This document shows, piece after piece, positions 1 through 64,000 of a DNA stretch of 64,000 nt. Made by a program: the position numbers and the translations under genes. How positions within the stretch are numbered: position 1 is the stretch's first letter; each line of letters starts with the position of its first letter. The stretch comes from Citromicrobium sp. (GTDB taxonomy: Bacteria; Pseudomonadota; Alphaproteobacteria; Sphingomonadales; Sphingomonadaceae), in NCBI GenBank assembly GCA_002729695.1, contig PBYQ01000032.1, forward strand, positions 62,001 through 126,000. The letters run 5' to 3'. The notes under the pieces are model-generated. The model saw only the letters and a list, made by a program, of their open reading frames with translations. It was not told the DNA's origin and did no database searches.

Positions 1-467
1 ACACGCGCGACGCGAGCACCGACACCTCGGGCGACCTGCTCGAGGCGCGCGTGCGCGAGGCGGGGCACGATCTGGTCGAGCGCACGATCTGCCCCGACGA
101 TGCTGGCGAGATCTACGACGTGCTGCGCCGCTGGATCGCGAGCAAGGATGTCGACGCGATCATCACCACCGGCGGCACCGGCCTGACCGGCCGCGACGTC
201 ACGCCCGAGGCGCTCGACCGGGTGAAGGACAAAGACATCCCCGGTTTCGGCGAGCTGTTCCGCTGGATCAGCTACGAAAGCATCGGCACCTCCACCGTCC
301 AGAGCCGCGCCTGCGCGGTGCTGGCGGGCGACACCTTCGTCTTCGCACTGCCCGGATCGAATGGCGCGGTGAAGGACGGGTGGGACAAGATCCTGAAGGA
401 CCAGCTCGATATCCGCCATCGTCCCTGCAACTTCGTCGAGCTGATGCCCCGCCTGCTCGAACGGTAA
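1..467 (+). CDS. moaB: Molybdenum cofactor biosynthesis protein B (5' end cut by window edge)
   Basis: The reading frame is open from base 3, so the true start lies upstream and only the C-terminal 150 or so residues are seen. The protein has the MoaB/Mog fold signature: an early DTSGD segment, then [11 protein letters not shown] (about residues 55-65 of the visible part) and a [13 protein letters not shown] segment near the end. These form the molybdopterin-binding loops. MoaB-type enzymes act in the cytoplasm in molybdopterin adenylylation or a related late step of molybdenum cofactor synthesis. The family is clear; whether it acts like MoaB or like Mog cannot be settled from the sequence. 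A CaCA antiporter gene follows 44 bp downstream on the same strand. Confidence 0.9.
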
Positions 468-511
468 CGCTGGAACGATAGAGACGCGGGGCCGCTCTTC
501 CAGCAAGCCCC

Positions 512-1546
512 ATGCCCGACATCCAGTCCCTCCCCCTGCCCTGGCTGGGCGCGCTGTTCATCGCGAGCGCGCTGCTGATCGCCTATTTCGGCAGCAAGAT
601 GGCTGCCATCGCGGATGTGCTGGCCGACCGCACGGGCCTCGGCGAAGCGCTGATCGGCGCGGTCCTGCTGGGCGCGGGGACAAGCATTTCGGGCATCGTC
701 ACCTCGATCACCACCGCCGCCAGCGGCGCGCCCGAGCTTGCGGTGTCCAACGCCATGGGCGGGATCGCCGCGCAGACCATGTTCCTCGCGCTGGCCGACA
801 TCTTCTACCGCAAGGTCAACCTCGAGCACGCGGGCGCGAGCACGGTGAACCTTGGGCAGGCGACCGTGCTCATCATCCTCTCGGTCATGCCGATCATGGC
901 CTACGCCGCGCCGCAGGTCGCGTTTTTCGGCGTCCACCCGGTCAGCCCGATCATGGTCGCGGTCTATCTGATCGGCCTGCACAACGCGCATTCGATCCGG
1001 CAGGAGCCGATGTGGCAGCCCAAGGAAACGCCGGGCCTGCGCGTCGAGGCCGAGGATATCGAGAACGACCCGCGCTCCACCCCCCTGCTCGCGAGCCTGT
1101 TCGCCGGTCTGGTGCTGATCGTAGGGGCATGCGGCTACCTCGTCGGCGAGACCGGCCTTGCGCTGAGCGCGACGCTGGGCATCTCGCAAGGCGTGGTCGG
1201 CGCGCTCGGCACCGCGATCGTCACCTCGCTACCCGAACTAGTGACCACCATCGCAGCCGTGCGGCGCGGCGCACTGCAACTCGCGATCGGCGGGATCATC
1301 GGCGGCAACATGTTCGATGCGCTGTTCGTCTCCGCCAGCGACGTCGCCTATCGCCACGGCTCGATCTACCACGCGATCGGAGAGCGGTCGCTGTTCTGGA
1401 TGGCGCTGGTGTGCCTGATGACCGCCGTCCTGCTGCTGGGCCTGCTGCGGCGAGAGAAGCAGGGGCCGGGTGGGATCGGCTGGGAGTCGGTCCTCTTGCT
1501 GTCGCTATGGCTGGGCGCCGCGGTGCTGCAGGTGTCGCTGGGCTGA
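512..1546 (+). CDS. Sodium/calcium exchanger (CaCA) family membrane protein
   Basis: The 344-residue protein has about ten hydrophobic segments and the two inverted alpha repeats of the CaCA superfamily. The first repeat (about residues 43-95) contains GAGTSISG and PELAVSN, and the second (about 224-276) contains TSLPELVTT and GGNMFDALFV. In the family these acidic and Asn/Ser positions line the cation site and exchange Na+ or H+ for Ca2+ across the inner membrane. The first repeat is degenerate compared with the canonical GTSxPE, so ion specificity is uncertain. The ATG follows moaB closely but with a poor ribosome site, and nothing in the context shows how it is regulated. Confidence 0.85.
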   Translation: MPDIQSLPLPWLGALFIASALLIAYFGSKMAAIADVLADRTGLGEALIGAVLLGAGTSISGIVTSITTAASGAPELAVSNAMGGIAAQTMFLALADIFYRKVNLEHAGASTVNLGQATVLIILSVMPIMAYAAPQVAFFGVHPVSPIMVAVYLIGLHNAHSIRQEPMWQPKETPGLRVEAEDIENDPRSTPLLASLFAGLVLIVGACGYLVGETGLALSATLGISQGVVGALGTAIVTSLPELVTTIAAVRRGALQLAIGGIIGGNMFDALFVSASDVAYRHGSIYHAIGERSLFWMALVCLMTAVLLLGLLRREKQGPGGIGWESVLLLSLWLGAAVLQVSLG

Positions 1547-1674
1547 TTGGGTCACGAAGGCGGGGGTTTGTGAGTGTTTTCCGAAAGTCTGGTTCCGGGT
1601 TCGCTATTCCCAAAAGCTGCCAGTCCGAAAACGACCCCATTGCGGACATTGGAGAAGGAAGGCATTCCTCGGAT

Positions 1675-2064
1675 ATGAGATGGGGTTTGTTCGCGATAAG
1701 CTGCTCTCTTCTAGCAGTTCCAATGCTGGCCTTCCCTTCCCCCTCATCTCCGGCTGCAATCGGCCTTTTCAGCCTTGGCCTCCTACTCCTGATGGATTGG
1801 TCGTACGAGCAATCTTTGGGTTACGCTGCATGGGGCATGGAAACTCGAAAGGATGAGATCGTGGAGGATTTCTACGATTTCGAGAATGCCAAGTGGCGCT
1901 ACGTTCTCGCTTTCCTAGTTTCTGGCGCATTGGCGGCTTCGTTTGCGTTCACTTCTTCCGAAAAGATACAGGCCACGTTTCTTATCGGAGGGTTTGCGCT
2001 CTACGGGGCGGCGAGCTTTGCTGGCGCCTTAAGGTCTCGCCGGCGCGTTGTTCGGGGTAAGTGA
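1675..2064 (+). CDS. Hypothetical small membrane protein (orphan)
   Basis: I do not recognise this 129-residue protein. It has two hydrophobic segments near the N-terminus (about residues 5-40), a charged middle rich in Asp, Glu and aromatic residues (about 48-72), two more hydrophobic segments (about 74-118) and a basic tail (RSRRRVVRGK). The frame is open far upstream into the antiporter gene, but the ATG at 1675 is preceded by a purine-rich GGAGAAGGAAGG about 12 bases away and begins a plausible membrane protein, so I chose it. Base composition is visibly less GC-rich than in its neighbours, which may mean transfer. No functional context is evident. Confidence 0.6.
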   Translation: MRWGLFAISCSLLAVPMLAFPSPSSPAAIGLFSLGLLLLMDWSYEQSLGYAAWGMETRKDEIVEDFYDFENAKWRYVLAFLVSGALAASFAFTSSEKIQATFLIGGFALYGAASFAGALRSRRRVVRGK

Positions 2065-2181
2065 GATGTCCGCTTCCCACCCCATTTGAGACGTCGAACT
2101 AAACGACGCGAAAGTCTCAGAGCTGCCGCGTGCCCCGGTGATCGCAAACGCCCTCAAAAATCGGGATCGACTCCCACCAAT

Positions 2182-2210
2182 GTTCCCTCTATGTTCCGCT
2201 CCATGGAACA
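2182..2210 (+). promoter_or_regulatory. Candidate LexA (SOS) operator upstream of the radical-SAM gene
   Basis: Bases 2182-2196 read GTTCCCTCTATGTTC, an exact match to the alphaproteobacterial LexA pattern GTTC-N7-GTTC. A third half-site in inverted orientation (GGAACA, 2205-2210) makes TGTTCC-N7-GGAACA with the second one. The motif lies at or just before the start of the radical-SAM gene, where a repressor would block initiation. By chance an eight-base match is expected about once or twice in a window this size on both strands, so the placement matters more than the match. No protein-binding evidence exists here. Confidence 0.5.
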
Positions 2211-3273
2211 TATCAAAGGCAGAGGAGCACAGAGCGGCGACGTATCCGCCCGCTTCGACCTGCCCGCGCGCGAGGCGGATGGCGACTGGCGTGACGAGCG
2301 CGAGGCGATCGACGGCCCTGCCCCCAAGCTGTGCACCGAAGTTACCGAGGAAGCCCCGCGTTCGATTCTCAATTTCAACCAGTCGCCCGACATTCCGTTC
2401 GACCGTTCGATCAACGCCTACCGGGGCTGCGAGCATGGCTGCATCTACTGCTTCGCGCGGCCCACCCATGCTTACCTCGATCTGTCGCCGGGGCTCGATT
2501 TCGAAACGAAGCTGTTCGCGAAGCCCAACGCTGCGGAGCTGCTCCGCGCGACTTTGGCCAAGCGGGGCTACCAACCGCGCCCGATTGCGATGGGGACCAA
2601 TACCGATCCCTACCAGCCGATCGAAAGCCGCTACCGGATCACGCGCCAGATACTCGAGGTGTGTCTCGACGCGCGCCATCCGGTCACCATCACCACCAAA
2701 TCCGATCGGGTGCTGGCCGATCTCGACCTGATCGGGGAGCTGGCGAAGCGAAACCTGATTGCGGTGGCGATCTCGGTCACCTCGCTCGATCCGCACCTGT
2801 CGCGCCTGGTCGAGCCGCGCGCGCCCTCGCCCGCCAAGCGGCTGGCCGCGCTGGGCAAGCTGGTGGAGGCGGGCGTGCCCGCGCACTGCTCAATCGCGCC
2901 AGTCATTCCCGCGATCACCGACGATGCGATGGAAGGGATCGTCGCGCGCGCGGCCGAACTGGGCGTCACATCGGCGGGATGGATCGTGCTGCGCCTGCCG
3001 CACGAGGTCGCGCCGCTGTTCCGCGAATGGCTCGACACGCATTTCCCCGATCGCAAGGACAAGGTGATGGGAATCGTCCGCTCGATCAGGGACGGCAAGG
3101 ATAACGACCCGAGCTTCTTCAGCCGGATGAAGCCCACCGGGGTGTGGGCGGACCTGTTCCGTGCGCGCTTCGATCTTGCGAAGAAGCGCGCAGGCCTCGG
3201 CAGGCCAGTCTTCGAACTCGACAGCAGCCGGTTCAGGCCGCCCATGACGGACGGTCAGCTGAGGCTGCTTTAG
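2203..3273 (+). CDS. PA0069-like radical-SAM protein (SplB-related family)
   Basis: The protein (356 residues from this start) carries the radical-SAM cluster motif CEHGCIYC at about residues 76-83, where three cysteines bind a 4Fe-4S cluster that cleaves S-adenosylmethionine. The motif is followed by the PTHAYLDLSPGLDFE segment typical of the PA0069/Rv2578c family. The C-terminal half carries conserved segments such as MGTNTDPYQPIE and LRLPHEV. The family is related to spore-photoproduct lyase, but its substrate is not known. The frame is open back to 2086; I chose ATG 2203 because family members begin with a short leader to KGRGA. ATG 2191 is the alternative. The LexA-like site hints at a DNA-damage role, which is an inference. 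Confidence 0.85.
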   Translation: MEHIKGRGAQSGDVSARFDLPAREADGDWRDEREAIDGPAPKLCTEVTEEAPRSILNFNQSPDIPFDRSINAYRGCEHGCIYCFARPTHAYLDLSPGLDFETKLFAKPNAAELLRATLAKRGYQPRPIAMGTNTDPYQPIESRYRITRQILEVCLDARHPVTITTKSDRVLADLDLIGELAKRNLIAVAISVTSLDPHLSRLVEPRAPSPAKRLAALGKLVEAGVPAHCSIAPVIPAITDDAMEGIVARAAELGVTSAGWIVLRLPHEVAPLFREWLDTHFPDRKDKVMGIVRSIRDGKDNDPSFFSRMKPTGVWADLFRARFDLAKKRAGLGRPVFELDSSRFRPPMTDGQLRLL

Positions 3274-3348
3274 CCATCTTGCCTTTGGGTCTGCCACCAC
3301 TAGGCTGGAGCAAGTCGGGATCGACGCCAGTCGGGGGAATTTTCGAGA

Positions 3349-3843
3349 ATGAGAAATGTGCTTCTTGTCGCTGCAATGGCGCTTGGCATGGGAACCGTGG
3401 CCAATGCGCAGAGCTTCGACGCCAACCGCCAGCTCGACCGTTTTACCCGCAGCGCCTTCCTCGCAACGCTGGACCAGCTCGGTGCCACGCACGAGGAGAG
3501 CGAGGACGCCCCCAATATCTCCATCGAGTTTGCGAACGGCCTGATCGCCGATGGGCTGCTGATGGCCTGCAAGGATCAGGACACCTCGACCGACTGCCTG
3601 GGCACATCGATGCTCGCGACCTTCAGCAGACCCGATGGCGCATCCGATGCGGACATCTTCGCGGCGGTGAACAAGTACAATTATCTCAAGAACTTCGGGC
3701 GCGCCTACGTGGCGCCCGACGGCGAAATCTCGCTGCGCATGTACATCATCGCGGACGGCAAGATCACGATGGAAAACTATCGCCGGCAGATCCAGCTCTG
3801 GGCAGGTTCGGTAGAGGACTTCTCCGGCTATCTGTACGACTGA
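3349..3843 (+). CDS. YbjN-domain exported protein
   Basis: This 164-residue protein starts with a signal peptide (MRNVLLVAAMALGMGTVANA, likely cleaved before QSF) and continues with a YbjN-type domain (about residues 55-155). Recognisable segments are NKYNYLKNFGRAYVAPDG and the following short strands. YbjN proteins are small alpha/beta proteins linked to stress tolerance and motility in enterobacteria, but their biochemical role is not established. The exported form here suggests a periplasmic location. The ATG has a purine-rich GGGGGAATTTT stretch upstream. It stands alone between the radical-SAM gene and a convergent DUF1330 gene. Confidence 0.75.
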   Translation: MRNVLLVAAMALGMGTVANAQSFDANRQLDRFTRSAFLATLDQLGATHEESEDAPNISIEFANGLIADGLLMACKDQDTSTDCLGTSMLATFSRPDGASDADIFAAVNKYNYLKNFGRAYVAPDGEISLRMYIIADGKITMENYRRQIQLWAGSVEDFSGYLYD

Positions 3844-3980
3844 GGCGGCGCGCGGGCGCTGCCGGAAGTCGACCTGCAGGTTTGCAATCCGCTGTCCTAC
3901 TCGACCGGTCGCGGGTAGTGTCACGCCCGCTCTTTCCCATGGTCGATCGGCTCGCAACAATGCGCCACAAGGGGCACAGG

Positions 3981-4015
3981 TTTTTCGCCCCTGGACACTG
4001 TGTCAGGTGTGTCAG
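3981..4015. repeat. 35-bp dispersed repeat, copy 1
   Basis: This 35-bp segment, beginning TTTTTCGCCCC and ending GTGTGTCAG, is identical to the reverse complement of 26725-26759. It contains the palindrome GACAC-T-GTGTC and a second GTGTC arm. It lies in the 194-bp gap between the convergent YbjN and DUF1330 genes. I see no gene in the gap. Confidence 0.85.
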
Positions 4016-4037
4016 CGGCGCGGCCCCGCCACGGTAA

Positions 4038-4469
4038 TCAGCCGAAGGTGCTGCCGCCCTCTCCCGGCGCGAATCGGACGAGTCGGCTATCGAGCAGGGC
4101 AGCGGTGCGATTGACCACAGCCTGCTGGTAGGCCGGGTCCTTGATCATCTCGAAGAACGCACCGCTGTTGGGGTAGGACGCCACGAAGCCATCGTGCCAG
4201 CGCCTGTCGCTGGGGCCGGTCACCATCGTCTCGAACGTGCCGCGCCACACGATGCTGCCGCCGACGCGGGTGAAGATCGGCCCGCTGGTCTTTCCGTATT
4301 CCTCGTAAGCGCGCCGCCCGCTCCAGCCCTTCCCCGCATGCTCGTGCCCCTCTGGATAGGTGGCTTCGTCGCGGTAGAGCAGCAGGTTGAGCATGTGGAT
4401 CGGGCGGTCGCGCGGGAGCGCCTTGAACGCCTCGAAGTTCTCGCGGCTGGGATCGATGAAAGTGGTCAA
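4038..4469 (-). CDS. DUF1330 family protein
   Basis: The protein (143 residues) belongs to the DUF1330 group of ferredoxin-like alpha/beta barrels, seen from the N-terminal HMLNLLLYRDEATYPEG segment, a central ARG-poor dimer strand (FTRVGGSIVWRG) and the WHDGFVASYPNSGAFFEM motif. The family's reaction is not established. The open frame extends 23 codons further, but I place the start at the TTG at 4469 because AAGGAG lies seven bases upstream and the family begins with a strand just after this point. The AAGGAG also contains the last sense codons of the upstream small membrane gene, so the two are probably co-translated. Confidence 0.75.
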   Translation of the reverse strand: MTTFIDPSRENFEAFKALPRDRPIHMLNLLLYRDEATYPEGHEHAGKGWSGRRAYEEYGKTSGPIFTRVGGSIVWRGTFETMVTGPSDRRWHDGFVASYPNSGAFFEMIKDPAYQQAVVNRTAALLDSRLVRFAPGEGGSTFG

Positions 4470-4473
4470 AGGG

Positions 4474-4680
4474 TCACTCCTTGGGCGAAACGACGCGGCC
4501 GGCGATGCCCCACGCGGGCCGGGCGACGACCAGCACACAGCCCACGCCGATCAGCGTCATCGCCTGCGGTGAAAGGAAGTCGGGCCCGCGCGCGGCGAGC
4601 AGGGCCATCGTCATCACCAGAAACGCGATCATCGCCAGGCCGAGGCCGATCAGGATCGCCAGGATCGCACGGGGGGTCAT
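4474..4680 (-). CDS. Small two-helix membrane protein
   Basis: This 68-residue protein has two hydrophobic helices (about residues 5-30 and 38-60), a short basic turn and a charged tail (VVSPKE). I do not recognise a family. It sits nine bases downstream of the acyl-CoA synthetase stop, and its own last codons supply the ribosome site of the DUF1330 gene, so the three genes look like one transcript. Its role may be linked to fatty-acid handling at the membrane, but that rests only on context. Confidence 0.65.
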   Translation of the reverse strand: MTPRAILAILIGLGLAMIAFLVMTMALLAARGPDFLSPQAMTLIGVGCVLVVARPAWGIAGRVVSPKE

Positions 4681-4689
4681 GCCGCCACC

Positions 4690-6417
4690 TCAGTCCTTTC
4701 CGAACATGCGCCCGAAGATGCCGCGCTTGCGTTGGCCTTCGACTGGGGCGTCTTCGTCCTCCGCCGGATCGCCGCCCGCCATAGCCGGTTCGGGCGGTGC
4801 CTCGGCCTCGCGCAGCTCGGGAAGCTGGTAGTCGCTGAAACGATTGCGCAGGTCCTTCTTGCTGATCTTGCCCGTCGCGGTGTGGGGAATGTCGTCGACG
4901 AATTCGACCGCATCGGGCAGCCACCACTTGGCGACATGATCCTTCAGGTACTCGATCACCTCGTCGGCGGTGACCGACTGGCCTTCCTTGCGAATGCAGA
5001 ACAGCACCGGGCGCTCGTCCCACTTGGGGTGCGGCATGCCGATCGCGGCAGCCTCGGCAATGGCGGGGTGGCCCGCCGCCGCGTTCTCCAGCTCGACCGA
5101 GCTGATCCATTCGCCGCCCGACTTGATGACGTCCTTTGTGCGGTCGGTGATCTGCATCGTGCCGTCGGGGTGCAGGATCGCGACGTCGCCGGTGTCGAAC
5201 CAGCCGTCGGGCGTCAGCGCGTCTTCGTCCGCCTTGAAGTAGCGGCGGATAACCCACGGCCCGCGAATTTGCAGCGCGCCCGAAGTCTCGCCGTCGCGCG
5301 GCAGCGTCTTGGTCGGGTCATCGAGATCGACCGTGCGCAGTTCGACGCCGAAGATCGGGCGACCCTGCATGGCCGCCTTGTCGACCTTCTGGTCGAGCGT
5401 GAGCTGGTCCCAGTCCCAGGTCGGCCCGCCGAGCGTACCAATGGGCGAGGTTTCGGTCATGCCCCAGGCGTGCTGGACGCGAATCCCCGCCTCCATCAGC
5501 CGGCGGATCATGAACTTGGGAGCGGCCGAGCCGCCGATCGTGGCGGCGCGCAGCTTGGGCAGCGGCCGGTCGTTCGCATCGCAGTGCTGGAAGGTCGCGA
5601 GCCACACAGTCGGCACGCCCGCGCTGTCGGTCACGCCCTCGCGGTCCATCAGGTCGCACAGCACCGCAGGCTCGTTGATCGCAGAGAAGACGAACTTGAT
5701 CCCCGCCATACCGCCCGCAAAGGGCAGCCCCCAGCTCGCCGCGTGGAACATCGGCACCACCGGCAGCATCACGGAGGAAGCATCGAAGTTGAAGGCAGGC
5801 GGCTGGATCGCGGCGAGCGCGTGCAGCACGGTGGAGCGGTGTTCGTAGAGCACGCCCTTCGGGTTGCCCGTCGTCCCGCTGGTGTAGCACAGCATGCATG
5901 GGTCGCGCTCGTCGATCTTGGCCCACTGGTAATCGCCGTCCTGCGCGCCGATCCAGTCCTCGAAGGCCATCGCGTCGGAGCCTTCGGGTGGATCGTAGCA
6001 GATGTAGTGCTCGATGCTGGTCCAGCGGTCCTTCATCTTGTCGACGATCGGCTGGAATGCGGCGTCGTAGATCAGCACGCGGTCTTCGGCGTGGTTGGCG
6101 ATGTATTCGAGCTGGTCTTCGAACAGGCGCGGGTTGATCGTGTGCAGCACCCCGCCCATCCCGGCGACCCCGTACCAGCTGACCAGATGGCGCGAGTGGT
6201 TCATCGCAAGGCTAGCCACGCGGTCGCCCTTCTGGATGCCGAGCGCTTCGAGCGCCTGCGCCATCTTCAGCGCGTCGCGGCGGATGCCGGCCCAGTCGGT
6301 ACGCGTTTCGCTTCCATCGGCCCAGTGGGTCACGATCTCGCGGGTGGAAGCCTCGCGTGCGGCATGGTCGATCACATGGGTGACCAGCAGGTCCCAGTCT
6401 TGCATCGCTCCGAGCAT
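4690..6417 (-). CDS. Fatty-acyl-CoA synthetase (AMP-forming)
   Basis: The 575-residue enzyme is a member of the adenylate-forming family. The P-loop [11 protein letters not shown] lies at about residues 178-188, the adenine/acyl region around GGSAAPKFM and GMTETSP, the hinge near GWFDTGD and [12 protein letters not shown], and the catalytic lysine segment [11 protein letters not shown] near residue 520. It would convert a fatty acid, ATP and CoA to acyl-CoA, AMP and pyrophosphate. Chain length is not predictable from sequence; the family around it uses medium to long chains. The ATG at 6417 has GGGAGA seven bases upstream, better than an upstream in-frame start at 6471. The C-terminus has an unusual 40-residue acidic linker ending in a basic, amphipathic segment ([13 protein letters not shown]). 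Confidence 0.9.
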
Positions 6418-6494
6418 CGTCTCTCCCTTCGTGGCATATTTTGGGGGAGGATGCGCAGGTTGGCCCGCCACCGCAAGCCCGGAAGAACGAAAAA

Positions 6495-9400
6495 TCAGGC
6501 TGCGCGGTGCAGTTTCGGCCCGGTCTTCGGAACCAGCGTAATGTTCGCGATCCCCTCGATCTTGCCAAGCGTGTCGGCAAGCTTGCCGTCTACCTTGAAA
6601 TCGTTGCCCAGCCTCAGGACCGGCCGCTGCTCGCTACCGAGATCGAGCGCGATCTGCACTTCGCCATATCCCGGGGGGCCGGGCTGCAACGCCAGGGACA
6701 GTTCTTGCAGCGCGGTTTCGCTCGCCACATCCAGCGTCAGCAACATCCGCTGACCACCGGCCACCTGCGCCAGCGGTTTCGCCCCGCGAATGGTGATGCG
6801 CGGAGGCTCGTCGGGAGACGGACTGTCCAGCTCGACCGTCAGCAGCACGCACGTGCTGTCTTCGGCCCATTTGGTGAATTGCGCGACGAGACTTTCCTCG
6901 AAACAGGCGGCGCTGAACTGGCCCGAACTGTCGGAGAAGTCGGCCCGGATGAAGTCCTTGCCACGACGAGTCTGGCCGCGCTTGGCCCCTTCGACCATGG
7001 CAGCGATCAGCGCCTTGCCACGCGATTCTCCGGCGGGTCCCCCTCCCGCCATCAGCGACGCATAGCTGCGCGCGCCATTGGCGCTCGCCACGTCGCGGAA
7101 CTGCTCGATCGGGTGCGCGGAGAAGTAGAAGCCGAAAGTCTCGCGCTCTTTCGCCATGCGCTCGGCCCGCGGCCAGTCCTCGGCCTCTTTCAGGCGGATG
7201 TGGTCGTTCGCGCTCTCCTCGCCACCGAACAGGCCTTCCTGGCCGCTGGATCGTTCACGGATCGCAGCGTCGGCGACCGCCAGCAGCAGGTCGACATTGG
7301 CGGCGAGCAGACCCCGCTTTGGTTCCAGATGATCGAAGGCCCCGGCGGCGATCAGCGCCTCAAGCTGGCGCGAATTCATCGCCCCCTTGGGAACGCGCGA
7401 AAAGAAATCGTCGAGGCTTTCGAACCAGCCATGCGCCTCACGCTCGGCCACGATCGCGTCCATCGCCTTTTCACCGACATTGCGGAGCCCGGCGAGGCCG
7501 TAACGCACGGCATAGCCTTCATCGGTCCGCTCGACAGTAAACTCCGCTTCGGAGCGGTTGAGATCGGGCGGCGCGACCTCGATCCCGTTGCGCCGCGCAT
7601 CGTCGACGAACACAGCCAGCTTTTCCGACTGGTCCATGTCGAAGCACATCGCGGCAGCGTAGAATTCCTCGGGATAATGCGCCTTGAGCCATGCGGTCTG
7701 GTAGGCGAGCAGCGCGTAGGCGGCGGCGTGTGACTTGTTGAAGCCGTAGCCGGCGAATTTGTCGATCAAGTCGAACAGTGCGGAGGCTTCATTGGCCTCG
7801 ATGTCGGAGACCTTCTTGCAGCCATCGATGAACCGCTGGCGCTGCTTGTCCATCTCCGCCTGGTTCTTCTTGCCCATCGCGCGGCGCAGAAGGTCCGCGT
7901 CTCCAAGCGAATACCCGGCGAGGATTTGCGCCGCTTGCATCACCTGTTCCTGATAGACAAAGATCCCGTAGGTCTCGCCCAGAATGCCTTCGAGCTTCGC
8001 GTGCGGGTACTCGATCGGTTCGACCCCGGCCTTGCGCTTCCCGAACAGCGGGATGTTATCCATCGGGCCCGGTCGGTAGAGCGAGACCAGCGCGATGATA
8101 TCCTCGAACTTGGTCGGCTTCACCGCAGTCAGCGTGCGGCGCATGCCCTCGGACTCCAGCTGGAACACGCCCACCGTGTCGCCCCGCTGCATCAGGTCAT
8201 AAACGGCCGTGTCGTCCCACGAGATCGAGCCCAGATCGCACTCGATCCCGCGCTTCACCAGCAGGTCGACCGCCTTTTGCAGAACCGAGAGCGTCTTCAG
8301 GCCGAGGAAGTCGAACTTCACCAGCCCCGCCCCTTCGACCACCTTCATGTCGAACTGCGTCACCGGCATATCGGATCGCGGATCGCGATAGAGCGGCACC
8401 AGCTCCGCCAGCGGGCGGTCGCCGATCACCACGCCCGCGGCGTGGGTGGAGGAGTTGCGCGGCAGTCCTTCGAGCTGCATCGCCAGATCGACCAGCGTGC
8501 GCACTTCGTTGTCGTTGTCGTACTCGCCCTTGAACTCCGCGGCGCCATTGAGTGCGCGCGGCAGGCTCCACGGGTCGGTCGGATGGTTGGGCACCATCTT
8601 GCACAGCCGGTCGACCTGGCCATAGCTCATGTCGAGAATACGCCCGCAATCGCGCAGCACGGCGCGCGCCTTCATCTTTCCGAAGGTGATGATCTGCGCG
8701 ACCTTGTCGGTGCCGTATTTGCGCTGAACATAGCGGATCACCTCGCCACGCCGCGTTTCGCAGAAGTCGATATCGAAGTCGGGCATCGACACGCGTTCCG
8801 GGTTGAGGAAGCGTTCGAACAGCAGGCCCAGCCGGATCGGATCGAGATCGGTAATCGTCAGCGACCATGCGACCAGACTGCCCGCACCCGAGCCACGCCC
8901 CGGCCCAACGGGAATCCCCTGCTCCTTCGCCCACTTGATGAAGTCGGCAACGATCAGGAAGTAGCCGGGGAAGCCCATGTTGTGGATGATCCCGACTTCG
9001 TAATCGAGCCGGTCGTAATAAGTCTGCCGCGCCTCGTCGGACAGGTCTTCGTAAGCCGAAAGCCGCGCGTCGAGGCCCTTGCGCGCGTCCTCTGCCAGCA
9101 TGCGCGCTTCCCCCTCCAGATCGCCTGCAAGGCTGGGCAGGATCGGGGCACGCTCCAGTGGAGCGAAGGCGCAGCGACGCGCGATGGTGAGCGTGTTGGC
9201 CAGCGCTTCGGGCAGGTCGCCGAACAGCTCCTGCATCATCGGGGCGGACTTTACGAAGGCGGGCTGTGCGCTGCGCGGGCGGTCTTCTTCCCACAGCTTG
9301 CGGCTGTTCGCGATGCACAGCATCGCATCGTGCGCCTTGTGAAAATGCGGCTCGGCAAAATTGGCGGGGTTGGTCGCGACCAACGGCAGGTCGCGGGCAT

Positions 9401-9965
9401 AGGCGAGATCGATCAGCGCCTCTTCGGCGGCCTGTTCGGTCGGATCACCCCGTCGGGCCAGCTCGATATAGAGCCGGTCGGGAAACAATGCTTCGAGCCG
9501 GTCGAGATAGCGTTCGGCATGGCTCGCCTGCTCTTCGGCGAGCAGCCGCGTGACGGCGCCCTCGCTTGCCCCGGTCAGCGCGATCAGGCCTTCGGTCTGT
9601 CCGTCGAGCGCATCGAGGGAGACGTGCGGAACGAGCTCCAGCGGGCGATCGAGGTGCGCCGAACTCACCAATTTGCACAGGTTGAGCCACCCGGCCTCGT
9701 CCTGCACGTAGAGCGGCAGATGATCGATTTCCTCGCTACCGGGCCGCGCCACGCCAAGCAGCGCGCCGACGATAGGCTGCACGCCGTTCTCAAGGCAGGC
9801 ATTGGCGAAGGGCACGCTGCCGTAGAGGCCGTTTCGATCGCACATCGCGATGGCGGGAAAACCCCGCTCGGTCGCCAATTTGGCGATTGCTTTGGGCTCG
9901 ATAGCCCCCTCGAGCATCGAATAGGCGGAGAGCACACGGAGAGGAACGAAGGGGGCGAAAGCCAT
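6495..9965 (-). CDS. dnaE: DNA polymerase III subunit alpha
   Basis: The 1156-residue protein is the replicative polymerase, of normal length for DnaE. It has an N-terminal PHP domain (about residues 1-280), a C-family polymerase core with the catalytic aspartates in PDFDIDF (D398, D400) and in VKFDFLGL (D552), a helix-hairpin-helix region and a C-terminal OB fold. The PHP domain has LSAYSMLEG where an active PHP nuclease would have an HxDYS-type metal site, so proofreading by this domain is unlikely. It acts in the cytoplasmic replisome. It stands as its own unit; the ATG at 9965 gives the usual family N-terminus (AFAPFVPLRVLSAYSMLEG). Confidence 0.97.
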   Translation of the reverse strand: MAFAPFVPLRVLSAYSMLEGAIEPKAIAKLATERGFPAIAMCDRNGLYGSVPFANACLENGVQPIVGALLGVARPGSEEIDHLPLYVQDEAGWLNLCKLVSSAHLDRPLELVPHVSLDALDGQTEGLIALTGASEGAVTRLLAEEQASHAERYLDRLEALFPDRLYIELARRGDPTEQAAEEALIDLAYARDLPLVATNPANFAEPHFHKAHDAMLCIANSRKLWEEDRPRSAQPAFVKSAPMMQELFGDLPEALANTLTIARRCAFAPLERAPILPSLAGDLEGEARMLAEDARKGLDARLSAYEDLSDEARQTYYDRLDYEVGIIHNMGFPGYFLIVADFIKWAKEQGIPVGPGRGSGAGSLVAWSLTITDLDPIRLGLLFERFLNPERVSMPDFDIDFCETRRGEVIRYVQRKYGTDKVAQIITFGKMKARAVLRDCGRILDMSYGQVDRLCKMVPNHPTDPWSLPRALNGAAEFKGEYDNDNEVRTLVDLAMQLEGLPRNSSTHAAGVVIGDRPLAELVPLYRDPRSDMPVTQFDMKVVEGAGLVKFDFLGLKTLSVLQKAVDLLVKRGIECDLGSISWDDTAVYDLMQRGDTVGVFQLESEGMRRTLTAVKPTKFEDIIALVSLYRPGPMDNIPLFGKRKAGVEPIEYPHAKLEGILGETYGIFVYQEQVMQAAQILAGYSLGDADLLRRAMGKKNQAEMDKQRQRFIDGCKKVSDIEANEASALFDLIDKFAGYGFNKSHAAAYALLAYQTAWLKAHYPEEFYAAAMCFDMDQSEKLAVFVDDARRNGIEVAPPDLNRSEAEFTVERTDEGYAVRYGLAGLRNVGEKAMDAIVAEREAHGWFESLDDFFSRVPKGAMNSRQLEALIAAGAFDHLEPKRGLLAANVDLLLAVADAAIRERSSGQEGLFGGEESANDHIRLKEAEDWPRAERMAKERETFGFYFSAHPIEQFRDVASANGARSYASLMAGGGPAGESRGKALIAAMVEGAKRGQTRRGKDFIRADFSDSSGQFSAACFEESLVAQFTKWAEDSTCVLLTVELDSPSPDEPPRITIRGAKPLAQVAGGQRMLLTLDVASETALQELSLALQPGPPGYGEVQIALDLGSEQRPVLRLGNDFKVDGKLADTLGKIEGIANITLVPKTGPKLHRAA

Positions 9966-10040
9966 TGCATCAAGCTAGCGCACAGGCTCGCTCATTCAAG
10001 CGATGGCGAACCGCTCAGCGGGGATAAGCGGTGGATGGAT

Positions 10041-10391
10041 TCATGCTGCGGGCGGAACGCCTTCGTTGTCCTGGGCCGCCGCGATCTTCCGACGCGTCTC
10101 GCGAACTTGCGACCACGCGCCGTAGGCGATCAGCGCCGCGAGGAAGATCCACACCCACAGCGGGATATCCTGTCCGAAAATCGCGAGATAGAGATAGGCC
10201 GACACGAAAAAGAACCCCGCCAGCATCGTTGGCACGACGGTCGAACGCCCCGCCCTCGCCCGCTTCACCAGCCAGGCGATCGACGCGAGGAAAAACGGGA
10301 TCGCACCAATATAAATCCCTGCAAAAATGTAGGGATTTACGTTGTACTGGGCTCCCAACGCGAGAATCCATTCGTTGATCGATTCCAGCAT
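10041..10391 (-). CDS. Hypothetical three-helix membrane protein
   Basis: This 116-residue protein has three hydrophobic stretches (about residues 20-42, 50-72 and 76-94) and a soluble, basic C-terminal tail (ETRRKIAAAQ). The N-terminus is an amphipathic helix with a tyrosine/asparagine-rich turn (QYNVNPYIF). I do not recognise a family. It lies between dnaE and a small soluble hypothetical gene on the same strand, 49 bp or more from each, so it may be its own transcript. Codon use matches its neighbours, which supports a real gene. Confidence 0.65.
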   Translation of the reverse strand: MLESINEWILALGAQYNVNPYIFAGIYIGAIPFFLASIAWLVKRARAGRSTVVPTMLAGFFFVSAYLYLAIFGQDIPLWVWIFLAALIAYGAWSQVRETRRKIAAAQDNEGVPPAA

Positions 10392-10446
10392 AGGGGCCCC
10401 CGGTCGCGCTGTGATGGGACGAGACTACACGCGCCCGTCCATCACG

Positions 10447-10719
10447 TCAGCCGGGATAATCGGATGCGGAGGCGAGCGCTTCGATTTCACCGACATCGTA
10501 CATGCGGTCGCCCAGCTTCTGGATTACGTGATGGCTCCGCTCTCCGGGCGTCATCGCCATCATGAGCTTGACCATTTCGGCGAAGGTGCCGTGGTAGAGG
10601 CCCTTGGCACCGTCGAGCACACCTTGTCCGTCATCCTTGCGATGAATTTCCGCCCGGTCATCCCATGCAATCCCGCTCTGCGCAGGCTCTGCATTGTAGG
10701 TGGTGGGATGGTCGCTCAT
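10447..10719 (-). CDS. Hypothetical small soluble protein
   Basis: This 90-residue protein is hydrophilic, with no signal peptide or membrane segment. The C-terminal half holds a helix with regularly spaced methionines (FAEMVKLMMAMTPGERSHHV) and a second predicted helix (KLGDRMYDVGEIEALA). I do not recognise a named domain. The ATG is preceded by AGGCAAGAAT at a normal distance. It lies 65 bp downstream of lolD on the same strand and could be the last gene of the lolC-lolD transcript, though nothing in it suggests lipoprotein sorting. Confidence 0.6.
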   Translation of the reverse strand: MSDHPTTYNAEPAQSGIAWDDRAEIHRKDDGQGVLDGAKGLYHGTFAEMVKLMMAMTPGERSHHVIQKLGDRMYDVGEIEALASASDYPG

Positions 10720-10784
10720 ATTCTTGCCTCCTGGTTTTTGACATCAACGCAGCAGGCACGCGGCGGGTCCGGAGGAATTGCGCC

Positions 10785-11483
10785 CTATTCGAGTAAACCC
10801 TCGTGCAGGCGGACCACGCGGTCCATCTTCGCTGCCAGTCGCTCGTTATGTGTCGCGACCAGCGCGGCGCTTCCCTGTCCGCGAACCAGATCGAGAAACT
10901 GTTCGAGCACTTTTTCCGATGTCGCCTCATCCAGATTGCCGGTTGGCTCGTCTGCCAGCACAAGCTTCGGCTTGTTCGCGAGCGCACGGGCGACAGCGAC
11001 ACGCTGCTGCTCGCCGCCCGAAAGCTGACTTGGCCGGTGCTCCAGCCTTTTGCCGAGCCCCAGCGCGATGAGCAGTTCCTTTGCACGCTCTTCGGCCGCT
11101 TCGCGGGAGGTTCCGCCGACGAGCTGCGGCAGGACGACGTTTTCGATCGCGTTGAAATCGGGCAGCAAGTGGTGGAACTGGTATACGAAGCCAAGATGGT
11201 CGCGGCGCAATGTCGTGCGCTGCTTGCTGTCGGACTTTTCCGCCGCCTGCCCCGCGATCACGATCGTACCGCCGAAGCCGCCTTCCAGCAGGCCAACCGC
11301 CTGAAGCATGGTCGACTTGCCCGAGCCCGAGGGGCCGAGCAGCGCGACGATTTCGCCGGGCATGACCTTCAGGTCCACGCCGCGAAGCACATCAATGCGC
11401 ACCCCGCCCTGCTCGAAACTGCGGGTTACGCTGCGCAGCTCGACCACGGGTCCCACGCCGGAATTGATGGCCGCATCACTCAT
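10785..11483 (-). CDS. lolD: Lipoprotein-releasing ABC transporter, ATP-binding subunit
   Basis: The 232-residue ATPase has the Walker A motif GPSGSGKST (about 50-58), the ABC signature LSGGEQ (154-159) and Walker B with the catalytic glutamate ([12 protein letters not shown], about 174-185). LolD powers release of outer-membrane lipoproteins from the inner membrane to the carrier LolA. The start overlaps the end of the permease gene by eight bases (11476-11483), so the two subunits are translated together. The MacB/FtsE/LolD group is close in sequence; the adjacent LolC/E-type permease decides the assignment. Confidence 0.9.
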
Positions 11484-12717
11484 AGCGAAGCACCTGCACA
11501 GGATCGGTGTTGGCGGCCTTCAAAGCCGGGTAGAGTGTCGCCAGGAAGCTGAGGATCAACGCCAGCGCGACGATCCCGAAAATCTCCCAGGGGTCGGTTT
11601 TCGACGGCAATTCTGTCAGGAAGCGCACTTCGGGATTCCACAGGTCCTGCCCCGTCGCCCAGCTGATGACGGTCAGAATCGACTGGCGGAAGGTCAGCAC
11701 CACTGCGCCGAGCGCGAGCCCCGCCATCGTGCCGATCGCCCCGACAGTGAAACCGGTGGTGACGAAGATTTTCAGAATGGACTGCCGCCCCGCCCCCATC
11801 GTTCGCATGATCGCGATGTCGCGCGTCTTCGCACGGACCAGCATGACCAGGCTCGACAGGATGTTGAACGCGGCGACCAGCACCATGAAGCTCAGCGCGA
11901 AGAACATCGCCACCCGCTCCACTTGCAAGGCCTCGAAGATCGAACTGTTGATCTGCTGCCAGGTCCGCACGAGCGCGATTCCGGCGAGCTTTTTCTCGAT
12001 GGGCGCCATGATTTCGCTCACGCGCTCGGCATCCTCGGTCGTGACTTCGATCATCCCGATCGTATCGCCGGTCAGCAGGAGGGTTTGCGCCTGAGAGATC
12101 GGCATGACGACGAACGCGCCATCGTAATCGTACAGCCCCACCTCGAAGATCGCGCCAACTTCGTAGCCGACCTGTCGCGGTACGGTGCCGAAGGGTGTAG
12201 GCCGCCCAGCCGGATTGATGATCGTGATGACATCGCCCACGCGGGCGCCGATGTTTTCCGCAAGGCGCGCACCGATAGCGACCTTTTCCGCACCCGGCTC
12301 GATGCTGCGCATGTCGCCCAGCACGACCTTGTCGGAAAGCTCGGCAATATCCTCGGCCGTGTTGCCGCGAACGATGATGCCTTCGACCCGGCCGTTGAAC
12401 GTGACCATCAGCGGCTGGTCGATCAGGGGCGCAGCTTTCACGACGCCCGGAGTCTCCCGAATGTCCTCCAGCACGCTCTCCCAGTTATCGAGCCGCTGGC
12501 CGTATGCCTGCACGATCGCGTGGCCATTCAGACCCACAATCTTGTCGAGCAGTTCGGCGCGGAAGCCGTTCATCACGCTCATCACGATGACGAGCATGGC
12601 GACGGAGAGCATCACCACACCAATGGAAATGCCTGCGACAAGCTTGATGAACCCCTCGCCCTTGCCGGGCCAGAGGTAGCGCTTCGCGATGGTCCATTCG
12701 AACGGGCTGAGAAACAA
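11476..12717 (-). CDS. lolC: Lipoprotein-releasing ABC transporter, permease subunit (LolC/LolE type)
   Basis: The 413-residue protein has one membrane helix near the N-terminus (about residues 25-48), a large periplasmic MacB-like domain (about 50-250) and three C-terminal helices of the FtsX fold (about 270-400). The N-terminal segment [19 protein letters not shown] is typical of LolC/LolE. It works with LolD to extract lipoproteins from the inner membrane. Only one permease gene is seen, as in alphaproteobacteria where a single LolF-like subunit probably forms a homodimer, so the name lolC covers that possibility. A 200-bp gap separates it from the divergent purF gene and should hold promoters for both. 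Confidence 0.88.
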
Positions 12718-12917
12718 GGAAGTGCCTGTCTTTAACGTACGTGGTGCTGCGCCTTAGGTAGCCCTTGCTGACTGTGCAATGAAAAGGGGGACCGCCACTG
12801 TGGTTCTGTGGACGCAGAGCCGTGATTGAACGGGCCAATCGCCCTTCAAGCCTTGTAATTGATCGGTCACATCGCCAATGGAGCGGCGACCGGCAATGGC
12901 AACGGGCGTCCCCACCC

Positions 12918-14393
12918 ATGAACTTGCGACACCCCTTCGACGACGAGAACGGCGACAGCCTGCATGAAGAATGCGGGGTGTTCGGCGCCATCAATGCTGG
13001 CAGCGAGGCGTCGACGACCACCGCGCTCGGCCTCCACGCGCTGCAACATCGCGGGCAGGAAGCCGCCGGGATCACAAGTTTCGACGGCACGCAGTTCTAT
13101 ACCCGGCGCGGGCTCGGCCATGTGGCGGAAAATTTCTCGAGCGCGGAATCGATCGCCGAGCTGCCCGGCTTCATGGCCGTCGGCCATGTCCGCTATTCGA
13201 CCACTGGCGGCGCGGGACTGCGCAATGTCCAGCCGCTTTACGCCGATCTGGCGAGCGGCGGCTTCGCCATCGCGCATAACGGCAATATCTCGAACGCGGC
13301 GACGCTGCGCGAGGAGCTGGTCGGCAAGGGCGCGATCTTCCAGTCGACCAGCGATACCGAGGTGATCATTCACCTCGTCGCGACCAGCCGCTACCCCACC
13401 ATGCTCGACAAGCTGACCGACGCGCTGCGGCTGGTCGAAGGGGCCTATGCGCTGATCGTCGCGACCCCGCGTGGAATGGCTGCGTGTCGCGACCCGCTGG
13501 GCATCCGCCCGCTGCAGATGGGCAAGATGGGCGATGCAGTCGTCTTCGCCAGCGAAACGGTCGCATTCGACGTCGTGGGTGCGGAATTCATCCGCGAGGT
13601 CGAGCCGGGCGAGTTCATCGAAGTCGATTTCGACGGCACGATCCGATCGCACCGGCCGTTCGGCGACAACCCGCCGCGCCCGTGCATTTTCGAACATGTC
13701 TATTTCAGCCGTCCCGACTCGTATTTCGCCGGACGCTGGGTTTACGAAGCACGCCAGGCCATCGGTCGCGAACTCGCAATCGAATCGCCATGCGATGCAG
13801 ACATCGTGGTCCCCGTGCCCGACAGCGGCTCGCCCGCGGCCATCGGATATGCACACCAGTCGGGTATTCCCTACGAACTGGGGATTATCCGCAGCCACTA
13901 TGTTGGCCGGACCTTTATCCAGCCGTCGGACGGCGCACGACACTCGGGCGTCCGGCGCAAGCACAATGCCAATCGCGGGCTCGTCGAAGGCAAGCGGATC
14001 GTACTGATCGACGATTCGATCGTGCGCGGCACGACCAGCATGAAGATCGTCGAGATGATGCGCGATGCGGGCGCGAAGGAAGTCCACTTCCGCGTCGCCA
14101 GCCCGCCGACCGCGCATAGCTGCTTCTATGGTGTCGACACGCCCGAGCGCAGCCAGTTGCTCGCCGCGCGCATGGAGCTGGAACCGATGCGCGAATTCAT
14201 CAAGGCAGACAGCCTCGCCTTCATCTCGATCGACGGGCTTTATCGCGCGGTTGGCAAGGAATCGCGCGACAAGGCGTGCCCGCAATTCTGCGATGCCTGC
14301 TTTACCGGCGACTATCCCACGCGGCGCACCGATTTCGAGCGCAAGGAATCGGGCGCGGCGCAGCTTTCCTTTCCCGTAAACAAGGTTGCCTGA
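12918..14393 (+). CDS. purF: Amidophosphoribosyltransferase
   Basis: The 491-residue enzyme starts de novo purine synthesis by moving ammonia from glutamine to PRPP. The N-terminal class II glutaminase begins at Cys19 in HEECGVFG, so an 18-residue propeptide is probably removed to free the catalytic cysteine. The glutaminase continues with ALQHRGQEAAG, and the C-terminal phosphoribosyltransferase has the PRPP loop IVLIDDSIVRGTTS at about residues 361-374. Several cysteines near the end (KACPQFCDACF) fit the Fe-S form of the enzyme. The frame is open upstream to 12822; ATG 12918 is chosen because family members start shortly before the propeptide. The SDR gene begins one base after its stop. 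Confidence 0.95.
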   Translation: MNLRHPFDDENGDSLHEECGVFGAINAGSEASTTTALGLHALQHRGQEAAGITSFDGTQFYTRRGLGHVAENFSSAESIAELPGFMAVGHVRYSTTGGAGLRNVQPLYADLASGGFAIAHNGNISNAATLREELVGKGAIFQSTSDTEVIIHLVATSRYPTMLDKLTDALRLVEGAYALIVATPRGMAACRDPLGIRPLQMGKMGDAVVFASETVAFDVVGAEFIREVEPGEFIEVDFDGTIRSHRPFGDNPPRPCIFEHVYFSRPDSYFAGRWVYEARQAIGRELAIESPCDADIVVPVPDSGSPAAIGYAHQSGIPYELGIIRSHYVGRTFIQPSDGARHSGVRRKHNANRGLVEGKRIVLIDDSIVRGTTSMKIVEMMRDAGAKEVHFRVASPPTAHSCFYGVDTPERSQLLAARMELEPMREFIKADSLAFISIDGLYRAVGKESRDKACPQFCDACFTGDYPTRRTDFERKESGAAQLSFPVNKVA

Positions 14394-14394
14394 A

Positions 14395-15105
14395 ATGGCT
14401 CAGAACAGCCCCTTCGAAGGGCGCGTGGCTCTCGTCACCGGTGCGTCGCGCGGAATCGGTGCAGCGACCGCCAAGGCGCTTGCCGCCAAGGGCGCACATG
14501 TCATCCTCACGGCGCGTGACGATGCTGCGCTGGAGCGGGTCGAGGATGAAATCCACGCGGATGGCGGCACCGCCACGATCGCCCCGGTCGATCTGACGCA
14601 GGGCGACGGCGTCGCCCGACTTGCGCAGGCTATCGCGGCACGGTGGGATGCGCTCGATTACATGATCATCTGCGCGGCCTATCTGCCGACGCTGACCCCG
14701 GTCACGCAGATCGAGCCCAAGCAGTTCAACACCGCTATCACCACCAACATCCTCGCCACGCAGGCGCTTCTCGCGGGAATGCATCCCTTGATGAAGCGCG
14801 CCGACGCCGCACGCGTGATCGGCCTCACCAGCAGCGTCGGTGCGGACCCGCGGGCGTATTGGTCGGCTTACGGATCGACCAAGGCGGCGTTCGACAACCT
14901 GCTCGAATGCTACGCACAGGAAGTCGCCAATACCGGCGCGATCCGGGTCGCGATTGTCGATCCGGGCGCAACCCGCACCTGCATGCGCGCCAAGGCCTAT
15001 CCCGGCGAAGACCCGCAGAGTGTGAAGCCTCCCGAAGATGTCGGCGACTACATTGCCGAGCTCCTCGAAAAAGATTTCGAAACCGGATACCGCGCCCGCG
15101 TGTAA
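14395..15105 (+). CDS. Short-chain dehydrogenase/reductase
   Basis: The 236-residue oxidoreductase has the SDR cofactor motif TGASRGIG (15-22), the NAA-like motif replaced by CAA (residues 93-95), and the catalytic Ser with YxxxK (Y159, K163). An arginine after the second strand (TARDD) suggests NADP(H). The substrate cannot be predicted. Its ATG is one base past the purF stop, so it is co-transcribed with purine synthesis, but nothing links it to that pathway. A perfect eight-base stem-loop (15135-15158) lies just downstream. Confidence 0.85.
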   Translation: MAQNSPFEGRVALVTGASRGIGAATAKALAAKGAHVILTARDDAALERVEDEIHADGGTATIAPVDLTQGDGVARLAQAIAARWDALDYMIICAAYLPTLTPVTQIEPKQFNTAITTNILATQALLAGMHPLMKRADAARVIGLTSSVGADPRAYWSAYGSTKAAFDNLLECYAQEVANTGAIRVAIVDPGATRTCMRAKAYPGEDPQSVKPPEDVGDYIAELLEKDFETGYRARV

Positions 15106-15134
15106 GTTTCCGTTTGGTTAACCCGGCTTAGCCA

Positions 15135-15158
15135 CGCTTGCTTACAAACCAGCAAGCG
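15135..15158. terminator. Stem-loop after the SDR gene (possible terminator or operator)
   Basis: CGCTTGCT and AGCAAGCG form a perfect eight-base stem around an eight-base loop, 30 bases after the SDR stop and 51 bases before the PilZ start. It has no T-run, so intrinsic termination is doubtful; it could instead slow transcription or bind a regulator of the PilZ gene. Confidence 0.35.
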
Positions 15159-15208
15159 GCCAGATCGGAAAACCGTGCAAGTTTAATATCTTGGACGGGA
15201 CAAAAAGC

Positions 15209-15568
15209 ATGGAATCGGGACGCACGCCCTACGAAACGGCGGTGCAGGAAGACCGCTGCGCACCACGCACTAAGATCGCAATCCCAGCGCAGCTCAGGAT
15301 AAGTGGATCGCCCGCCTTCAAGACGGTCGTCCACGATCTCTCGCTGGCAGGCTTCAGTGCATCCTCTATCGGTCGACTGCACCCGGATCAGATGTGCTGG
15401 CTTACCCTGCCCGGACGTCAGTCGATCCAGGGACGCATTGTCTGGTGGGATCGCAGCATCGCCGGGGCCGCGTTCGACCAGATGATCGACCCGGCAGTGC
15501 TGGAAGACATCATCACCTTGTGGGCCAGTCCCATAGGTGGCGGTGTGACCCGATCCTGCCTCTACTGA
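15209..15568 (+). CDS. PilZ-domain protein
   Basis: The 119-residue protein is almost entirely one PilZ domain. It has an RCAPRTK segment near residue 16, standing for the RxxxR loop, then VHDLSLAGFS (about residues 44-53) for the D/NxSxxG motif. Both bind cyclic di-GMP in active members. The arginine spacing is RCAPR, which matches RxxxR. It probably acts as a cytoplasmic c-di-GMP receptor for motility or surface traits; the partner is unknown. ATG 15209 is preferred to the TTG at 15191. It converges with the serine-hydrolase gene. Confidence 0.8.
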   Translation: MESGRTPYETAVQEDRCAPRTKIAIPAQLRISGSPAFKTVVHDLSLAGFSASSIGRLHPDQMCWLTLPGRQSIQGRIVWWDRSIAGAAFDQMIDPAVLEDIITLWASPIGGGVTRSCLY

Positions 15569-15572
15569 GCGG

Positions 15573-16769
15573 TCACAGCCCCTCTACGACTGCGTTAAAC
15601 AGCTTCCGGCGTTCTGCGGAAAGGTTCGATCCGGTGGCCTGCGGCCAGTTGGAAACGATCGCGATCACGGCCTTCTTTTCCGGGTAGATCGTGATCGACT
15701 GACCGAAGATGCCTTGCGCGCCAAATGGCCCCTGGAATGCGGCCGAGCCGGTGTTGGGGTAGGTCCACCACTGGTAACCGTAGCCAAAGCCACCGCCGAA
15801 CTCGACCTGCGGTGCGCCCGCTTGCGCGAACCAGCCATCGGGCACGACACCGTGCCCGCCTTCGAGGGCGAACTGGCCCAACCGCGCATAATCACTCAAC
15901 GCGGCAGATAGGCAGCAGCCGCCGACACTGCGCCCCGAAAGGTCGGTCTGCCAGAACAGCGGGTGCGCGAAGCCTGCCGGGTCGACGATCTTGCGCTTGG
16001 TATATTCGGCCAGCGTCTCGCCCACCGCGTTCTCTACCAATACGCCGATCAGATTGGTTTCGCCTGTCTTGTACACCCACTTCTCGCCTGCGGGCGCTTC
16101 GCGAGGCAGTGTCTTCATATATTCGACGACCTGGTCCTGACCGGGTTCGGGCGTCTCGTTGAACATGCGCGCGACGTCAGAATTCGGATCGGTATAATCC
16201 TCGTTCCACTTCACGCCCGAAGTCATCGTGGCGAGCTGCTCGACCGTCACATCGTCATAGGCGCTGCCCTTCAGCCCGGGGATATACCGGGAAACGGGAT
16301 CGTTCAGGCTGTCGATAAATCCGTCCTTCAACGCTGCGCCGAGCAGGGTGGACGTGAAGCTCTTGGCGACGGAGAAACTTGTCCAACGACCGTCGGGGCC
16401 GAACCCGAGCCCGTAATCGACGAAGCGGACCTTGCCGTCCTGCAACACCATCACACCCGCGGCATGCTGCCTGACCATATAGTCGCGGATCGTGGCCTGC
16501 GTTTTCTTGGGAAGCGGTGCCCCCTCGGGCAGGACGCGGGCATCCTGCGGCGGCGCGACCTCCTGCCCCGGGAAGAACGTCTCCATCGAACGGAAGCGAG
16601 CCGAGCGGGTCGCATCGTCCCAGAAAAGCACCTCCGCTCCGACCACCGGCAGCGGGTCCGTCGGCATGCTGGCGGTGACGCCCGACGCGGTGTTCATAGG
16701 CGCGGTCGCGCAACCGCTCGTCAGGCCCAGCGCCAGTGCCGCCAAGGCGACCTTGATACCATTCTTCAC
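15573..16769 (-). CDS. Serine hydrolase lipoprotein (class C beta-lactamase family)
   Basis: The 398-residue protein begins with a lipoprotein signal (LGLTSGC, lipid-bearing Cys20), so it should be anchored in the envelope. The beta-lactamase/DD-peptidase fold follows: the nucleophile motif SVAK at about 133-136, a YKTGETN segment near 240 in the place of the YxN motif, and a QGIFGQSI strand near 360. Such proteins are usually esterases or peptidases rather than antibiotic-resistance enzymes. The start is GTG 16769, because the preceding gene ends in a GTGA overlap with it and GGGAGA lies upstream. It is therefore co-translated with the cyclopropane-synthase-like gene. Confidence 0.85.
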   Translation of the reverse strand: MKNGIKVALAALALGLTSGCATAPMNTASGVTASMPTDPLPVVGAEVLFWDDATRSARFRSMETFFPGQEVAPPQDARVLPEGAPLPKKTQATIRDYMVRQHAAGVMVLQDGKVRFVDYGLGFGPDGRWTSFSVAKSFTSTLLGAALKDGFIDSLNDPVSRYIPGLKGSAYDDVTVEQLATMTSGVKWNEDYTDPNSDVARMFNETPEPGQDQVVEYMKTLPREAPAGEKWVYKTGETNLIGVLVENAVGETLAEYTKRKIVDPAGFAHPLFWQTDLSGRSVGGCCLSAALSDYARLGQFALEGGHGVVPDGWFAQAGAPQVEFGGGFGYGYQWWTYPNTGSAAFQGPFGAQGIFGQSITIYPEKKAVIAIVSNWPQATGSNLSAERRKLFNAVVEGL

Positions 16770-18034
16770 GCGCCGTCTCCCGTTGTTTTTATCAGTGTCA
16801 CTTGGTGGACGTCGATCCCGCCGCCGCGGAACCCGCCTTCGCAATACATCAGATAATAGCGCCACAGCGCCTTGAAGCGTTCGTCGAACCCCGGCGGCAA
16901 GAGCCCCTCGCTGGCTGCCCGATCGAATTTCTCGCGCCAGATCCGCAGGGTTTCGGCATAGTCCTGTCCGAAACGCACCTCGTCGGTCCAGGCGAGACCG
17001 CGCGCTTGCGCAAGCTCGCGGAATTCTGACGCGCGGATCAGCAGTCCGCCGGGAAAAATGTACGCCTGGATGAAGTCGGCGCTGCCCGCATATGCGTCGA
17101 ACAATTCGTCCTTCATGGAAATGAACTGGATCGCCGCGCGTCCGCCGGGCTTCAGGTTGCGGGCGACGCAATCCATGAAGGTCGGCCAGTATTCGTGCCC
17201 CAGTGCCTCGACCATTTCGACGCTCGCAATCGCATCGTACTGGCCTTTTGTGTCGCGATAATCCTGTTTCAGGAAACGCGCATCGCCAGCGCTCTGCCGT
17301 CTTGCCCAGGCAAGCTGTTCGTCCGACAAGCTGATCGCGTCGACCTTGGCCCCGCGATCGGCAGCCATCCGCGCGAGCGTGCCCCAGCCGCAGCCGATTT
17401 CGAGCAGGCTGTCGCCCTGCTTCAGATCGACCCGATCGAGGATCGCGTCGATCTTGGCGCGCTGCGCGGCATTCAAGGTTTCCGGCGCGCGCGCAGGATC
17501 GAATAGCGCCGAGGAATAGGTCATCGTCTCGCCGAGCCAGGCCGCGTAGAAGTCATTCCCGAGATCGTAATGCGCCGCGATGTTCTTCGCCGCGCCGGCG
17601 CGGGTATTGCGCTGGCGACGATGCGCAGACGCCAGAGCGCGCCGCCATCCCCCCTTCGCGCGGGCCGCATCGCCCAGCGTCTCCGCATTCTGCATGAAGA
17701 CCGCGAAGAACGGCACCGGATCGGGGCTGGACCATTCGCCTGCTTCCCACGCCTGATACAGGCCCACCGAACCTCCGGTCGCGACGCGCAGTAGCGTGCG
17801 CCAGTTGTGGATCGTGATTTCCGCCTCGAACCCCGGCGCACGCCCGCCGATCAACCGCGTGCTGCCATCGGGTAACCGGCCGAGCACCGCGCCGCGCTCC
17901 ATGCCGGCATCGAGCTTGTCGAGCAGTTTATGGAAGCCGGGCGCGAGGATCCGGGAAAGAAAGCCAGGGCGCCGTACGAAGCGCTGACTTGCGGCGAGCA
18001 GATCGCTCCCGCGAGATTGGTGTGTCACCCCCAT
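16766..18034 (-). CDS. Cyclopropane-fatty-acyl-phospholipid synthase family methyltransferase
   Basis: The 422-residue protein has the CFA-synthase architecture: an N-terminal lipid-binding part (to about residue 140), then a class I SAM methyltransferase with AAHYDLGNDFYAAWL, the SAM loop LEIGCGWGT (211-219), SVEMVEALGHEYWP and a C-terminal region ending in YLMYCEGGF. It would add a methylene or methyl group to unsaturated phospholipid chains in the inner membrane. Members of this branch are not all true cyclopropane synthases. The frame is open upstream; ATG 18034 is the last good start before the conserved region. Its stop overlaps the start of the serine-hydrolase gene by GTGA. Confidence 0.88.
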   Translation of the reverse strand: MGVTHQSRGSDLLAASQRFVRRPGFLSRILAPGFHKLLDKLDAGMERGAVLGRLPDGSTRLIGGRAPGFEAEITIHNWRTLLRVATGGSVGLYQAWEAGEWSSPDPVPFFAVFMQNAETLGDAARAKGGWRRALASAHRRQRNTRAGAAKNIAAHYDLGNDFYAAWLGETMTYSSALFDPARAPETLNAAQRAKIDAILDRVDLKQGDSLLEIGCGWGTLARMAADRGAKVDAISLSDEQLAWARRQSAGDARFLKQDYRDTKGQYDAIASVEMVEALGHEYWPTFMDCVARNLKPGGRAAIQFISMKDELFDAYAGSADFIQAYIFPGGLLIRASEFRELAQARGLAWTDEVRFGQDYAETLRIWREKFDRAASEGLLPPGFDERFKALWRYYLMYCEGGFRGGGIDVHQVTLIKTTGDGA

Positions 18035-18087
18035 GCGTTGGCAGCTTATGCAACCCTGCCCCGCGAGCGACAACCCTTTGGATCGCT

Positions 18088-19491
18088 TCAGTTGCCTTTC
18101 ATCTCCCGATAGGCCGCCAGCGCACGTTCTCGCGCCTCGCGATGGCCGATAATCTTCTCGGGATAGCTGCTCGGGCGACATTTATCCGAAGGGTCGTGGA
18201 TTTCGCTGTCGGGAAGGTCCGCCAGTTCGGGCACCCATTCGCGGACATAGCCAGCCGCGTCGAACTTCTCGCTCTGGCTGAGCGGGGCCATGATCCGGGG
18301 GAACATGTTGCTGTCCACACCGGTGCCCGCAACCCACTGCCAGTTGGTGCCGTTGCTGGCGTAGTCGGCATCGACAAGCGTGTCCCAGAACCACCGCTCG
18401 CCATGCCGCCAATCGATCAGCAGGTGCTTTATCAGGAAGCTGGCGGCGATCATCCGCACGCGGTTGTGCATCCAGCCGATCGCCCACAGCTGCCGCATCC
18501 CGGCATCGACGATGGGGTAGCCGGTGCGGCCCTGCTGCCACGCTTCCAGCTCTTCCTGAATCACATGCCCGCGGTTCGGATTGCGCCAGAGCTTCGCGTC
18601 GTCGATCGCGTCGCGGTAGCTCTCTTCGGGGTAACGCGGGAATTGGCACAACACGTTCTGCGCGTAATCGCGCCAGATCAGTTCGCTCTCGTAGGTCCGC
18701 CAGCCATCGCTGCGCTTGTCCTTCAGCGCGTGCCATATCTGCACCGGAGAAATCTCGCCCCAGTGCAGGTGCGGCGACATCTGGCTGGTCTGGTCGACCG
18801 AAGGCAGGTTGCGGCCTTCGTCGTATTCGCCGACGTGATCGGTCCACCAGTCGAGCCGTTCGTGCGCAGCGTCCTCACCCACGGACCAGTGCTCCGCAAA
18901 ACCGGTCGCCCAATTCGGATTCGTCGGCAGCAGCCGCCAATCGTCGAGGGCGTCGCTCGGTGGCAGATCGCCGGGCTGCGAGATCGTCTCGGGTGCAGGC
19001 AGTTCGTCGCGCGGCGGCATCAGGTCTCGCAGCGCGCGGGAGAAAGGTGTGTAGATCTTGTACGGATCGCCTGAGCCGGTTGTCGCGGTGCCCGGAGGCA
19101 TCAGGTAATTGCCGTCGTGCAGTTCCAGTTCGCATCCGTCGGGCAGTGCTTTCTTCAGATCGCCCTGCGCCTTGCGCCACCACGGTTCGTAGTGCCGGTT
19201 GGCGTGGATCGCGCTTGCGCCGGTTTTCGCAGCGAGATCGGCGAGGATGTCCACGCTGTCGCCGCGCCGCAGGATCAGCGTCGCGTTGTGCCGTCCGAAA
19301 CTCTTGGCGAGACTCTCCAGCGAATGGTGCAGCCACCAGCGCGATGCTCCACCGTAACAGCGATCGCCCGGCCGCTCCTCATCGAACACGAAGACCGGGA
19401 TGATCGGCCCGGCCTGGGCCGCTGCGTAAAGCGCGGGATTGTCTGCCAGCCGCAGGTCGCGGCGAAGCCATACGATTTGGGGAGAAGCCAT
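18088..19491 (-). CDS. phr: Deoxyribodipyrimidine photolyase (class I)
   Basis: The 467-residue flavoprotein repairs UV-induced cyclobutane pyrimidine dimers with blue light. It has the N-terminal antenna domain (QIVWLRRDLRLADNPAL, about 5-20) and a C-terminal FAD-binding helical domain with GRTGYPIVDAGMRQL, WMHNRVRM and NGTNWQWVAGTG. The tryptophans of the electron-transfer chain are present. The start is ATG 19491 with GAGG ten bases upstream; TTG 19497 is an alternative. Its start codon overlaps that of the divergent PAP2 gene in a single CATG, and a perfect inverted repeat (19505-19529) lies just upstream. Confidence 0.92.
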   Translation of the reverse strand: MASPQIVWLRRDLRLADNPALYAAAQAGPIIPVFVFDEERPGDRCYGGASRWWLHHSLESLAKSFGRHNATLILRRGDSVDILADLAAKTGASAIHANRHYEPWWRKAQGDLKKALPDGCELELHDGNYLMPPGTATTGSGDPYKIYTPFSRALRDLMPPRDELPAPETISQPGDLPPSDALDDWRLLPTNPNWATGFAEHWSVGEDAAHERLDWWTDHVGEYDEGRNLPSVDQTSQMSPHLHWGEISPVQIWHALKDKRSDGWRTYESELIWRDYAQNVLCQFPRYPEESYRDAIDDAKLWRNPNRGHVIQEELEAWQQGRTGYPIVDAGMRQLWAIGWMHNRVRMIAASFLIKHLLIDWRHGERWFWDTLVDADYASNGTNWQWVAGTGVDSNMFPRIMAPLSQSEKFDAAGYVREWVPELADLPDSEIHDPSDKCRPSSYPEKIIGHREARERALAAYREMKGN

Positions 19492-20311
19492 GCGCAAGGA
19501 ACCTCATTCGGAACGGGCTGTTCCGAATGGCATGGATCAGAGCCGCGTCGGCGATACAACCGAGCCCAAAGCCCCCCTTCCCGCCGAGACGGTTTCTCTC
19601 CCCGCGCGCGGATTTACGATCGACCGCAGCAAGGCGCTGATCGCAGCGGGCGTGCTGTGGGCCATCTGGGGCCTGATGATCTGGCTGGTCACGCAGGGGC
19701 GCACCGAGAGTTTCGATCATTCAGGCCTGCTGCTGTACCGCGCAGGCGTCGATCTCCAGCCGTTGGGCGGCAACATGCTGGAAGAGGCGGTGCGCGACAT
19801 CACGGCGCTTGGCGGCGTCCTGCTGTCCACCTTTTCGGCCTGCGCAGCCATCGTCGCGCTGCTGTTCCTCCGGATGCGACGCGAGGCGACGCTATTCGGG
19901 CTGACAGTACTGCTCGGCTGGGGCCTCAATGCGCTGATGAAGACGCTTGTCGGACGCGAGCGCCCTACGCTCGTCCCGCATCTGACCGAGGCTGGCGGAT
20001 ACAGCTTCCCCAGCGGGCACAGCTTTGCCTCCGCGATGATCTACATCGGCATGGCACTGGCCTTTGCCTCACTGAGCAGCAGGCACAGCGTCCGCTACAC
20101 GCTGATCGGCACCGCGATGGTGATCTCCGCGATGATCGCGTGGAGCCGCGTGATGCTGGGCGTGCACTTCCCCAGCGACGTGGTCGCCGGGTGGAGCGGC
20201 GGCGCGGCGTGGGCGTTCACCGCCGCCGCGCTGCTATACGAGCCGGCCAAGCGCGCTGCAGACAGCCACACCGCACACCGGCTCGATCCAATGGATCACG
20301 ACGCAGATTGA
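19490..20311 (+). CDS. PAP2-family membrane phosphatase
   Basis: The protein (273 residues) has six hydrophobic segments and the three acid-phosphatase motifs: KTLVGRERP (151-159), PSGH (174-177) and SRVMLGVHFPSD (219-230). It should dephosphorylate a lipid phosphate, such as undecaprenyl or phosphatidyl phosphate, on the outer face of the inner membrane. ATG 19490 is supported by GGGGAGA five bases upstream, but then the first 45 or so residues are a hydrophilic tail. ATG 19532 would remove 14 residues and free a 40-bp intergenic region holding the inverted repeat, though it lacks a ribosome site. It converges with korB with only three bases between the stops. Confidence 0.85.
   Translation: MRKEPHSERAVPNGMDQSRVGDTTEPKAPLPAETVSLPARGFTIDRSKALIAAGVLWAIWGLMIWLVTQGRTESFDHSGLLLYRAGVDLQPLGGNMLEEAVRDITALGGVLLSTFSACAAIVALLFLRMRREATLFGLTVLLGWGLNALMKTLVGRERPTLVPHLTEAGGYSFPSGHSFASAMIYIGMALAFASLSSRHSVRYTLIGTAMVISAMIAWSRVMLGVHFPSDVVAGWSGGAAWAFTAAALLYEPAKRAADSHTAHRLDPMDHDAD
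19505..19529. promoter_or_regulatory. Perfect 10-bp inverted repeat between phr and the PAP2 gene
   Basis: CATTCGGAAC and GTTCCGAATG form a perfect inverted repeat around a five-base centre (GGGCT). It lies 14 bp upstream of the photolyase start and inside or just before the PAP2 coding start, depending on which ATG is used. The symmetry suits a dimeric repressor or a hairpin in either mRNA. It is not a GTTC-N7-GTTC LexA site. Confidence 0.5.
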
Positions 20312-20314
20312 GCC

Positions 20315-21349
20315 CTAGACGGGGTCGGCAGCCGTCCCGTCGACGGTCCACGTCTGCCCGCCGCTGAGCAGCTTGGCGAGGTTGGGTTCTTTGCCACTCA
20401 CCGAGGCTTCGCGCTCGGCGATCACTGCGCTTTCATACGTCGGTGCGGGGTCGTCGTAGAGCACGCCCAGCGGCATGGGAAAGGCACCAAAGGGCAGTTC
20501 GGCGAGCAGGTGCGCCATCACCCGGTTTTTCACATTGTGAACGCGCACGCCTGCCGCCTGCCAGTCGCCATCGACGACATCGACCACGGTGAAGTGAAGG
20601 TTCTCGGCATCGAACGCCAAGCCCTTCTCGCCCTTGTCGAACAGCATCGGCTCGCCGTCGGCGAGCCACAGCTGCTGGCCTTCGGCGCCCTTGGGCGCGG
20701 CGAAGGCGTCGAACACGTCCTTGTTGTAGACGATGCAGTTCTGAAAGATCTCGACGAAGGCCGCACCCTGGTGGGCGTGCGCTGCCTTGAGCACGTCGGG
20801 AAGGTTCTTCGACACGTCGATCCCGCGCCCGACGAAGCGCGCGCCGCTGCCCAGCGCGAAGGCGCAGGGGTTGGCGGGGTGGTCGACCGAACCGATCGGG
20901 CTGGTCGGCGTGCGCGTGCCTTCGCGGCTGGTGGGCGAGTACTGGCCCTTGGTCAGGCCGTAAATCTCGTTGTTGAACAGCATGATCTGCATGTTCACGT
21001 TGCGGCGAAGCACATGCATCATGTGGTTGCCGCCGATGGAGAGGCCATCGCCGTCGCCGGTCACCAGCCAGACGTCGAGGTCCGGATTGGCAAGCTTCAC
21101 GCCCGTCGCCACCGCTGGCGCGCGGCCGTGGATCGTGTGGAAGCCGTAGCTCTCGATATAATAGGGGAAACGGCTGGAGCAGCCGATGCCCGATATGAAG
21201 ACGGTGTTCGCGGGATCGCTGCCAAGCTGCGGCAGCGTACGCTGCACGGCTTTGAGGATCGCATAGTCACCGCAACCCGGGCACCAGCGGACCTCCTGGT
21301 CGGTTTCCCAGTCCTTGAGCGTGGTTTCGATTTTAACGGGTGCGTTCAT
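20315..21349 (-). CDS. korB: 2-oxoacid:ferredoxin oxidoreductase, beta subunit
   Basis: The 344-residue subunit binds thiamine diphosphate and a 4Fe-4S cluster. It has WCPGCGDY (Cys23, Cys26), the pyrophosphate site GDGDGLSIGGNH (about 97-108) and NNEIYGLTKGQYSPTS. Length and the absence of a separate delta subunit fit the two-subunit 2-oxoglutarate (KOR) type. Together with KorA it converts 2-oxoglutarate to succinyl-CoA while reducing ferredoxin. Its ATG overlaps the korA stop by one base (TAATG), so the two are co-translated. Other 2-oxoacids cannot be ruled out from the sequence. Confidence 0.9.
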   Translation of the reverse strand: MNAPVKIETTLKDWETDQEVRWCPGCGDYAILKAVQRTLPQLGSDPANTVFISGIGCSSRFPYYIESYGFHTIHGRAPAVATGVKLANPDLDVWLVTGDGDGLSIGGNHMMHVLRRNVNMQIMLFNNEIYGLTKGQYSPTSREGTRTPTSPIGSVDHPANPCAFALGSGARFVGRGIDVSKNLPDVLKAAHAHQGAAFVEIFQNCIVYNKDVFDAFAAPKGAEGQQLWLADGEPMLFDKGEKGLAFDAENLHFTVVDVVDGDWQAAGVRVHNVKNRVMAHLLAELPFGAFPMPLGVLYDDPAPTYESAVIAEREASVSGKEPNLAKLLSGGQTWTVDGTAADPV

Positions 21350-23283
21350 TATTCGCTCTCCACCGGGCTCGGCAGTTGTTGTTCGTTGGCCCGCACTTCT
21401 CCGCCCTCATTGCCGGGGACGCCATCGAAATAGGCGCAGATCGCCTCTTCGAGTTCGGCGATCTGGAACGGCTGGCCGCTGGTCTTGGTCAGGCTTTCGG
21501 CCTCGACGAGCAGCTGGTCGCGCAGCACGGTCTTGAGCTGGCCGGTGTTCATCTCGGGCACCAGCACGCGGTCGAACCCGCTCAGCAGCTCGCCGAGGTT
21601 CTTGGGCAGCGGCCAGATGTGGCGGATGTGGATGTGGGAGACCGAGCAGCCCTTGTCGATGCTGCGGCGGACCGCCTGCTTGATCGGGCCGTAGGTCGAC
21701 CCCCAGCCGACCACCGCCAGCTTGCCGGTCGTCTTACCGAAAGCAACTTCCTGATCGGGCACGGGGATATTGGCGATCTTGTCGCGCCGCGTGTCGGTCA
21801 TCAGCTGGTGATTGGCCGGATCGTAGGAGATGTTGCCGGTGGTGGCGTCCTTCTCGATCCCACCGATGCGGTGCATCATCCCAGGCGTGCCGGGCTTGAT
21901 CCACGGCCGCGAACCGTTTTCGTTGCGCTTGTACGGCTCCAGTACCTCGCCACGCGGTTCGGTCAGGAACTTGGCGGGAAACGGCTCGAACCCGTCGGGA
22001 TCGGGCACCTTCCATGGCTCGGCTGCATTGGCGATGTAGCCATCGGTCAACAGCATCACCGGGGTCATGTATTTGACCGCCATCCGGCAGGCTTCGATCG
22101 CAACCTCGAAGGCATCGCCCGGGCTGCGCGCAGCGATCACCGGCATCGGAGCATCGCCGTTGCGGCCGTAGACCGCCTGATAGAGGTCGCTCTGCTCGGT
22201 CTTGGTCGGCAGGCCAGTCGACGGCCCGCCACGCTGCGAATTGACCACCACCAGCGGCAGCTCGGTCATGATGCCGAGACCCAGAGCCTCGGTCTTGAGC
22301 GCGATGCCGGGGCCGGAGGACGAGGTAACGCCCAGCTGGCCCGCATAACTAGCGCCGATCGCGGCGCACACAGCGGCAATCTCGTCTTCCGCCTGGAAGG
22401 TGGTGACGCCGAATTCCTTGAGCCGCGCGAGGTGATGCAGGATCGCCGATGCGGGCGTGATCGGGTAGCCGCCGAAGAACAGCGGCAGCTCGGCCAGCTG
22501 CCCGCCCGCCACGAGGCCGAGCGAGATGGCTTCGGCACCTGTAATCGTGCGATACAGGCCGGGATCGGACGGCACCGGCGGCAGGTTCACCTGCTTCAGC
22601 GGACCGGAAAGCTCCGCCGTCTCGCCATAGGCATGGCCTGCGTCGAGCGCGGCAATGTTGGCGGCGGCAATATCGGGTGCCTTGGCGAACTTCTTGTTCA
22701 GCCAGTCGTGCAGAGGCTGGCGCGGGCGGTCGAACATCCACAGCGCGAGGCCCAGCGTCCACATGTTCTTGCAGCGCAGCCCATCCTTTTTGCCGAGGCC
22801 GAAAGGCTCCACGGCTTCCAGAGTGCGCGCCGAAATGTCGAACGCCAGCACATCGAACGGCGCGAGCGTATCGTCGTCGAGCGGATTGGCGTCGTACTTC
22901 GCCTTGTCGAGGTTGCGCTTGGTAAACTCGCCCGTGTCGACGATCACCAGCCCACCGGGCTTGAGCGCCGGCAGGTTCACCTTCAGCGCCGCCGGGTTCA
23001 TCGCGACCAGCACATCGGGCGCGTCGCCCGCGGTGTTGATCTGGCGAGATCCGAAATTGATCTGGAATGCCGAAACACCGAACAGCGTCCCCTGAGGCGC
23101 ACGGATTTCCGCCGGGAAGTCGGGGAACGTCGCGAGATCGTTGCCCGCCAGCGCGGTCGACAGGGTGAACTGTCCACCGGTGAGCTGCATTCCGTCGCCC
23201 GAGTCGCCTGCAAACCGGACGACGATCGCGTCGGGGGTTTCGGTGAGGGGAGTGTTGGAGGCTGGAGGCGCCTGAGTCGCCAT
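21349..23283 (-). CDS. korA: 2-oxoacid:ferredoxin oxidoreductase, fused gamma-alpha subunit
   Basis: The 644-residue protein joins an N-terminal gamma domain (about residues 15-195; RFAGDSGDGMQLTGG, INFGSRQINTAGDAPD) to the alpha domain (about 230-600; FFGGYPITPAS, QAEDEIAA, TSSSGPGIALKTE, RGGPSTGLPTKTEQSDL). This fused arrangement is the form usual in aerobic bacteria and archaea with a two-subunit enzyme. It forms the substrate and CoA site next to KorB. ATG 23283 is chosen over 23304 because AAGGA lies nine bases upstream. A 178-bp gap to the divergent esterase gene should hold the promoter. Confidence 0.9.
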   Translation of the reverse strand: MATQAPPASNTPLTETPDAIVVRFAGDSGDGMQLTGGQFTLSTALAGNDLATFPDFPAEIRAPQGTLFGVSAFQINFGSRQINTAGDAPDVLVAMNPAALKVNLPALKPGGLVIVDTGEFTKRNLDKAKYDANPLDDDTLAPFDVLAFDISARTLEAVEPFGLGKKDGLRCKNMWTLGLALWMFDRPRQPLHDWLNKKFAKAPDIAAANIAALDAGHAYGETAELSGPLKQVNLPPVPSDPGLYRTITGAEAISLGLVAGGQLAELPLFFGGYPITPASAILHHLARLKEFGVTTFQAEDEIAAVCAAIGASYAGQLGVTSSSGPGIALKTEALGLGIMTELPLVVVNSQRGGPSTGLPTKTEQSDLYQAVYGRNGDAPMPVIAARSPGDAFEVAIEACRMAVKYMTPVMLLTDGYIANAAEPWKVPDPDGFEPFPAKFLTEPRGEVLEPYKRNENGSRPWIKPGTPGMMHRIGGIEKDATTGNISYDPANHQLMTDTRRDKIANIPVPDQEVAFGKTTGKLAVVGWGSTYGPIKQAVRRSIDKGCSVSHIHIRHIWPLPKNLGELLSGFDRVLVPEMNTGQLKTVLRDQLLVEAESLTKTSGQPFQIAELEEAICAYFDGVPGNEGGEVRANEQQLPSPVESE

Positions 23284-23461
23284 TGAAACAAATCCTTCGG
23301 GCATTCACGGCGCGACAGATTTTGCGCCTTTGTGCGCCGCCTACGTGGCCGTGCACGGGCGGGCAATCAAGTTTTTCTAGTCCGCCTGATGCAGATCAGT
23401 GGACAGCCTGCGCGCACAGCGCCTATCCAACGCGGCCCCGATTTGAGGAAGGAGCCCGCGA

Positions 23462-24433
23462 ATGGCCGACAACCCGAACCCGACCGTGGAAAGTGAAGCT
23501 TTCGTCCGTCCCGAGACGCGCGCGCTGCTCGATATTTTCAAGGCGATGGGTCGTCCGCCGATCGAAGAAGCCGGTGCGGTTGCCGGACGCGAAGGCATGC
23601 GCGCGATGGCGCAGATCGGTGAGGCCGAGCCGCGCGAGATGGCGATGATCAAGGACGTGAGCGTACCCGGGCCTGCTGGCGATATTCCCTGCCGATTCTA
23701 CGACACGCGCGAATCGCGCGAGGCCGGGCCGGCAGTCCTGTTCCTCCACGGCGGCGGGTTCGTGATCGGCGACCTGGAAGTCTACCACTCGATCTGCACC
23801 GAATTTGCGGCGCGGCTCGACCTGCCGGTGCTGTCGGTCGACTATCGACTTGCTCCCGAACATCCCTTTCCAGCCGCACCCGATGACTGCGAAGCTGCGG
23901 CACGCTGGCTCGCCTCGTCTCCTGCAGAACTGGACCGCGAAATCACGGGGCTGGTCATCACCGGCGATAGCGCGGGCGGCAACCTGACAATCGTCACCAC
24001 CTACGCCTTGCGCGACGAGCCCGCAGACGTGCCCGTGCTGGTGCAGGCGCCGATTTACCCGGTTGCCGACGAGGCGGGCAAGCACGAGAGCTTCCGCCAG
24101 TTCAAGGAAGGCTATTTCCTCACCGGCGATACGATGGCGTGGTTCACGCAGAGCTACGCCGCCGAACCGACCAGCCCGCGCAACCTCCCGATGCTGGGCG
24201 ATTGCAGCAAGGCACCGCCGACCGTGCTGTGCACCGCGGGGCTCGACCCGCTGCGCGATTCGGGGCGCTTTTACGCCGCGAGCCTGGTGAAGCAGGGGAC
24301 CGAGGTGACCTATCTCGAATTTCCCGGGATCATCCACGGATTCTTCACCATGCGTAAGGCAATTCCCAGTGGGCAAGCCGATGTGGAAGCCTTTATCGAT
24401 GCTGTGGGCGCAGCACTGGAACGACGGCGATGA
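23462..24433 (+). CDS. Alpha/beta-hydrolase esterase (hormone-sensitive lipase family)
   Basis: The 323-residue enzyme has the HSL-family oxyanion motif HGGGF (96-100), the nucleophile elbow GDSAGG (168-173, Ser170) and likely acid and base residues in GLDPLRD and IIHGFF near the C-terminus. It has no signal peptide, so it should act in the cytoplasm on short-chain esters. The natural substrate is unknown. GGAGCC-type purines precede the ATG. Its stop overlaps the rppH start by ATGA (24430-24433), so the two genes form a transcriptional pair. Confidence 0.88.
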   Translation: MADNPNPTVESEAFVRPETRALLDIFKAMGRPPIEEAGAVAGREGMRAMAQIGEAEPREMAMIKDVSVPGPAGDIPCRFYDTRESREAGPAVLFLHGGGFVIGDLEVYHSICTEFAARLDLPVLSVDYRLAPEHPFPAAPDDCEAAARWLASSPAELDREITGLVITGDSAGGNLTIVTTYALRDEPADVPVLVQAPIYPVADEAGKHESFRQFKEGYFLTGDTMAWFTQSYAAEPTSPRNLPMLGDCSKAPPTVLCTAGLDPLRDSGRFYAASLVKQGTEVTYLEFPGIIHGFFTMRKAIPSGQADVEAFIDAVGAALERRR

Positions 24434-24927
24434 CGATGACCAAGCAACGCGACACTTCGGAACTGGGTTATCGCCCCTGCGTGGGCGTGATGCTGGTCAA
24501 TTCGGCGGGCGAAGTGTTCGTCGGGCGGCGGATCGACAACAAGGAAGGCGACTTCTGGCAGATGCCGCAGGGCGGGATCGACGAGGGTGAAGACCCGCGG
24601 GACGCTGCGCTGCGCGAGCTGTGGGAAGAGACCGGCGTCACGGCCGAAAAGGTTGCGATCATCGGCCAGACCGCCGAACCGCTCCGCTACGACCTGCCCG
24701 ACGAGCTGATCGGCAAGCTGTGGGGAGGCAAGTTCCGCGGGCAGGAGCAGGAATGGTTCCTCGCCCGGTTCGACGGGAGCGAGGAGGATATCGACCTCGA
24801 AGCCCACGATCCGCCCGAATTCTGCGAGTACCGCTGGGTTCCGGCAAGCACGGTGACCGACCTGATCGTCCCGTTCAAGAAACGCGTCTACCGCGCCGTC
24901 GTGGCCGAGTTTGCCGACCTGATCTGA
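24430..24927 (+). CDS. rppH: RNA pyrophosphohydrolase
   Basis: The 165-residue Nudix hydrolase has the full box GGIDEGEDPRDAALRELWEE (48-67) followed by TGV, plus the RppH-type N-terminus GYRPCVGVMLVN and the PQGGI segment. RppH removes pyrophosphate from 5'-triphosphorylated RNA and so opens transcripts to decay; the same fold also hydrolyses diadenosine polyphosphates. The length and the YRP motif fit RppH/NudH. ATG 24430 overlaps the upstream esterase stop. It converges with the TPR gene. Confidence 0.9.
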   Translation: MTMTKQRDTSELGYRPCVGVMLVNSAGEVFVGRRIDNKEGDFWQMPQGGIDEGEDPRDAALRELWEETGVTAEKVAIIGQTAEPLRYDLPDELIGKLWGGKFRGQEQEWFLARFDGSEEDIDLEAHDPPEFCEYRWVPASTVTDLIVPFKKRVYRAVVAEFADLI

Positions 24928-24936
24928 GCCGCTGAC

Positions 24937-25458
24937 TCAGTTCTCTGCCGACAGGTTCTGCGTCACCATCGCATCGGGCATCACCGCTTCGGCGGTGAGC
25001 ACGGTCTTGTCCTTCGGCCCCTGCGCGATCGCGCGAGCGAGTTCTTCGGTCTGCGGACAGCTTGATCCGCACAGCGATTCGAGCTGCGCCAGATTGCGCC
25101 GCGCACGCTCAACCGCACCCTTTTCGACCATCGCCGCACCCTCGCCCGCGATCGCCTCGTAATTGCCGGGATCGCGGGTCAGCGCCTCGCGGTAATAGCG
25201 GATCGCCTTGCCCTGCAGCCCCTCGCGCCGCGAAGCCTCGGCCAGTGCGACCAGGATCGGGGTATATTGCGGATCGACCGCGAATGCCGCCTCGAGCGCG
25301 TCGATCGCGCGTTGCGGCTGACCGGCGTCGAGTGCGTCCTGCGCCTGCACCATCAGGGCAGCGGCGCGCGGATCGGCCTGCTCGACCTGTGCCGAGCCAA
25401 CGCTTGCCGAAACCGCGACCAGCAAGGAAATGGCAGCAGCGGCGGGAGCATAACGCAT
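24937..25458 (-). CDS. Exported tetratricopeptide-repeat protein
   Basis: The 173-residue protein starts with a signal peptide (MRYAPAAAAISLLVAVSASV, cleaved near GSAQ) and continues with about three TPR-like helical pairs (residues 35-140; DALDAGQPQRAIDALEAAF, AEASRREGLQGKAIRYYREA, AAMVEKGAVERARRNL). Two cysteines (LCGSSCPQ) may form a disulfide. It probably acts as a periplasmic scaffold; the partner is unknown. ATG 25458 has AAGGA seven bases upstream. The frame is open far upstream, but only this part has normal features. Confidence 0.75.
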   Translation of the reverse strand: MRYAPAAAAISLLVAVSASVGSAQVEQADPRAAALMVQAQDALDAGQPQRAIDALEAAFAVDPQYTPILVALAEASRREGLQGKAIRYYREALTRDPGNYEAIAGEGAAMVEKGAVERARRNLAQLESLCGSSCPQTEELARAIAQGPKDKTVLTAEAVMPDAMVTQNLSAEN

Positions 25459-25520
25459 AAACAGGTCCTTCGAGGAAGCGATCAGATCGGGTACGGTCGT
25501 AACCATAGATCCCGAGGCTA

Positions 25521-26699
25521 TCACGGCAAATGGCCCCGCGCGACGAAAAATCCGTCCGTGCCGTCGTGGAACGGCGAGAGGCGGATGCCCTGCCCCCTCG
25601 CGCGACCCAGCGGCAAAGCGGGCGGGTCCGCGCGCCAGCCCTGGTGGCCCTTCAGGAACGCATCGAACCGATCCGCGCCCTCTTCGTCCAGCATCGAGCA
25701 GGTGACGAACACCAGTCGCCCGCCAGGCTTCACCAGCTTCGCGCCGAGCGCCAGCAGCATGTCCTGCGTCTCCGCGAACTTCGCCAGCCTGTCGGGCGTC
25801 AGCCGCCACTTCGCCTCCGGCTTCCTGCGCCAGGTTCCCGTGCCCGAGCATGGCGCGTCGATCAGCACGCTGTCCGCCGCACCCACGAGATCGCCAAGCG
25901 TCTCCATCTCCTTGCCGGGATCGAGCAGGCGCTGCTCGACGATCGTCACACTCGCGCGTTCGATACGCGGCTGCAGCTGGCTGAGGCGGCGCTTGTCGGT
26001 ATCGCTGGCGATCAGCCGTCCGCGATTTTCCATCGCCGCCGCCAGCGCAAGCGTCTTGCCACCAGCGCCCGCGCACAGGTCGATCACCGTTTCTGCCGGC
26101 TTGGCATCGGCAGCAAGGCAGGCGAGCTGGCTGCCGTGATCCTGCACCTCGATCCGGCCATCGCGAAACGCATCCCACTGATCGACCGGCGTACCCGCCT
26201 CGAACCGCAGCGCATGGGGCGCGGCGAGATGCTCGCCGGAAACGGGCAGTTCGATGCTGTCGCGTTCGCCCTTGAGCGTATTGACCCGCACATCAAGCGG
26301 GGCGCGGCCCATCAGCGCGGCACCCTCTGCGCCCTTCACATCCGAGGCGGAGAGTCGCTTGGCCAGCCAGGCCGGTGCGAACCCTGTCTTGGCCACGGGC
26401 TCATCGGGCTGGATCGCAGCAGGTCCGTATTGCGACCCGTCGAACAGGGCGGCGATGGCGCTGTCGCGCTTGGCCAAAGCAAGCATTGCCGCGCGACCGC
26501 TTTCGGGCACAGGGCCGCAATGGCGGATCGCATCATAGACCAGCTCGCGCACCGCGCGCCGATCCTTCGACCCGGCATACCGGTTCGCCTTGGCCCATTC
26601 GGCAACGATGCGATCGGCAGGAGCGCCCTGCCCCCTCGCCGCCTCGATCACTGTGTCGAGAATGTCGATGGCCGCCTTGACCCGCGCAGCGGGCGTCAT
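25521..26699 (-). CDS. rsmB: 16S rRNA m5C967 methyltransferase (RsmB/NOL1/NOP2 family)
   Basis: The 392-residue protein has an N-terminal NusB-like helical domain (about 1-135), a linker and a SAM methyltransferase domain with DLCAGAGGKT (207-216), the motif IV cysteine in DAPCSGTG (Cys284) and the catalytic cysteine in VTCS (Cys334). It methylates a cytosine of 16S rRNA. The RsmB assignment is likely but other NOL1/NOP2 paralogues are close. ATG 26699 is chosen; the frame upstream runs into repeats. The 393-bp region upstream of its start contains the second 35-bp repeat and a palindrome cassette, and no other gene. Confidence 0.85.
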   Translation of the reverse strand: MTPAARVKAAIDILDTVIEAARGQGAPADRIVAEWAKANRYAGSKDRRAVRELVYDAIRHCGPVPESGRAAMLALAKRDSAIAALFDGSQYGPAAIQPDEPVAKTGFAPAWLAKRLSASDVKGAEGAALMGRAPLDVRVNTLKGERDSIELPVSGEHLAAPHALRFEAGTPVDQWDAFRDGRIEVQDHGSQLACLAADAKPAETVIDLCAGAGGKTLALAAAMENRGRLIASDTDKRRLSQLQPRIERASVTIVEQRLLDPGKEMETLGDLVGAADSVLIDAPCSGTGTWRRKPEAKWRLTPDRLAKFAETQDMLLALGAKLVKPGGRLVFVTCSMLDEEGADRFDAFLKGHQGWRADPPALPLGRARGQGIRLSPFHDGTDGFFVARGHLP

Positions 26700-26724
26700 G
26701 CCGCGCGCCCCTTCGCCCGAGGCT

Positions 26725-26759
26725 CTGACACACCTGACACAGTGTCCAGGGGCGAAAAA
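26725..26759. repeat. 35-bp dispersed repeat, copy 2 (inverted relative to copy 1)
   Basis: This is the exact reverse complement of 3981-4015. It lies 25 bp upstream of the rsmB start, in the likely promoter or leader of that gene. The copies are 22.7 kb apart and sit in unrelated gene contexts, one between convergent genes and one upstream of a gene. Confidence 0.85.
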
Positions 26760-26921
26760 ACTCGGGGGCGGAAGGCGGGGAGAAGTGCCGATTGGCGGGC
26801 GGGCAGATGGGAGAGGTTCATGCGTTCCCCTTGGCACGGTGCGCCAAAGTAGGAAACGTCTAAGCCTGCCTGGATAACCGGTCTTGTGGGAGGGCGGGCC
26901 TGGCGCGCGTCGCCCTTCACA

Positions 26922-27074
26922 CCCCTCTCCAACTGCGGCTAGCGAGCAAGCTCGCAAGCCTTCGTATCCTCTCCCACAAGGGGAGAGGAGGAGAGCGCCC
27001 TCTGCTCCTCTCCCCTTGTGGGAGAGGAAAGCGCAGCTTGCTCCGGCGGAGCTAGCGTAGCTTGGAGAGGGGGG
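26922..27074. repeat. Palindromic intergenic cassette, copy 1
   Basis: Two related units face each other. Each has an outer CCCCTCTCCAA/TTGGAGAGGGG arm, an AGC-rich middle (CTAGCG, GAGCTTGC) and an inner CCTCTCCC-loop-GGGAGAGG stem. It fills most of the 393-bp gene-free stretch between rsmB and the GNAT gene. No ORF with normal features is seen in it. Confidence 0.8.
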
Positions 27075-27092
27075 GAATTGCGGCAAGCGAGC

Positions 27093-27739
27093 TCACGCAG
27101 CAGCGCCCTTTCGTCTCAATGCGGTGGCGTAAGGCGCCACTACCTCCCATCCCAGCGATAGATAGAGCAGGCACCCCTCCTCCGTGGCGACCAGCAATTG
27201 GGGCAGGTCGTCCCGGTGCCGGTTTCGACCGATCAACCCCATCAGCGCCCTGCCCAGCCCGCGCCGTCGGAAGGTAGCCTCGACCACGATGCGATCATAG
27301 ACGAACGCCTCGGCACCCCGCCCCCAGAACCCGCGTGCGGCGAGCACGCCGTCCGTAGTCGCGATGTCGATCCTGCCCGAGTCACCGCCTTGCTCGGTAC
27401 GTGCCACGAATCCATCGGGAAGGTCGGGCACCGCGGGGGCGCACCGACAATCCATGAAGTACCCGGTGTCCTGCACATCCCAGCCGGCGGGGAGGAGACC
27501 GGCCAGATCGCGCGCGGTAACGCACGCCTTGATCGGTTCACGCGGACTGTCGATCTTACCCGCCAGCGCGCCGATCCGTGCATCGGCCATGGGAAACACC
27601 CACCGGCGCAGCTCGGCCTCGCCGTTCGTGTCGACCCGAAAGCCGCCGTGAGATGCGACCGGCAGCGGCAGTCCGCGAGCAAGCGAGCGCCCGGTCAGCC
27701 AGGCTTGGAGCAGCGCCGGTGCTACCCCGCCTTCCGGCA

Positions 27740-27740
<1 letters not shown>
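27093..27740 (-). CDS. GNAT-family N-acetyltransferase
   Basis: The 215-residue protein has a C-terminal GNAT fold: the strand AFVYDRIVVEATFRRRGLGRA (the R/QxxGxG/A acetyl-CoA loop is RRRGLG) lies at about residues 147-166 and is followed by a helix and the LYLSLGWEVV strand. The N-terminal 100 residues form an additional domain of unknown role. The substrate cannot be predicted. Its ATG overlaps the guaB stop by one base (TGATG), so it is translated with guaB. Confidence 0.8.
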
Positions 27741-29305
<1,565 letters not shown>

Positions 29306-29384
29306 TTAGCGAGCCTCACCGCGATCCGCCAGAGGGTGAAGGCCAGTTTCAAGAGCGGGGGGCCGCCGGTGCGGCACTCACCGT

Positions 29385-30074
29385 TCAATAGAAGGCGAAA
29401 ATTCCGATCGATGCGATCAGGTTCCAGCCGATGTGAGCGGCAATTGGGGCCGCGAGCCGCTTGCCCCGCCACCAGTAGAGCAGCGAAAGGAGGGTTCCGC
29501 CGTACACGCCCGTATCGAGGATACCTGCCCACCCCTGATAGCCGTGGCTGAGGGCGAACAGGATGGCGACGATCACCGTCGCGAGCACCCGGCCAGGCAC
29601 CCTGTCGCCGAACAGCAGCACCAGGCCGCCGAGTAACAGTCCTCTGAAAAGAATCTCTTCCGCACTCGACCCAAGCAGGGCGAGTACGACGAATCCCGCC
29701 AGCCCGCTCCATTCCTTGCCGATCTGCGCGGCGTTCGCCACGATGTCGGATCGCGCTGCTCCACCCGTTGCCGGGATGATGACCAGGAATTGCAACGCAC
29801 CGAACAGGATCGCGATGCCAAGGCCGATGGCGACGTCGGACCCGGCCTTTTCCAGCGTGAAACCCGCAGCCTTGGGAGACATGCCGGCAATCTTCATCGC
29901 CAACAGGACGATGGCTCCACCCGCGATCAGTTCGAACGCGCCGAGCAGGCCGTACCGCAAGCCGCCTTGCACCCCCACGCCGTTGACCAGCAGGGCGTCG
30001 GCGGCAATCACCGCAGCATACCATGCAACCAGGCCCGCAATGAGGCCGCCGAGCAATCGCGCTTTCGAAATCAT
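29385..30074 (-). CDS. CPBP-family intramembrane metalloprotease
   Basis: The 229-residue membrane protein has about seven hydrophobic segments and the Abi/CPBP (Rce1-like) motifs: AEEILFRG (the EExxxR motif) near residue 139, FALSHG near 175 and HIGWN near 217. These are the glutamates and histidines of the membrane glutamic or metal-dependent protease site. In bacteria such proteins act in peptide maturation, immunity or membrane maintenance; no partner peptide gene is seen. ATG 30074 or GTG 30080 could start it; neither has a clear ribosome site. Confidence 0.8.
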   Translation of the reverse strand: MISKARLLGGLIAGLVAWYAAVIAADALLVNGVGVQGGLRYGLLGAFELIAGGAIVLLAMKIAGMSPKAAGFTLEKAGSDVAIGLGIAILFGALQFLVIIPATGGAARSDIVANAAQIGKEWSGLAGFVVLALLGSSAEEILFRGLLLGGLVLLFGDRVPGRVLATVIVAILFALSHGYQGWAGILDTGVYGGTLLSLLYWWRGKRLAAPIAAHIGWNLIASIGIFAFY

Positions 30075-30177
30075 GCGCACAGGTTAGTGAAGTGCGCGGA
30101 CAGTAAGCAATCCGATCTGAAGTAACCGGTCGATCAGAATGAGTGGTTGAACCTGATCGAAGCCTTGCAGGATGTGA

Positions 30178-31206
30178 TCAGCCGCCCTCTTCCATCAGAC
30201 CATGCTTTTTGATGCAGTGTCGCAACTGGTCGTAACTGACGCCAAGCGCCTTGGCGGTCTGTCTTTGATTCCAGCGATGCTTGCCAAGCGCATGTTCGAC
30301 GATCGAGCGTTCGTGGCTGTCGACCGCCGCGCGCAGGTCGGCAATATCGTCGAAATCGGGGCGCTGGGTTGCGGCAGCGCCGCGTGCAATGTCCGTGGTG
30401 TTCTTGGCCGGCGCGGGCGATGCCTCGGGCTTCCATGGGCTGTCGAACGGGTCGAACACGATATGGCCCACGGGCGTTTCCGGATCGTCCCAGCGATATA
30501 CCGCGCGCTCGATCACGTTTCGAAGCTCGCGCACGTTGCCCGGCCAGGGGTATTCCTCCAGCTCGGTCGCGACATGCTCAGCATAGCCGGGCCAGGCTTC
30601 CCAGCCCAGCTCGGCCGCCATGCGCCTTCCGAAATAGTCGGCCAGCACCGCGATATCGCCTTCGCGCGCGCGCAGCGGAGGCAGGGTGATGACCTCGAAA
30701 CTCAGCCTGTCGAGCAGGTCGGCGCGGAATTCGCCGCGTTCCGCCTTGGTCGGCAGATCCTCGTTCGTCGCCGCAACGATGCGCACATCCACGCGCATCG
30801 GGCGCGACGATCCGATCCGCGTCACCTCGCCATACTCCACCGCGCGCAGCAGCCGCTCCTGCGCCGCCATCGAAAGCGTCGCGAGTTCGTCGAGGAACAG
30901 CGTGCCGCCATGCGCCTCTTCGAACCGGCCCTCGCGCGACCGGGTCGCGCCGGTGAAGGCACCCGCCTCGTGGCCGAACAGTTCCGCCTCGATCAGCGTT
31001 TCGGGCAGCGCGGCGCAGTTCATCGTGATCAGCGGCTCGCCCCAGCGCGGGCTCAGGCGATGGAGGCGTTCGGCGATCAGTTCCTTGCCCGTCCCGCGCT
31101 CCCCGATGACCAGCACCGGGCGCTGCAAGGCGGCCGCACGACTGGTCCGCTCGACCGCATCGAGGAAGGCGAGCGATTGCCCGACGAACTGATTGTCCCG
31201 CTCCAT
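30178..31206 (-). CDS. pspF: Sigma-54 activator of the phage-shock operon
   Basis: The 342-residue protein is an AAA+ sigma-54 activator with no N-terminal receiver domain, as in PspF. It has Walker A GERGTGKE (35-42), the sigma-54 contact loop GAFTGA (82-87), Walker B GTLFLDE (101-107) and a C-terminal Fis-type helix-turn-helix (about 310-335; [15 protein letters not shown]). In enterobacteria PspA binds PspF and holds it inactive until membrane stress. It is divergent from the psp operon, with the sigma-54 promoter at 31308-31323 in between, so it should drive that promoter. ATG 31206 begins the family-typical region. Confidence 0.92.
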
Positions 31207-31307
31207 GCCCCGCAATATAGCGCTGAGGCCCAAGGCTTGGCAATTATCACCAACATGTCGTTCGTCGAAATTTCTGAGAGTGGCAGATCTCCGCCATTTC
31301 CCTGATT

Positions 31308-31323
31308 TGGCACGCGGGTTGCA
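31308..31323 (+). promoter_or_regulatory. Sigma-54 (RpoN) promoter of the psp operon
   Basis: TGGCACG-CGGG-TTGCA matches the -24/-12 consensus exactly, with GG at 31309-31310 and GC at 31321-31322 at the required ten-base spacing. Transcription should start around base 31334, about 25 bp before the first ORF at 31359. The divergent pspF gene supplies the activator. This is the best-supported promoter in the window. Confidence 0.9.
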
Positions 31324-31358
31324 ATGTTAGGAGCAACACCAAGTGAGGGAACGCGATC

Positions 31359-31511
31359 ATGCAAGAACAAGCCCAGTCAAAGCACCATTTCGGCAAGGCC
31401 CTGCTGATCACGATCCTGGCAACGGCGGCGTTGGTCGCGATGAATCCGCTGTCCGCAGATGAGATTCAAACGAGCAGCCCGCTCGTGCTACAGACGATGG
31501 AAGTGGCATGA
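31359..31511 (+). CDS. 50-residue membrane or exported peptide, first gene of psp operon
   Basis: This short frame lies between the sigma-54 promoter and pspA. It encodes 50 residues: a polar start (MQEQAQSKHHFGK), one hydrophobic helix (ALLITILATAALVAMNPL, about 14-31) and a polar tail ending QTMEVA. The helix could be a signal peptide with cleavage after LSA or a membrane anchor. GAGGGA lies eight bases before the ATG, and the stop overlaps the pspA frame in an ATGA. I know no named family; the position, ribosome site and overlap argue that it is translated. Confidence 0.65.
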   Translation: MQEQAQSKHHFGKALLITILATAALVAMNPLSADEIQTSSPLVLQTMEVA

Positions 31512-32359
31512 CCGACTATACCGACCCGCCCGGCCGCATCGGCCGCACCTCGCGCCTCGACAACGAGGTCGAACGGTTGCGCCGCAGCCCCACCCCCACG
31601 CAGAGCCCCTTCGCAACCGAAGGCAGCGCGGCGGGCGGCACCCCATTCTACACCGGAGGCTTCATGGGCATCTTCAGCCGCACCCGCGACATCATCGCGG
31701 CCAATTTCAACGAAATGCTGGATAAGGCAGACGACCCTTCGAAGATGATCCGCATGATCATCCTCGAAATGGAGGAAACGCTCGTCGAAGTCCGCGCGAG
31801 TGCCGCGCGCACGATCGCCGACCAGAAGGAAATGCACCGCCACACGGTGAAGCTCGACAAGCTTCAGGCCGACTGGTCGGAGAAGGCGCAGCTCGCGCTT
31901 TCGAAGGACCGCGAAGACCTGGCCCGCGCCGCGCTGGTCGAACGCAAGAAGGCCGCCGACATGAGCGAGCAGCTCAAGGCGGAAATCGGCGTGCTCGACG
32001 ATTCTCTGCGGGCGTACGAGGAAGACATCCACAAGCTGCAAAGCCGCCTGCGTGAAGCGCGCAGCCGCCAGTCGCAGATCGCCGCCCGGCTCGAAAGCGC
32101 GGAGAACCGCGTGAAGCTGCGCAGCCTGATGACGACCGAGCGCGTCGACGAAGCACTCACCCGCTTCGACTCGCTCGAACGCCGGGTCGACTACGCGGAA
32201 GGCCGTGCCGAGCAGCTCAAGATGGAAAGCGAGAGCGGCAAGCTGTCGCTGTCGGACGAAATCGCCGCCCTCGCAGGATCGGACAAGGTCGACGAGGAAC
32301 TGGAAGAAATGAAACGCGCGCTCGGCAAAGGGGCCGACGACGCGAAGAAGGGGGACTGA
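31508..32359 (+). CDS. pspA: Phage-shock protein A (PspA/IM30 family) with N-terminal extension
   Basis: The core (from MGIFSRTRDIIAAN, residue 53) is the long coiled-coil PspA/IM30 protein: an N-terminal membrane-binding amphipathic helix then helices to about residue 270. PspA covers damaged inner membrane and, in known systems, inhibits PspF. Counted from 31508 the protein has 283 residues, with 52 extra at the N-terminus (Pro/Gly/Thr-rich, basic RLDNEVERLRR). The internal ATG 31664 would give the usual 231 residues, with GGAGG four bases upstream. I record the long form because the ATGA overlap couples it to the preceding ORF, but the short form is possible. Confidence 0.9.
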   Translation: MTDYTDPPGRIGRTSRLDNEVERLRRSPTPTQSPFATEGSAAGGTPFYTGGFMGIFSRTRDIIAANFNEMLDKADDPSKMIRMIILEMEETLVEVRASAARTIADQKEMHRHTVKLDKLQADWSEKAQLALSKDREDLARAALVERKKAADMSEQLKAEIGVLDDSLRAYEEDIHKLQSRLREARSRQSQIAARLESAENRVKLRSLMTTERVDEALTRFDSLERRVDYAEGRAEQLKMESESGKLSLSDEIAALAGSDKVDEELEEMKRALGKGADDAKKGD

Positions 32360-32362
32360 TCC

Positions 32363-32674
32363 ATGGAAGAATTTTTGGTCGCCACCGTCGTGCTGGGCGT
32401 TCTGATCGGCCTTCCGTGGCTGATCCTCCACTACGTCACCAAGTGGAAAACCTCAGGCGGCGGCATCACCAGCGATGACGAGGCGCTGCTGGAAGAGCTC
32501 TACGCGCTCACCAAACGTCTCGACGACCGGATGGACACTGTCGAGCGACTGGTCGCCCACGACCATGCGGACTTCAGGCCCGCCCGCCTGATCGCCGACA
32601 ACCAGGCCGACAACGACGAACTCGCCGAGCTGGAAGCCCTGCTCGCCAAGAAGAGGAAGGAAACCCGCGCATGA
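32363..32674 (+). CDS. pspB: Phage-shock protein B
   Basis: The 103-residue protein has one N-terminal membrane helix (about residues 4-25; LPWLILHYVTKWK) and a charged coiled coil (ALTKRLDDRMDTVERLVA, about 49-66) like PspB of enterobacteria, which has the helix followed by RxxxLExIL. PspB with PspC senses membrane stress and relieves PspA inhibition of PspF. It begins three bases after the pspA stop and its end overlaps pspC by ATGA. The tail (about 70-103) is longer than in PspB of E. coli and ends in a Lys/Arg-rich stretch. Confidence 0.88.
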   Translation: MEEFLVATVVLGVLIGLPWLILHYVTKWKTSGGGITSDDEALLEELYALTKRLDDRMDTVERLVAHDHADFRPARLIADNQADNDELAELEALLAKKRKETRA

Positions 32675-33051
32675 ACACCCCCCGCACCACGCTCTACAAG
32701 GACGAGCAGAACGGCAAGCTGATGGGCGTCTGCGCAGGCCTGGCCGACTACACGGGAATCGAAGTTCTCTGGTGGCGGCTCGGCGCGCTCTTCTCGATCT
32801 GGCTGACCGGCGGCCTGATCCTGCCTGCCTACTTCATCATGGGCATGCTGCTGAACAAGAAGCCTTCGCACCTCTACACGTCCGACGTGAAGGAACAGAA
32901 ATACTGGCAGAGCGTCCGCGCCAATCCGAACCGCACCGCTCGCGAAATCCGCGGCAAGCTGCGCGAGATCGACCGCCGCCTGGCCAATGTGGAGGAGCAC
33001 TATGTCAGCTCCAACCCGCGCCTCGACGCCGAAATCGAACGCCTGCGCTGA
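32671..33051 (+). CDS. pspC: Phage-shock protein C
   Basis: The 126-residue protein has the PspC domain (about residues 8-65; KLMGVCAGLADYTGIEVLWW, LPAYFIMGMLL), which contains the membrane segment, and a cytoplasmic or periplasmic helical tail (about 92-126). The end of the tail (RLANVEEHYVSS followed by LDAEIERLR) is the part that recurs in the five small genes downstream. PspC works with PspB to sense stress. It overlaps pspB by ATGA, and 30 bp with GGGGAG separate it from the next gene. Confidence 0.9.
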   Translation: MNTPRTTLYKDEQNGKLMGVCAGLADYTGIEVLWWRLGALFSIWLTGGLILPAYFIMGMLLNKKPSHLYTSDVKEQKYWQSVRANPNRTAREIRGKLREIDRRLANVEEHYVSSNPRLDAEIERLR

Positions 33052-33081
33052 CACCTGAACCCAATAAGGGGAGACTTTAGA

Positions 33082-33393
33082 ATGGAAGGCATACTCGCCC
33101 TGCTCATCCCGATCTTCGCGCTGATGATCCCGATGGTGGCCATCTGGACCAAGCACCAGCAGAAGCTGGCGGAGATGGGTCTCGAGACGACCGCCACCGC
33201 AAGCGCCGAGAAGGCCGCGCAATACGCAACGCAGATCCAGCGGCTCGAAGACCGGGTCCAGGTGCTCGAACGCATCGTGACCGACAAGGGCTACGACGTC
33301 GCCACCCAGATCGAAGCGCTGCGCGATACACGTAGCGTGGAAGATAACCTGACTGGAACGCCGCTCTCGTTCGAAAGCCGGGAGCGCGCCTGA
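33082..33393 (+). CDS. PspC-tail-like small membrane protein 1
   Basis: The 103-residue protein has a membrane helix (about residues 3-23; ALLIPIFALMIPMVAIW), a lysine-rich junction, and a coiled coil RLEDRVQVLERIVTDKGYDV (54-73) ending in QIEALRD. The coiled coil matches the PspC tail and the next two genes. It has no named domain that I recognise. GGGGAG lies eight bases before the ATG, and its stop overlaps the next gene by TGATG, so it is part of the psp transcript. I infer an adaptor that places this tail on the membrane. It may be a PspB/PspC relative produced by duplication. Confidence 0.75.
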   Translation: MEGILALLIPIFALMIPMVAIWTKHQQKLAEMGLETTATASAEKAAQYATQIQRLEDRVQVLERIVTDKGYDVATQIEALRDTRSVEDNLTGTPLSFESRERA

Positions 33394-33734
33394 TGAACGA
33401 GCTTCTCAGCGGCCCCGGCATGATCGTCGTAATCATCGCGCTGTGCACCGCCGGGTGGCTCATCAACAACTGGATCCGCGCCACGCACGGCTACGATCTG
33501 GAAGACGAATGGGGCGGCAAGACGAGCCGCGCCGACAAGTCGGCGGAAATCGAAGCTTTGCGTAGTGAGAACGCGCAACTCGTCCAGCGGCTCGACAATC
33601 ATGCGGACCGGCTGAAGGTGCTCGAGAAGATCGTCACCGAACGTGGCTATTCGCTCTCCGACGAGATCGAGGCGCTGCGCAAGGACGAGAGCAGCGGCGT
33701 TCCGCTGGACATCGGCAAGCGGGAGAGGGTCTGA
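33393..33734 (+). CDS. PspC-tail-like small membrane protein 2
   Basis: The 113-residue protein has a membrane helix (about 9-28; MIVVIIALCTAGWLINNW), a THGYDLEDEWGG segment (31-42), a coiled coil (about 50-98; RLKVLEKIVTERGYSL) and a tail ending RERV. The HGY-LE-W motif occurs again in the next gene (KHGYPLETMWG), which shows a recent duplication. Translation is coupled by TGATG at both ends. Its function is unknown; it is probably a membrane-anchored oligomer of the psp system. Confidence 0.75.
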   Translation: MNELLSGPGMIVVIIALCTAGWLINNWIRATHGYDLEDEWGGKTSRADKSAEIEALRSENAQLVQRLDNHADRLKVLEKIVTERGYSLSDEIEALRKDESSGVPLDIGKRERV

Positions 33735-34060
33735 TGGATGGTGCAATGATCCCCATCATCGCCGTGCTCGGCGGGATGATGATCGGTGGCGCCGGCCTGT
33801 TCGGCTGGATCCACACCACCCGGCTGAAGATCAAGCACGGCTACCCGCTGGAAACCATGTGGGGCGTGCCCATCCACCCGAGCAACAGCGAGGAATCGAA
33901 AGAACGCCTCAAGCTGCTGACGCAGGAAAATGCCCAGCTGCGCGCCGAACTCGGGTCGATCAAGGATCGGCTGGGCAACGTCGAGCGGATCGTGACCGAC
34001 AGCGGATACTCGCTGACCCACGAAATCGAATCTCTTCGCGATAGAAAGGATGCCCACTGA
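33734..34060 (+). CDS. PspC-tail-like small membrane protein 3
   Basis: The 108-residue protein has a membrane helix (about 5-25; GGMMIGGAGLFGW), the KHGYPLETMWG segment (34-44) and a coiled coil (about 55-103; RLGNVERIVTDSGYSLTHEI). Over 24 positions this coiled coil and the PspC tail share 13 residues without a gap. Both ends are joined to neighbours by TGATG. No catalytic residues are apparent. I read it as a duplicate of the preceding gene. Confidence 0.75.
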   Translation: MDGAMIPIIAVLGGMMIGGAGLFGWIHTTRLKIKHGYPLETMWGVPIHPSNSEESKERLKLLTQENAQLRAELGSIKDRLGNVERIVTDSGYSLTHEIESLRDRKDAH

Positions 34061-34356
34061 TGAGCTGGCCTTCTGCCATCGTCCTGATCGTGCTGATCGC
34101 CGCTGCTGCCAAGGTGCTGCGCGCGCGATACCACAGCGAGGCTTTCCTCGACCGTCATGGAAGCGAGCAGCGGGCCGCGATTGAACGACCCGAACGCGAC
34201 TATCGGCGCGACGACGAAGCCGAAGCCGAAATTTCCGCGCTCAAGGAGCGGATCGCGGTGCTCGAACGGATCGCTTACGACAAGAACAGCGTCGATGCGC
34301 GCGAACGCGCCCGCATCTCCGCCGAAATAGACGCCCTGCGCGAAGAGCAGGACTGA
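34060..34356 (+). CDS. PspC-tail-like small membrane protein 4
   Basis: The 98-residue protein has a membrane helix (about 5-20; AIVLIVLIAAAAKVL), a charged linker and a more divergent coiled coil (ERIAVLERIAYDK, then ISAEIDALRE at about 86-95). The insertion between the two parts of the motif makes it the least similar of the coiled-coil group. Its start overlaps the previous stop by TGATG. After its stop 45 bases separate it from the next gene. Its role is unknown. Confidence 0.7.
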   Translation: MSWPSAIVLIVLIAAAAKVLRARYHSEAFLDRHGSEQRAAIERPERDYRRDDEAEAEISALKERIAVLERIAYDKNSVDARERARISAEIDALREEQD

Positions 34357-34401
34357 CGACCGCCGCAACCGGCACCGATCGCACGAAGGAGGATTGACGT
34401 C

Positions 34402-34635
34402 ATGGAGCCGACACTCGTTATCGCCGCCACATCGCTTCTCGGTCTCGGCCTCGTCGCTGCGGCACTGCTGCGCGCCTGGGAAGGCTGGCTGGCGCTGAAG
34501 CGCCGCGAGCTGGACGCCGTCGCCAACGGACGCCGCGACCCGGACGACACGCGCGGTGTGGCGCCGATCACGCTCGCCGATATGCGCGAACGCATCCGCA
34601 AGCTGGAAGCGATCGCCAACGGGGTCGATCTGTGA
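34402..34635 (+). CDS. PspC-tail-like small membrane protein 5
   Basis: The 77-residue protein has a membrane helix (about 4-25; LVIAATSLLGLGLVAAALL), an amphipathic segment (AWEGWLALKRREL) and a short coiled coil at the end (MRERIRKLEAIANGV, 61-75). The latter resembles the first part of the repeated motif, with the EIExLR end missing. AAGGAGG is well placed before the ATG, the strongest ribosome site in the operon. The stop overlaps the GTG of the next ORF by GTGA. Confidence 0.7.
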   Translation: MEPTLVIAATSLLGLGLVAAALLRAWEGWLALKRRELDAVANGRRDPDDTRGVAPITLADMRERIRKLEAIANGVDL

Positions 34636-34808
34636 GCGGCGCGAAAAGCCAGGCCGCGCAGGCCGGCATCGGCCTCGGCAGCGCGATCGCGGTGGCGATC
34701 TCCTGGTCGCTGCACCAATCGATCGTCTGGACGATCGTCCACGGCTTCCTCTCGTGGTTTTACGTCATCTACTACGCCCTCACCCGTCCCGGCGGGATTT
34801 CGGGGTAA
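34632..34808 (+). CDS. 58-residue membrane protein, last gene of psp operon
   Basis: The frame starts at a GTG that overlaps the previous stop (GTGA) and encodes 58 residues with two hydrophobic helices (about 12-26, AGIGLGSAIAVAISW, and 31-50, IVWTIVHGFLSWFYVIYY). The dense aromatic residues (W, F, Y) in the second helix suggest a membrane-interface role. I know no named family. The overlap and its normal codon use support a gene. It ends next to a palindrome cassette, which marks the end of the operon. Confidence 0.65.
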   Translation: MSGAKSQAAQAGIGLGSAIAVAISWSLHQSIVWTIVHGFLSWFYVIYYALTRPGGISG

Positions 34809-34811
34809 ACT

Positions 34812-34977
34812 CCCTCTCCCCGGGCGGGGAGAGGATAGCGGAGCTTGCTCTGTGAAGAGCTAGCGCAGCTTGGAGAGGGGCGTTCGAGGTACGCTCTCCA
34901 GCATACCCCTCTCCAACTCCGCCCAAGATGCCTCTCGGCATCAGGGCTGCGTATCCTCTCCCCTTGAGGGGAGAGGG
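34812..34977. repeat. Palindromic intergenic cassette, copy 2
   Basis: It has the same layout as copy 1: CCCTCTCCCC-GGGGAGAGG stem, the AGC-rich middle with CTAGCG and GAGCTTGC, an inner TTGGAGAGGGG arm, then a second unit in opposite orientation. It lies between the psp operon and sufE, fills the 190-bp gap, and may fold in the RNA downstream of the operon. It may also supply the purine-rich leader of sufE. Confidence 0.8.
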
Positions 34978-34998
34978 ATTATCACTAAATGCGGACCC

Positions 34999-35406
34999 AT
35001 GCGCAGTCTCGACGATATCCGCGAAGAATACGAATTCCTGGAAGGCGACGAACGCTATCGCCTGCTGATCGAGCTGGGACGCGAGCTGGAGGAAATGCCC
35101 GACGCGCTGAAGACCGACGCCACGCTGGTGCGCGGCTGCTCGGCAGCGGTGTGGGTCTATCCGACCGGCGAGGCGGACAAGCTGCACTTCCTGGCCGACA
35201 GCAACGCCGCGATCACCAAGGGCATCGTCGCGCTGGTGATCGCCGCCGTGCAGGACAGGCCCGCAGCAGAAGTCGCGCAGATGGACGTGGTCGGCGCGCT
35301 CGAACCGTTCGATCTCAGGAACCAGCTGTCGAGCAACCGGACGCAGGGCGTGCCCAACATGATCGCGCTGGTGAAGGAACACGCCGCGCGGATTTCGGCG
35401 GGCTAA
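34999..35406 (+). CDS. sufE: Fe-S cluster assembly sulfur-transfer protein
   Basis: The 135-residue protein is of SufE type: DIREEYEFLEGDERYRLLIE at the N-terminus and the sulfur-accepting cysteine in LVRGCSAAVWV (Cys47). SufE takes persulfide from SufS and passes it to SufBCD in the cytoplasm. The frame is open through the upstream cassette; ATG 34999 gives the usual length. No sufS or sufBCD is in the window, so it is an isolated family member. Confidence 0.9.
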   Translation: MRSLDDIREEYEFLEGDERYRLLIELGRELEEMPDALKTDATLVRGCSAAVWVYPTGEADKLHFLADSNAAITKGIVALVIAAVQDRPAAEVAQMDVVGALEPFDLRNQLSSNRTQGVPNMIALVKEHAARISAG

Positions 35407-35416
35407 TCCCCAGGCA

Positions 35417-36205
35417 TCAGAGCCGGCTTCGATAGTCGATGCGGATACGCACCCAGCTGCCGATCTGCGGTTTGCCGCCGAGCATCGGCGGGCGAACGCG
35501 GAATTGCCACGCGGCTGCCAGGATCGCACGGTTGATCATCGACCCTCGCGGCGATTCCTCGATCGGCACGCAGTCGACCACGCGAAATTGCGGCGCAGTC
35601 TTGCACGCGATCAGGCCCCAGCCCGGCCCGTTCGCGGTGGAGAGATAGCCGGACAGCTCACCGTCATACGGTTCGCGATACCAGCGCGCGGCGTAGAGAG
35701 GTTCCCCGTTGGGCGCGGTGCCGACCACCTTGGAATCGGGAATGCCCGACTGCGATCCGGTGTCGACCGGCCCGTAGACCTGCTTGGGCGCTTCAGACTG
35801 GGCCGGACGCTCAGGCTCCTTCGCCGAGGGCAGTTTGAACGGCGTCGGGATCACCGCCTGCGCGATCGGTGGCGGAGGCGCGACGGCATCGGGCTGCACC
35901 GGCTCGGGACGCTCGACGGGCGTGTCCTGCGTCTGCGCGGGCTGCTCGGTCGGTTGCGCGGTATCGCTCAGCTCTTGTTCCGGCTCCTCGCGATCGTCCG
36001 GCGGCTCGTTCTGCGCCTTGAGATCGACCACGGTCAAACTGCCCGGTGCGGCGGTGGGCTCGTTATGGATGTTCAGCGTCAGGAGCACGATCAGCAGGAT
36101 CGCCTCGATCAGCAGCGCGACGACGAGCCCGACCACCCGCCGCCCGCGCTCGCTGCGCAAGGGCTCCAACAGCGGATGATCGCGAAGAGTCTCTGGCTGG
36201 AGCAA
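35417..36205 (-). CDS. TonB-like energy-transducing protein
   Basis: The 262-residue protein has the TonB layout: a short cytoplasmic start, a membrane helix (about 24-44; VVGLVVALLIEAILLIVLL), a Pro/Glu/Gln-rich periplasmic linker (about 60-150) and a C-terminal domain (about 170-262) ending with WQFRVRPPMLGG and WVRIRIDY. No exbB/exbD is next to it. It may bridge the inner membrane to outer-membrane transporters. The start is TTG 36205, with GAGG four bases upstream, since no ATG lies before the membrane helix. Confidence 0.75.
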   Translation of the reverse strand: MLQPETLRDHPLLEPLRSERGRRVVGLVVALLIEAILLIVLLTLNIHNEPTAAPGSLTVVDLKAQNEPPDDREEPEQELSDTAQPTEQPAQTQDTPVERPEPVQPDAVAPPPPIAQAVIPTPFKLPSAKEPERPAQSEAPKQVYGPVDTGSQSGIPDSKVVGTAPNGEPLYAARWYREPYDGELSGYLSTANGPGWGLIACKTAPQFRVVDCVPIEESPRGSMINRAILAAAWQFRVRPPMLGGKPQIGSWVRIRIDYRSRL

Positions 36206-36330
36206 CGGGCCTCAGGGTGTATGCGCCGGGCGCGATCCGCGGCCCGGTGCGACTGGATAGGTTCCCTGCGCTGCAGGAGCAAGCGCGCAACGCGAGCGCG
36301 ACCCGCCCCGGCAAGGGAGACAGCGCGGAG

Positions 36331-36732
36331 TTAGCGCGTGAGTGACACCTTCTCAGCCGCTTCGCTCTCTTGTGGAACCGTTTCGCTCGCTTCGCGATGC
36401 ATCTCGAAGGTTCCGTCGAACTCTGGCAAGAACCAGGTGCCCGTGATGGACTGGCCATCCTCGCTCATGCGGCCGCTATAATCGACCGGGGTCTCGTAAG
36501 CTGGCCCGGCCAGGCGATAGGTCTTGGTGAATTCGATCGCCCTGCCCGAGCGGAGACCCTCCACCTGCGCGTGCGCAGTAACCGGGCGATACGCGTTGGG
36601 TTCGATAATTTCGCCCGAGAAGCGCTCCCCGACTTCCGAAAGGACTGCGACAAACGGCGTCTCGGGCCCAAAATTGTTCGAATACCGATAGGTACCATCC
36701 CAGCGTCCGGTCAGGTCCAGCCGAGCCGCCAT
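36331..36732 (-). CDS. Hypothetical beta-rich protein
   Basis: This 133-residue protein has no signal peptide or membrane segment. The sequence is made of short strands with Trp/Tyr and Gly turns (DLTGRWDGTYRYSN, GRMSEDGQSITGTW), which suggests a small beta-barrel, lipocalin-like fold. A charged tail (EASETVPQESEAAEK) follows. I do not recognise a named family. The gene is 16 bases downstream of crtZ on the same strand and might belong to the carotenoid transcript. Confidence 0.65.
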   Translation of the reverse strand: MAARLDLTGRWDGTYRYSNNFGPETPFVAVLSEVGERFSGEIIEPNAYRPVTAHAQVEGLRSGRAIEFTKTYRLAGPAYETPVDYSGRMSEDGQSITGTWFLPEFDGTFEMHREASETVPQESEAAEKVSLTR

Positions 36733-36748
36733 CGTGCGATGCGGACGC

Positions 36749-37267
36749 CTAGGCCCCCGCGCTCTCGCGCACGACTGCTTCGCCCGCCTCGCGCTGGCGC
36801 TTGAGTTCGGCTTTCAGTTTGACCGGGTCCTGCGGGAGCACGAAGCCGAAGCTTACCCCGCCCTCTTTTCCGATGGTTGCGTGGTGCAGCTTGTGCGCCT
36901 GCACCAGCCGCTTGGCGTAGCCGCGTTTGGGCACGTACCGGAAATAGCGCTGGTGGACGAGGCCGTCGTGAACCAGCGTGTAGATGATCCCATAGCCAAG
37001 GATGCCGACGCCGATCCAAGTCGCCGGGGCCCACGCATAATTGCCCGCCACCAGCGGACTGCCGAGCATGAACATCGAAATGCTCATCGCCGCACCCACC
37101 ACGCCGTAAAGGTCGTTCTTCTCGAACATCTTGTCGTGCGGTTCGTGGTGGTCACGGTGCCAGCCCCAGCCGAACCCGTGCATGATGTACTTGTGACTAG
37201 CCCACGCGACCCATTCCATCGCAGCGATGGTCGCGAGGACGATAAGGAGGGGGACGAGCACCTGCAT
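36749..37267 (-). CDS. crtZ: Beta-carotene hydroxylase
   Basis: The 172-residue membrane di-iron enzyme has the fatty-acid-hydroxylase histidine boxes HKYIMH (25-30), HRDHHEPHD (37-45), HDGLVH and HKLHHA. These bind two irons. It adds 3-hydroxyl groups to beta-ionone rings, leading to zeaxanthin or other xanthophylls. No other crt genes are nearby. It fits the yellow-orange pigmentation of Erythrobacteraceae. The gene lies between a thioesterase and a hypothetical gene on the same strand. Confidence 0.92.
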   Translation of the reverse strand: MQVLVPLLIVLATIAAMEWVAWASHKYIMHGFGWGWHRDHHEPHDKMFEKNDLYGVVGAAMSISMFMLGSPLVAGNYAWAPATWIGVGILGYGIIYTLVHDGLVHQRYFRYVPKRGYAKRLVQAHKLHHATIGKEGGVSFGFVLPQDPVKLKAELKRQREAGEAVVRESAGA

Positions 37268-37282
37268 GGTGCGCGATATAGT

Positions 37283-37684
37283 CTATTCCACAGACGGGAA
37301 AAAGTGGCGTGCGATCTCTTCGCCGATCCGTGCGGGACGCAGGCTTTCCGCATCGATGCAGCACCAGCTCGACTTTACCTCGGCCAGCACTTCGCCGCCG
37401 CGCTCGATCACCGTGTGATAGAATGCACGAGCCCCGCGGGTGCTTTCCAGCACGGTGCGCGCGATGATGTCGTCTTCGAGGAAGGCGGGCTTGCGATACG
37501 TGATCTCGTGCTTGAGCGCGACCCACGCACGTTCCGCGACCGCATCGGCAGGCGCGAATTTGCGCCAGTGTGCCAGCACAGCGTCCTGCACCCAGCCGAG
37601 GTAGCGGGCGTTGTTTACGTGCCCCATGAAGTCGATATCGGCCGGCTTGATGGCGATCGGAAAGGCGAAGGGCTTTGCTGACAT
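37283..37684 (-). CDS. Hot-dog fold acyl-CoA thioesterase
   Basis: The 133-residue protein is of the 4-hydroxybenzoyl-CoA/YbgC-like thioesterase group: the N-terminal FPIAIKPADIDFMGHVNNARY (residues 8-28) contains the Asp/Asn catalytic region and the hot-dog helix. A C-terminal strand (SSWCCIDAESLRPARI) completes the fold. The substrate is an acyl-CoA or acyl-ACP but cannot be named. It begins divergently from the small gene at 37806 and stands 15 bases upstream of crtZ, so the two may be co-transcribed. Confidence 0.85.
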   Translation of the reverse strand: MSAKPFAFPIAIKPADIDFMGHVNNARYLGWVQDAVLAHWRKFAPADAVAERAWVALKHEITYRKPAFLEDDIIARTVLESTRGARAFYHTVIERGGEVLAEVKSSWCCIDAESLRPARIGEEIARHFFPSVE

Positions 37685-37805
37685 GAGTGTAAGCTAACAC
37701 GCCACTCCTTACGGCACCATTACAATCGCGCAATTTTCTCTGCATTTCGCGCCGCGTGTTGCACATTGCTTGCAACGAAATCGCCGCCCATGCACTAGGA
37801 GTGGT

Positions 37806-37988
37806 ATGAGCAAGAACACCAAGGGCCTTTCCAGCGCGGCCATCGCCGCCGGCGCCGCAATCGGATCCGCCGCCATCGCAGCCGCGCTGATGTATGCCGG
37901 GAAACGGCGCAAATCCTCTTCCGAAGTCGAGGAGGCGGATCGGCAATTGCCGCCCATCCCCTCTGGCGAAGACCCTCAGACCGATTAA
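37806..37988 (+). CDS. 60-residue single-helix membrane protein
   Basis: The protein has a polar N-terminus, one Ala/Gly/Ile-rich membrane helix (about residues 9-30; AAIAAGAAIGSAAIAAALMY), a basic patch (GKRRK) and an acidic, proline-rich tail. AGGAG lies four bases before the ATG at 37806. Nothing in it matches a named family. It is transcribed away from the thioesterase gene and lies 56 bases ahead of the quinone oxidoreductase gene. Confidence 0.65.
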   Translation: MSKNTKGLSSAAIAAGAAIGSAAIAAALMYAGKRRKSSSEVEEADRQLPPIPSGEDPQTD

Positions 37989-38044
37989 GCGACCGGCCCG
38001 GCGACCGCTCGGCCAATCGACAAGACCATAAGGGAGAAGACCCC

Positions 38045-39046
38045 ATGAAAGCCGTGCTGACGAAGGAAGTGGGCGGGCCAGAGACGCTCGTCGTGGAAGA
38101 CATCGATACCCCCACCCCCGGCAGGGGCGAAGTGCTGGTCGATATCGCCGCGTGCGCGATCAATTTCCCCGACACGCTGATGATCCGCGACCTCTACCAG
38201 TTCAAGCCGGAGCGGCCCTATTCGCCCGGTGGCGAGATTTCGGGCACGATCGCAGCGGTCGGCGAAGGCGTCGAAGGCTGGAAGGTCGGCGACCGCGTAC
38301 TCTCCGGCATCGGCAGCGGCGGCCTGCGCGAACAGGCGGTGATCGATGCGAATCGGCTGTTCAAGGTGCCCGAAGGCGTCGATCTGGTCGAAGCATCGGC
38401 ACTGCTGATGACCTATGGCACGATGATCCACGCGCTGAAGGATCGCGGCGACATCAAGCCGGGAGAGACCGTGCTGGTGCTCGGCGCAGCGGGCGGTGTC
38501 GGCCTTGCTTCGATCGAGCTGGCCAAAGCCTATGGCGCGAAGGTGGTCGCAGCCGTTTCGAGCGATGAAAAGGCGAAGGTTGCCAAGGACGCGGGCGCAG
38601 ACGAGACGGTCGTCTATGGACGCCCTCCGTTCGACAAGGATGCTTCGAAGGCGCTTGCGGGCGATTTCAAGGCAGCGGTCGGCCCCAACGGAGCGGATAT
38701 CGTGGTCGATATCGTCGGCGGCGACTATTCCGAACCCGCGCTGCGCTCCATCGCCTGGGAAGGCCGCTTCCTGGTGATCGGCTTCCCCGCGGGGATCGCC
38801 AAGATGCCGCTCAACCTCACCCTGCTAAAGAGCTGCGACATTCGCGGTGTGTTCTGGGGTGCCTTCGCCGCGCGCGAACCGCAGCGCAATGCGCAGAACA
38901 TCGCCGAGCTGTTCGAACTGTGGCAGGATGGCAAGATCAGCCCGCAGGTCAGCGAAACCTACAGTCTCGACGATGCGCACAAGGCGATCGAGAAGCTGGA
39001 AAACCGGCAAGCCGTGGGCAAGCTTGTGGTGAAGATGGACAAATAG
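38045..39046 (+). CDS. Zinc-independent NADPH:quinone oxidoreductase (MDR family)
   Basis: The 333-residue protein is of the medium-chain dehydrogenase family without zinc ligands. It has the GroES-like N-terminal domain (PTPGRGEVLVDIAACAINFP, about 23-42; SPGGEISGTI, about 60-69) and the Rossmann motif GAAGGVGLAS at 147-156. The likely reaction is NADPH-dependent reduction of a quinone or enone. AGGGAGA lies upstream. DUF1476 follows 79 bases later on the same strand. Confidence 0.88.
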   Translation: MKAVLTKEVGGPETLVVEDIDTPTPGRGEVLVDIAACAINFPDTLMIRDLYQFKPERPYSPGGEISGTIAAVGEGVEGWKVGDRVLSGIGSGGLREQAVIDANRLFKVPEGVDLVEASALLMTYGTMIHALKDRGDIKPGETVLVLGAAGGVGLASIELAKAYGAKVVAAVSSDEKAKVAKDAGADETVVYGRPPFDKDASKALAGDFKAAVGPNGADIVVDIVGGDYSEPALRSIAWEGRFLVIGFPAGIAKMPLNLTLLKSCDIRGVFWGAFAAREPQRNAQNIAELFELWQDGKISPQVSETYSLDDAHKAIEKLENRQAVGKLVVKMDK

Positions 39047-39125
39047 GTCGCTCGCTTGCCGGGCCGCGCAAGCGGGCCTATCGGCACGCGAGACGCGATT
39101 ATTCTTACGAAAAGGCAGCAGAACA

Positions 39126-39449
39126 ATGACCGATTTCAAGGACCGCGAGCGCGGCGAAGAAGCGAAATACGCTTTCGATGAAGAAACCGCCTTCAAGGTC
39201 GCGGCGCGCCGCAACCGCTTGCTCGGCGAATGGGCGGCAGGGCTCATGAATCTCACCGAAGAGGAAGCCGACAGCTACAAGAAGGCAGTCGTGCAGGCCG
39301 ATTTCGAGGAAGCGGGCGACGAAGACGTGATCCGCAAGGTGCTGGGCGACCTCACCGCAGCGGCAACCGACGTGGACGAAGCGACCGTGCGCGCCAAGCT
39401 GGCCGAATGCGCGGTCGAGGCGCGCCGCCAGCTGATCGGCAAGGCGTAA
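39126..39449 (+). CDS. DUF1476 protein (F1-ATPase inhibitor zeta subunit family)
   Basis: The 107-residue helical protein starts with FKDRERGEEAKYAFDEETAF and continues with RRNRLLGEWAA, the region seen in DUF1476. In Paracoccus the family member is the zeta subunit, which binds F1-ATPase and blocks ATP hydrolysis. That role is inferred here. The gene leads a group with BolA and monothiol glutaredoxin. Each gene is only 4-40 bases from the next, which supports one transcript. Confidence 0.85.
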   Translation: MTDFKDRERGEEAKYAFDEETAFKVAARRNRLLGEWAAGLMNLTEEEADSYKKAVVQADFEEAGDEDVIRKVLGDLTAAATDVDEATVRAKLAECAVEARRQLIGKA

Positions 39450-39453
39450 GCCC

Positions 39454-39687
39454 ATGCCGATGGCGGCGGACGAGATTGTCGGAATGATCCAGGCGGCCCT
39501 TCCGGGGGCCGAGGTCGAGATGCGCGATCTCGCTGGGGATAACGATCACTGGGCGGCCAAGGTTACTGCACCGCAATTCGCGGGCAAGAGCCGTGTTCAG
39601 CAGCATAAGCTGGTCTACGAGGCGCTCGGCGGGAATATGGGCGGCGTGCTCCACGCCTTGCAACTGACCACTCAGGCTCCCAAGTGA
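39454..39687 (+). CDS. BolA/IbaG-family protein
   Basis: The 77-residue protein matches the BolA fold: an N-terminal helix (ADEIVGMIQAALPGAEV), a strand region (DNDHWAAKVTAPQFAG) and SRVQQHKLVYEALG with the conserved histidine (His51) used with the glutaredoxin to hold a 2Fe-2S cluster. It sits four bases after DUF1476 and just before the monothiol glutaredoxin, the usual partner. Together they should act in iron-sulfur transfer. IbaG and YrbA-like names apply to the same group. Confidence 0.87.
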   Translation: MPMAADEIVGMIQAALPGAEVEMRDLAGDNDHWAAKVTAPQFAGKSRVQQHKLVYEALGGNMGGVLHALQLTTQAPK

Positions 39688-39724
39688 CCTTCAACAGCGC
39701 AAGCAATAGTGGTTTATTCCAAAA

Positions 39725-40054
39725 ATGACTGACACCAAAGAACGCATTTCGGGCATCGTCGGAGAGAACGAGGTTGTCCTTTTCATGAAGGGCACGCCCC
39801 TGTTCCCGCAGTGCGGCTTTTCCAGCCGTGCGGTGCACATCCTCGACCATTGCGGCGTGACGTATGAAAGCGTCGACGTGCTGCAGGACATGGAGATCCG
39901 CCAAGGCATCAAGGCCTTTTCCGACTGGCCGACCATTCCCCAGCTTTACGTGAAGGGCGAATTCGTCGGCGGCAGCGACATCATGACGGAAATGTTCGAG
40001 GCAGGCGAATTGCAGCAGATGTTCACCGACAAGGGCGTGAAGACTGCCGATTGA
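39725..40054 (+). CDS. grxD: Monothiol glutaredoxin (Grx4 type)
   Basis: The 109-residue protein has the CGFS active site (residues 30-33) within KGTPLFPQCGFSS, and the WPTIPQLYVKGEFVGGSDI region that binds glutathione and the 2Fe-2S cluster. CGFS glutaredoxins move Fe-S clusters and pair with BolA proteins, here coded just upstream. The gene ends the group; a good intrinsic terminator follows at 40087-40122. Confidence 0.93.
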   Translation: MTDTKERISGIVGENEVVLFMKGTPLFPQCGFSSRAVHILDHCGVTYESVDVLQDMEIRQGIKAFSDWPTIPQLYVKGEFVGGSDIMTEMFEAGELQQMFTDKGVKTAD

Positions 40055-40086
40055 TCCGGTAGCGGACCACGGATCGGAATTTCGGG

Positions 40087-40122
40087 GAGGCGGGGCCAGG
40101 AGACTGTTGGCCCCGCCTCTTT
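40087..40122 (+). terminator. Intrinsic terminator after grxD
   Basis: GAGGCGGGGCCA and TGGCCCCGCCTC form a perfect twelve-base stem around nine bases and are followed by TTT. It lies 32 bp after the grxD stop and should end the DUF1476-BolA-grxD transcript. The T-run is short, so efficiency may be modest. Confidence 0.75.
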
Positions 40123-40265
40123 ACGAAGATCGAGGGGTGTTTGTTGATATGCATCCCGCGTGCCAGTTTCGCCGTCGGCAGGGTTTGCGCGGGTCCAGGT
40201 AGTTAACCGATCCGTTTACCACGAGGGCATTGTAAGAAATCCCGACACGAGGCTAGGCGTACCCG

Positions 40266-41057
40266 ATGGCTGAGACGAATCGTGACGCAGGGGACAATGC
40301 GCAAGACGGCATTCCCGCTGCCACGGTCGTCATCTTTCGCCGAGCGCCCGCTGGCTCCCCTCCCGAAATCCTGATGCAGGTTCGCAACCGGAAGCTCGCC
40401 TTTGCCGGCGGGATGGCCGTGTTTCCCGGCGGTCGCGTCGATCCATCCGACCATGAGCTGGCTCGCACCCTCGAAACCGGCGATCCCGATGAAGCCGCGC
40501 ATAGAATCGCCGCAATCCGCGAAACGCTGGAGGAAACCGGCCTGGCGCTGGGCCTGCGTGGCGAGATCGACGCCGCGCGCGCGGCGGATGCCCGCAGCCT
40601 GCTGCTCGCAGAGGAGCGCCTTGCACCAGTACTGGAACGGTTCGGCTGGTCGCTCGCCCTCGACGACCTCATTCCATTCGCCCGCTGGTTTCCCAAGAAC
40701 GAGCGACTGTCCCGTGTGTTCGATACGCGGTTCTATCTTGCCGATCTGGGAACGGGCGCGGTCGAAATCGCGGTCGATGCGGGCGAAAACACGCGTCTTT
40801 TCTGGACCAGCGCAGCCGATGCGCTGACCGCGGCGGATCGCGGCGAGATCGACGTCATTTTCCCGACCCGCCGCAATCTCGAACGGCTCGCGCAGTTCGA
40901 CGATTTCAGCGAAGCACGCGCGCACGCCGAAGCCACGCCGATGCACACCATCGTCCCGTTTATCGAGGACGGCCCGCAGGGCCGCAGCCTGTGCATTCGC
41001 GGCGACTGTGGTTATCCGGTCACCTCCGTACTTCTCGACGAGGCCAAGCGCGGCTGA
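40266..41057 (+). CDS. Nudix hydrolase (NUDT19/acyl-CoA diphosphatase-like)
   Basis: The 263-residue protein has a Nudix box in a stretched form: FPGGRV near residue 55 and RIAAIRETLEETGL at about 77-90. An insertion separates the glycines from the glutamate helix, and the protein carries a helical insertion after the box, as in the NUDT7/NUDT19-like group that hydrolyses CoA diphosphates. Substrate is inferred only from the family. The ATG at 40266 is favoured. It faces the tRNA gene; a shared terminator at 41145-41181 lies between. Confidence 0.8.
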   Translation: MAETNRDAGDNAQDGIPAATVVIFRRAPAGSPPEILMQVRNRKLAFAGGMAVFPGGRVDPSDHELARTLETGDPDEAAHRIAAIRETLEETGLALGLRGEIDAARAADARSLLLAEERLAPVLERFGWSLALDDLIPFARWFPKNERLSRVFDTRFYLADLGTGAVEIAVDAGENTRLFWTSAADALTAADRGEIDVIFPTRRNLERLAQFDDFSEARAHAEATPMHTIVPFIEDGPQGRSLCIRGDCGYPVTSVLLDEAKRG

Positions 41058-41144
41058 GCGACGCCTGAGAGGCTGCGTGCGTCGTCGCCACGGTCGACCT
41101 TGCCCCGGCACTTCCCGGAATAGCATCTGCTTGAGGCCAAAACC

Positions 41145-41181
41145 AAAAAGCCCCGGCACCCATACGGGGCCGGGGCTTTTT
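41145..41181. terminator. Bidirectional terminator between Nudix gene and tRNA-Arg
   Basis: AAAAAGCCCCGGC and GCCGGGGCTTTTT form a strong stem with A and T runs at the two ends, around an eleven-base loop. It should end the tRNA transcript from the minus strand and the Nudix transcript from the plus strand. Confidence 0.9.
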
Positions 41182-41185
41182 GTAA

Positions 41186-41262
41186 TGGCGCGCCCGGAAG
41201 GATTCGAACCTCCGGCCCCCAGATTCGTAGTCTGGTGCTCTATCCAGCTGAGCTACGGGCGC
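41186..41262 (-). tRNA. tRNA-Arg (anticodon ACG)
   Basis: The minus strand gives a full cloverleaf. The acceptor stem is GCGCCCG paired with CGGGCGC, a G discriminator and encoded CCA. The D arm has AGCTCAGCTGGAT, the anticodon stem CCAGA/TCTGG encloses CTACGAA with anticodon ACG, and the T arm ends GGTTCGAATCC. The genomic A of the anticodon would be changed to inosine to read CGU, CGC and CGA. The gene is single and lies between convergent or unrelated protein genes. Confidence 0.97.
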
Positions 41263-41349
41263 TTGTGAGGCGCCGCACATAGGCAGGGCTTTCGGGCTTG
41301 GCAATGCTTTTGTCGCGATTTCCGCCATTCGCCCACAAGCCTTATTAAA

Positions 41350-41748
41350 TTAGCCGGCAAAGCTGGCCGCGAGCCGGGCGTCGAGCGGCGGCTTGGGCAA
41401 TTGTCTTATCTCCGCGAGGCTGCACCAGCGCCACTCTCCCCCCTCCAGCGATCGCACTTCGCCACTCCACACGGCGCAATGAAGCAGCAACAGCAGGATC
41501 GGGCGCGCGTCCTCGCATGAGTCCGGGTGGTCGGCGGCAAACCCCCGCTCGCGCATCGCGCCGGGATCGAGGCGCAAGCCGCATTCTTCTGCGATCTCGC
41601 GTACCAGGGCTTCGCGCGGGCTCTCGCCCGGCTCGATCTTGCCGCCGGGAAACTCCCATAAACCCGCGTGTGCTTTGCCCGCGGGGCGGCGGTGCATCAG
41701 CCATCGCCCCTCCCCGTCGGGACCGATCGCAGCGGCCACCACGGGCAT
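41350..41748 (-). CDS. mutT: 8-oxo-dGTP diphosphatase (MutT type)
   Basis: The 132-residue Nudix hydrolase has GKAHAGLWEFPGGKIEPGES (residues 24-43) and the box helix REALVREIAEECGL, the layout of MutT. It clears oxidised nucleotides such as 8-oxo-dGTP and so prevents A:T to C:G errors. The frame is open to a GTG at 41778, but ATG 41748 begins a typical MPVVAAA strand, so I use it. Paralogues with other substrates cannot be excluded. Confidence 0.85.
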   Translation of the reverse strand: MPVVAAAIGPDGEGRWLMHRRPAGKAHAGLWEFPGGKIEPGESPREALVREIAEECGLRLDPGAMRERGFAADHPDSCEDARPILLLLLHCAVWSGEVRSLEGGEWRWCSLAEIRQLPKPPLDARLAASFAG

Positions 41749-41881
41749 GTATGTCGGATTTCTTTTCACACAAATCACCCGATTTTACGGCACGTTAACC
41801 CTGATGGCCCAAAGAAGGCCCCAACATTTGTCGCACTTTGGGTGAGACAGATAGCCAAGGCAATAGAACGGGGGCCTTCGG

Positions 41882-42064
41882 ATGACGCACTTCTTGAGGA
41901 GGCTCTGGCGCAGCCAGTCCGGCGCGACCGCCGTCGAATACGGCCTGATCCTTGCCCTCGTATTCCTCGCGATGGTGGGTGCGATCGGCACTTTCTCGAA
42001 CGAGGTCATCAAGACCTGGGACACGGTGACGGAGACCTCTCAGGAGGCGATCGACCGGTCCTGA
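41882..42064 (+). CDS. Flp-type IVb pilin 1
   Basis: The 60-residue prepilin has a short basic leader (THFLRRLWRSQSG) then the cleavage region GATAVEYGLILALVF, where the peptidase cuts after Gly14 and the Glu (Glu19) at the fifth position of the mature form is conserved. The mature product is a single hydrophobic helix with an acidic tail. Flp pilins build tight-adherence pili with a Tad apparatus. No cpa/tad genes are in the window. A second, similar pilin follows. Confidence 0.88.
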   Translation: MTHFLRRLWRSQSGATAVEYGLILALVFLAMVGAIGTFSNEVIKTWDTVTETSQEAIDRS

Positions 42065-42173
42065 GCCCACGCACTTAGGAAATTCTCAACCCTTCGGGCC
42101 TAGACCGGCAGAAGCTCGATCCGAGGGGACATGGAAAGAGCCGGGTAACGAAGACGCAAACAGGAGACCGATA

Positions 42174-42338
42174 ATGAAGTTTTTCCGTGAACTGATGAAC
42201 GACGACCAGGGCGCGACCGCCATTGAATATGGCCTCATCGCCGCTCTTATCGCCGTCGCCGCGATCACCGCGATGGGCAGCCTCGGCAACCAGCTGAGCA
42301 ACACCTTCACCACCGTGTCGACCGACATGGGCGGCTAA
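42174..42338 (+). CDS. Flp-type IVb pilin 2
   Basis: This 54-residue prepilin is coded downstream of the first pilin. The leader MKFFRELMNDDQG is followed by GATAIEYGLIAALIAV with the conserved Glu18. The tail has fewer acidic residues than the first. GGAG lies seven bases before the ATG. A strong terminator follows at 42390-42416. In Tad loci multiple Flp genes are usual, and one is normally the major pilin; this copy has the more typical composition. Confidence 0.88.
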   Translation: MKFFRELMNDDQGATAIEYGLIAALIAVAAITAMGSLGNQLSNTFTTVSTDMGG

Positions 42339-42389
42339 TCGCCTGAGTAAATCTGAAGTTCCCGCTCGAAAGAGCGTGAAACAAGAAAG

Positions 42390-42416
42390 CGGCGGGGAGC
42401 GATCCCCGCCGTTTTT
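42390..42416 (+). terminator. Intrinsic terminator after Flp pilin 2
   Basis: CGGCGGGGA and TCCCCGCCG form a perfect nine-base stem with a GCGA tetraloop followed by TTTTT. It lies 51 bp after the pilin stop and 28 bp before the end of the convergent M48 gene, so it could serve both. Confidence 0.92.
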
Positions 42417-42443
42417 CTTTGTCCGCTGGGTGCGGCGCTCCGG

Positions 42444-43916
42444 TCAGCGACCGCGCACCACGATCTTGACCTGCTGGCCGGCCCGCAGCCCCTCGTTCGC
42501 ACCGAGCCCGTTGAGCACGCGGAAACGCGCTTCCTGGGCGTCGCTATATGCCATCTGGCGTGAGAGCGAGGAGACGGTGTCGCCCGAACGCACCGTAACC
42601 ACATCGATGACCCGCGGCACGACCTGCGCCGCTTCGGCCGAGCTGATGCGCCGGAACGAATTGAACATCGGAGTGAACACGCCCGCGCGCCCCGCCGGGG
42701 TAATCGCCTGGTAGTAGTAGGTCTGCCCGCCGCCGAAATCATAGGCGAACACCACCACATCGACCTGCGTATTGCCCGAATTGGCACGCGCCTGCCCGTA
42801 AGCGGCGGGGATGCCGTTGATCGTGGTGGTCTGGATTTGCGGATTGATCGCCTGTCCCTGGCCGGAAAGCGCCTGGAAGGCCTGGCTCACGAATTGCGAG
42901 AGGCTGCCGCTCGACCGCGCCACTTTCAGCTCCGCCTGGCCCGACTGGCCGTTGATCGTCACCTGATCGGTGCCGTTGACCACGTAGAAACCCTCGGGCG
43001 CGGTGAACGCGAAGCGCAGATCCGGATGGATGAACTGGCGGCCTTCGACGACGCCCTGCTCGGGATCGTCGCCATAGGTCAGTCCGTCGATATTGCGCAG
43101 GAAGACTTCACGGTTGAGGACGTTGCCGGGCTTGCCTGCGGCAAGCTGGGCAGTGGTCCGAACACGGCTGGCAGGATCGGGGTGGGTCGATGCCCATTCG
43201 GGCAGGTTGGCGCTGTCGCGACCCTGCAGCTGCGCGTCGAGCGAAGACTGGCGCGCAAGGCTTTCGAGCACGGTGCTCATCGCCATCGGATCGTAACCGG
43301 CGCGCGACAGATAGCTAACGCCGAGTTCGTCGGCTTCGCGTTCCTGATCGCGCGAGAAGCCGAGCGTGAGGAGCTGAGACCCCTGCAATGCCGCCCGACC
43401 CAGCGTCGAGCCCAGTTGGCTATCGCCGAGCAGGATGCCCGACAGGATCGCACCCGCTGCGCCGAGCAGCGTGTTCTGCTGCTGCGCCTGCTGGCGGCGC
43501 TGCGCGTGGCGTGCGGCGACGTGGCCGACCTCGTGCCCCAGCACACCGGCAAGCTCCGCTTCGTTGTTCATCAGCGTCACCAGCTGGCGCGTGGTGTAAA
43601 CGTAACCGCCGGTGGTTGCGAAGGCGTTGTTGACCGAGCTGTTGAGCAGCGACACGGTGAACGCACCCGGCGTATTGGCGAGGCCGGACTGAACGGCGAT
43701 CTTCTGGCCGACGTCGCGCACGTAATTGGCGCTGTTGCCCTGCATCGCGCCGCCGAATTCCTGCAGGATCTGGCTGTGATATTCGCGGCCCTGCTGTTCC
43801 TCGCTCTGCGTGATCGGTGTGTTGGCACCCGGAATCGCGCCACCCATGGCACAACCGGAAAGCCCCATGGCGAGGGCGATGGGCGAAGCAACGGCAAGAA
43901 TCTTACGACGAGACAT
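42444..43916 (-). CDS. M48-family metalloprotease lipoprotein with LysM-like tail
   Basis: The 490-residue protein starts with a lipoprotein signal (MGLSGC, Cys22), then an M48 peptidase domain with HEVGH (128-132) and a downstream glutamate ligand in the EREADELGVSYLSRA segment. It resembles the BepA/YfgC group, which quality-controls outer-membrane proteins in the periplasm. The C-terminus (about 440-490; TVRSGDTVSSL, RVLNGL, LRAGQQVKIV) looks like a LysM fold, which could bind peptidoglycan. The family and zinc site are clear; the LysM part is inferred. Confidence 0.85.
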   Translation of the reverse strand: MSRRKILAVASPIALAMGLSGCAMGGAIPGANTPITQSEEQQGREYHSQILQEFGGAMQGNSANYVRDVGQKIAVQSGLANTPGAFTVSLLNSSVNNAFATTGGYVYTTRQLVTLMNNEAELAGVLGHEVGHVAARHAQRRQQAQQQNTLLGAAGAILSGILLGDSQLGSTLGRAALQGSQLLTLGFSRDQEREADELGVSYLSRAGYDPMAMSTVLESLARQSSLDAQLQGRDSANLPEWASTHPDPASRVRTTAQLAAGKPGNVLNREVFLRNIDGLTYGDDPEQGVVEGRQFIHPDLRFAFTAPEGFYVVNGTDQVTINGQSGQAELKVARSSGSLSQFVSQAFQALSGQGQAINPQIQTTTINGIPAAYGQARANSGNTQVDVVVFAYDFGGGQTYYYQAITPAGRAGVFTPMFNSFRRISSAEAAQVVPRVIDVVTVRSGDTVSSLSRQMAYSDAQEARFRVLNGLGANEGLRAGQQVKIVVRGR

Positions 43917-44025
43917 TTAGGCAAACTCCCCTGATGCGTGATCGCGGGAAGCCACCACCTCCCCACGCTATGGCCCCTCAACAGGTCCACCACGTCCGGG
44001 GTTCCCGATTTCACTTCAAAGGAGT

Positions 44026-44970
44026 TCAGCCGCCGATGGCGAGGTACCGGTCTGCGCGCTTTTTCTGCAAAGTCGCGACATCCTTGCCGACCAGCGCGCC
44101 AAGTTCGTCGTCGATGGTATCGGCAAGGTAGCGAATGGCCAGCTTAGGGTCGCGATGCGCGCCGCCGACCGGTTCGGGCACGATCCGGTCGATGACGCCC
44201 AGTTCCTTCAGGTCCTGCGCGGTCACCTTCATCGCTTCGGCGGCATCCGCGGCCTTTTCGGCGGTCCGCCACAGGATCGACGCACAACCTTCGGGCGAGA
44301 TCACCGAATAGACCGCGTGTTCGAACATCAGCACGCGCTCTGCGCTGGCGAGCGCGACCGCGCCGCCCGAGCCGCCCTCGCCCACGATCGTGGCGACCAT
44401 CGGCACCGGCAGGTCGAGGCAGGCTTCGATCGCGCGCGCAATGGCTTCCGCCTGCCCTCGTTCCTCCGCCTCGATCCCCGGAAATGCGCCGGAGGTGTCG
44501 ACCAGCGTGACCACCGGCAGGCCGAAGCGCCCGGCCAAGTCCATCAGGCGGATCGCCTTGCGGTAGCCTTCCGGCTTGCCCATCCCGAAATTGTGCTTGA
44601 GGCGCGTCTGCGTGTCGTGGCCCTTCTCGTGCCCGATCAGCATGACCTGGCGCCCGCGCAGCGTCGCGAATCCACCCAGGATCGCGGCATCTTCGCCGAA
44701 ATAGCGATCCCCGCCCAGCGGCATGAAATCGGTAAAGGCGTGCTCTACGTAGTCGCGGAAATGCGGACGCTGCGGATGCCGGGCAACCTGCGTCTTCTGC
44801 CACGGCGAGAGCGTGGCGTAGATTTCCTTGAGCTGGTCGGCGCTCTTGGCCTCCAGCTTGGCGAGCTCGTCGCCCATATCGATCTGCTCGCCCTCGTTGG
44901 CGGCGCGCAATTCGGCAATCCGAGCCTGGAGCTGGGCAACAGGCTTCTCGAAGTCGAGAAAAGTCAGCAT
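44026..44970 (-). CDS. accA: Acetyl-CoA carboxylase carboxyltransferase subunit alpha
   Basis: The 314-residue subunit has an N-terminal coiled helix (FEKPVAQLQARIAELR), the family sequence VARHPQRPHFRDYVEHAF (about 62-79), GHEKGHDTQ and GEGGSGGAVAL with the SPEGCASILWR motif that bind the acyl-CoA oxyanion. With AccD it moves CO2 from biotin to acetyl-CoA to make malonyl-CoA for lipid synthesis. accD and accBC are not in the window. The start overlaps the end of xerD by seven bases, a coupling common in alphaproteobacteria. Confidence 0.95.
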   Translation of the reverse strand: MLTFLDFEKPVAQLQARIAELRAANEGEQIDMGDELAKLEAKSADQLKEIYATLSPWQKTQVARHPQRPHFRDYVEHAFTDFMPLGGDRYFGEDAAILGGFATLRGRQVMLIGHEKGHDTQTRLKHNFGMGKPEGYRKAIRLMDLAGRFGLPVVTLVDTSGAFPGIEAEERGQAEAIARAIEACLDLPVPMVATIVGEGGSGGAVALASAERVLMFEHAVYSVISPEGCASILWRTAEKAADAAEAMKVTAQDLKELGVIDRIVPEPVGGAHRDPKLAIRYLADTIDDELGALVGKDVATLQKKRADRYLAIGG

Positions 44971-45878
44971 CCGGGGCTGCTATCGGCACCTTGCGGCATG
45001 TGCAAGCCACCACGGTGCGCCAGAGGGTGTCTTTCGTTCACCAGCGCGACCAGCTTCGCCGCCTCGACATGCGTATAAATCTGCGTCGTCGCGATATCCG
45101 CATGGCCCAGAAGGCTCTGCAGGGTGCGCAGGTCCGCCCCGCCTTCGAGCAGGTGCGTCGCAAAGGCATGGCGCAAGACGTGCGGGCTGACCTTTGCCGG
45201 AGGAATGTCTGCGCGGTCCGCCAGTCCTTTGATCATCTGGTAGAGCCGCACGCGCGTCAGATGGCGTCCGCGCGACGGGAAGAGCCATTTCGATTCTTCG
45301 TCGCGCACCGCGAGCCAGCGCGACAGGGCGGCGCGGGCGCGCGTCCCCATCGGCACGAGCCTTTCCTTGTCACCCTTCCCGGTAATCGTGAGGAAGGGGG
45401 CATCGCGCGGCACGGATGCGAGGGGCAGCGCCACCAGCTCGGTCGCGCGCAGGCCTGAGCCGTAGAGCAATTCGATCATGGCGAGCAGCCGCAGCGCCGC
45501 GGGTTTGCCCTGCTCCGCCTCGGCCTCCGCCTGCGCAAACAAAGACGCGATTTCCGCATGGTCGAGGACCTTGGGCAGTCCCCGGCGCTTGACCGGGCGC
45601 GGCAAGGCGGCGGACGGGTTGTCGCGCCTGAGACCCTCGTCTTCGAGATAGCCGAAAAACTGGCGCAGCGCGGACGCCTTGCGGGCCACGCTGGCCGGGG
45701 CAAGATCGGTCCACGCCTGTGCAAGCCTCGCCAGCGATTCGCGGGTTGCATCCTCCAGCGGCCCGATAATTCCCGTGGCGCCTTCCAGATCGCGGCGGTA
45801 GGCGGCCAGCGTATTGGCCGCCGCCCCTCGATCCACCGCCAGCGCGGCGAGAAAATCCTCGATCGCAGCCTGTGCCAT
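44964..45878 (-). CDS. xerD: Tyrosine recombinase, XerD type
   Basis: The 304-residue protein has the N-terminal SAM-like DNA-binding domain (about 1-90) and a catalytic domain with Arg144 (SGLRATEL), Lys168/171 (TGKGDKERL), His233-x-x-Arg236 (HVLRHAF), His259 (LLGHAD) and the nucleophile Tyr268 (TQIYTH). It resolves chromosome dimers at dif sites with a partner XerC in the cytoplasm. It is a chromosomal housekeeping member and shows no sign of a mobile element; the accA coupling supports that. Confidence 0.9.
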   Translation of the reverse strand: MAQAAIEDFLAALAVDRGAAANTLAAYRRDLEGATGIIGPLEDATRESLARLAQAWTDLAPASVARKASALRQFFGYLEDEGLRRDNPSAALPRPVKRRGLPKVLDHAEIASLFAQAEAEAEQGKPAALRLLAMIELLYGSGLRATELVALPLASVPRDAPFLTITGKGDKERLVPMGTRARAALSRWLAVRDEESKWLFPSRGRHLTRVRLYQMIKGLADRADIPPAKVSPHVLRHAFATHLLEGGADLRTLQSLLGHADIATTQIYTHVEAAKLVALVNERHPLAHRGGLHMPQGADSSPGC

Positions 45879-45882
45879 CGAC

Positions 45883-47733
45883 CTATCCCCGCGCGATCGC
45901 CTCCGCGGTGATCATGCGCGCTTCAGCCTCCAGCCCGCTCTGCCGCAGGGCCGATACGATGTAATAGAGGTGCCGCGGAGTCATCCGGCTCCAGTCGTCA
46001 CCCTGCATCCCCAAACCCATCAGCAAGCTGACCAGCGCGGCGTTGCGCACCTCGCCCGCGCGCCCGATCGCCTTGCTCCACGCCGTTTCGCGGCCAAGTT
46101 CCAGGCCAAGCTCGCGGTCCCACGTATTGCGTGTGCCGCTGGAGATTCGGCCCAGCCCGGCCAGGCCTGCGACCAGCAGCCCGGTGCGGGCGCGGCCCGT
46201 GCTGGAATCATTGTCGCTGAAGGAGTCGATTGCGTTGTTCGAAACCGGCTGCTTCGCATTAGGCAGCCCTACCGCAAGCATCCCCCAGCCCGCATCGCCT
46301 TCGTCGACGACATCGCTCCAGCGGGCCGCATCCAGATCGAGACCGGCGGCAAGCATCGCCGCGATCAATGGTGCGGCATCGCCGGAGAACTGGTCCCCGG
46401 CCGGAATGCGCGCTGCGGCATAGGCGGTCAGTACCTGCCGATCGTAGGGGATCTGCGCATCTTCGCCCCACAGTGCGCGGATCGCAGCGACCCGCGCGGC
46501 GGGATCGGGGTCGACATAAGCCGTCCTCAGCTGCGCGGCGTCGGTGCCGATCGAACCTTCGTTGCCGCCCGCCGCGTAGGCCTGCGAATAGAGATCGATA
46601 AGCGCCGCGGAGGAGAAGATGCCTTCGCGTGCAGCGCGGCGCGCTCCGTCCACCCTCAAAGCCAGCGGGAGCGAGGGAAGCGATGCGGATACGCGCTGAT
46701 AATACGGGCCTGCATCATCGAGCAGGCGGTCGGGGATATCCATCCCCAGCGCGGCGGCGAGGCCGTACCGCCAGGGTGTCAGTTCGTCGACATCGTCCCA
46801 CTCGATGGTGACCGTGCTGTTTCCAAGGCCCGCCGCACCGGCATAACGCTGCGCCAGCAAGACATCGATATCTTCGAGATCGCCGCGGCTCTGTGCATTG
46901 CGCATCCGCGCCAGTTCGTTGCGCGCGCGCCCGCTTTCACCGCCATAGGCGCTGCAGATAGAACGCAGCGCATCCCATTGCGCATCGTCGCGATAGCCGC
47001 CGCGCAGCACCGCGAGCGGGCAGGCACCCACGATATCTCCCGTCGCGATGTACGAATCGACCGCAGCATCCGCGAGCCGCGTGTTCCACACATCGACGTC
47101 GACGTCCTGCGCGATCGCGCGGGCCGCACTGAATTCGCCCATCCGGTTGAGCAACTGGGCGCGCAATCCTGCGAACTCCACGCCGCTCATCCCGCTGGGC
47201 GCGGCGAGCCTGCTGGCAAGCGCGCGGCGCAGCGCGATATGTCCCCAGCGCGAGACGAGGCGGCCCTGCGTGCCGGTCAGCGCTGCACGGACAAGCGCCT
47301 GCGGCTGCTTTGCAAGCGAGGCTGCGGGCAATCCGCCCTCGGCCTCGTCGAGGATACCGACGCGGGTCGTCTCGCGACGCTGCGCTTTGGGAATGTCGTA
47401 TTTGGGTTTGAGGCCCAACAGTTCGTCAAGCTCGTCCGTGTCGAGCGATTCCAGCTCTTCGAGCGTGGGCAGACGCGCGTTGCTGGCACTGGGCGCGCTC
47501 GGTTCCCCGCCGCCTTGCTCTTCGCCGTCGCCCTCGGGCGCAGCGGTCTCTGCGGGGGATGGAGCGGGGCTGGCGCTGGGCGGTGTAGGCGAAGGGCTCG
47601 GAGCAGGGGTCGCCTGCTGGGCTGGAGCCGGAGCGGCCGATTGCGCATTGCCCGCTGCGAAGGCGATCGGCGCACCAAGCACCGCAAGGGCGGCGCCGGC
47701 CAGCAGCGCCTGCCTGCTACCGAAAATACTCAT
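45883..47733 (-). CDS. Large exported helical protein of unknown function
   Basis: The 616-residue protein has a signal peptide (SRQALLAGAALAVLGAPIAF, cleaved near AAG), a Pro/Ala/Ser-rich linker (about 35-90), a short acidic helix (LPTLEELESLDTDELDELLG), and then a long helical region (about 150-616) of repeated short helices rich in Ala and Leu. The layout suggests an alpha-solenoid scaffold in the periplasm. I recognise no named family. Its ATG overlaps the 50-residue membrane peptide upstream by ATGA. xerD follows four bases after the stop. Confidence 0.7.
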   Translation of the reverse strand: MSIFGSRQALLAGAALAVLGAPIAFAAGNAQSAAPAPAQQATPAPSPSPTPPSASPAPSPAETAAPEGDGEEQGGGEPSAPSASNARLPTLEELESLDTDELDELLGLKPKYDIPKAQRRETTRVGILDEAEGGLPAASLAKQPQALVRAALTGTQGRLVSRWGHIALRRALASRLAAPSGMSGVEFAGLRAQLLNRMGEFSAARAIAQDVDVDVWNTRLADAAVDSYIATGDIVGACPLAVLRGGYRDDAQWDALRSICSAYGGESGRARNELARMRNAQSRGDLEDIDVLLAQRYAGAAGLGNSTVTIEWDDVDELTPWRYGLAAALGMDIPDRLLDDAGPYYQRVSASLPSLPLALRVDGARRAAREGIFSSAALIDLYSQAYAAGGNEGSIGTDAAQLRTAYVDPDPAARVAAIRALWGEDAQIPYDRQVLTAYAAARIPAGDQFSGDAAPLIAAMLAAGLDLDAARWSDVVDEGDAGWGMLAVGLPNAKQPVSNNAIDSFSDNDSSTGRARTGLLVAGLAGLGRISSGTRNTWDRELGLELGRETAWSKAIGRAGEVRNAALVSLLMGLGMQGDDWSRMTPRHLYYIVSALRQSGLEAEARMITAEAIARG

Positions 47734-47882
47734 TGCCCGGCCTCTGCCAGATTGACCGTCTGTTCCATCGGATGCAGCGGTTCCTCCCCACCGTCCCACC
47801 AGGCCCAGCCAAGTATCACGAGCACCACGCCCGCACCGATCGCGATCCGCTGTCGCACTTTTTGCGAAATCTCTATCTGCAC
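47730..47882 (-). CDS. 50-residue single-helix membrane peptide coupled to the exported protein
   Basis: This frame starts at GTG 47882 and codes for MQIEISQKVRQR, a membrane helix (IAIGAGVVLVILGWAWW, about 13-29) and an acidic tail (DGGEEPLHPMEQTVNLAEAG). Its stop overlaps the start of the large exported protein by ATGA, so the two are co-translated. GAGG lies three bases from the GTG, which is tight. It resembles no family I know. It is possibly a membrane partner of the helical protein. Confidence 0.6.
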   Translation of the reverse strand: MQIEISQKVRQRIAIGAGVVLVILGWAWWDGGEEPLHPMEQTVNLAEAGQ

Positions 47883-47937
47883 GTGCCTCGACACCCTTTA
47901 TTGCCTTCGCCCTAGCCCATCTCTACGCCGCCGAGCA

Positions 47938-48510
47938 ATGGAGACCGCGCATACACCTGCCGCGATGGCCCGCATCGACGCGCTTGCATCCCGGCTCGAC
48001 CGGCCGATTGCGCTCGTCGGCCTGATGGGCGCGGGCAAGTCCACCGTGGGGCGAAAGCTCGCCACCCTGCTCCAAAGAAGCTTCATCGACGCCGACGACG
48101 CCATCGAAGAGGCGGCGAAACTCTCCATCGCGGAAATCTTCAGCGAGTTCGGCGAAGACTATTTTCGCGACGGTGAACGCCGGGTGATTGCCCGCCTGAT
48201 CGAGGAAGATCACGGCGTGATCGCGACCGGCGGCGGGGCCTTCGTCAATTCCGAAACGCGCCGCTTGCTGCTCGACAGGACGGTGTCCGTGTGGCTCGAC
48301 TGCGACATAGAAACGCTGGTCGAACGGACCGCGCGGCGCGACAACAGACCGCTGCTCCGCGATGGCGATCCAGAGGCGATCCTGCGCCGTCTTTCGGCAG
48401 AGCGAGAGCCGTTCTATGCACAGGCGCATATCCGCGTCGAAGGTCAGGCGGGTCCGCATACGCGCACTGCGTGGGCGATCATCGAAGGGATCGAGCAATG
48501 GCTGTCGTGA
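47938..48510 (+). CDS. aroK: Shikimate kinase
   Basis: The 190-residue kinase has the P-loop GLMGAGKST (28-36), the shikimate-binding DADDAIE segment and the Walker B region IATGGGAFVN. It phosphorylates shikimate at the 3-hydroxyl, fifth step of the chorismate pathway. Its N-terminus has a 24-residue extension before the first strand; ATG 47965 is an alternative start. The end overlaps aroB by 13 bases, so the pair forms the usual aroKB unit, divergent from the peptide at 47882. Confidence 0.93.
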   Translation: METAHTPAAMARIDALASRLDRPIALVGLMGAGKSTVGRKLATLLQRSFIDADDAIEEAAKLSIAEIFSEFGEDYFRDGERRVIARLIEEDHGVIATGGGAFVNSETRRLLLDRTVSVWLDCDIETLVERTARRDNRPLLRDGDPEAILRRLSAEREPFYAQAHIRVEGQAGPHTRTAWAIIEGIEQWLS

Positions 48511-49616
48511 ATGTCGCGCTCGCCGGGCGCAGTTACGAAGTGCTGGTCGGGTCGGGCCTGCTCGGCCGGGTCCACTGTGAAGCGTATTCCTTTCTCGAAC
48601 CCTACGGCCACAGGTCGATCCCCGTGGTCGCCGACGCCAATGCGAAACGGCTGCTGGGCGAGCATCTGCAAGCGTCCTTTCGATCAGCAGGCCTGTCGAT
48701 CGACTGGTACGAGGTGCCATCGGGCGAAGGATCGAAGAGCTGGGCGGAGCTTGAGAAGCTGACCGACTGGCTGCTCGATCGCGGCATCACCCGCTCCGAT
48801 CACGTATTCGCGCTGGGCGGCGGGGTGGTCGGCGACCTTGTCGGCTTCGCCTGTTCGATCCTGAAGCGCGGCTGCGGCTTCGTGCAACTGCCGACCACGC
48901 TGCTGGCGCAGGTCGATTCGAGCGTCGGTGGCAAAACCGCGATCAACGCCAGCGCGGGCAAGAACCTGATCGGCGCGTTCCACCAGCCTTCGCTGGTGCT
49001 GGCCGACACCGCCTGCCTCGCCTCGCTCCCTATCCGCGAAATGCGCGCCGGGCTGGCGGAAGTGTTCAAATACGGTGTGCTGGGCGACGCGGAGTTCTTC
49101 GCGCGCGTCGATGCAGAGAGCAACGCGATCCTCTCGCACGACAACGACGTGCTCGAATCGGTCATCACCCATTGCGTCGGTATGAAAGCGCGGATCGTCG
49201 CGGAGGACGAGCGTGAGACGAAGGACGCGCGCGCACTCCTGAACCTCGGCCACACTTTCGGCCACGCGCTGGAGGCGGAGACGGGCTTCTCCGACGCCCT
49301 GCTGCATGGCGAGGCCGTTTCGCTCGGCATGGTGCTGGCGGCGCGGTTCTCCGCGCGGCGCGGGCTGATCGGGCAGAGCGACGCGGAGCGTGTGACCCAC
49401 GCGCTGGCGCGCGCCGGATTGCCGACCGAGATCGCCGCGCTGGGGCTCGAATGCGATGGTGCCACGCTGGCCGATCACATGCGCAACGACAAAAAGGCGG
49501 AAGCGACGACGGTCCCCTTCATCCTGCTGCGCGCCATAGGAGAAGCCTACGTCGCACGCGACGTCGAGCTGACCGAGGTCGGCGCCTTCCTCGACGAGCA
49601 GCTGCAGGCGCACTGA
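48498..49616 (+). CDS. aroB: 3-dehydroquinate synthase
   Basis: The 372-residue enzyme uses NAD+ and a metal to convert DAHP to dehydroquinate. It has GGGVVGDLVGF (NAD site, about 108-118), LPTTLLAQVDSSVGGKT (about 129-145), the metal ligands in EVFKYG, LNLGHTFGHALE (about 252-263) and LLHGEAVSLGM. The start is inside the end of aroK (ATG 48498), with AAGGG eight bases upstream. The GNAT gene follows within two bases, so the three form one transcript. Confidence 0.95.
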   Translation: MAVVNVALAGRSYEVLVGSGLLGRVHCEAYSFLEPYGHRSIPVVADANAKRLLGEHLQASFRSAGLSIDWYEVPSGEGSKSWAELEKLTDWLLDRGITRSDHVFALGGGVVGDLVGFACSILKRGCGFVQLPTTLLAQVDSSVGGKTAINASAGKNLIGAFHQPSLVLADTACLASLPIREMRAGLAEVFKYGVLGDAEFFARVDAESNAILSHDNDVLESVITHCVGMKARIVAEDERETKDARALLNLGHTFGHALEAETGFSDALLHGEAVSLGMVLAARFSARRGLIGQSDAERVTHALARAGLPTEIAALGLECDGATLADHMRNDKKAEATTVPFILLRAIGEAYVARDVELTEVGAFLDEQLQAH

Positions 49617-49618
49617 CG

Positions 49619-50089
49619 ATGGAGATCGAAATTCGCGAGGCGACGCTCGACGATCAGCAGGTGCGCGCGCTGGCGCTCGATCACGTCACGCAGATGCGCG
49701 CCGGATCGCCGCCGGGTCAGGCCTTCGCGCTCGACCTCACGGGGCTAGACGATCCGGCGATCACGCTGTTCGGTGCGTGGCGCGGCGACGAGTTGCTCGG
49801 GATCGGGGCGCTGAAACGGCTCGGCGCGGAAGGCGCGGAGATCAAGTCGATGCGCACCCGCGCGGACGCGCTGCGTCAGGGAGTCGCGCGGGCTTTGCTG
49901 GAGGCGATCATCGCGCTGGCACGCGCTGAGGGGATCGCGCGGCTAAGTCTCGAAACCGGGAATGGCCCGACGTTTGAACCCGCACTGGCGCTCTATCGCA
50001 CGCGCGGCTTTCGAAATGGCGAAGCATTCGCCGATTACGAGAACACCGACTTCAACCAGTGCCTGCATCTCGACCTGTCCTCCGACTGA
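49619..50089 (+). CDS. GNAT-family N-acetyltransferase
   Basis: The 156-residue acetyltransferase has EIEIREATLDD at the N-terminus, a strand LLGIGALKRLG, IKSMRT and the acetyl-CoA loop (RQGVARALL), where the R/QxxGxG/A motif is RQGVAR with the first glycine kept. A YRTRGF strand ends the fold. It resembles ribosomal or small-molecule GNATs (PhnO/ElaA type), but the target is not known. It begins two bases after the aroB stop. It converges with csaA. Confidence 0.85.
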   Translation: MEIEIREATLDDQQVRALALDHVTQMRAGSPPGQAFALDLTGLDDPAITLFGAWRGDELLGIGALKRLGAEGAEIKSMRTRADALRQGVARALLEAIIALARAEGIARLSLETGNGPTFEPALALYRTRGFRNGEAFADYENTDFNQCLHLDLSSD

Positions 50090-50104
50090 TCGAAACGCCG
50101 CGGT

Positions 50105-50476
50105 TCAGAACAGCCGCGATCCGTCGGGCACTGGCTTATCGGGCGAGAACAGCACGACCTCGCCCGCCTCGTCCGCAAAGCCCAGAGTCAGCACTTCGGA
50201 CATGACCGGCCCGATCTGGCGCGGCGGGAAGTTGACTACCGCCGCGACCTGTCGCCCCACCAGTTCCTCGCGCGCGTAGTTCGCGGTGATCTGCGCGCTG
50301 GTCTTCTTCACGCCGATCGTCGGCCCGAAGTCGATCTCCAGCCGATAGGCAGGCTTGCGCGCCTCGGGAAACTCGTGTGCCGCCACGACGGTGCCGACAC
50401 GGATATCGACCGTGAGGAAGTCGTCGAAGCTGATCTGCTCACACGCCGGAGCATCGGGTTCGTGCGAGAGGTGCAC
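50105..50476 (-). CDS. csaA: CsaA-type tRNA-binding protein
   Basis: The 123-residue protein has an OB fold of the tRNA-binding domain: FDDFLTVDIRVGTVVAAHEF (17-36), PAYRLEIDFG and ANYAREELVGRQVAAVVNFP. CsaA acts as a dimer with chaperone-like and tRNA-binding properties in Bacillus; its exact role is not settled. The GTG start overlaps the pccA stop by one base (TAGTG), so it ends the large operon. The N-terminal extension (LSHEPDAPACEQ) is a few residues longer than usual. Confidence 0.88.
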   Translation of the reverse strand: MHLSHEPDAPACEQISFDDFLTVDIRVGTVVAAHEFPEARKPAYRLEIDFGPTIGVKKTSAQITANYAREELVGRQVAAVVNFPPRQIGPVMSEVLTLGFADEAGEVVLFSPDKPVPDGSRLF

Positions 50477-52512
50477 TACTCCAGCTCCAGAATCACCTCG
50501 TCCACTGCCAGGCTGTCGCCCTCGGCGGCGTTGATGGAGGAGATCGTGCCTTCCTTTTCGGCGCGGAGGATGTTTTCCATCTTCATCGCCTCGACCGTGG
50601 CGAGCGGCTGGCCCGGCTGGACCTCGTCACCCTCGGCCACGTGCAGCTTCACCAGCAGGCCGGGCATCGGGCAGATCAGCATCTTGGAAAGATCGGGCGG
50701 CTCCTTCTCGATCATGTGATCGAGCAGCGGGGCGAGGCGCGCAGGGACCGCGAGGCCCTTGTGCGTCTTGCCACGCGTGGTCAGCGCCCACATGGCACTG
50801 CTCGTCCGCCGCAACTGGATCGCCAGGTTCTCGCCATTGCCGTTGGCGGCGGCGAGCACCATGCCCGGCTGCCAGTCGGTCGTGCCCGCGATCCATTCGC
50901 CATCGACGGTAGCCCCGCCCTGGCCGAGCTCCACTTCGAATGTGCGGCCGTCGATCTTCACGACCCAGTCGGACGGCACCCTGGGCGCACCATCGAGGCG
51001 GCCCGAGATCTGCCCCTCGTGCGCCATGACCGAGCATTGCGCCCCGGCGATCAGCGCCGCGACCAGCTTCAGCCTCGGCTCGCCAACCGCCGCGCCCTGG
51101 AAGCCTTCGGGATATTCCTCGGCAATAAAGCCCGTGGTCAGCTCGCCCGAGCGGAAGCGCGGGTGCTGCATGATCGCGCTGAGGAAATCGATATTGTGCC
51201 CCGGCCCTTCGACGCGGAAGGCATCGAGCGCCTCGACCTGCAAGTCCGCCGCGGCATCGCGGGTCGGGCCCCAGGTGATCAGCTTGGCGATCATCGGGTC
51301 GTAAAAGATCGAGACTTCCCCGCCTTCGAACACGCCGTCATCCACGCGGATCCCGCCGCCGCCCATCTCGTGCCCGCGCCGCCCGGCGGGGCCGCTCGCG
51401 CCCGTCCAGCCCGGAACCGGCGGTTCGTAACGGACCAGCCGCCCGATGCTCGGCAGGAAGTTGCGGTACGGGTCTTCGGCATAGACGCGCGTTTCGATCG
51501 ACCAGCCGTCGATTTTGATATCGTCCTGCTTGAAGGGCAGTTCCTCGCCCGCCGCCACGCGGATCATCCATTCGACCAAGTCGACGCCGGTGATCGCCTC
51601 GGTCACCGGGTGTTCGACCTGCAGGCGGGTGTTCATTTCGAGGAAGTAGAAGCTCTCCCCCGTCTTGTCCGCGCCGCTGACGATCAGCTCGACCGTGCCC
51701 GCAGAGAAGTACCCGACCGCCTGCGACAGTGCGACCGCCTGCTCGCCCATTGCTTTGCGCATTTCGGGCGTCACGAAGGGCGATGGCGCTTCCTCGACCA
51801 CCTTCTGGTGACGGCGCTGGATGCTGCACTCTCGCTCGTTCAGGTAGAGCGTGTTTCCCTGCCGGTCGGCGAGGACCTGGATTTCGATGTGGCGCGGGTC
51901 TTCGATGAACTTTTCGATAAACACGCGGTCATCGCCAAACGAGTTCAGGCCTTCGCGCTTGGTCGCCTCGAACCCTTCTTCGACATCCTTGTCGTTCCAG
52001 GCGAGGCGCATGCCCTTGCCGCCACCGCCGGCGGACGCCTTCATCATCACCGGATAGCCGATTTCGTTCGAGATCTTGAGCGCGTCCTCGGTGGTGTCGA
52101 TCGCATCCTTGGAGCCCGGGACGACGTTGACGCCCGCTTCCTTGGCCAGCTTTTTCGACTCGATCTTGTCGCCCATCGCGGCGATCGCTTTCGCCGGCGG
52201 GCCGATGAAGACGATGCCTTCCTTGTCGAGCGCTTCGACAAAGCTCGCGCGTTCAGAGAGAAAACCGTAGCCCGGATGGACCGCTTCGGCCCCGGTCTGT
52301 TTGCACGCCTCGATGATCTTGTCCGCCAGCAGGTAGGATTCCGACGCTGGCGCAGGGCCGATATGCACCGCCTCGTCCGCCATCTTCACGAAGGGCGCGC
52401 GCGCATCGGCATCGGAATAGACCGCGACCGTCGCGATCCCCATCCGCTGGCAGGTCTGGATCACGCGGCAGGCAATCTCACCGCGGTTGGCAATCAGGAT
52501 CTTTTTGAACAT
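50476..52512 (-). CDS. pccA: Propionyl-CoA (acyl-CoA) carboxylase, biotin carboxylase/carrier subunit
   Basis: The 678-residue protein has a biotin carboxylase (about 1-450; FKKILIANRGEIACRVI, GGGGKGMRL, EMNTRLQVEHPVTE), a BT domain (about 480-600) and a C-terminal biotin carrier domain with EAMKMEN (biotin on the Lys). It would carboxylate biotin for PccB and so feed methylmalonyl-CoA production. The subunit set with PccB, Mce and ScpA nearby supports propionyl-CoA as substrate, but methylcrotonyl- or geranyl-CoA cannot be excluded by motif. Its start overlaps the previous stop by TGATG. Confidence 0.92.
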   Translation of the reverse strand: MFKKILIANRGEIACRVIQTCQRMGIATVAVYSDADARAPFVKMADEAVHIGPAPASESYLLADKIIEACKQTGAEAVHPGYGFLSERASFVEALDKEGIVFIGPPAKAIAAMGDKIESKKLAKEAGVNVVPGSKDAIDTTEDALKISNEIGYPVMMKASAGGGGKGMRLAWNDKDVEEGFEATKREGLNSFGDDRVFIEKFIEDPRHIEIQVLADRQGNTLYLNERECSIQRRHQKVVEEAPSPFVTPEMRKAMGEQAVALSQAVGYFSAGTVELIVSGADKTGESFYFLEMNTRLQVEHPVTEAITGVDLVEWMIRVAAGEELPFKQDDIKIDGWSIETRVYAEDPYRNFLPSIGRLVRYEPPVPGWTGASGPAGRRGHEMGGGGIRVDDGVFEGGEVSIFYDPMIAKLITWGPTRDAAADLQVEALDAFRVEGPGHNIDFLSAIMQHPRFRSGELTTGFIAEEYPEGFQGAAVGEPRLKLVAALIAGAQCSVMAHEGQISGRLDGAPRVPSDWVVKIDGRTFEVELGQGGATVDGEWIAGTTDWQPGMVLAAANGNGENLAIQLRRTSSAMWALTTRGKTHKGLAVPARLAPLLDHMIEKEPPDLSKMLICPMPGLLVKLHVAEGDEVQPGQPLATVEAMKMENILRAEKEGTISSINAAEGDSLAVDEVILELE

Positions 52513-52910
52513 CAGTTAGGCATCTCAACATATTGGCGCAGTTGGGCGGTGCGTGCCTCGGTCAGGGCTTCGAGGCAACCGTTCTGTAGCAAGGGCCAGA
52601 TAGTCCCGCCGTTTTCGCGCTCTCCGTTCTCGGCAAGGCAGTGGGCGTCCCGAAACGTGAGCCATGCGCGCTGCGCGGCAAGGAGGCGCGCGTGCGCATC
52701 GGTGGCACCATCATATTCGGCCGCGTCGCGATCCATTTCCTTCGCACGCTGCGAAGCGCGAGACCACGCCGCGTTCAGTTCGGCATCGGCCCGCTGGTAG
52801 GACTGCCACGAACAGATATTCATGTCGGTCTGCGTCATCGCGTTTTCGCAATCGACTTGCGGCTGCGCGGCTTGCGCCGCGGAAAACAGCAGCATTGCGG
52901 CAAGGATCAT
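52512..52910 (-). CDS. LprI/DUF1311-family exported protein
   Basis: The 132-residue protein has a signal peptide (MILAAMLLFSAAQA) and a cysteine-rich LprI domain: CENAMTQTDMNICSWQSY (about 20-37), the Cys pairs and ERAxxxWxxxRDxxC-type end (AQRAWLTFRDAHCLAENGE). LprI-like domains include lysozyme inhibitors, but most have unknown roles. It is coupled to both neighbours by ATGA and TGATG overlaps, in the middle of the bioB-to-csaA operon; this position may simply reflect co-transcription. Confidence 0.82.
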   Translation of the reverse strand: MILAAMLLFSAAQAAQPQVDCENAMTQTDMNICSWQSYQRADAELNAAWSRASQRAKEMDRDAAEYDGATDAHARLLAAQRAWLTFRDAHCLAENGERENGGTIWPLLQNGCLEALTEARTAQLRQYVEMPN

Positions 52911-53707
52911 GGTCCGGCCTCCTCTTCTCGTACCTTCGCATAGCCGATTAACGCATGAGCGTAAGCCCCCGCGCCCCTGCGTTCCCCCTCCCCATCGAGC
53001 AGGCTGCGCATTGCCTGCGCGAGACGCTGGACATTGCCAAGCGAGATATCGCGCAGTGGCGACACGTAGATGCCGATAGTGAACAGGATCGCCCCGGTTT
53101 GCGGCAGGCGACGCAAAGTCTGGCGCTCTGAGCGGACGAACAGCGTGCTGCCGGCGTTATCCGCCGTGACATGCGCAAAAGCCCGTTCGGGAGGACCGGC
53201 AACCCAGCGGCGCGCGCCGGTCGCAGCGATAAACCAGTTGCATCGCCCGTAGATTGCGCCCGGCTTGAGCTTCGCCATGAAGTGATCCACCCCGCTGGCC
53301 AGCTGTTCCTCGTACCCCTGGATCGGCGCGTGGAGCGCTCTTAGCGGCAGGCCAAGCTTGTCGGCGGGCGTCCAGTCGGATGGCCATGCGACCGCCGCGC
53401 CGACGAGGCGGTATTGTTCTTCGTCACCACGGCGGGTGAGCAGGCACATATCCTCGTGGTGGGCCGCAGCTGCTTCGGGCAATGCCCCGTCGAGGCCGAG
53501 CATGGCCGCAAGTTCACGGCCCGCAGGATCGCCCTCCGGCAAGAGCTGGACGCCTTCCGGAAAAGCATCGAAGCCTGCCGTACGCGCGGCCAGCTCGGGT
53601 CCGGGCTGTAGCCACTCGCTCCCGTCCAGCTTGGCGAGCCCCATCTTCAGCACGCCGCCACCGCGCGCCTTGGGCAGCAACTCGTCGACGGAGAAGCCGA
53701 GTGACAA
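52907..53707 (-). CDS. DUF3445 family protein (heme-dependent oxidative N-demethylase-like)
   Basis: The 266-residue protein matches DUF3445: LRALHAPIQGYEEQLASGVD, a central LKPGAIYGRCNWFI segment and a SERQTLRRLP strand. Members include dimethylamine-type heme-dependent N-demethylases, but the substrate of this copy is unknown and I can see no clear proximal ligand by motif. A TTG start at 53707 is used since no ATG precedes the conserved part. The end overlaps the LprI-like gene by ATGA. Confidence 0.75.
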   Translation of the reverse strand: MSLGFSVDELLPKARGGGVLKMGLAKLDGSEWLQPGPELAARTAGFDAFPEGVQLLPEGDPAGRELAAMLGLDGALPEAAAAHHEDMCLLTRRGDEEQYRLVGAAVAWPSDWTPADKLGLPLRALHAPIQGYEEQLASGVDHFMAKLKPGAIYGRCNWFIAATGARRWVAGPPERAFAHVTADNAGSTLFVRSERQTLRRLPQTGAILFTIGIYVSPLRDISLGNVQRLAQAMRSLLDGEGERRGAGAYAHALIGYAKVREEEAGP

Positions 53708-53710
53708 GGC

Positions 53711-54547
53711 CTAGCCCGCGCAATCCACGGTGAAGCCCCATTCCTCGTCGAAATCGGTACCGGTCGGGAACAGGAACTGGAGCGCCTGCGGGGTCAGCAC
53801 GTGATAGGCGGTCGCGTGGGTCAGGTCGCTACGCGGCAGCAGGCAGCCCTTGTCCCCGGCCGCTTGCGCGAGCAGCCGGGTGCCCTTCTCGGTCATCGGG
53901 CCTTCGTTGGAGAAACTGAGCAGGATCGGCCCGCGCTCGCGCCCGTCCTTCACCACACCCGCCGCCGACTTGCCCAGCGCGATATCGTGCCACCACAGGC
54001 TCGGGTCGATCGCGGCGTATCTGTCGAACAGGTCTGGCTCGACCAGCCAGGTCTCTGCGATGAACAGCCCGGCGAGCGACTCGCCCATCACCGCATCTTC
54101 GCCGCTGGTGCGATAATTCGCTTCGATCAGCGGCTTAACCTTGTCGCGGATGAAGGCGCGAAACTTCGCGGAATCGCCTGCGGTGGGGAAGAGATTGCGC
54201 TCTTCGGCATTGCCCTTGTCGCCGATCAGCTCGGCACGGCGATCGTCGGTCTGGATGCCGACCACGATCACCGGCTGCGACCGGCCCCACAGGGCATTGA
54301 GCGCGGTGGTGCCGACAACGTGGTGGAAATCCTGATCGAGCCCACCGTCGATCAGGTAGAGCACCGGATACCCCCCGGACCCTTCCGCATAACCATCGGG
54401 CAGGTAGACGTTGATCTGATGCGGATCGCCGTCGGCATAGTCGATCAGATAGGTGGTACCGATGGTGATCGGTTCGGCGCTGCCCGGCTCCTGCGCCACG
54501 AGCGGGCCGGAGAGCACCAGCGCGATCAGCGCGAGAAGCATTCTCAC
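53711..54547 (-). CDS. Secreted serine esterase (IroE/Fes-like alpha/beta hydrolase)
   Basis: The protein (278 residues) has a signal peptide ([16 protein letters not shown]), a central strand [20 protein letters not shown] and the nucleophile elbow MGESLAGLF (GxSxxG, near residue 155). The family includes siderophore esterases and feruloyl-like enzymes; the substrate is unknown. It is exported, so it is not the BioH pimelate esterase despite its neighbour. GTG 54547 (GGAG eight bases upstream) or ATG 54541 begins it. The GTG overlaps the bioB stop as GTGA. Confidence 0.8.
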
Positions 54548-55554
54548 TCGGCAGGCTCCGCCGTCTTGCAGGCGCGCGCAGGCTCTTCCTGCATCAGCGG
54601 TGTCAACCCCAGCTTGGCGAACAACGCGCCATCGCTGTCGTCGCCCGCGTTGGGCGCGGTCAGCAGCTTGTCGCCGGTGAAGATCGAGTTCGCGCCCGCG
54701 AGGAAGCACAGCGCCTGCGTCGCCTCGCTCATGCTTTCGCGGCCCGCGGAGAGCCGCACCATGCTCATCGGCATGCAGATGCGCGCGACCGCCACGGTGC
54801 GGACGAATTCGATATCGTCGATCTTGGCGAGCGGCGTGTCCGCCAGCATGTCGCCCAGCACCGTGCCCTTGACCGGCACCAGCGCATTGACCGGCACGCT
54901 TTCGGGATGCCGCTCGAGCGTGGCGAGCGTGTGGACGAAGCCGACGCGATCCTCGCGCGTCTCGCCCATGCCCACGATGCCGCCGCTGCACACGTTGATG
55001 CCCGCGTCGCGCACGTTCTGCAGCGTATCGAGCCGGTCCTGGTAATTGCGGGTCGAGATCACCCGCTCGTAATATTCGGGCCCGGTGTCGACATTGTGGT
55101 TGTAGTAATCCAGGCCCGCCTCTTTCAGCATGTCCGCCTGTTTCGGCGTCAGCATGCCCAGCGTCATGCAGGTCTCCAGTCCCATGGCGCGCACGCCCTT
55201 CACGATCTCGACGATCGCGGGCATGTCGCGGTCCTTGGGGTTGCGCCACGCGGCGCCCATGCAGAAGCGCTGGCTGCCCGCATCCTTCGCCTGCGCTGCG
55301 GTTTGCAGCACGGCGCGCACATCCATCAGCTTGGTCGCCTCGACGCCGCTATCGGCCTTCACCGACTGCGAGCAATATCCGCAATCCTCGGGGCAACCGC
55401 CGGTCTTGATGCTGAGCAGCGTGCACAGCTGGACCTGTTCGGGCGGATGGTTCTCGCGGTGAACGCTCGCCGCGCGGAACAGCAGTTCGGTGAAGGGAAG
55501 GTCGAAGAGGTCCGTGATCTCGTCGCGGGTCCAGTCGGTGCGGATTTGGGTCAT
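54544..55554 (-). CDS. bioB: Biotin synthase
   Basis: The 336-residue radical-SAM enzyme inserts sulfur into dethiobiotin. It has the cluster motif CPEDCGYC (Cys54, Cys58, Cys61), the second-cluster arginine-cysteine features in [11 protein letters not shown], and the [13 protein letters not shown] segment. Biotin is the cofactor of PccA, encoded four genes downstream, so the operon links cofactor supply to use. The ATG 55554 overlaps the YdcZ stop by ATGA, and AGGA lies eight bases upstream. Confidence 0.95.
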
Positions 55555-56015
55555 ACAGGTTTCCTGGCGAGATAGAGGCCGACGGCCATCACCGCGATGC
55601 CCAGTATGCGCTTGGGCGTCAACGAGCTCTGGATCACGCCGAGCAGGCCGAAATGGTCGATGGTGGCAGCCGCGATGAGCTGGCCGATGAGGACGAAGAA
55701 GATCGCGTTGCCGAGCCCTATTTTCGGGGCAGAGAAAGCAATCGCGGTCGCGTAGAACAGCATGAAGACCGAGGCCCCGTAAAGCCACGGCATGTCGAGC
55801 GTGAAGTCCGACGCGCTGGGGAAGCCGACGAAGGCGAGCACGGTCGTGGAGATCACCAGACCGATGCCGAAGGTGACGGCGGTCGCGGCGATGGGGCTGC
55901 CGAGCTGCTGGTTCAGCCCGGCATTGAGCGAGGCGAAGACGGGAATGCCCAACCCGGCCGCGAACATCATCGCGGCCAGCGGCAGGAAGCTCGCGCCGCT
56001 TTGCGGGGCGCTCAC
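55551..56015 (-). CDS. YdcZ-like (DUF606) membrane transporter
   Basis: The 154-residue protein has about five membrane helices and the YdcZ (DUF606) features: [17 protein letters not shown] (about 28-44), FGIGLVIS and [27 protein letters not shown]. The family belongs to the drug/metabolite transporter group; the substrate is unknown. Its stop overlaps the bioB start (ATGA), so it leads the operon. The 291-bp region upstream holds an inverted repeat (56204-56292) and shows no other gene. Confidence 0.83.
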
Positions 56016-56203
56016 TGGGTGGCCTCGCCGGACGGGTGGGTGCGGATGTGGGGCAACTCAATACCTCGACTATGAAGTGAACTCATTTCCTCGCCCCCGC
56101 GCAGGCGGCGATTCCGCTTCGTTCTGCGGCCACCAAAGAAGAAGCGGCCCCGGATCAAGTTCGGGGTGTCGGGTGAGGCGAGAGTCATTCCGCCTCCTCC
56201 ATA

Positions 56204-56292
56204 GTCATTGCGACCCCGGCCCGGAGCCGGGGTAAGCAATCCAGATTCCGGGCCATGGATTGCCGCGCGACCTGTCGGTTGCTCGCAATGAC
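56204..56292. repeat. Inverted repeat (GTCATTGCGA ... TCGCAATGAC type)
   Basis: GTCATTGCGA at 56204-56213 and TCGCAATGAC at 56283-56292 are the outer arms, and AGCAATCCAG and TGGATTGC are inner ones (about 56233 and 56256). The form is that of a long intergenic palindrome of a type seen across alphaproteobacteria. It differs from the CCCTCTCC cassettes and lies within the 291-bp gene-free gap. Confidence 0.75.
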
Positions 56293-56306
56293 GGGAGGAG
56301 AGATCA

Positions 56307-56444
56307 TCACTCCCCCAACTCGCGCTTCGCCACATAGCCGATGCAGTCGCAGCCCTTCACCGCGCAGGCGAGTTCGCCATCGCCGCCCGCGTGGTGGGTG
56401 CTCAACGGATGACCGCAGTGGATGCAGTCGGCAGGCGAGGTCAC
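56307..56444 (-). CDS. 45-residue zinc-ribbon-like protein coupled to scpA
   Basis: From GTG 56444 the frame codes for 45 residues with CIHCGHP (Cys7, Cys10), a histidine pair (THHAGG) and ACAVKGCDC (Cys27, Cys32, Cys34). The cysteine/histidine spacing suits a zinc or metal ribbon. The GTG overlaps the scpA stop by GTGA, so it is translated after the mutase. I recognise no named family; a link to the mutase or its cofactor is an inference from position. Confidence 0.65.
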
Positions 56445-58609
56445 TCCGCCGCCTCGTCCAGTTCGTCGTCGGGCGGGGGCATATTGTGCCCCAGCAGCCG
56501 CAGCATGTCGGCTGCACATTCGACCACGTTGCTGCCCGGGCCGTAGATGCCCTGAACGCCTGCATCGCGCAGGAACTGGTAGTCGCTCTGCGGGATCACG
56601 CCGCCTGCGGTTACCTTGATGTCGGCGCGGCCCGCGTCCTTGAGCAGGCGGATCAGTTCGGGGATTAGCGTCTTGTGGCCTGCTGCCAGCGAGGAGGCGC
56701 CGATTGCGTCGACACCCTCGGCGAGCGCCATTTCGAGCGTTTCCTGCGGGGTCTGGAACAGCGGCCCGGAGACGACGTCGAAGCCCATGTCGGCGAAGGC
56801 ACTCGCGATCACGTTGGCGCCGCGATCGTGCCCGTCCTGGCCCATCTTGGCGATCATGATCTTCGGCTTGCGGCCCAGCCGCTGCTCGACCGCGTCGACG
56901 CCCTCAACCACCTGCTGGTAGCGGCTATCCGCGGCATAGGCCTTGGAATAGACGCCCTTCACCGGCGTCGGCTTAGTGTCGTAGCGGCCGAAGACGTCTT
57001 CCATCGCGCTGGAAATCTCGCCCAGCGTCGCGTCGTGGCGCGCAGCCTCGACTGCCAGCGCCAGCAGGTTGCCTTCTGTCTGCGCAGCGCCGCGAGCCAG
57101 CGCGTCGAGCGCGGCCTGGCAGGCCATCTCGTCGCGCTGCGAACGCACCTTCTCCAGCCGCGCGATCTGCGACTGGCGGACCTTGTGGTTGTCGATATCG
57201 AGCGTCTCGATCTCATCTTCGTGCTCGCGCCGGTACTTGTTGACGCCGACGATCACCGTCTCGCCCCGATCGACATTGGTCTGCTTCTCGGCAGCCGCCT
57301 GTTCGATCCGCCGCTTGGGCTCGCCCGTGGCGACGAACTTGGTCATCCCGCCCGCCGCGTCGACCTCGTCGATAATTTTCCCGGCTTCCTCGACCAGTTT
57401 GGCGGTCAGCGCCTCGACGTAATACGAGCCGCCCAGCGGATCGGCGACGTTGGTGATGCCGGTCTCTTCCTCCAGCACCAGCTGCGTGTTGCGCGCGATG
57501 CGGGCGGAGAAATCGGTCGGCAGCGCGATCGCTTCGTCCAGCGCGTTGGTGTGGAGCGACTGCGTGCCGCCCAGCACCGCCGCCATCGCCTCGATCGTGG
57601 TGCGGATGACGTTGTTGTACGGGTCCTGCTCCTGCAGGGACACGCCGGAAGTCTGGCAGTGCGTGCGCAGCATCTTGGACTTGGGATCTTTCGCGCCCAG
57701 CCCTTCCATCACGTCGTGCCACAGATGCCGCGCGGCGCGCATCTTGGCGATCTCCATGAAGAAGTTCATCCCGATGCCCCAGAAGAAGCTGAGGCGCGGG
57801 GCGAAGGCGTCGATATCGAGGCCGGTATCCATCGCGCGCTGCGCGTATTCCTTGCCGTCGGCGATTGTGAAAGCGAGCTCCTGCACCGCCGTCGCGCCCG
57901 CTTCGTGCATGTGGTAGCCCGAGATGGAGATGCTGTTGAAGCGCGGCATGTGGTCGGAGGTGTAGGCGATGATGTCGCTCACGATCCGCATGCTCGGCTC
58001 GGGCGGATAGATATACGTGTTGCGGACCATGAACTCCTTGAGGATGTCGTTCTGGATGGTCCCGGAAAGCTTGTCCTGCGACACGCCCGACCGCTCCGCC
58101 GCGACGATGTAGAACGCGAGAACGGGGATCACCGCGCCGTTCATCGTCATCGACACGCTCATCGTGTCGAGCGGGATCTGGTCGAACAGAATCTGCATGT
58201 CGGCCACGGTGTCGATCGCGACGCCCGCCTTGCCGACATCGCCGACCACGCGCGGGTGGTCGCTGTCATAGCCCCGGTGCGTGGCGAGGTCGAAGGCAAC
58301 GCTCAGCCCCTTCTGCCCGGCGGCGAGGTTGCGGCGATAGAAGGCGTTGGATTCCTCGGCGGTCGAGAAGCCCGCATACTGGCGGATGGTCCACGGACGG
58401 CCGGTGTACATGCTGGCATAGGGCCCGCGCGTGAACGGCTCGAAACCGGGCAGGCCGGGGTCGATGTCCTGCGTATCTTCCGCCGTATAGAGCGGCTTCA
58501 CGTCGAAGCCCTCCAGCGTGTGCCAGGTCAAGTCGCGGCCTTTGACTTCCTTGTCGGCCTTGGCCTGCCAGTCTGCGGGGGTTGGCCGGGAATTTTTAGC
58601 GTCGGTCAT
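56441..58609 (-). CDS. scpA: Methylmalonyl-CoA mutase (large subunit form)
   Basis: The 722-residue enzyme has the TIM-barrel with substrate segments [20 protein letters not shown] and the B12-binding C-terminal domain with [11 protein letters not shown] (the DxHxxG motif that places His under cobalt). It interconverts methylmalonyl-CoA and succinyl-CoA with adenosylcobalamin. It is a single polypeptide, as usual in alphaproteobacteria. ATG 58609 has GAGG eight bases upstream. It follows mce with a palindrome cassette between them. Confidence 0.95.
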
Positions 58610-58623
58610 CCGTAGGTCCTCAT

Positions 58624-58755
58624 CCCTCTCCCCGTGCGGGGAGAGGATAGCATAGCTTGGTCGCAAAGCGGCCTAGCGAAGCTTGCAGAGGGGCGTAAAG
58701 CCCTCGCCGCGTCGAACTCCCCTCTCCCAACCCTCCTCCCCACATGGGGAGGGGG
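58624..58755. repeat. Palindromic intergenic cassette, copy 3
   Basis: It begins with CCCTCTCCCC-GTGC-GGGGAGAGG, continues with the AGC-rich middle (TAGCATAGCTTGG, CCTAGCGAAGCTTGC) and ends in a CTCCCC-ACAT-GGGGAG stem. It is located between mce and scpA in a single operon, so it lies in an mRNA and might affect its stability. Confidence 0.75.
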
Positions 58756-58763
58756 CTATCGGG

Positions 58764-59219
58764 TCAGTTCGACCAGTGCGCGCCCTCCTTGGGCGTCTCC
58801 ATGATCTCGGTCAGCTGGCCCATCATGTCCTTGGGGTGGAGGAAGAAGATCGGCGTGCCGTGCGCGCCGATGCGCGTCGGGCCGAGGATGCGCTTGCCCT
58901 TCCCCTCGAACCACTCTCGCGCCGCCTCGATGTCCTCAACCTCGTAGCAGACATGGTGCTGGCCGCCGGCGGGGTTCTTGGCGAGGAAACCGTTGATCGG
59001 GCTCGCCTCGTCGAACGGCTCGATCAGCTCGATCTGCGTGCCCTTGCCGACTTCACCCGTGCTGTCGGGCGTATCGACGAAGCAGACCTTCACGCCCTGT
59101 TCGGGCAGGTCGAACGGCTCGGTGATCTGCATCGCGCCCATGGTGTCGCGGTAATAGCGAACAGAGTCAGCGATCGAAGGCGTCGCGACGCCGATATGGT
59201 TGAGACGGCCGAGTTTCAT
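58764..59219 (-). CDS. mce: Methylmalonyl-CoA epimerase
   Basis: The 151-residue metal-dependent epimerase has NHIGVATPSI (metal ligand His8 region, about 7-16), a central QHHVCYEVEDIEAA with a second histidine, and a C-terminal ELIEPF/QLTEIM pair. It converts S- to R-methylmalonyl-CoA for the mutase. The start overlaps the stop of the upstream Abi-alpha gene by ATGA (59216-59219), and AAGG lies nine bases before the ATG, still within that gene. Confidence 0.93.
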   Translation of the reverse strand: MKLGRLNHIGVATPSIADSVRYYRDTMGAMQITEPFDLPEQGVKVCFVDTPDSTGEVGKGTQIELIEPFDEASPINGFLAKNPAGGQHHVCYEVEDIEAAREWFEGKGKRILGPTRIGAHGTPIFFLHPKDMMGQLTEIMETPKEGAHWSN

Positions 59220-60049
59220 TTCTTGACGCCTTCTTTTTGCGCACCATGCGCTGCGACCTCGAGGCCCAAATCGTTTAGAAAAACGCCGAAACAACAGAAA
59301 TCAAAAGAATCTCTTTTAAATTCTAGACGGAACGAATTAACTAAATTGAGCCTCTCAAGTATACGTGTCGAGAATGAATCAAATTCTTCTGAAGCTTCGA
59401 ATCTCATGAATTGTTTATTATTTGCATTTACAACTGAAGACGTATACTCAATTTTTCTCAACTTTATACAGTTGTCTCTCTCAAATTCCTTGAATAGGTT
59501 GGTGATACCCCCTTCGTCATCCGGCCTACCATTTGCAGAAGCTTCTGCATCTCCAAGCACATACAGATCCGTTTTCTCGGAGAAGAGTGAGCTGAACTTC
59601 TCTTGGAGCCAACCGGAATACTCCCACTCCGCAAAAACTTCTATGTCTCCGCGCTTACGGCTCAGTTCGAACAGTATCTGAGCCGAAGCCGGGGTTAGAC
59701 CTTTGATGGATTCCATCACGATGTAATGAGCATCAGACACACCCTTGGAGGCATCGCTAAGAAGGGCCGACCACATATCTTGCATCAGCTCGTCATCTTC
59801 TTGCGCAGCAGCATCAATGAAGGGCAAGGCAAACCTTAACGGAAGCTCGAGAACATCTTCGTCATCGCCAACTTTCCGAGCAGCACCTTCTACGATCTGC
59901 TTGATGTTATCTGCACGATACGAACGAACTCTATCTCGCAATATTTCACCTAGCTCTGAGCTAGCTGGGCCGAAGATACGTCGCACTAGACCTACAGCAC
60001 CTTGCGAGAAGGGTTCTAACGCTTTCCCTATGCCGACGAGATCGCTCAT
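59216..60049 (-). CDS. Abi-alpha-like (DUF4393) putative abortive-infection protein
   Basis: The 277-residue protein resembles the Abi-alpha family (DUF4393): IGKALEPFSQGAVGLVRRIF near the start, ELGEILRDRVRSYRADNI and a central FIDAAAQEDDELMQDMWSAL that is typical of the group. Members are reported in phage-defence contexts. The base composition is clearly AT-rich compared with both neighbours, with frequent AAA, TTT and ATT codons. It follows pccB within ten bases and its stop overlaps mce, so a foreign gene has been accommodated in the operon. Assignment is from memory of the family, so it is moderate. Confidence 0.75.
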   Translation of the reverse strand: MSDLVGIGKALEPFSQGAVGLVRRIFGPASSELGEILRDRVRSYRADNIKQIVEGAARKVGDDEDVLELPLRFALPFIDAAAQEDDELMQDMWSALLSDASKGVSDAHYIVMESIKGLTPASAQILFELSRKRGDIEVFAEWEYSGWLQEKFSSLFSEKTDLYVLGDAEASANGRPDDEGGITNLFKEFERDNCIKLRKIEYTSSVVNANNKQFMRFEASEEFDSFSTRILERLNLVNSFRLEFKRDSFDFCCFGVFLNDLGLEVAAHGAQKEGVKK

Positions 60050-60058
60050 TTTTCGCAC

Positions 60059-61591
60059 TCACAACGGAATATTATCGTGCTTCTTCCACGGGTTGCTAAG
60101 TTCTTTCCCGCGCAGCTTGCGCAGGCCCAGCGCGATCCGCCGCCGGGTCGAGTGCGGGTAGATGACCTCGTCGATATAGCCGCGTGAGGCGGCGACGAAG
60201 GGGTTGGCGAAGCGGTCTTCGTATTCCTTCGTCTTCTCGGCGATCTTTTCGGGGTCGTCGCGGTCCTGGCGGAAGATGATCTCCACCGCGCCCTTCGCGC
60301 CCATCACCGCGATTTCGGCGGTGGGCCAGGCGTAGTTGAGGTCGCCGCGCAGGTGCTTGGACGCCATCACGTCGTACGCGCCGCCATAGGCCTTGCGGGT
60401 GATGACGGTGATCTTGGGCACGGTCGCCTCGGCATAGGCGAACAGCAGCTTCGCGCCGTGCTTGATAATACCGCCCAATTCCTGGCTGGTGCCGGGGAGG
60501 AAGCCGGGCACGTCGACGAAGGTCACGATCGGGATGTCGAACGCATCGCAGAAGCGCACGAAGCGCGCGGCTTTCTTCGACGAGTTGATGTCGAGTACGC
60601 CCGCCAGCACCATCGGCTGGTTGGCGACCACGCCCACGGTGCGGCCCTCAACTCGGCCGAAGCCGCAGATGATGTTCGCGGCATGCTTGGGCTGGACCTC
60701 GAAGAAATCGCCGTCATCCAGCACCTTCGAAATGACCTCGTGCATGTCGTAGGGCTGGTTCGCGTTGTCGGGGATCAGCGTGTCGAGGCTGAGTTCCTTG
60801 CGGTCCCACGGATCGTTCGAGGGCATTTCGGGCACCGGCTCGCGGTTGGACAGCGGCAGGAAGTCGAAGAAGCGGCGCGTCGCCATCAGAGTTTCGATAT
60901 CGTTCTCGAACGCATCGTCCGCCACGCTGGTCTTGGTGGTGTGCGTGACCGCCCCGCCCAGCTCTTCCTGCGTGACGACTTCGTTGGTGACGGTCTTCAC
61001 AACCTCGGGCCCGGTGACGAACATGTAGGAGCTGTCCTTCACCATGAAGATGAAGTCGGTCATCGCGGGACTATACACCGCGCCGCCCGCGCACGGGCCC
61101 ATGATGACGCTGATCTGCGGGATGACGCCGCTGGCGAGCACGTTGCGCTGGAACACCTCGGCATAGCCGCCGAGCGAGGCAACGCCTTCCTGAATGCGCG
61201 CACCGCCCGAATCGTTGAGGCCGATGACGGGAGCGCCGACCTTCATCGCGGTGTCCATCACCTTGCAGATCTTCTCCGCATGGCGTTTCGACAGCGAACC
61301 GCCGAAGACGGTGAAATCCTGGCTGAAGACATAGACCAGTCGGCCGTTGATCGTGCCCGATCCGGTGACGACGCCGTCGCCCATGATCTGCTGGTCTTCC
61401 ATGCCGAAATCGGTGCAGTCGTGGACGACGTAGGTGTCGAGCTCCTCGAAGCTCCCCTCGTCCAGCAGCACATCGAGCCGCTCGCGCGCGGTCAGCTTGC
61501 CCTTGGCATGCTGCGCATCGATCCGCTTCTGCCCGCCACCCATGCGGGCGGCCTCGCGGCGACGTTCCATCTCGGCAATATTGGCTGACAT
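60059..61591 (-). CDS. pccB: Propionyl-CoA carboxylase, carboxyltransferase subunit
   Basis: The 510-residue subunit has the crotonase-like double domain: [20 protein letters not shown] (about 127-146), [18 protein letters not shown], and in the second half [20 protein letters not shown] and [16 protein letters not shown]. It carries CO2 from biotin on PccA to propionyl-CoA. PccA is encoded 7 kb away on the same strand. The AT-rich Abi-alpha gene is the next gene downstream. Confidence 0.93.
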
Positions 61592-61722
61592 TCGGTGCTC
61601 CCTTTTGCGCCAGAGGGGGTTAGGCTCGGGCGGCGCACAGGGTCAAGCCAATCGGGAGGTGGTGGTGTGAGGTAAAGGCTGCGCTCGCCGGTCAATTGCT
61701 GCGAGGAACAGCGCTCTTCGCG

Positions 61723-61838
61723 CCCCTCATCCAACTCCGGCTAGGCTCCTGCGTCGCCAAGCCTCTATATCCTTCTCCCCACGGGAGAAGGACGGCGAAG
61801 CTTGCACCGCAGGTGGTAGCGAAGACTGGATGAGGGGG
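61723..61838. repeat. Palindromic intergenic cassette, copy 4 (variant)
   Basis: The outer arms are CCCCTCATCCA and TGGATGAGGGG, and the inner stem is CCTTCTCCCC-ACGG-GAGAAGG. The middle again has AGC-rich parts (GGCTAGGC, CGAAGCTTGC). It lies between pccB and gor. It is the same design as the other three, but the arms have CATC in place of TCTC. Confidence 0.75.
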
Positions 61839-61847
61839 AAGAGACGC

Positions 61848-63203
61848 CTAACGCATCAGGACCAGCTCTTCGGCCATCGTCGGATGGATCGCCACGGTCG
61901 CGTCGAAGTCCGCCTTGGTCAGCCCGGCCTTCACCGCGATCGCCGCCGCCTGCATCATTTCGGGCGCCTCGGGCGCTATCATATGAATGCCGACGATCTT
62001 CCCGCTGTCGCCGTCGCAGATCATTTTCATCAGGCTGCGCTCGTTGCGGCCGGCAAGAACGTTTTTCATCGGGCGGAAGTCCGAGAGATAAACCTTCACG
62101 CTGCCGAGCGCTTCCTTCGCTTCGCCCTCGGTCATTCCGACCGCCGCGATGGGCGGGTGGCTGAAGACCGCGCTGGGCACGCAGGAGTGGTCCACTGCGA
62201 CCGGATCGCCATCGCCGAAAACGGTTTCGGCAAAGGCCTGACCTTCGCGGATTGCCACGGGGGTCAGCTGCACGCGATCGGTCACGTCGCCCACGGCGTA
62301 GATGTGATCGACATTGGTCTTACTGAAGCGATCGACCTTGATCTCGCCGCCTTCGCCCAGTTCGACGCCCGCCTTGTCGAGGCCGAGGCCTTCGGTGTTG
62401 GGAATGCGGCCCACTGCGAACATCACGAGGTCGGCCTTTTCCTCGTCGCAGTCGGACAGCTTCACGAAATAGCCGCCCTCGTCGCACGGCTTGATGTATT
62501 CGAAATGGGTGTTGAAGCGGAACTTGATCCCCTTCGTGGTCGAGATCTGCAGCAGCCGGTCGCGCACCGCCTCGTCATAGCTCCGCAGAAGGCGATCGCC
62601 CCGGTTGACGATGTGAACATCGCATCCGAACTCGTTGAAAATGCCCGCAAACTCGTTGGCGATGTATCCACCGCCCGCGATGATGATCTTCTTCGGCAGC
62701 TCGTCGAGATGGAAGGCTTCGTTGGACGAGATGGCATGTTCTGCACCCTGACACTCGGGCATCCGGGGCCCCGCGCCCGTAGCGATCAGGATATGCTTCG
62801 CGGTGACTTTCTTGCCGCTCGCCAGCGTGATCTCGTGCGGGCCGGTGATTTCGGCGCGCTCCTTGAAGATCGTGACGTCGTGGTTTTCGAGCGTTTCGGT
62901 ATAGGCCCCCTCGATCCGAGTCACGTCGTCGAGCACGTTGTCGCGCAAGGTTTTCCAGTCAAACTTTCGTTCGCCGATGTCCCAGCCGAACCGCTTGCAG
63001 TCTTCAAGGTCTTCGGCGAAGTGCGCGCCGTAGACGAGCATCTTCTTGGGCACGCAGCCCCGGATCACGCAGGTGCCGCCGACGCGGTGCTCCTCCGCGA
63101 CGGCAACCTTCGCCCCCAGCGCGGCGGACACGCGGCTCGCGCGCACCCCGCCGGAGCCTGCGCCGATCGTGAAAAGGTCGTAGTCGTACTGGTCGGCGGG
63201 CAT
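61848..63203 (-). CDS. gor: Glutathione-disulfide reductase
   Basis: The 451-residue flavoenzyme has an N-terminal FAD site (FTIGAGSGGVRASRV), the redox-active disulfide VGGTCVIRGC (Cys45, Cys50), an NAD(P)H site (IIAGGGYIANEFAG, about 172-185), arginines of the NADPH pocket (VNRGDRLLRSYD), the AVGDVTDR segment and the C-terminal catalytic HPT. It keeps glutathione reduced in the cytoplasm. Together with the glutaredoxin in this window it fits a GSH-based redox system. The 256-bp gap upstream of pccB's start does not affect it, and it is its own unit. Confidence 0.93.
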   Translation of the reverse strand: MPADQYDYDLFTIGAGSGGVRASRVSAALGAKVAVAEEHRVGGTCVIRGCVPKKMLVYGAHFAEDLEDCKRFGWDIGERKFDWKTLRDNVLDDVTRIEGAYTETLENHDVTIFKERAEITGPHEITLASGKKVTAKHILIATGAGPRMPECQGAEHAISSNEAFHLDELPKKIIIAGGGYIANEFAGIFNEFGCDVHIVNRGDRLLRSYDEAVRDRLLQISTTKGIKFRFNTHFEYIKPCDEGGYFVKLSDCDEEKADLVMFAVGRIPNTEGLGLDKAGVELGEGGEIKVDRFSKTNVDHIYAVGDVTDRVQLTPVAIREGQAFAETVFGDGDPVAVDHSCVPSAVFSHPPIAAVGMTEGEAKEALGSVKVYLSDFRPMKNVLAGRNERSLMKMICDGDSGKIVGIHMIAPEAPEMMQAAAIAVKAGLTKADFDATVAIHPTMAEELVLMR

Positions 63204-63293
63204 CGAGAGCGCTCCTGTTTGCGGGAGCGCGCGATATGGCGGGCACGGCTGCGCGGTTCAACCGTGCCGGCGAGATCGTCCTCCGCAATCGCC

Positions 63294-63998
63294 TCAGTCG
63301 CCGATCCTGTTCGCGGGGTCCTGAAACACCGCCAGCGCCACTGCCGCAACGGTCAGCGTGCGTGCGAGGCCCGGATCGGTGCCATCGGGCACGATCAGTT
63401 CGGGCGTGCCATTGAGTTCGAGCGCGCCGACCGCGCGCCCCTTCTGTTCGAACAGGTAGCCGATGGGGGTGATGGTGCCGTTGCCCGTGCCGACGAGATC
63501 ATGGACCGAGCGGATCTGCACGATCTCCCCGCCCAGCGCGATCTCTCCGCGTCGTTCGTAGCGATAGGCGGCGGTCCCGCCACCGGTCACCTCCTGCAGT
63601 TCGAACCGCGCGGGAAACGCACGCCCGTCGGCCTCGAACTCGCAGCGGAAGGCCATCGGATTGGTGGTGACTTCCACGCTGTCGCTGACCGCGATCGCGC
63701 GTTCGCGCATCCGGCATTGCGCCTCGATGGTCGAGGATATCTCCGGCCCCGCGATCGCGAAACGCGCCTTTCCGGACCGCTCGATCCAGGTGTCGAACAG
63801 CGCCATTCCGCCCTCCGAACGCTGGTAAGATCCATTGTAGGGACCCGCCGCGAATTTGCCGGTATTCCAGCCGTTGAAGCCCGTAATCCGCGTTTTGCTG
63901 CTGGCAGACAGGCTTTCGGGCAGGTGCATCTGCGCCGGCTGGATGGAGGAGCAGGCGGCGAGCGCCATGGCGCCAAGAAGAGGAATGCAACGATGCAT
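63294..63998 (-). CDS. Hypothetical lipoprotein
   Basis: The 234-residue protein has a lipoprotein signal (GAMALAAC, lipid-bearing Cys16) and a beta-rich mature part with many short strands (GFNGWNTGKFAAGPYNG, SVEVTTNPMAFRCEFE). I recognise no named family. It should be an envelope protein. It is co-directional with gor but separated by 90 bp. The start at 63998 is three bases from the window edge, so upstream context is unseen. Confidence 0.7.
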   Translation of the reverse strand: MHRCIPLLGAMALAACSSIQPAQMHLPESLSASSKTRITGFNGWNTGKFAAGPYNGSYQRSEGGMALFDTWIERSGKARFAIAGPEISSTIEAQCRMRERAIAVSDSVEVTTNPMAFRCEFEADGRAFPARFELQEVTGGGTAAYRYERRGEIALGGEIVQIRSVHDLVGTGNGTITPIGYLFEQKGRAVGALELNGTPELIVPDGTDPGLARTLTVAAVALAVFQDPANRIGD

Positions 63999-64000
63999 CA

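Follow-up and report, generated by a model that had tools for sequence, protein, structure and literature searches.

Why a phage-shock operon should run on, behind pspA, pspB and pspC, into a series of small membrane proteins is the question raised by positions 31308-34808 of the window, the 64,000-nucleotide stretch of Citromicrobium sp. DNA analysed here. An earlier note on this stretch had listed ten open reading frames on one strand (31359-34808) with a divergent pspF, and all of them were present at these places, in the order Z-pspA-pspB-pspC-X1 to X5-Y behind a perfect sigma-54 site, the part after pspC consisting, as claimed, of five single-helix proteins and then a 58-residue membrane protein. 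The gene pspF (30178..31206, minus strand, with the ATG at 31206 and the stop at 30178) encodes a sigma-54 activator with the AAA+ Sigma54_activat domain (PF00158, 8.9e-61) and a Fis-type helix-turn-helix (HTH_8, 2.6e-6). The consensus promoter of the earlier note, TGGCACG-N4-TTGCA on the plus strand (31308..31323), reads TGGCACGCGGGTTGCA with zero mismatch and is the only such site in the window; four were found in the 3.01 Mb genome, which also encodes RpoN, against one for a backwards control pattern. The PspA core was recognised in 74 loci (window included), and in 69 of these a looser sigma-54 pattern lies at most 520 nt upstream of it, a count that stands without a shuffle control.

The interval between promoter and pspA holds an open reading frame of 38-90 residues with a hydrophobic segment in 68 of the 69 loci having the promoter; in the window this is the leader gene Z (31359..31511, plus strand), assigned by its position, with 50 residues, one hydrophobic segment and no match in Pfam, NCBIfam or PHROGs. 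It is followed on the same strand by pspA (31508..32359; TIGR02977, 267.2 bits, cut-off 242.95), pspB (32363..32674; PF06667 2.1e-18, TIGR02976 80.5 bits) and pspC (32671..33051; PF04024 6.2e-16, TIGR02978 123.5 bits), each exceeding its NCBIfam cut-off. The divergent pspF, the sigma-54 promoter and the order pspA-pspB-pspC are thus those of a PspF-controlled psp operon and are shared with pspF-pspABC(DE) of E. coli K-12, whereas the leader Z, the extended PspA and the five X genes with Y after pspC set the present locus apart; no pspD or pspE match was obtained among the ten genes in the family scans.

The reading of these frames as chance ORFs was rejected by their conservation across 80 loci (79 fetched ones and the window) and by the codon pattern, GC being richest at the third codon position in 10/10 operon genes (in X4 by a narrow margin). 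Overlaps of 1 or 4 nt occur at 6 of the 9 junctions, which bears out the claim that most of the frames are so joined, and the remaining gaps are of 3, 30 and 45 nt. Over the 80 loci, gaps downstream of pspC are of 60 nt or less in 460 of 466 cases, and 235 of the 466 are 1- or 4-nt overlaps, a share somewhat inflated because the choice of starts favoured short gaps. These gaps and overlaps suggest that the array and pspABC would be carried on one transcript. Seven terminator-like sites were counted in total (shuffle mean 3.5), with a single one on the plus strand, inside Y (34739-34757); no Rfam family was found in positions 29000-37000 of the window.

The first four proteins of the array are built alike, with one transmembrane helix and, at the C-terminal end, a common module of about 40 residues, delimited by the alignment of the array modules: X1 (33082..33393, module 33199..33324), X2 (33393..33734, module 33555..33680), X3 (33734..34060, module 33914..34039) and X4 (34060..34356, module 34216..34341), all on the plus strand. 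X2 carries an RxxHGYxLExEWGG segment and X3 a KxGYPLExxWG segment followed by a long helix that includes the module (predicted helices 5-35 and 53-107, mean pLDDT 78.4), and X3 keeps residues, GYP and WG among them, that are invariant and specific to its type; X4 has a 7-residue insert here. The kinship of the families was evident in hhalign (X1-X3 97.7%, X1-X4 98.5%, X2-X1 99.6%, X2-X3 99.8%). In 432/432 X proteins of the 80 loci K+R are more numerous behind the hydrophobic helix than ahead of it, the helix having been a selection criterion and the charge side not, and the topology of X1-X4 is probably N-out/C-in. A comparison with solved structures gave generic coiled coils as weak matches (best E 0.016), X2 matched two PHROGs families of no assigned function over 22-27 residues, and X4 was not found in the plasmid collection.

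The nature of the module is indicated by its comparison with PspC. The PspC family was matched by X3 (93.9%), X4 (80.3%) and X2 (71.9%) in hhalign and by the pooled module (93.8%, with X3 as the query row), all of them aligning to the last 35-42 PspC columns, which correspond in the window to the cytoplasmic tail at 32944..33048 (plus strand). X1 alone gave 8.2%, so that its module assignment rests on likeness to X2-X4. As single sequences on TIGR02978, X1 gave 1.1e-3, X2 0.025 and X3 4.3e-3, while X4 gave no match. The PspC domain PF04024 was absent from X1-X4 in the Pfam scan; the module resembles the PspC tail, which the available text of PMC11237479 regards as a divergent PspB joined to the C-terminal end of PspC, in being a helical module of about 40 residues near the protein end, and differs from PspC in sitting on a single-span anchor without that domain.

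This tail is the part of PspC that the literature, as far as accessible, reports to capture PspA under stress. According to the available part of PMC6003685, a change of V125 in Yersinia PspC abolishes the PspC-PspA interaction, and the counterpart in E. coli, V105D, abolished PspC-dependent signalling. In a MAFFT alignment of 342 module segments to the E. coli PspC tail (12 of 354 genes were dropped, being without the end pattern used for cutting), 339 segments retain R97 of E. coli PspC and 338 retain E102; since this end pattern defined the cuts, it partly fixes columns 115-119. At the V105 column the segments have V in 192, A in 120 and I in 23; X4, with its frequent insert, has A in 58 of 74, and the PspC proteins of the 80 loci have Y in 79, with V mostly one column further (62/80).

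A relation to PspB was also seen. X1 scored on TIGR02976 (1.5e-5, 25.2 bits against a cut-off of 51.7) and on PF06667 (7.8e-4, 19.9 bits against 25.6), both below the cut-off, and the X1 of another genome (G012) reached 2.4e-7 on TIGR02976; by these scores X1 is a divergent PspB relative, under the curated cut-offs. No PspB match was listed for X2-X5 in the Pfam and NCBIfam scans, and direct hhalign comparison with PspB gave 34.1% over 18 columns for X3, 25.2% for the pooled module and 0.6-7.7% for X1, X2, X4 and X5, so that PspB may be a relative of the module as well. With PspB the X proteins share one N-terminal transmembrane helix and a charged helix; unlike PspB, the module has an extra LxxEIExLR end. 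An apparent loss of pspB in 11 loci was an artefact of the overlap rule: 3 of them are without a readable pspA core, and pspB is present in the remaining 8/8. No PspB match was found near pspA and pspC in two genomes (G045 and G124), in the former of which PspC is without its tail, and yet X1 and X4 come next.

X5 (34402..34635, plus strand) was delimited by alignment and has one transmembrane helix, a WxxWLxLKxREL segment and a C-terminal LKERIRKLEAIAxGVDL; it shares 16 columns with X1 (8.9% in hhalign) and is directly preceded by X4 in 74/80 loci. It is present in 83/86 genomes of the family, and 81 of these 83 have it within 6 kb of a pspA that runs in the same direction (unsigned distances, either PspA copy counted). 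One genome (G131) has a second PspA, then a PspC-like gene and X5. The 58-residue Y (34632..34808, plus strand, by alignment) occurs in 17/60 relatives and in 9/10 in the genus, some copies lying away from psp, and is probably accessory. The conservation of the array and the PspC-like tail module of X1-X4 are what the suggestion of the earlier note, adaptors that would recruit PspA, predicts; the ties of X5 and Y to it are weak or absent.

The pspA gene itself departs from the usual form. Its start at ATG 31508 is suggested by the 4-nt overlap with Z, an overlap with the stop of a leader-type ORF that recurs in 51/55 motif-bearing loci (window included). If this ATG is used, 52 residues precede MGIFSRTRD, the core beginning at 31664, and the amphipathic helix of PspA is not at the extreme N-terminus. 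The extension contains an aligned helix motif (residues 14-26, 31547..31585, plus strand, with SRLDNEVERLR inside), and the one helix predicted in the extension covers residues 16-26, at low confidence. The motif, SRLDxEVERLR, resembles the end of the module, with short matches of 3-9% in hhalign, and when it was scored against X1 tails 0/91 did score; the background ORFs in the scoring of the motif against PspC and X tails include antisense ORFs that are not genes. The module against the PspA C-terminus gave 7.6%. The extension may serve to dock the partners of the module or to compete for them, and no description of a conserved docking-like N-terminal PspA motif was found in the portion of the literature searched. 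The picture of the earlier note is refined by two observations, the relation of X1-X4 to known Psp parts and the opening of the pspA frame 52 codons ahead of the point where PspA normally begins.

The profile search and the reading of gene order near pspA in relatives, proposed with the earlier note, showed the array to be conserved and tightly packed behind pspC. A module match was obtained in 86/86 sampled genomes of the family of the window, with at least three in 82 and one each in G109 and G133; the count is genome-wide and may therefore include some stand-alone genes or a PspC tail. Genome-search counts are lower bounds, only first-look candidates having been scored, and the module profile was built from array genes, those of the window included. 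The array comprises 3 to 9 X genes over the 80 loci, some of them cut by contig ends (locus L009, with pspC unrecognised, was left out of array counts). X3 is present in the fetched loci by construction, because they were fetched by similarity to it; free of this selection are the counts for the module (86/86), X5 (83/86), X5 near pspA (81/83) and the class sample. Of 460 X and Y genes, 1 has its best match within its own locus; recent tandem amplification was therefore rejected, and the X kinds are old and kept apart.

Outside the family, the class sample gave a module match in 3/285 genomes, two of them weak; one of the three (G169) sits at the expected position of the PspC tail. In other families of the class, 36 genomes had a PspB-type match and longer regions were read for 33 (excluded were G336, with a 3.2 kb locus only, G224 and G416), and 29 of these 33 pspABC loci were without any such gene downstream. 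In the loci L109 and L110 of another family, pspC is followed by two small genes, both X1-like; the two genes of L109 carry, respectively, a PspC-type tail (TIGR02978 5.5e-7) and a PspB-type end (PF06667, 39.3 bits, over the cut-off), and by these features the two loci are intermediates. Stand-alone module genes occur elsewhere in the phylum, and those read do not adjoin psp. Their reading as pspG-like targets of PspF was rejected, 0/21 upstream regions reaching a sigma-54 score of 13 that was reached by 4/420 random stretches and by 4/5 pspA positive controls, and no ORF family neighboured them in more than 3 of the 21 loci. Lying off psp and without a sigma-54 site, such genes indicate that the module need not mean a link to PspA. 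No description of small stand-alone membrane proteins with a PspC-type tail was found in the portion of the literature searched.

The reading that we favour, and that appears somewhat more probable than otherwise, is that of a PspF/sigma-54 phage-shock operon whose membrane-sensor part has been multiplied, X1-X4 being single-span anchors with a shared tail that would recruit or hold PspA. By analogy with E. coli and Yersinia, PspA would inhibit PspF at rest. On membrane disturbance PspA would be captured at the membrane by the tail of PspC and probably also by those of X1-X4, which would both free PspF and bring PspA to the place where it is needed. X1-X4 differ from one another in helix, juxtamembrane segment and linker but share the tail; several inputs or several sites serving one output would therefore be the likely gain. 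A further, tentative and rather doubtful extension of this reading is a combinatorial code, in which sensor heads, PspC and the PspA extension carry the same exchangeable docking helix and the heads compete and co-assemble on PspA; if true, one PspA effector polymer would integrate many membrane inputs, and the stand-alone module genes would be further heads unlinked from psp.

The PspB-like scores of X1 in the window and in G012, with the single transmembrane helix and charge bias that recall PspB, would also suit silencers, whose tails pair with the PspC tail, keep PspC off PspA and set one or more induction thresholds, and an interaction of the PspB and PspC cytoplasmic domains that silences the response is given by the title of a paper cited in PMC5596341. 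However, the module aligns better to the full PspC tail than to PspB, and true PspB is kept in every re-examined locus of apparent loss, so that silencing is judged unlikely. That the array is old, diversified and packed behind pspA-pspB-pspC is also what would be expected if its products were stress effectors forming, together with PspA, membrane patches or a scaffold to seal or stiffen the bilayer and taking no part in regulation, and Yersinia PspB and PspC are reported, in the available part of PMC3467454, to protect the membrane themselves; but it is the signalling-type tail that is best conserved while the rest varies, and a purely effector array is unlikely, a double role still being compatible. 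The variable number of X genes per locus and the single module match of G109 and G133 would agree with redundant duplicates of PspB or of the PspC tail, maintained by drift or dosage without separate functions; against the fixed succession of X4 and X5, the near absence of best matches within a locus and the invariant GYP and WG of X3, this is very improbable.

The claim of an undescribed form of the system was only partly right, because "PspB duplicates" in some psp operons (example AOL22920.1) are already recorded in PMC11237479. Like the present operon, those contain pspABC and at least one PspB-like gene beyond pspB, and the two are possibly the same kind of locus; the order of the array, the PspC-tail identity of its modules and the PspA extension were not found in the available text of that paper, nor was the family-wide spread found described in the literature as accessible. 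The same text describes LiaI/LiaF, PspM and Toastrack partners, which are likewise membrane partners of PspA-family proteins, whereas the X proteins are without such a match in Pfam or NCBIfam. The available part of PMC6003685 still describes as unknown the way in which PspB and PspC detect damage to the membrane and relay it to PspA.

By keeping a PspC-type tail and varying what stands above it, the X family separates the output part from the input part, so that the part that senses and the part that catches PspA become testable apart. Sphingomonads are widespread and are employed against pollutants, a setting in which solvent and membrane stress are important. In the present bacterium and its sampled relatives most X proteins end in a PspC-like tail, so that the psp system may possess more than a single membrane hook.

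The operon anatomy proposed in the earlier note was recovered in full: a perfect sigma-54 site, located by pattern match at 31308-31323 on the + strand, is followed by ten + strand genes, the last ending at 34808, with 6 of the 9 junctions overlapping by 1 or 4 nt, pspF lying divergently, and pspA, pspB and pspC all being members by the NCBIfam cut-offs. The Citromicrobium sp. genome (3.01 Mb, 46 contigs) encodes RpoN, and its perfect sigma-54 sites number four. The other three sit together on a different contig, inside a stretch of 2.6 kb (G000:C27:27451-30054, loci L197-L199), beside ORFs that look flagellar by eye (FlgA/FlgM/FlgN-like). The leader gene Z (31359-31511), located 5' of pspA, encodes one hydrophobic segment, and many relatives' versions end in (V/L)E(I/L)A. 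A SufE-like ORF (by eye) follows the operon at 34999-35406, and an ORF of this type is also present behind the array in 7/9 loci viewed. Zymomonas mobilis is a relative. According to two papers, its pspA, pspB and pspC are up under ethanol, the hypothetical gene ZMO1062 being counted with the psp regulon (PMC3495753), and ZMO1062-1065 are up on xylose (PMC8645129); equating ZMO1062 with the Z gene is our guess from the gene number.

The five small proteins encoded 3' of pspC, X1-X5, each combine a single hydrophobic N-terminal helix with a charged C-terminal part, as had been claimed, and K+R are commoner after the helix than before it in 432/432 X proteins from 80 loci. The AlphaFold model of X3 (mean pLDDT 78.4, pTM 0.35) consists of two helices, 5-35 and 53-107. 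X1-X4 share a C-terminal module, roughly xLxxENAxLxxExxxLxDRxxVLERIVTDxxxxLxxEIExLR in the alignment A8. Profile comparisons link X2 with X1 (99.6%) and X3 (99.8%), and X1 with X3 (97.7%) and X4 (98.5%); X5 has only a short stretch in common with X1 (8.9%).

Compared with the PspC family, X3 (93.9%), X4 (80.3%), X2 (71.9%) and the pooled module (93.8%) were all aligned to the PspC C-terminus, as was X1 at only 8.2%. The comparisons with PspB gave 34.1% for X3, 25.2% for the pooled module, 7.7% for X1, 7.2% for X2, 4.9% for X4 and 0.6% for X5, against 13.6% for PspC itself; the X1 single sequence (1.5e-5) and an X1 relative in genome G012 (2.4e-7) score on PspB models under the cut-off. The PspC tail matters because, in the sections available of PMC6003685, the Yersinia V125 change abolished the PspC-PspA interaction, and its E. 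coli equivalent, V105D, abolished PspC-dependent signalling. V105 of E. coli PspC sits within RLREMERYVTSDTFTLRSRFRQL. In the MAFFT alignment to E. coli PspC, from which 12 of 354 genes lacking the end pattern were left out and in which the same pattern partly fixes columns 115-119, the X modules carry R97 in 339/342 segments, E102 in 338/342, and V, A or I at position 105 in 335/342. Counted against the V105 match is the local PspC, with Y at the 105 column in 79/80 and V one column on in 62/80.

Judged from sequence, the best reading, and a moderately probable one, is that X1-X4 would serve as several membrane hooks for PspA, with common tails and different heads. It seems unlikely that they are silencers of PspC, less likely still that they are effectors, and very improbable that they are idle duplicates.

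The conservation of the array in related genomes, which the earlier note had left to a profile check, was borne out. The X3 scan gave 129 relatives, of which 80 were retained, the record names including Erythrobacter, Qipengyuania, Citromicrobium, Novosphingobium, Sphingomonas, Blastomonas and Sphingobium; with L009 dropped and the window added to the 79 remaining loci, the array in this 80-locus set comprises 3 to 9 X genes, with X5 as the final one in 78/80 and X4 directly 5' of it in 74/80. Among genomes sampled without selection for X3, X5 is present in 83/86 of the window's family and, as a weak match, in 1/61 of other families of the order; in 81 of the 83 it lies on the same strand as a PspA and at most 6 kb from it (422-3028 nt). 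The module occurs in 86/86 family genomes, each with 1 to 7 matches and 82 of them with three or more; 44/61 other genomes of the order have 1-2. The class sample gave matches in 8/290 genomes, 5 of the 8 from the family, and the phylum sample in 44/299 (17 from the family, 2 from the order, 4 from the class and 21 from beyond it). PspA was found in 142/147 genomes of the order sample, and the array is therefore no mere proxy for the presence of PspA. G131 has a second psp cluster (L194, G131:C1:208500-216500) apart from the main array, in which another PspA is followed by a tail-bearing PspC-like gene and X5.

The pspA frame begins 52 codons 5' of MGIFSRTRD, and the extension is variable except for SRLDxEVERLRxSPTPT, modelled by AlphaFold as its only helix (16-26) within a low-confidence stretch. 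Of 74 loci with a recognised PspA core, 55 bear the motif, and in 51 of these the pspA start overlaps the leader-type ORF stop by 4 nt. A 21-residue motif profile reached the threshold of at least 6 bits in PspC (40/82), X2 (14/57), X4 (14/76), X3 (10/82) and the X1 subtype X1b (6/48), in 0/94 X1, 0/72 PspB, 0/70 PspF and 0/78 X5, and in 5/3679 background ORFs. In the last 60 residues, real versus shuffled counts were 31/79 vs 5/1580 for PspC, 27/56 vs 1/1120 for X2, 16/75 vs 11/1500 for X4, 6/48 vs 4/960 for X1b, 3/80 vs 0/1600 for X3 and 0/91 vs 8/1820 for X1. However, the X3, X4 and PspC profiles each align to the same extension segment with only 3-9% probability (hhalign), and the pooled module aligns elsewhere in PspA (7.6%), so common descent of the motif and the tails is not established. 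X1 is the first array gene in 52/54 loci with the motif vs 3/19 without it, an association that may only reflect the species tree.

The claim of an undescribed system stood in part. The array was not found in the portions available of an account of PspA/PspC contexts (PMC9239133), where neither 'sphingo' nor 'alphaproteobacteria' appears, within a literature search that covered mainly open-access papers; however, the array is not wholly new, because PspB duplicates in psp operons (example AOL22920.1), along with a divergent PspB fused to PspC, are already recorded in PMC11237479, and the X array extends this known kind of operon. In 33 pspABC loci from other alphaproteobacterial families, the X profiles found no array-type gene after pspC in 29; a pair of X1-like genes is present in two, and the remaining two show a B-C-B-C order, as in the pspB-pspC-pspB-pspC operons of L116 and L124, from one alphaproteobacterial family. 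In L109, one of the two X1-like genes carries a PspC-type tail and the other a PspB-type end over the Pfam cut-off, and three genomes of family f8 (L144, L165, the same place as L195, and L167) have pspC, a short tailless second PspC and a single module gene. The other module genes viewed outside the family are stand-alone, mostly of 70-100 aa (21 loci, L169-L189, L181-L189 being longer views of some other stand-alone loci listed), and around these 21 neither psp genes, in regions of 6-6.5 kb, nor a sigma-54 site were found. Stand-alone single-TM proteins with the PspC-tail-like module (L142, L148-L154, L156, L157, L169-L189) come from several families of the order and also from outside the class, away from psp in the regions viewed and lacking sigma-54 sites. 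Given these non-family loci, the array looks like a set of small genes of PspB/PspC-tail type that were brought together in the psp operon and have long since diverged.
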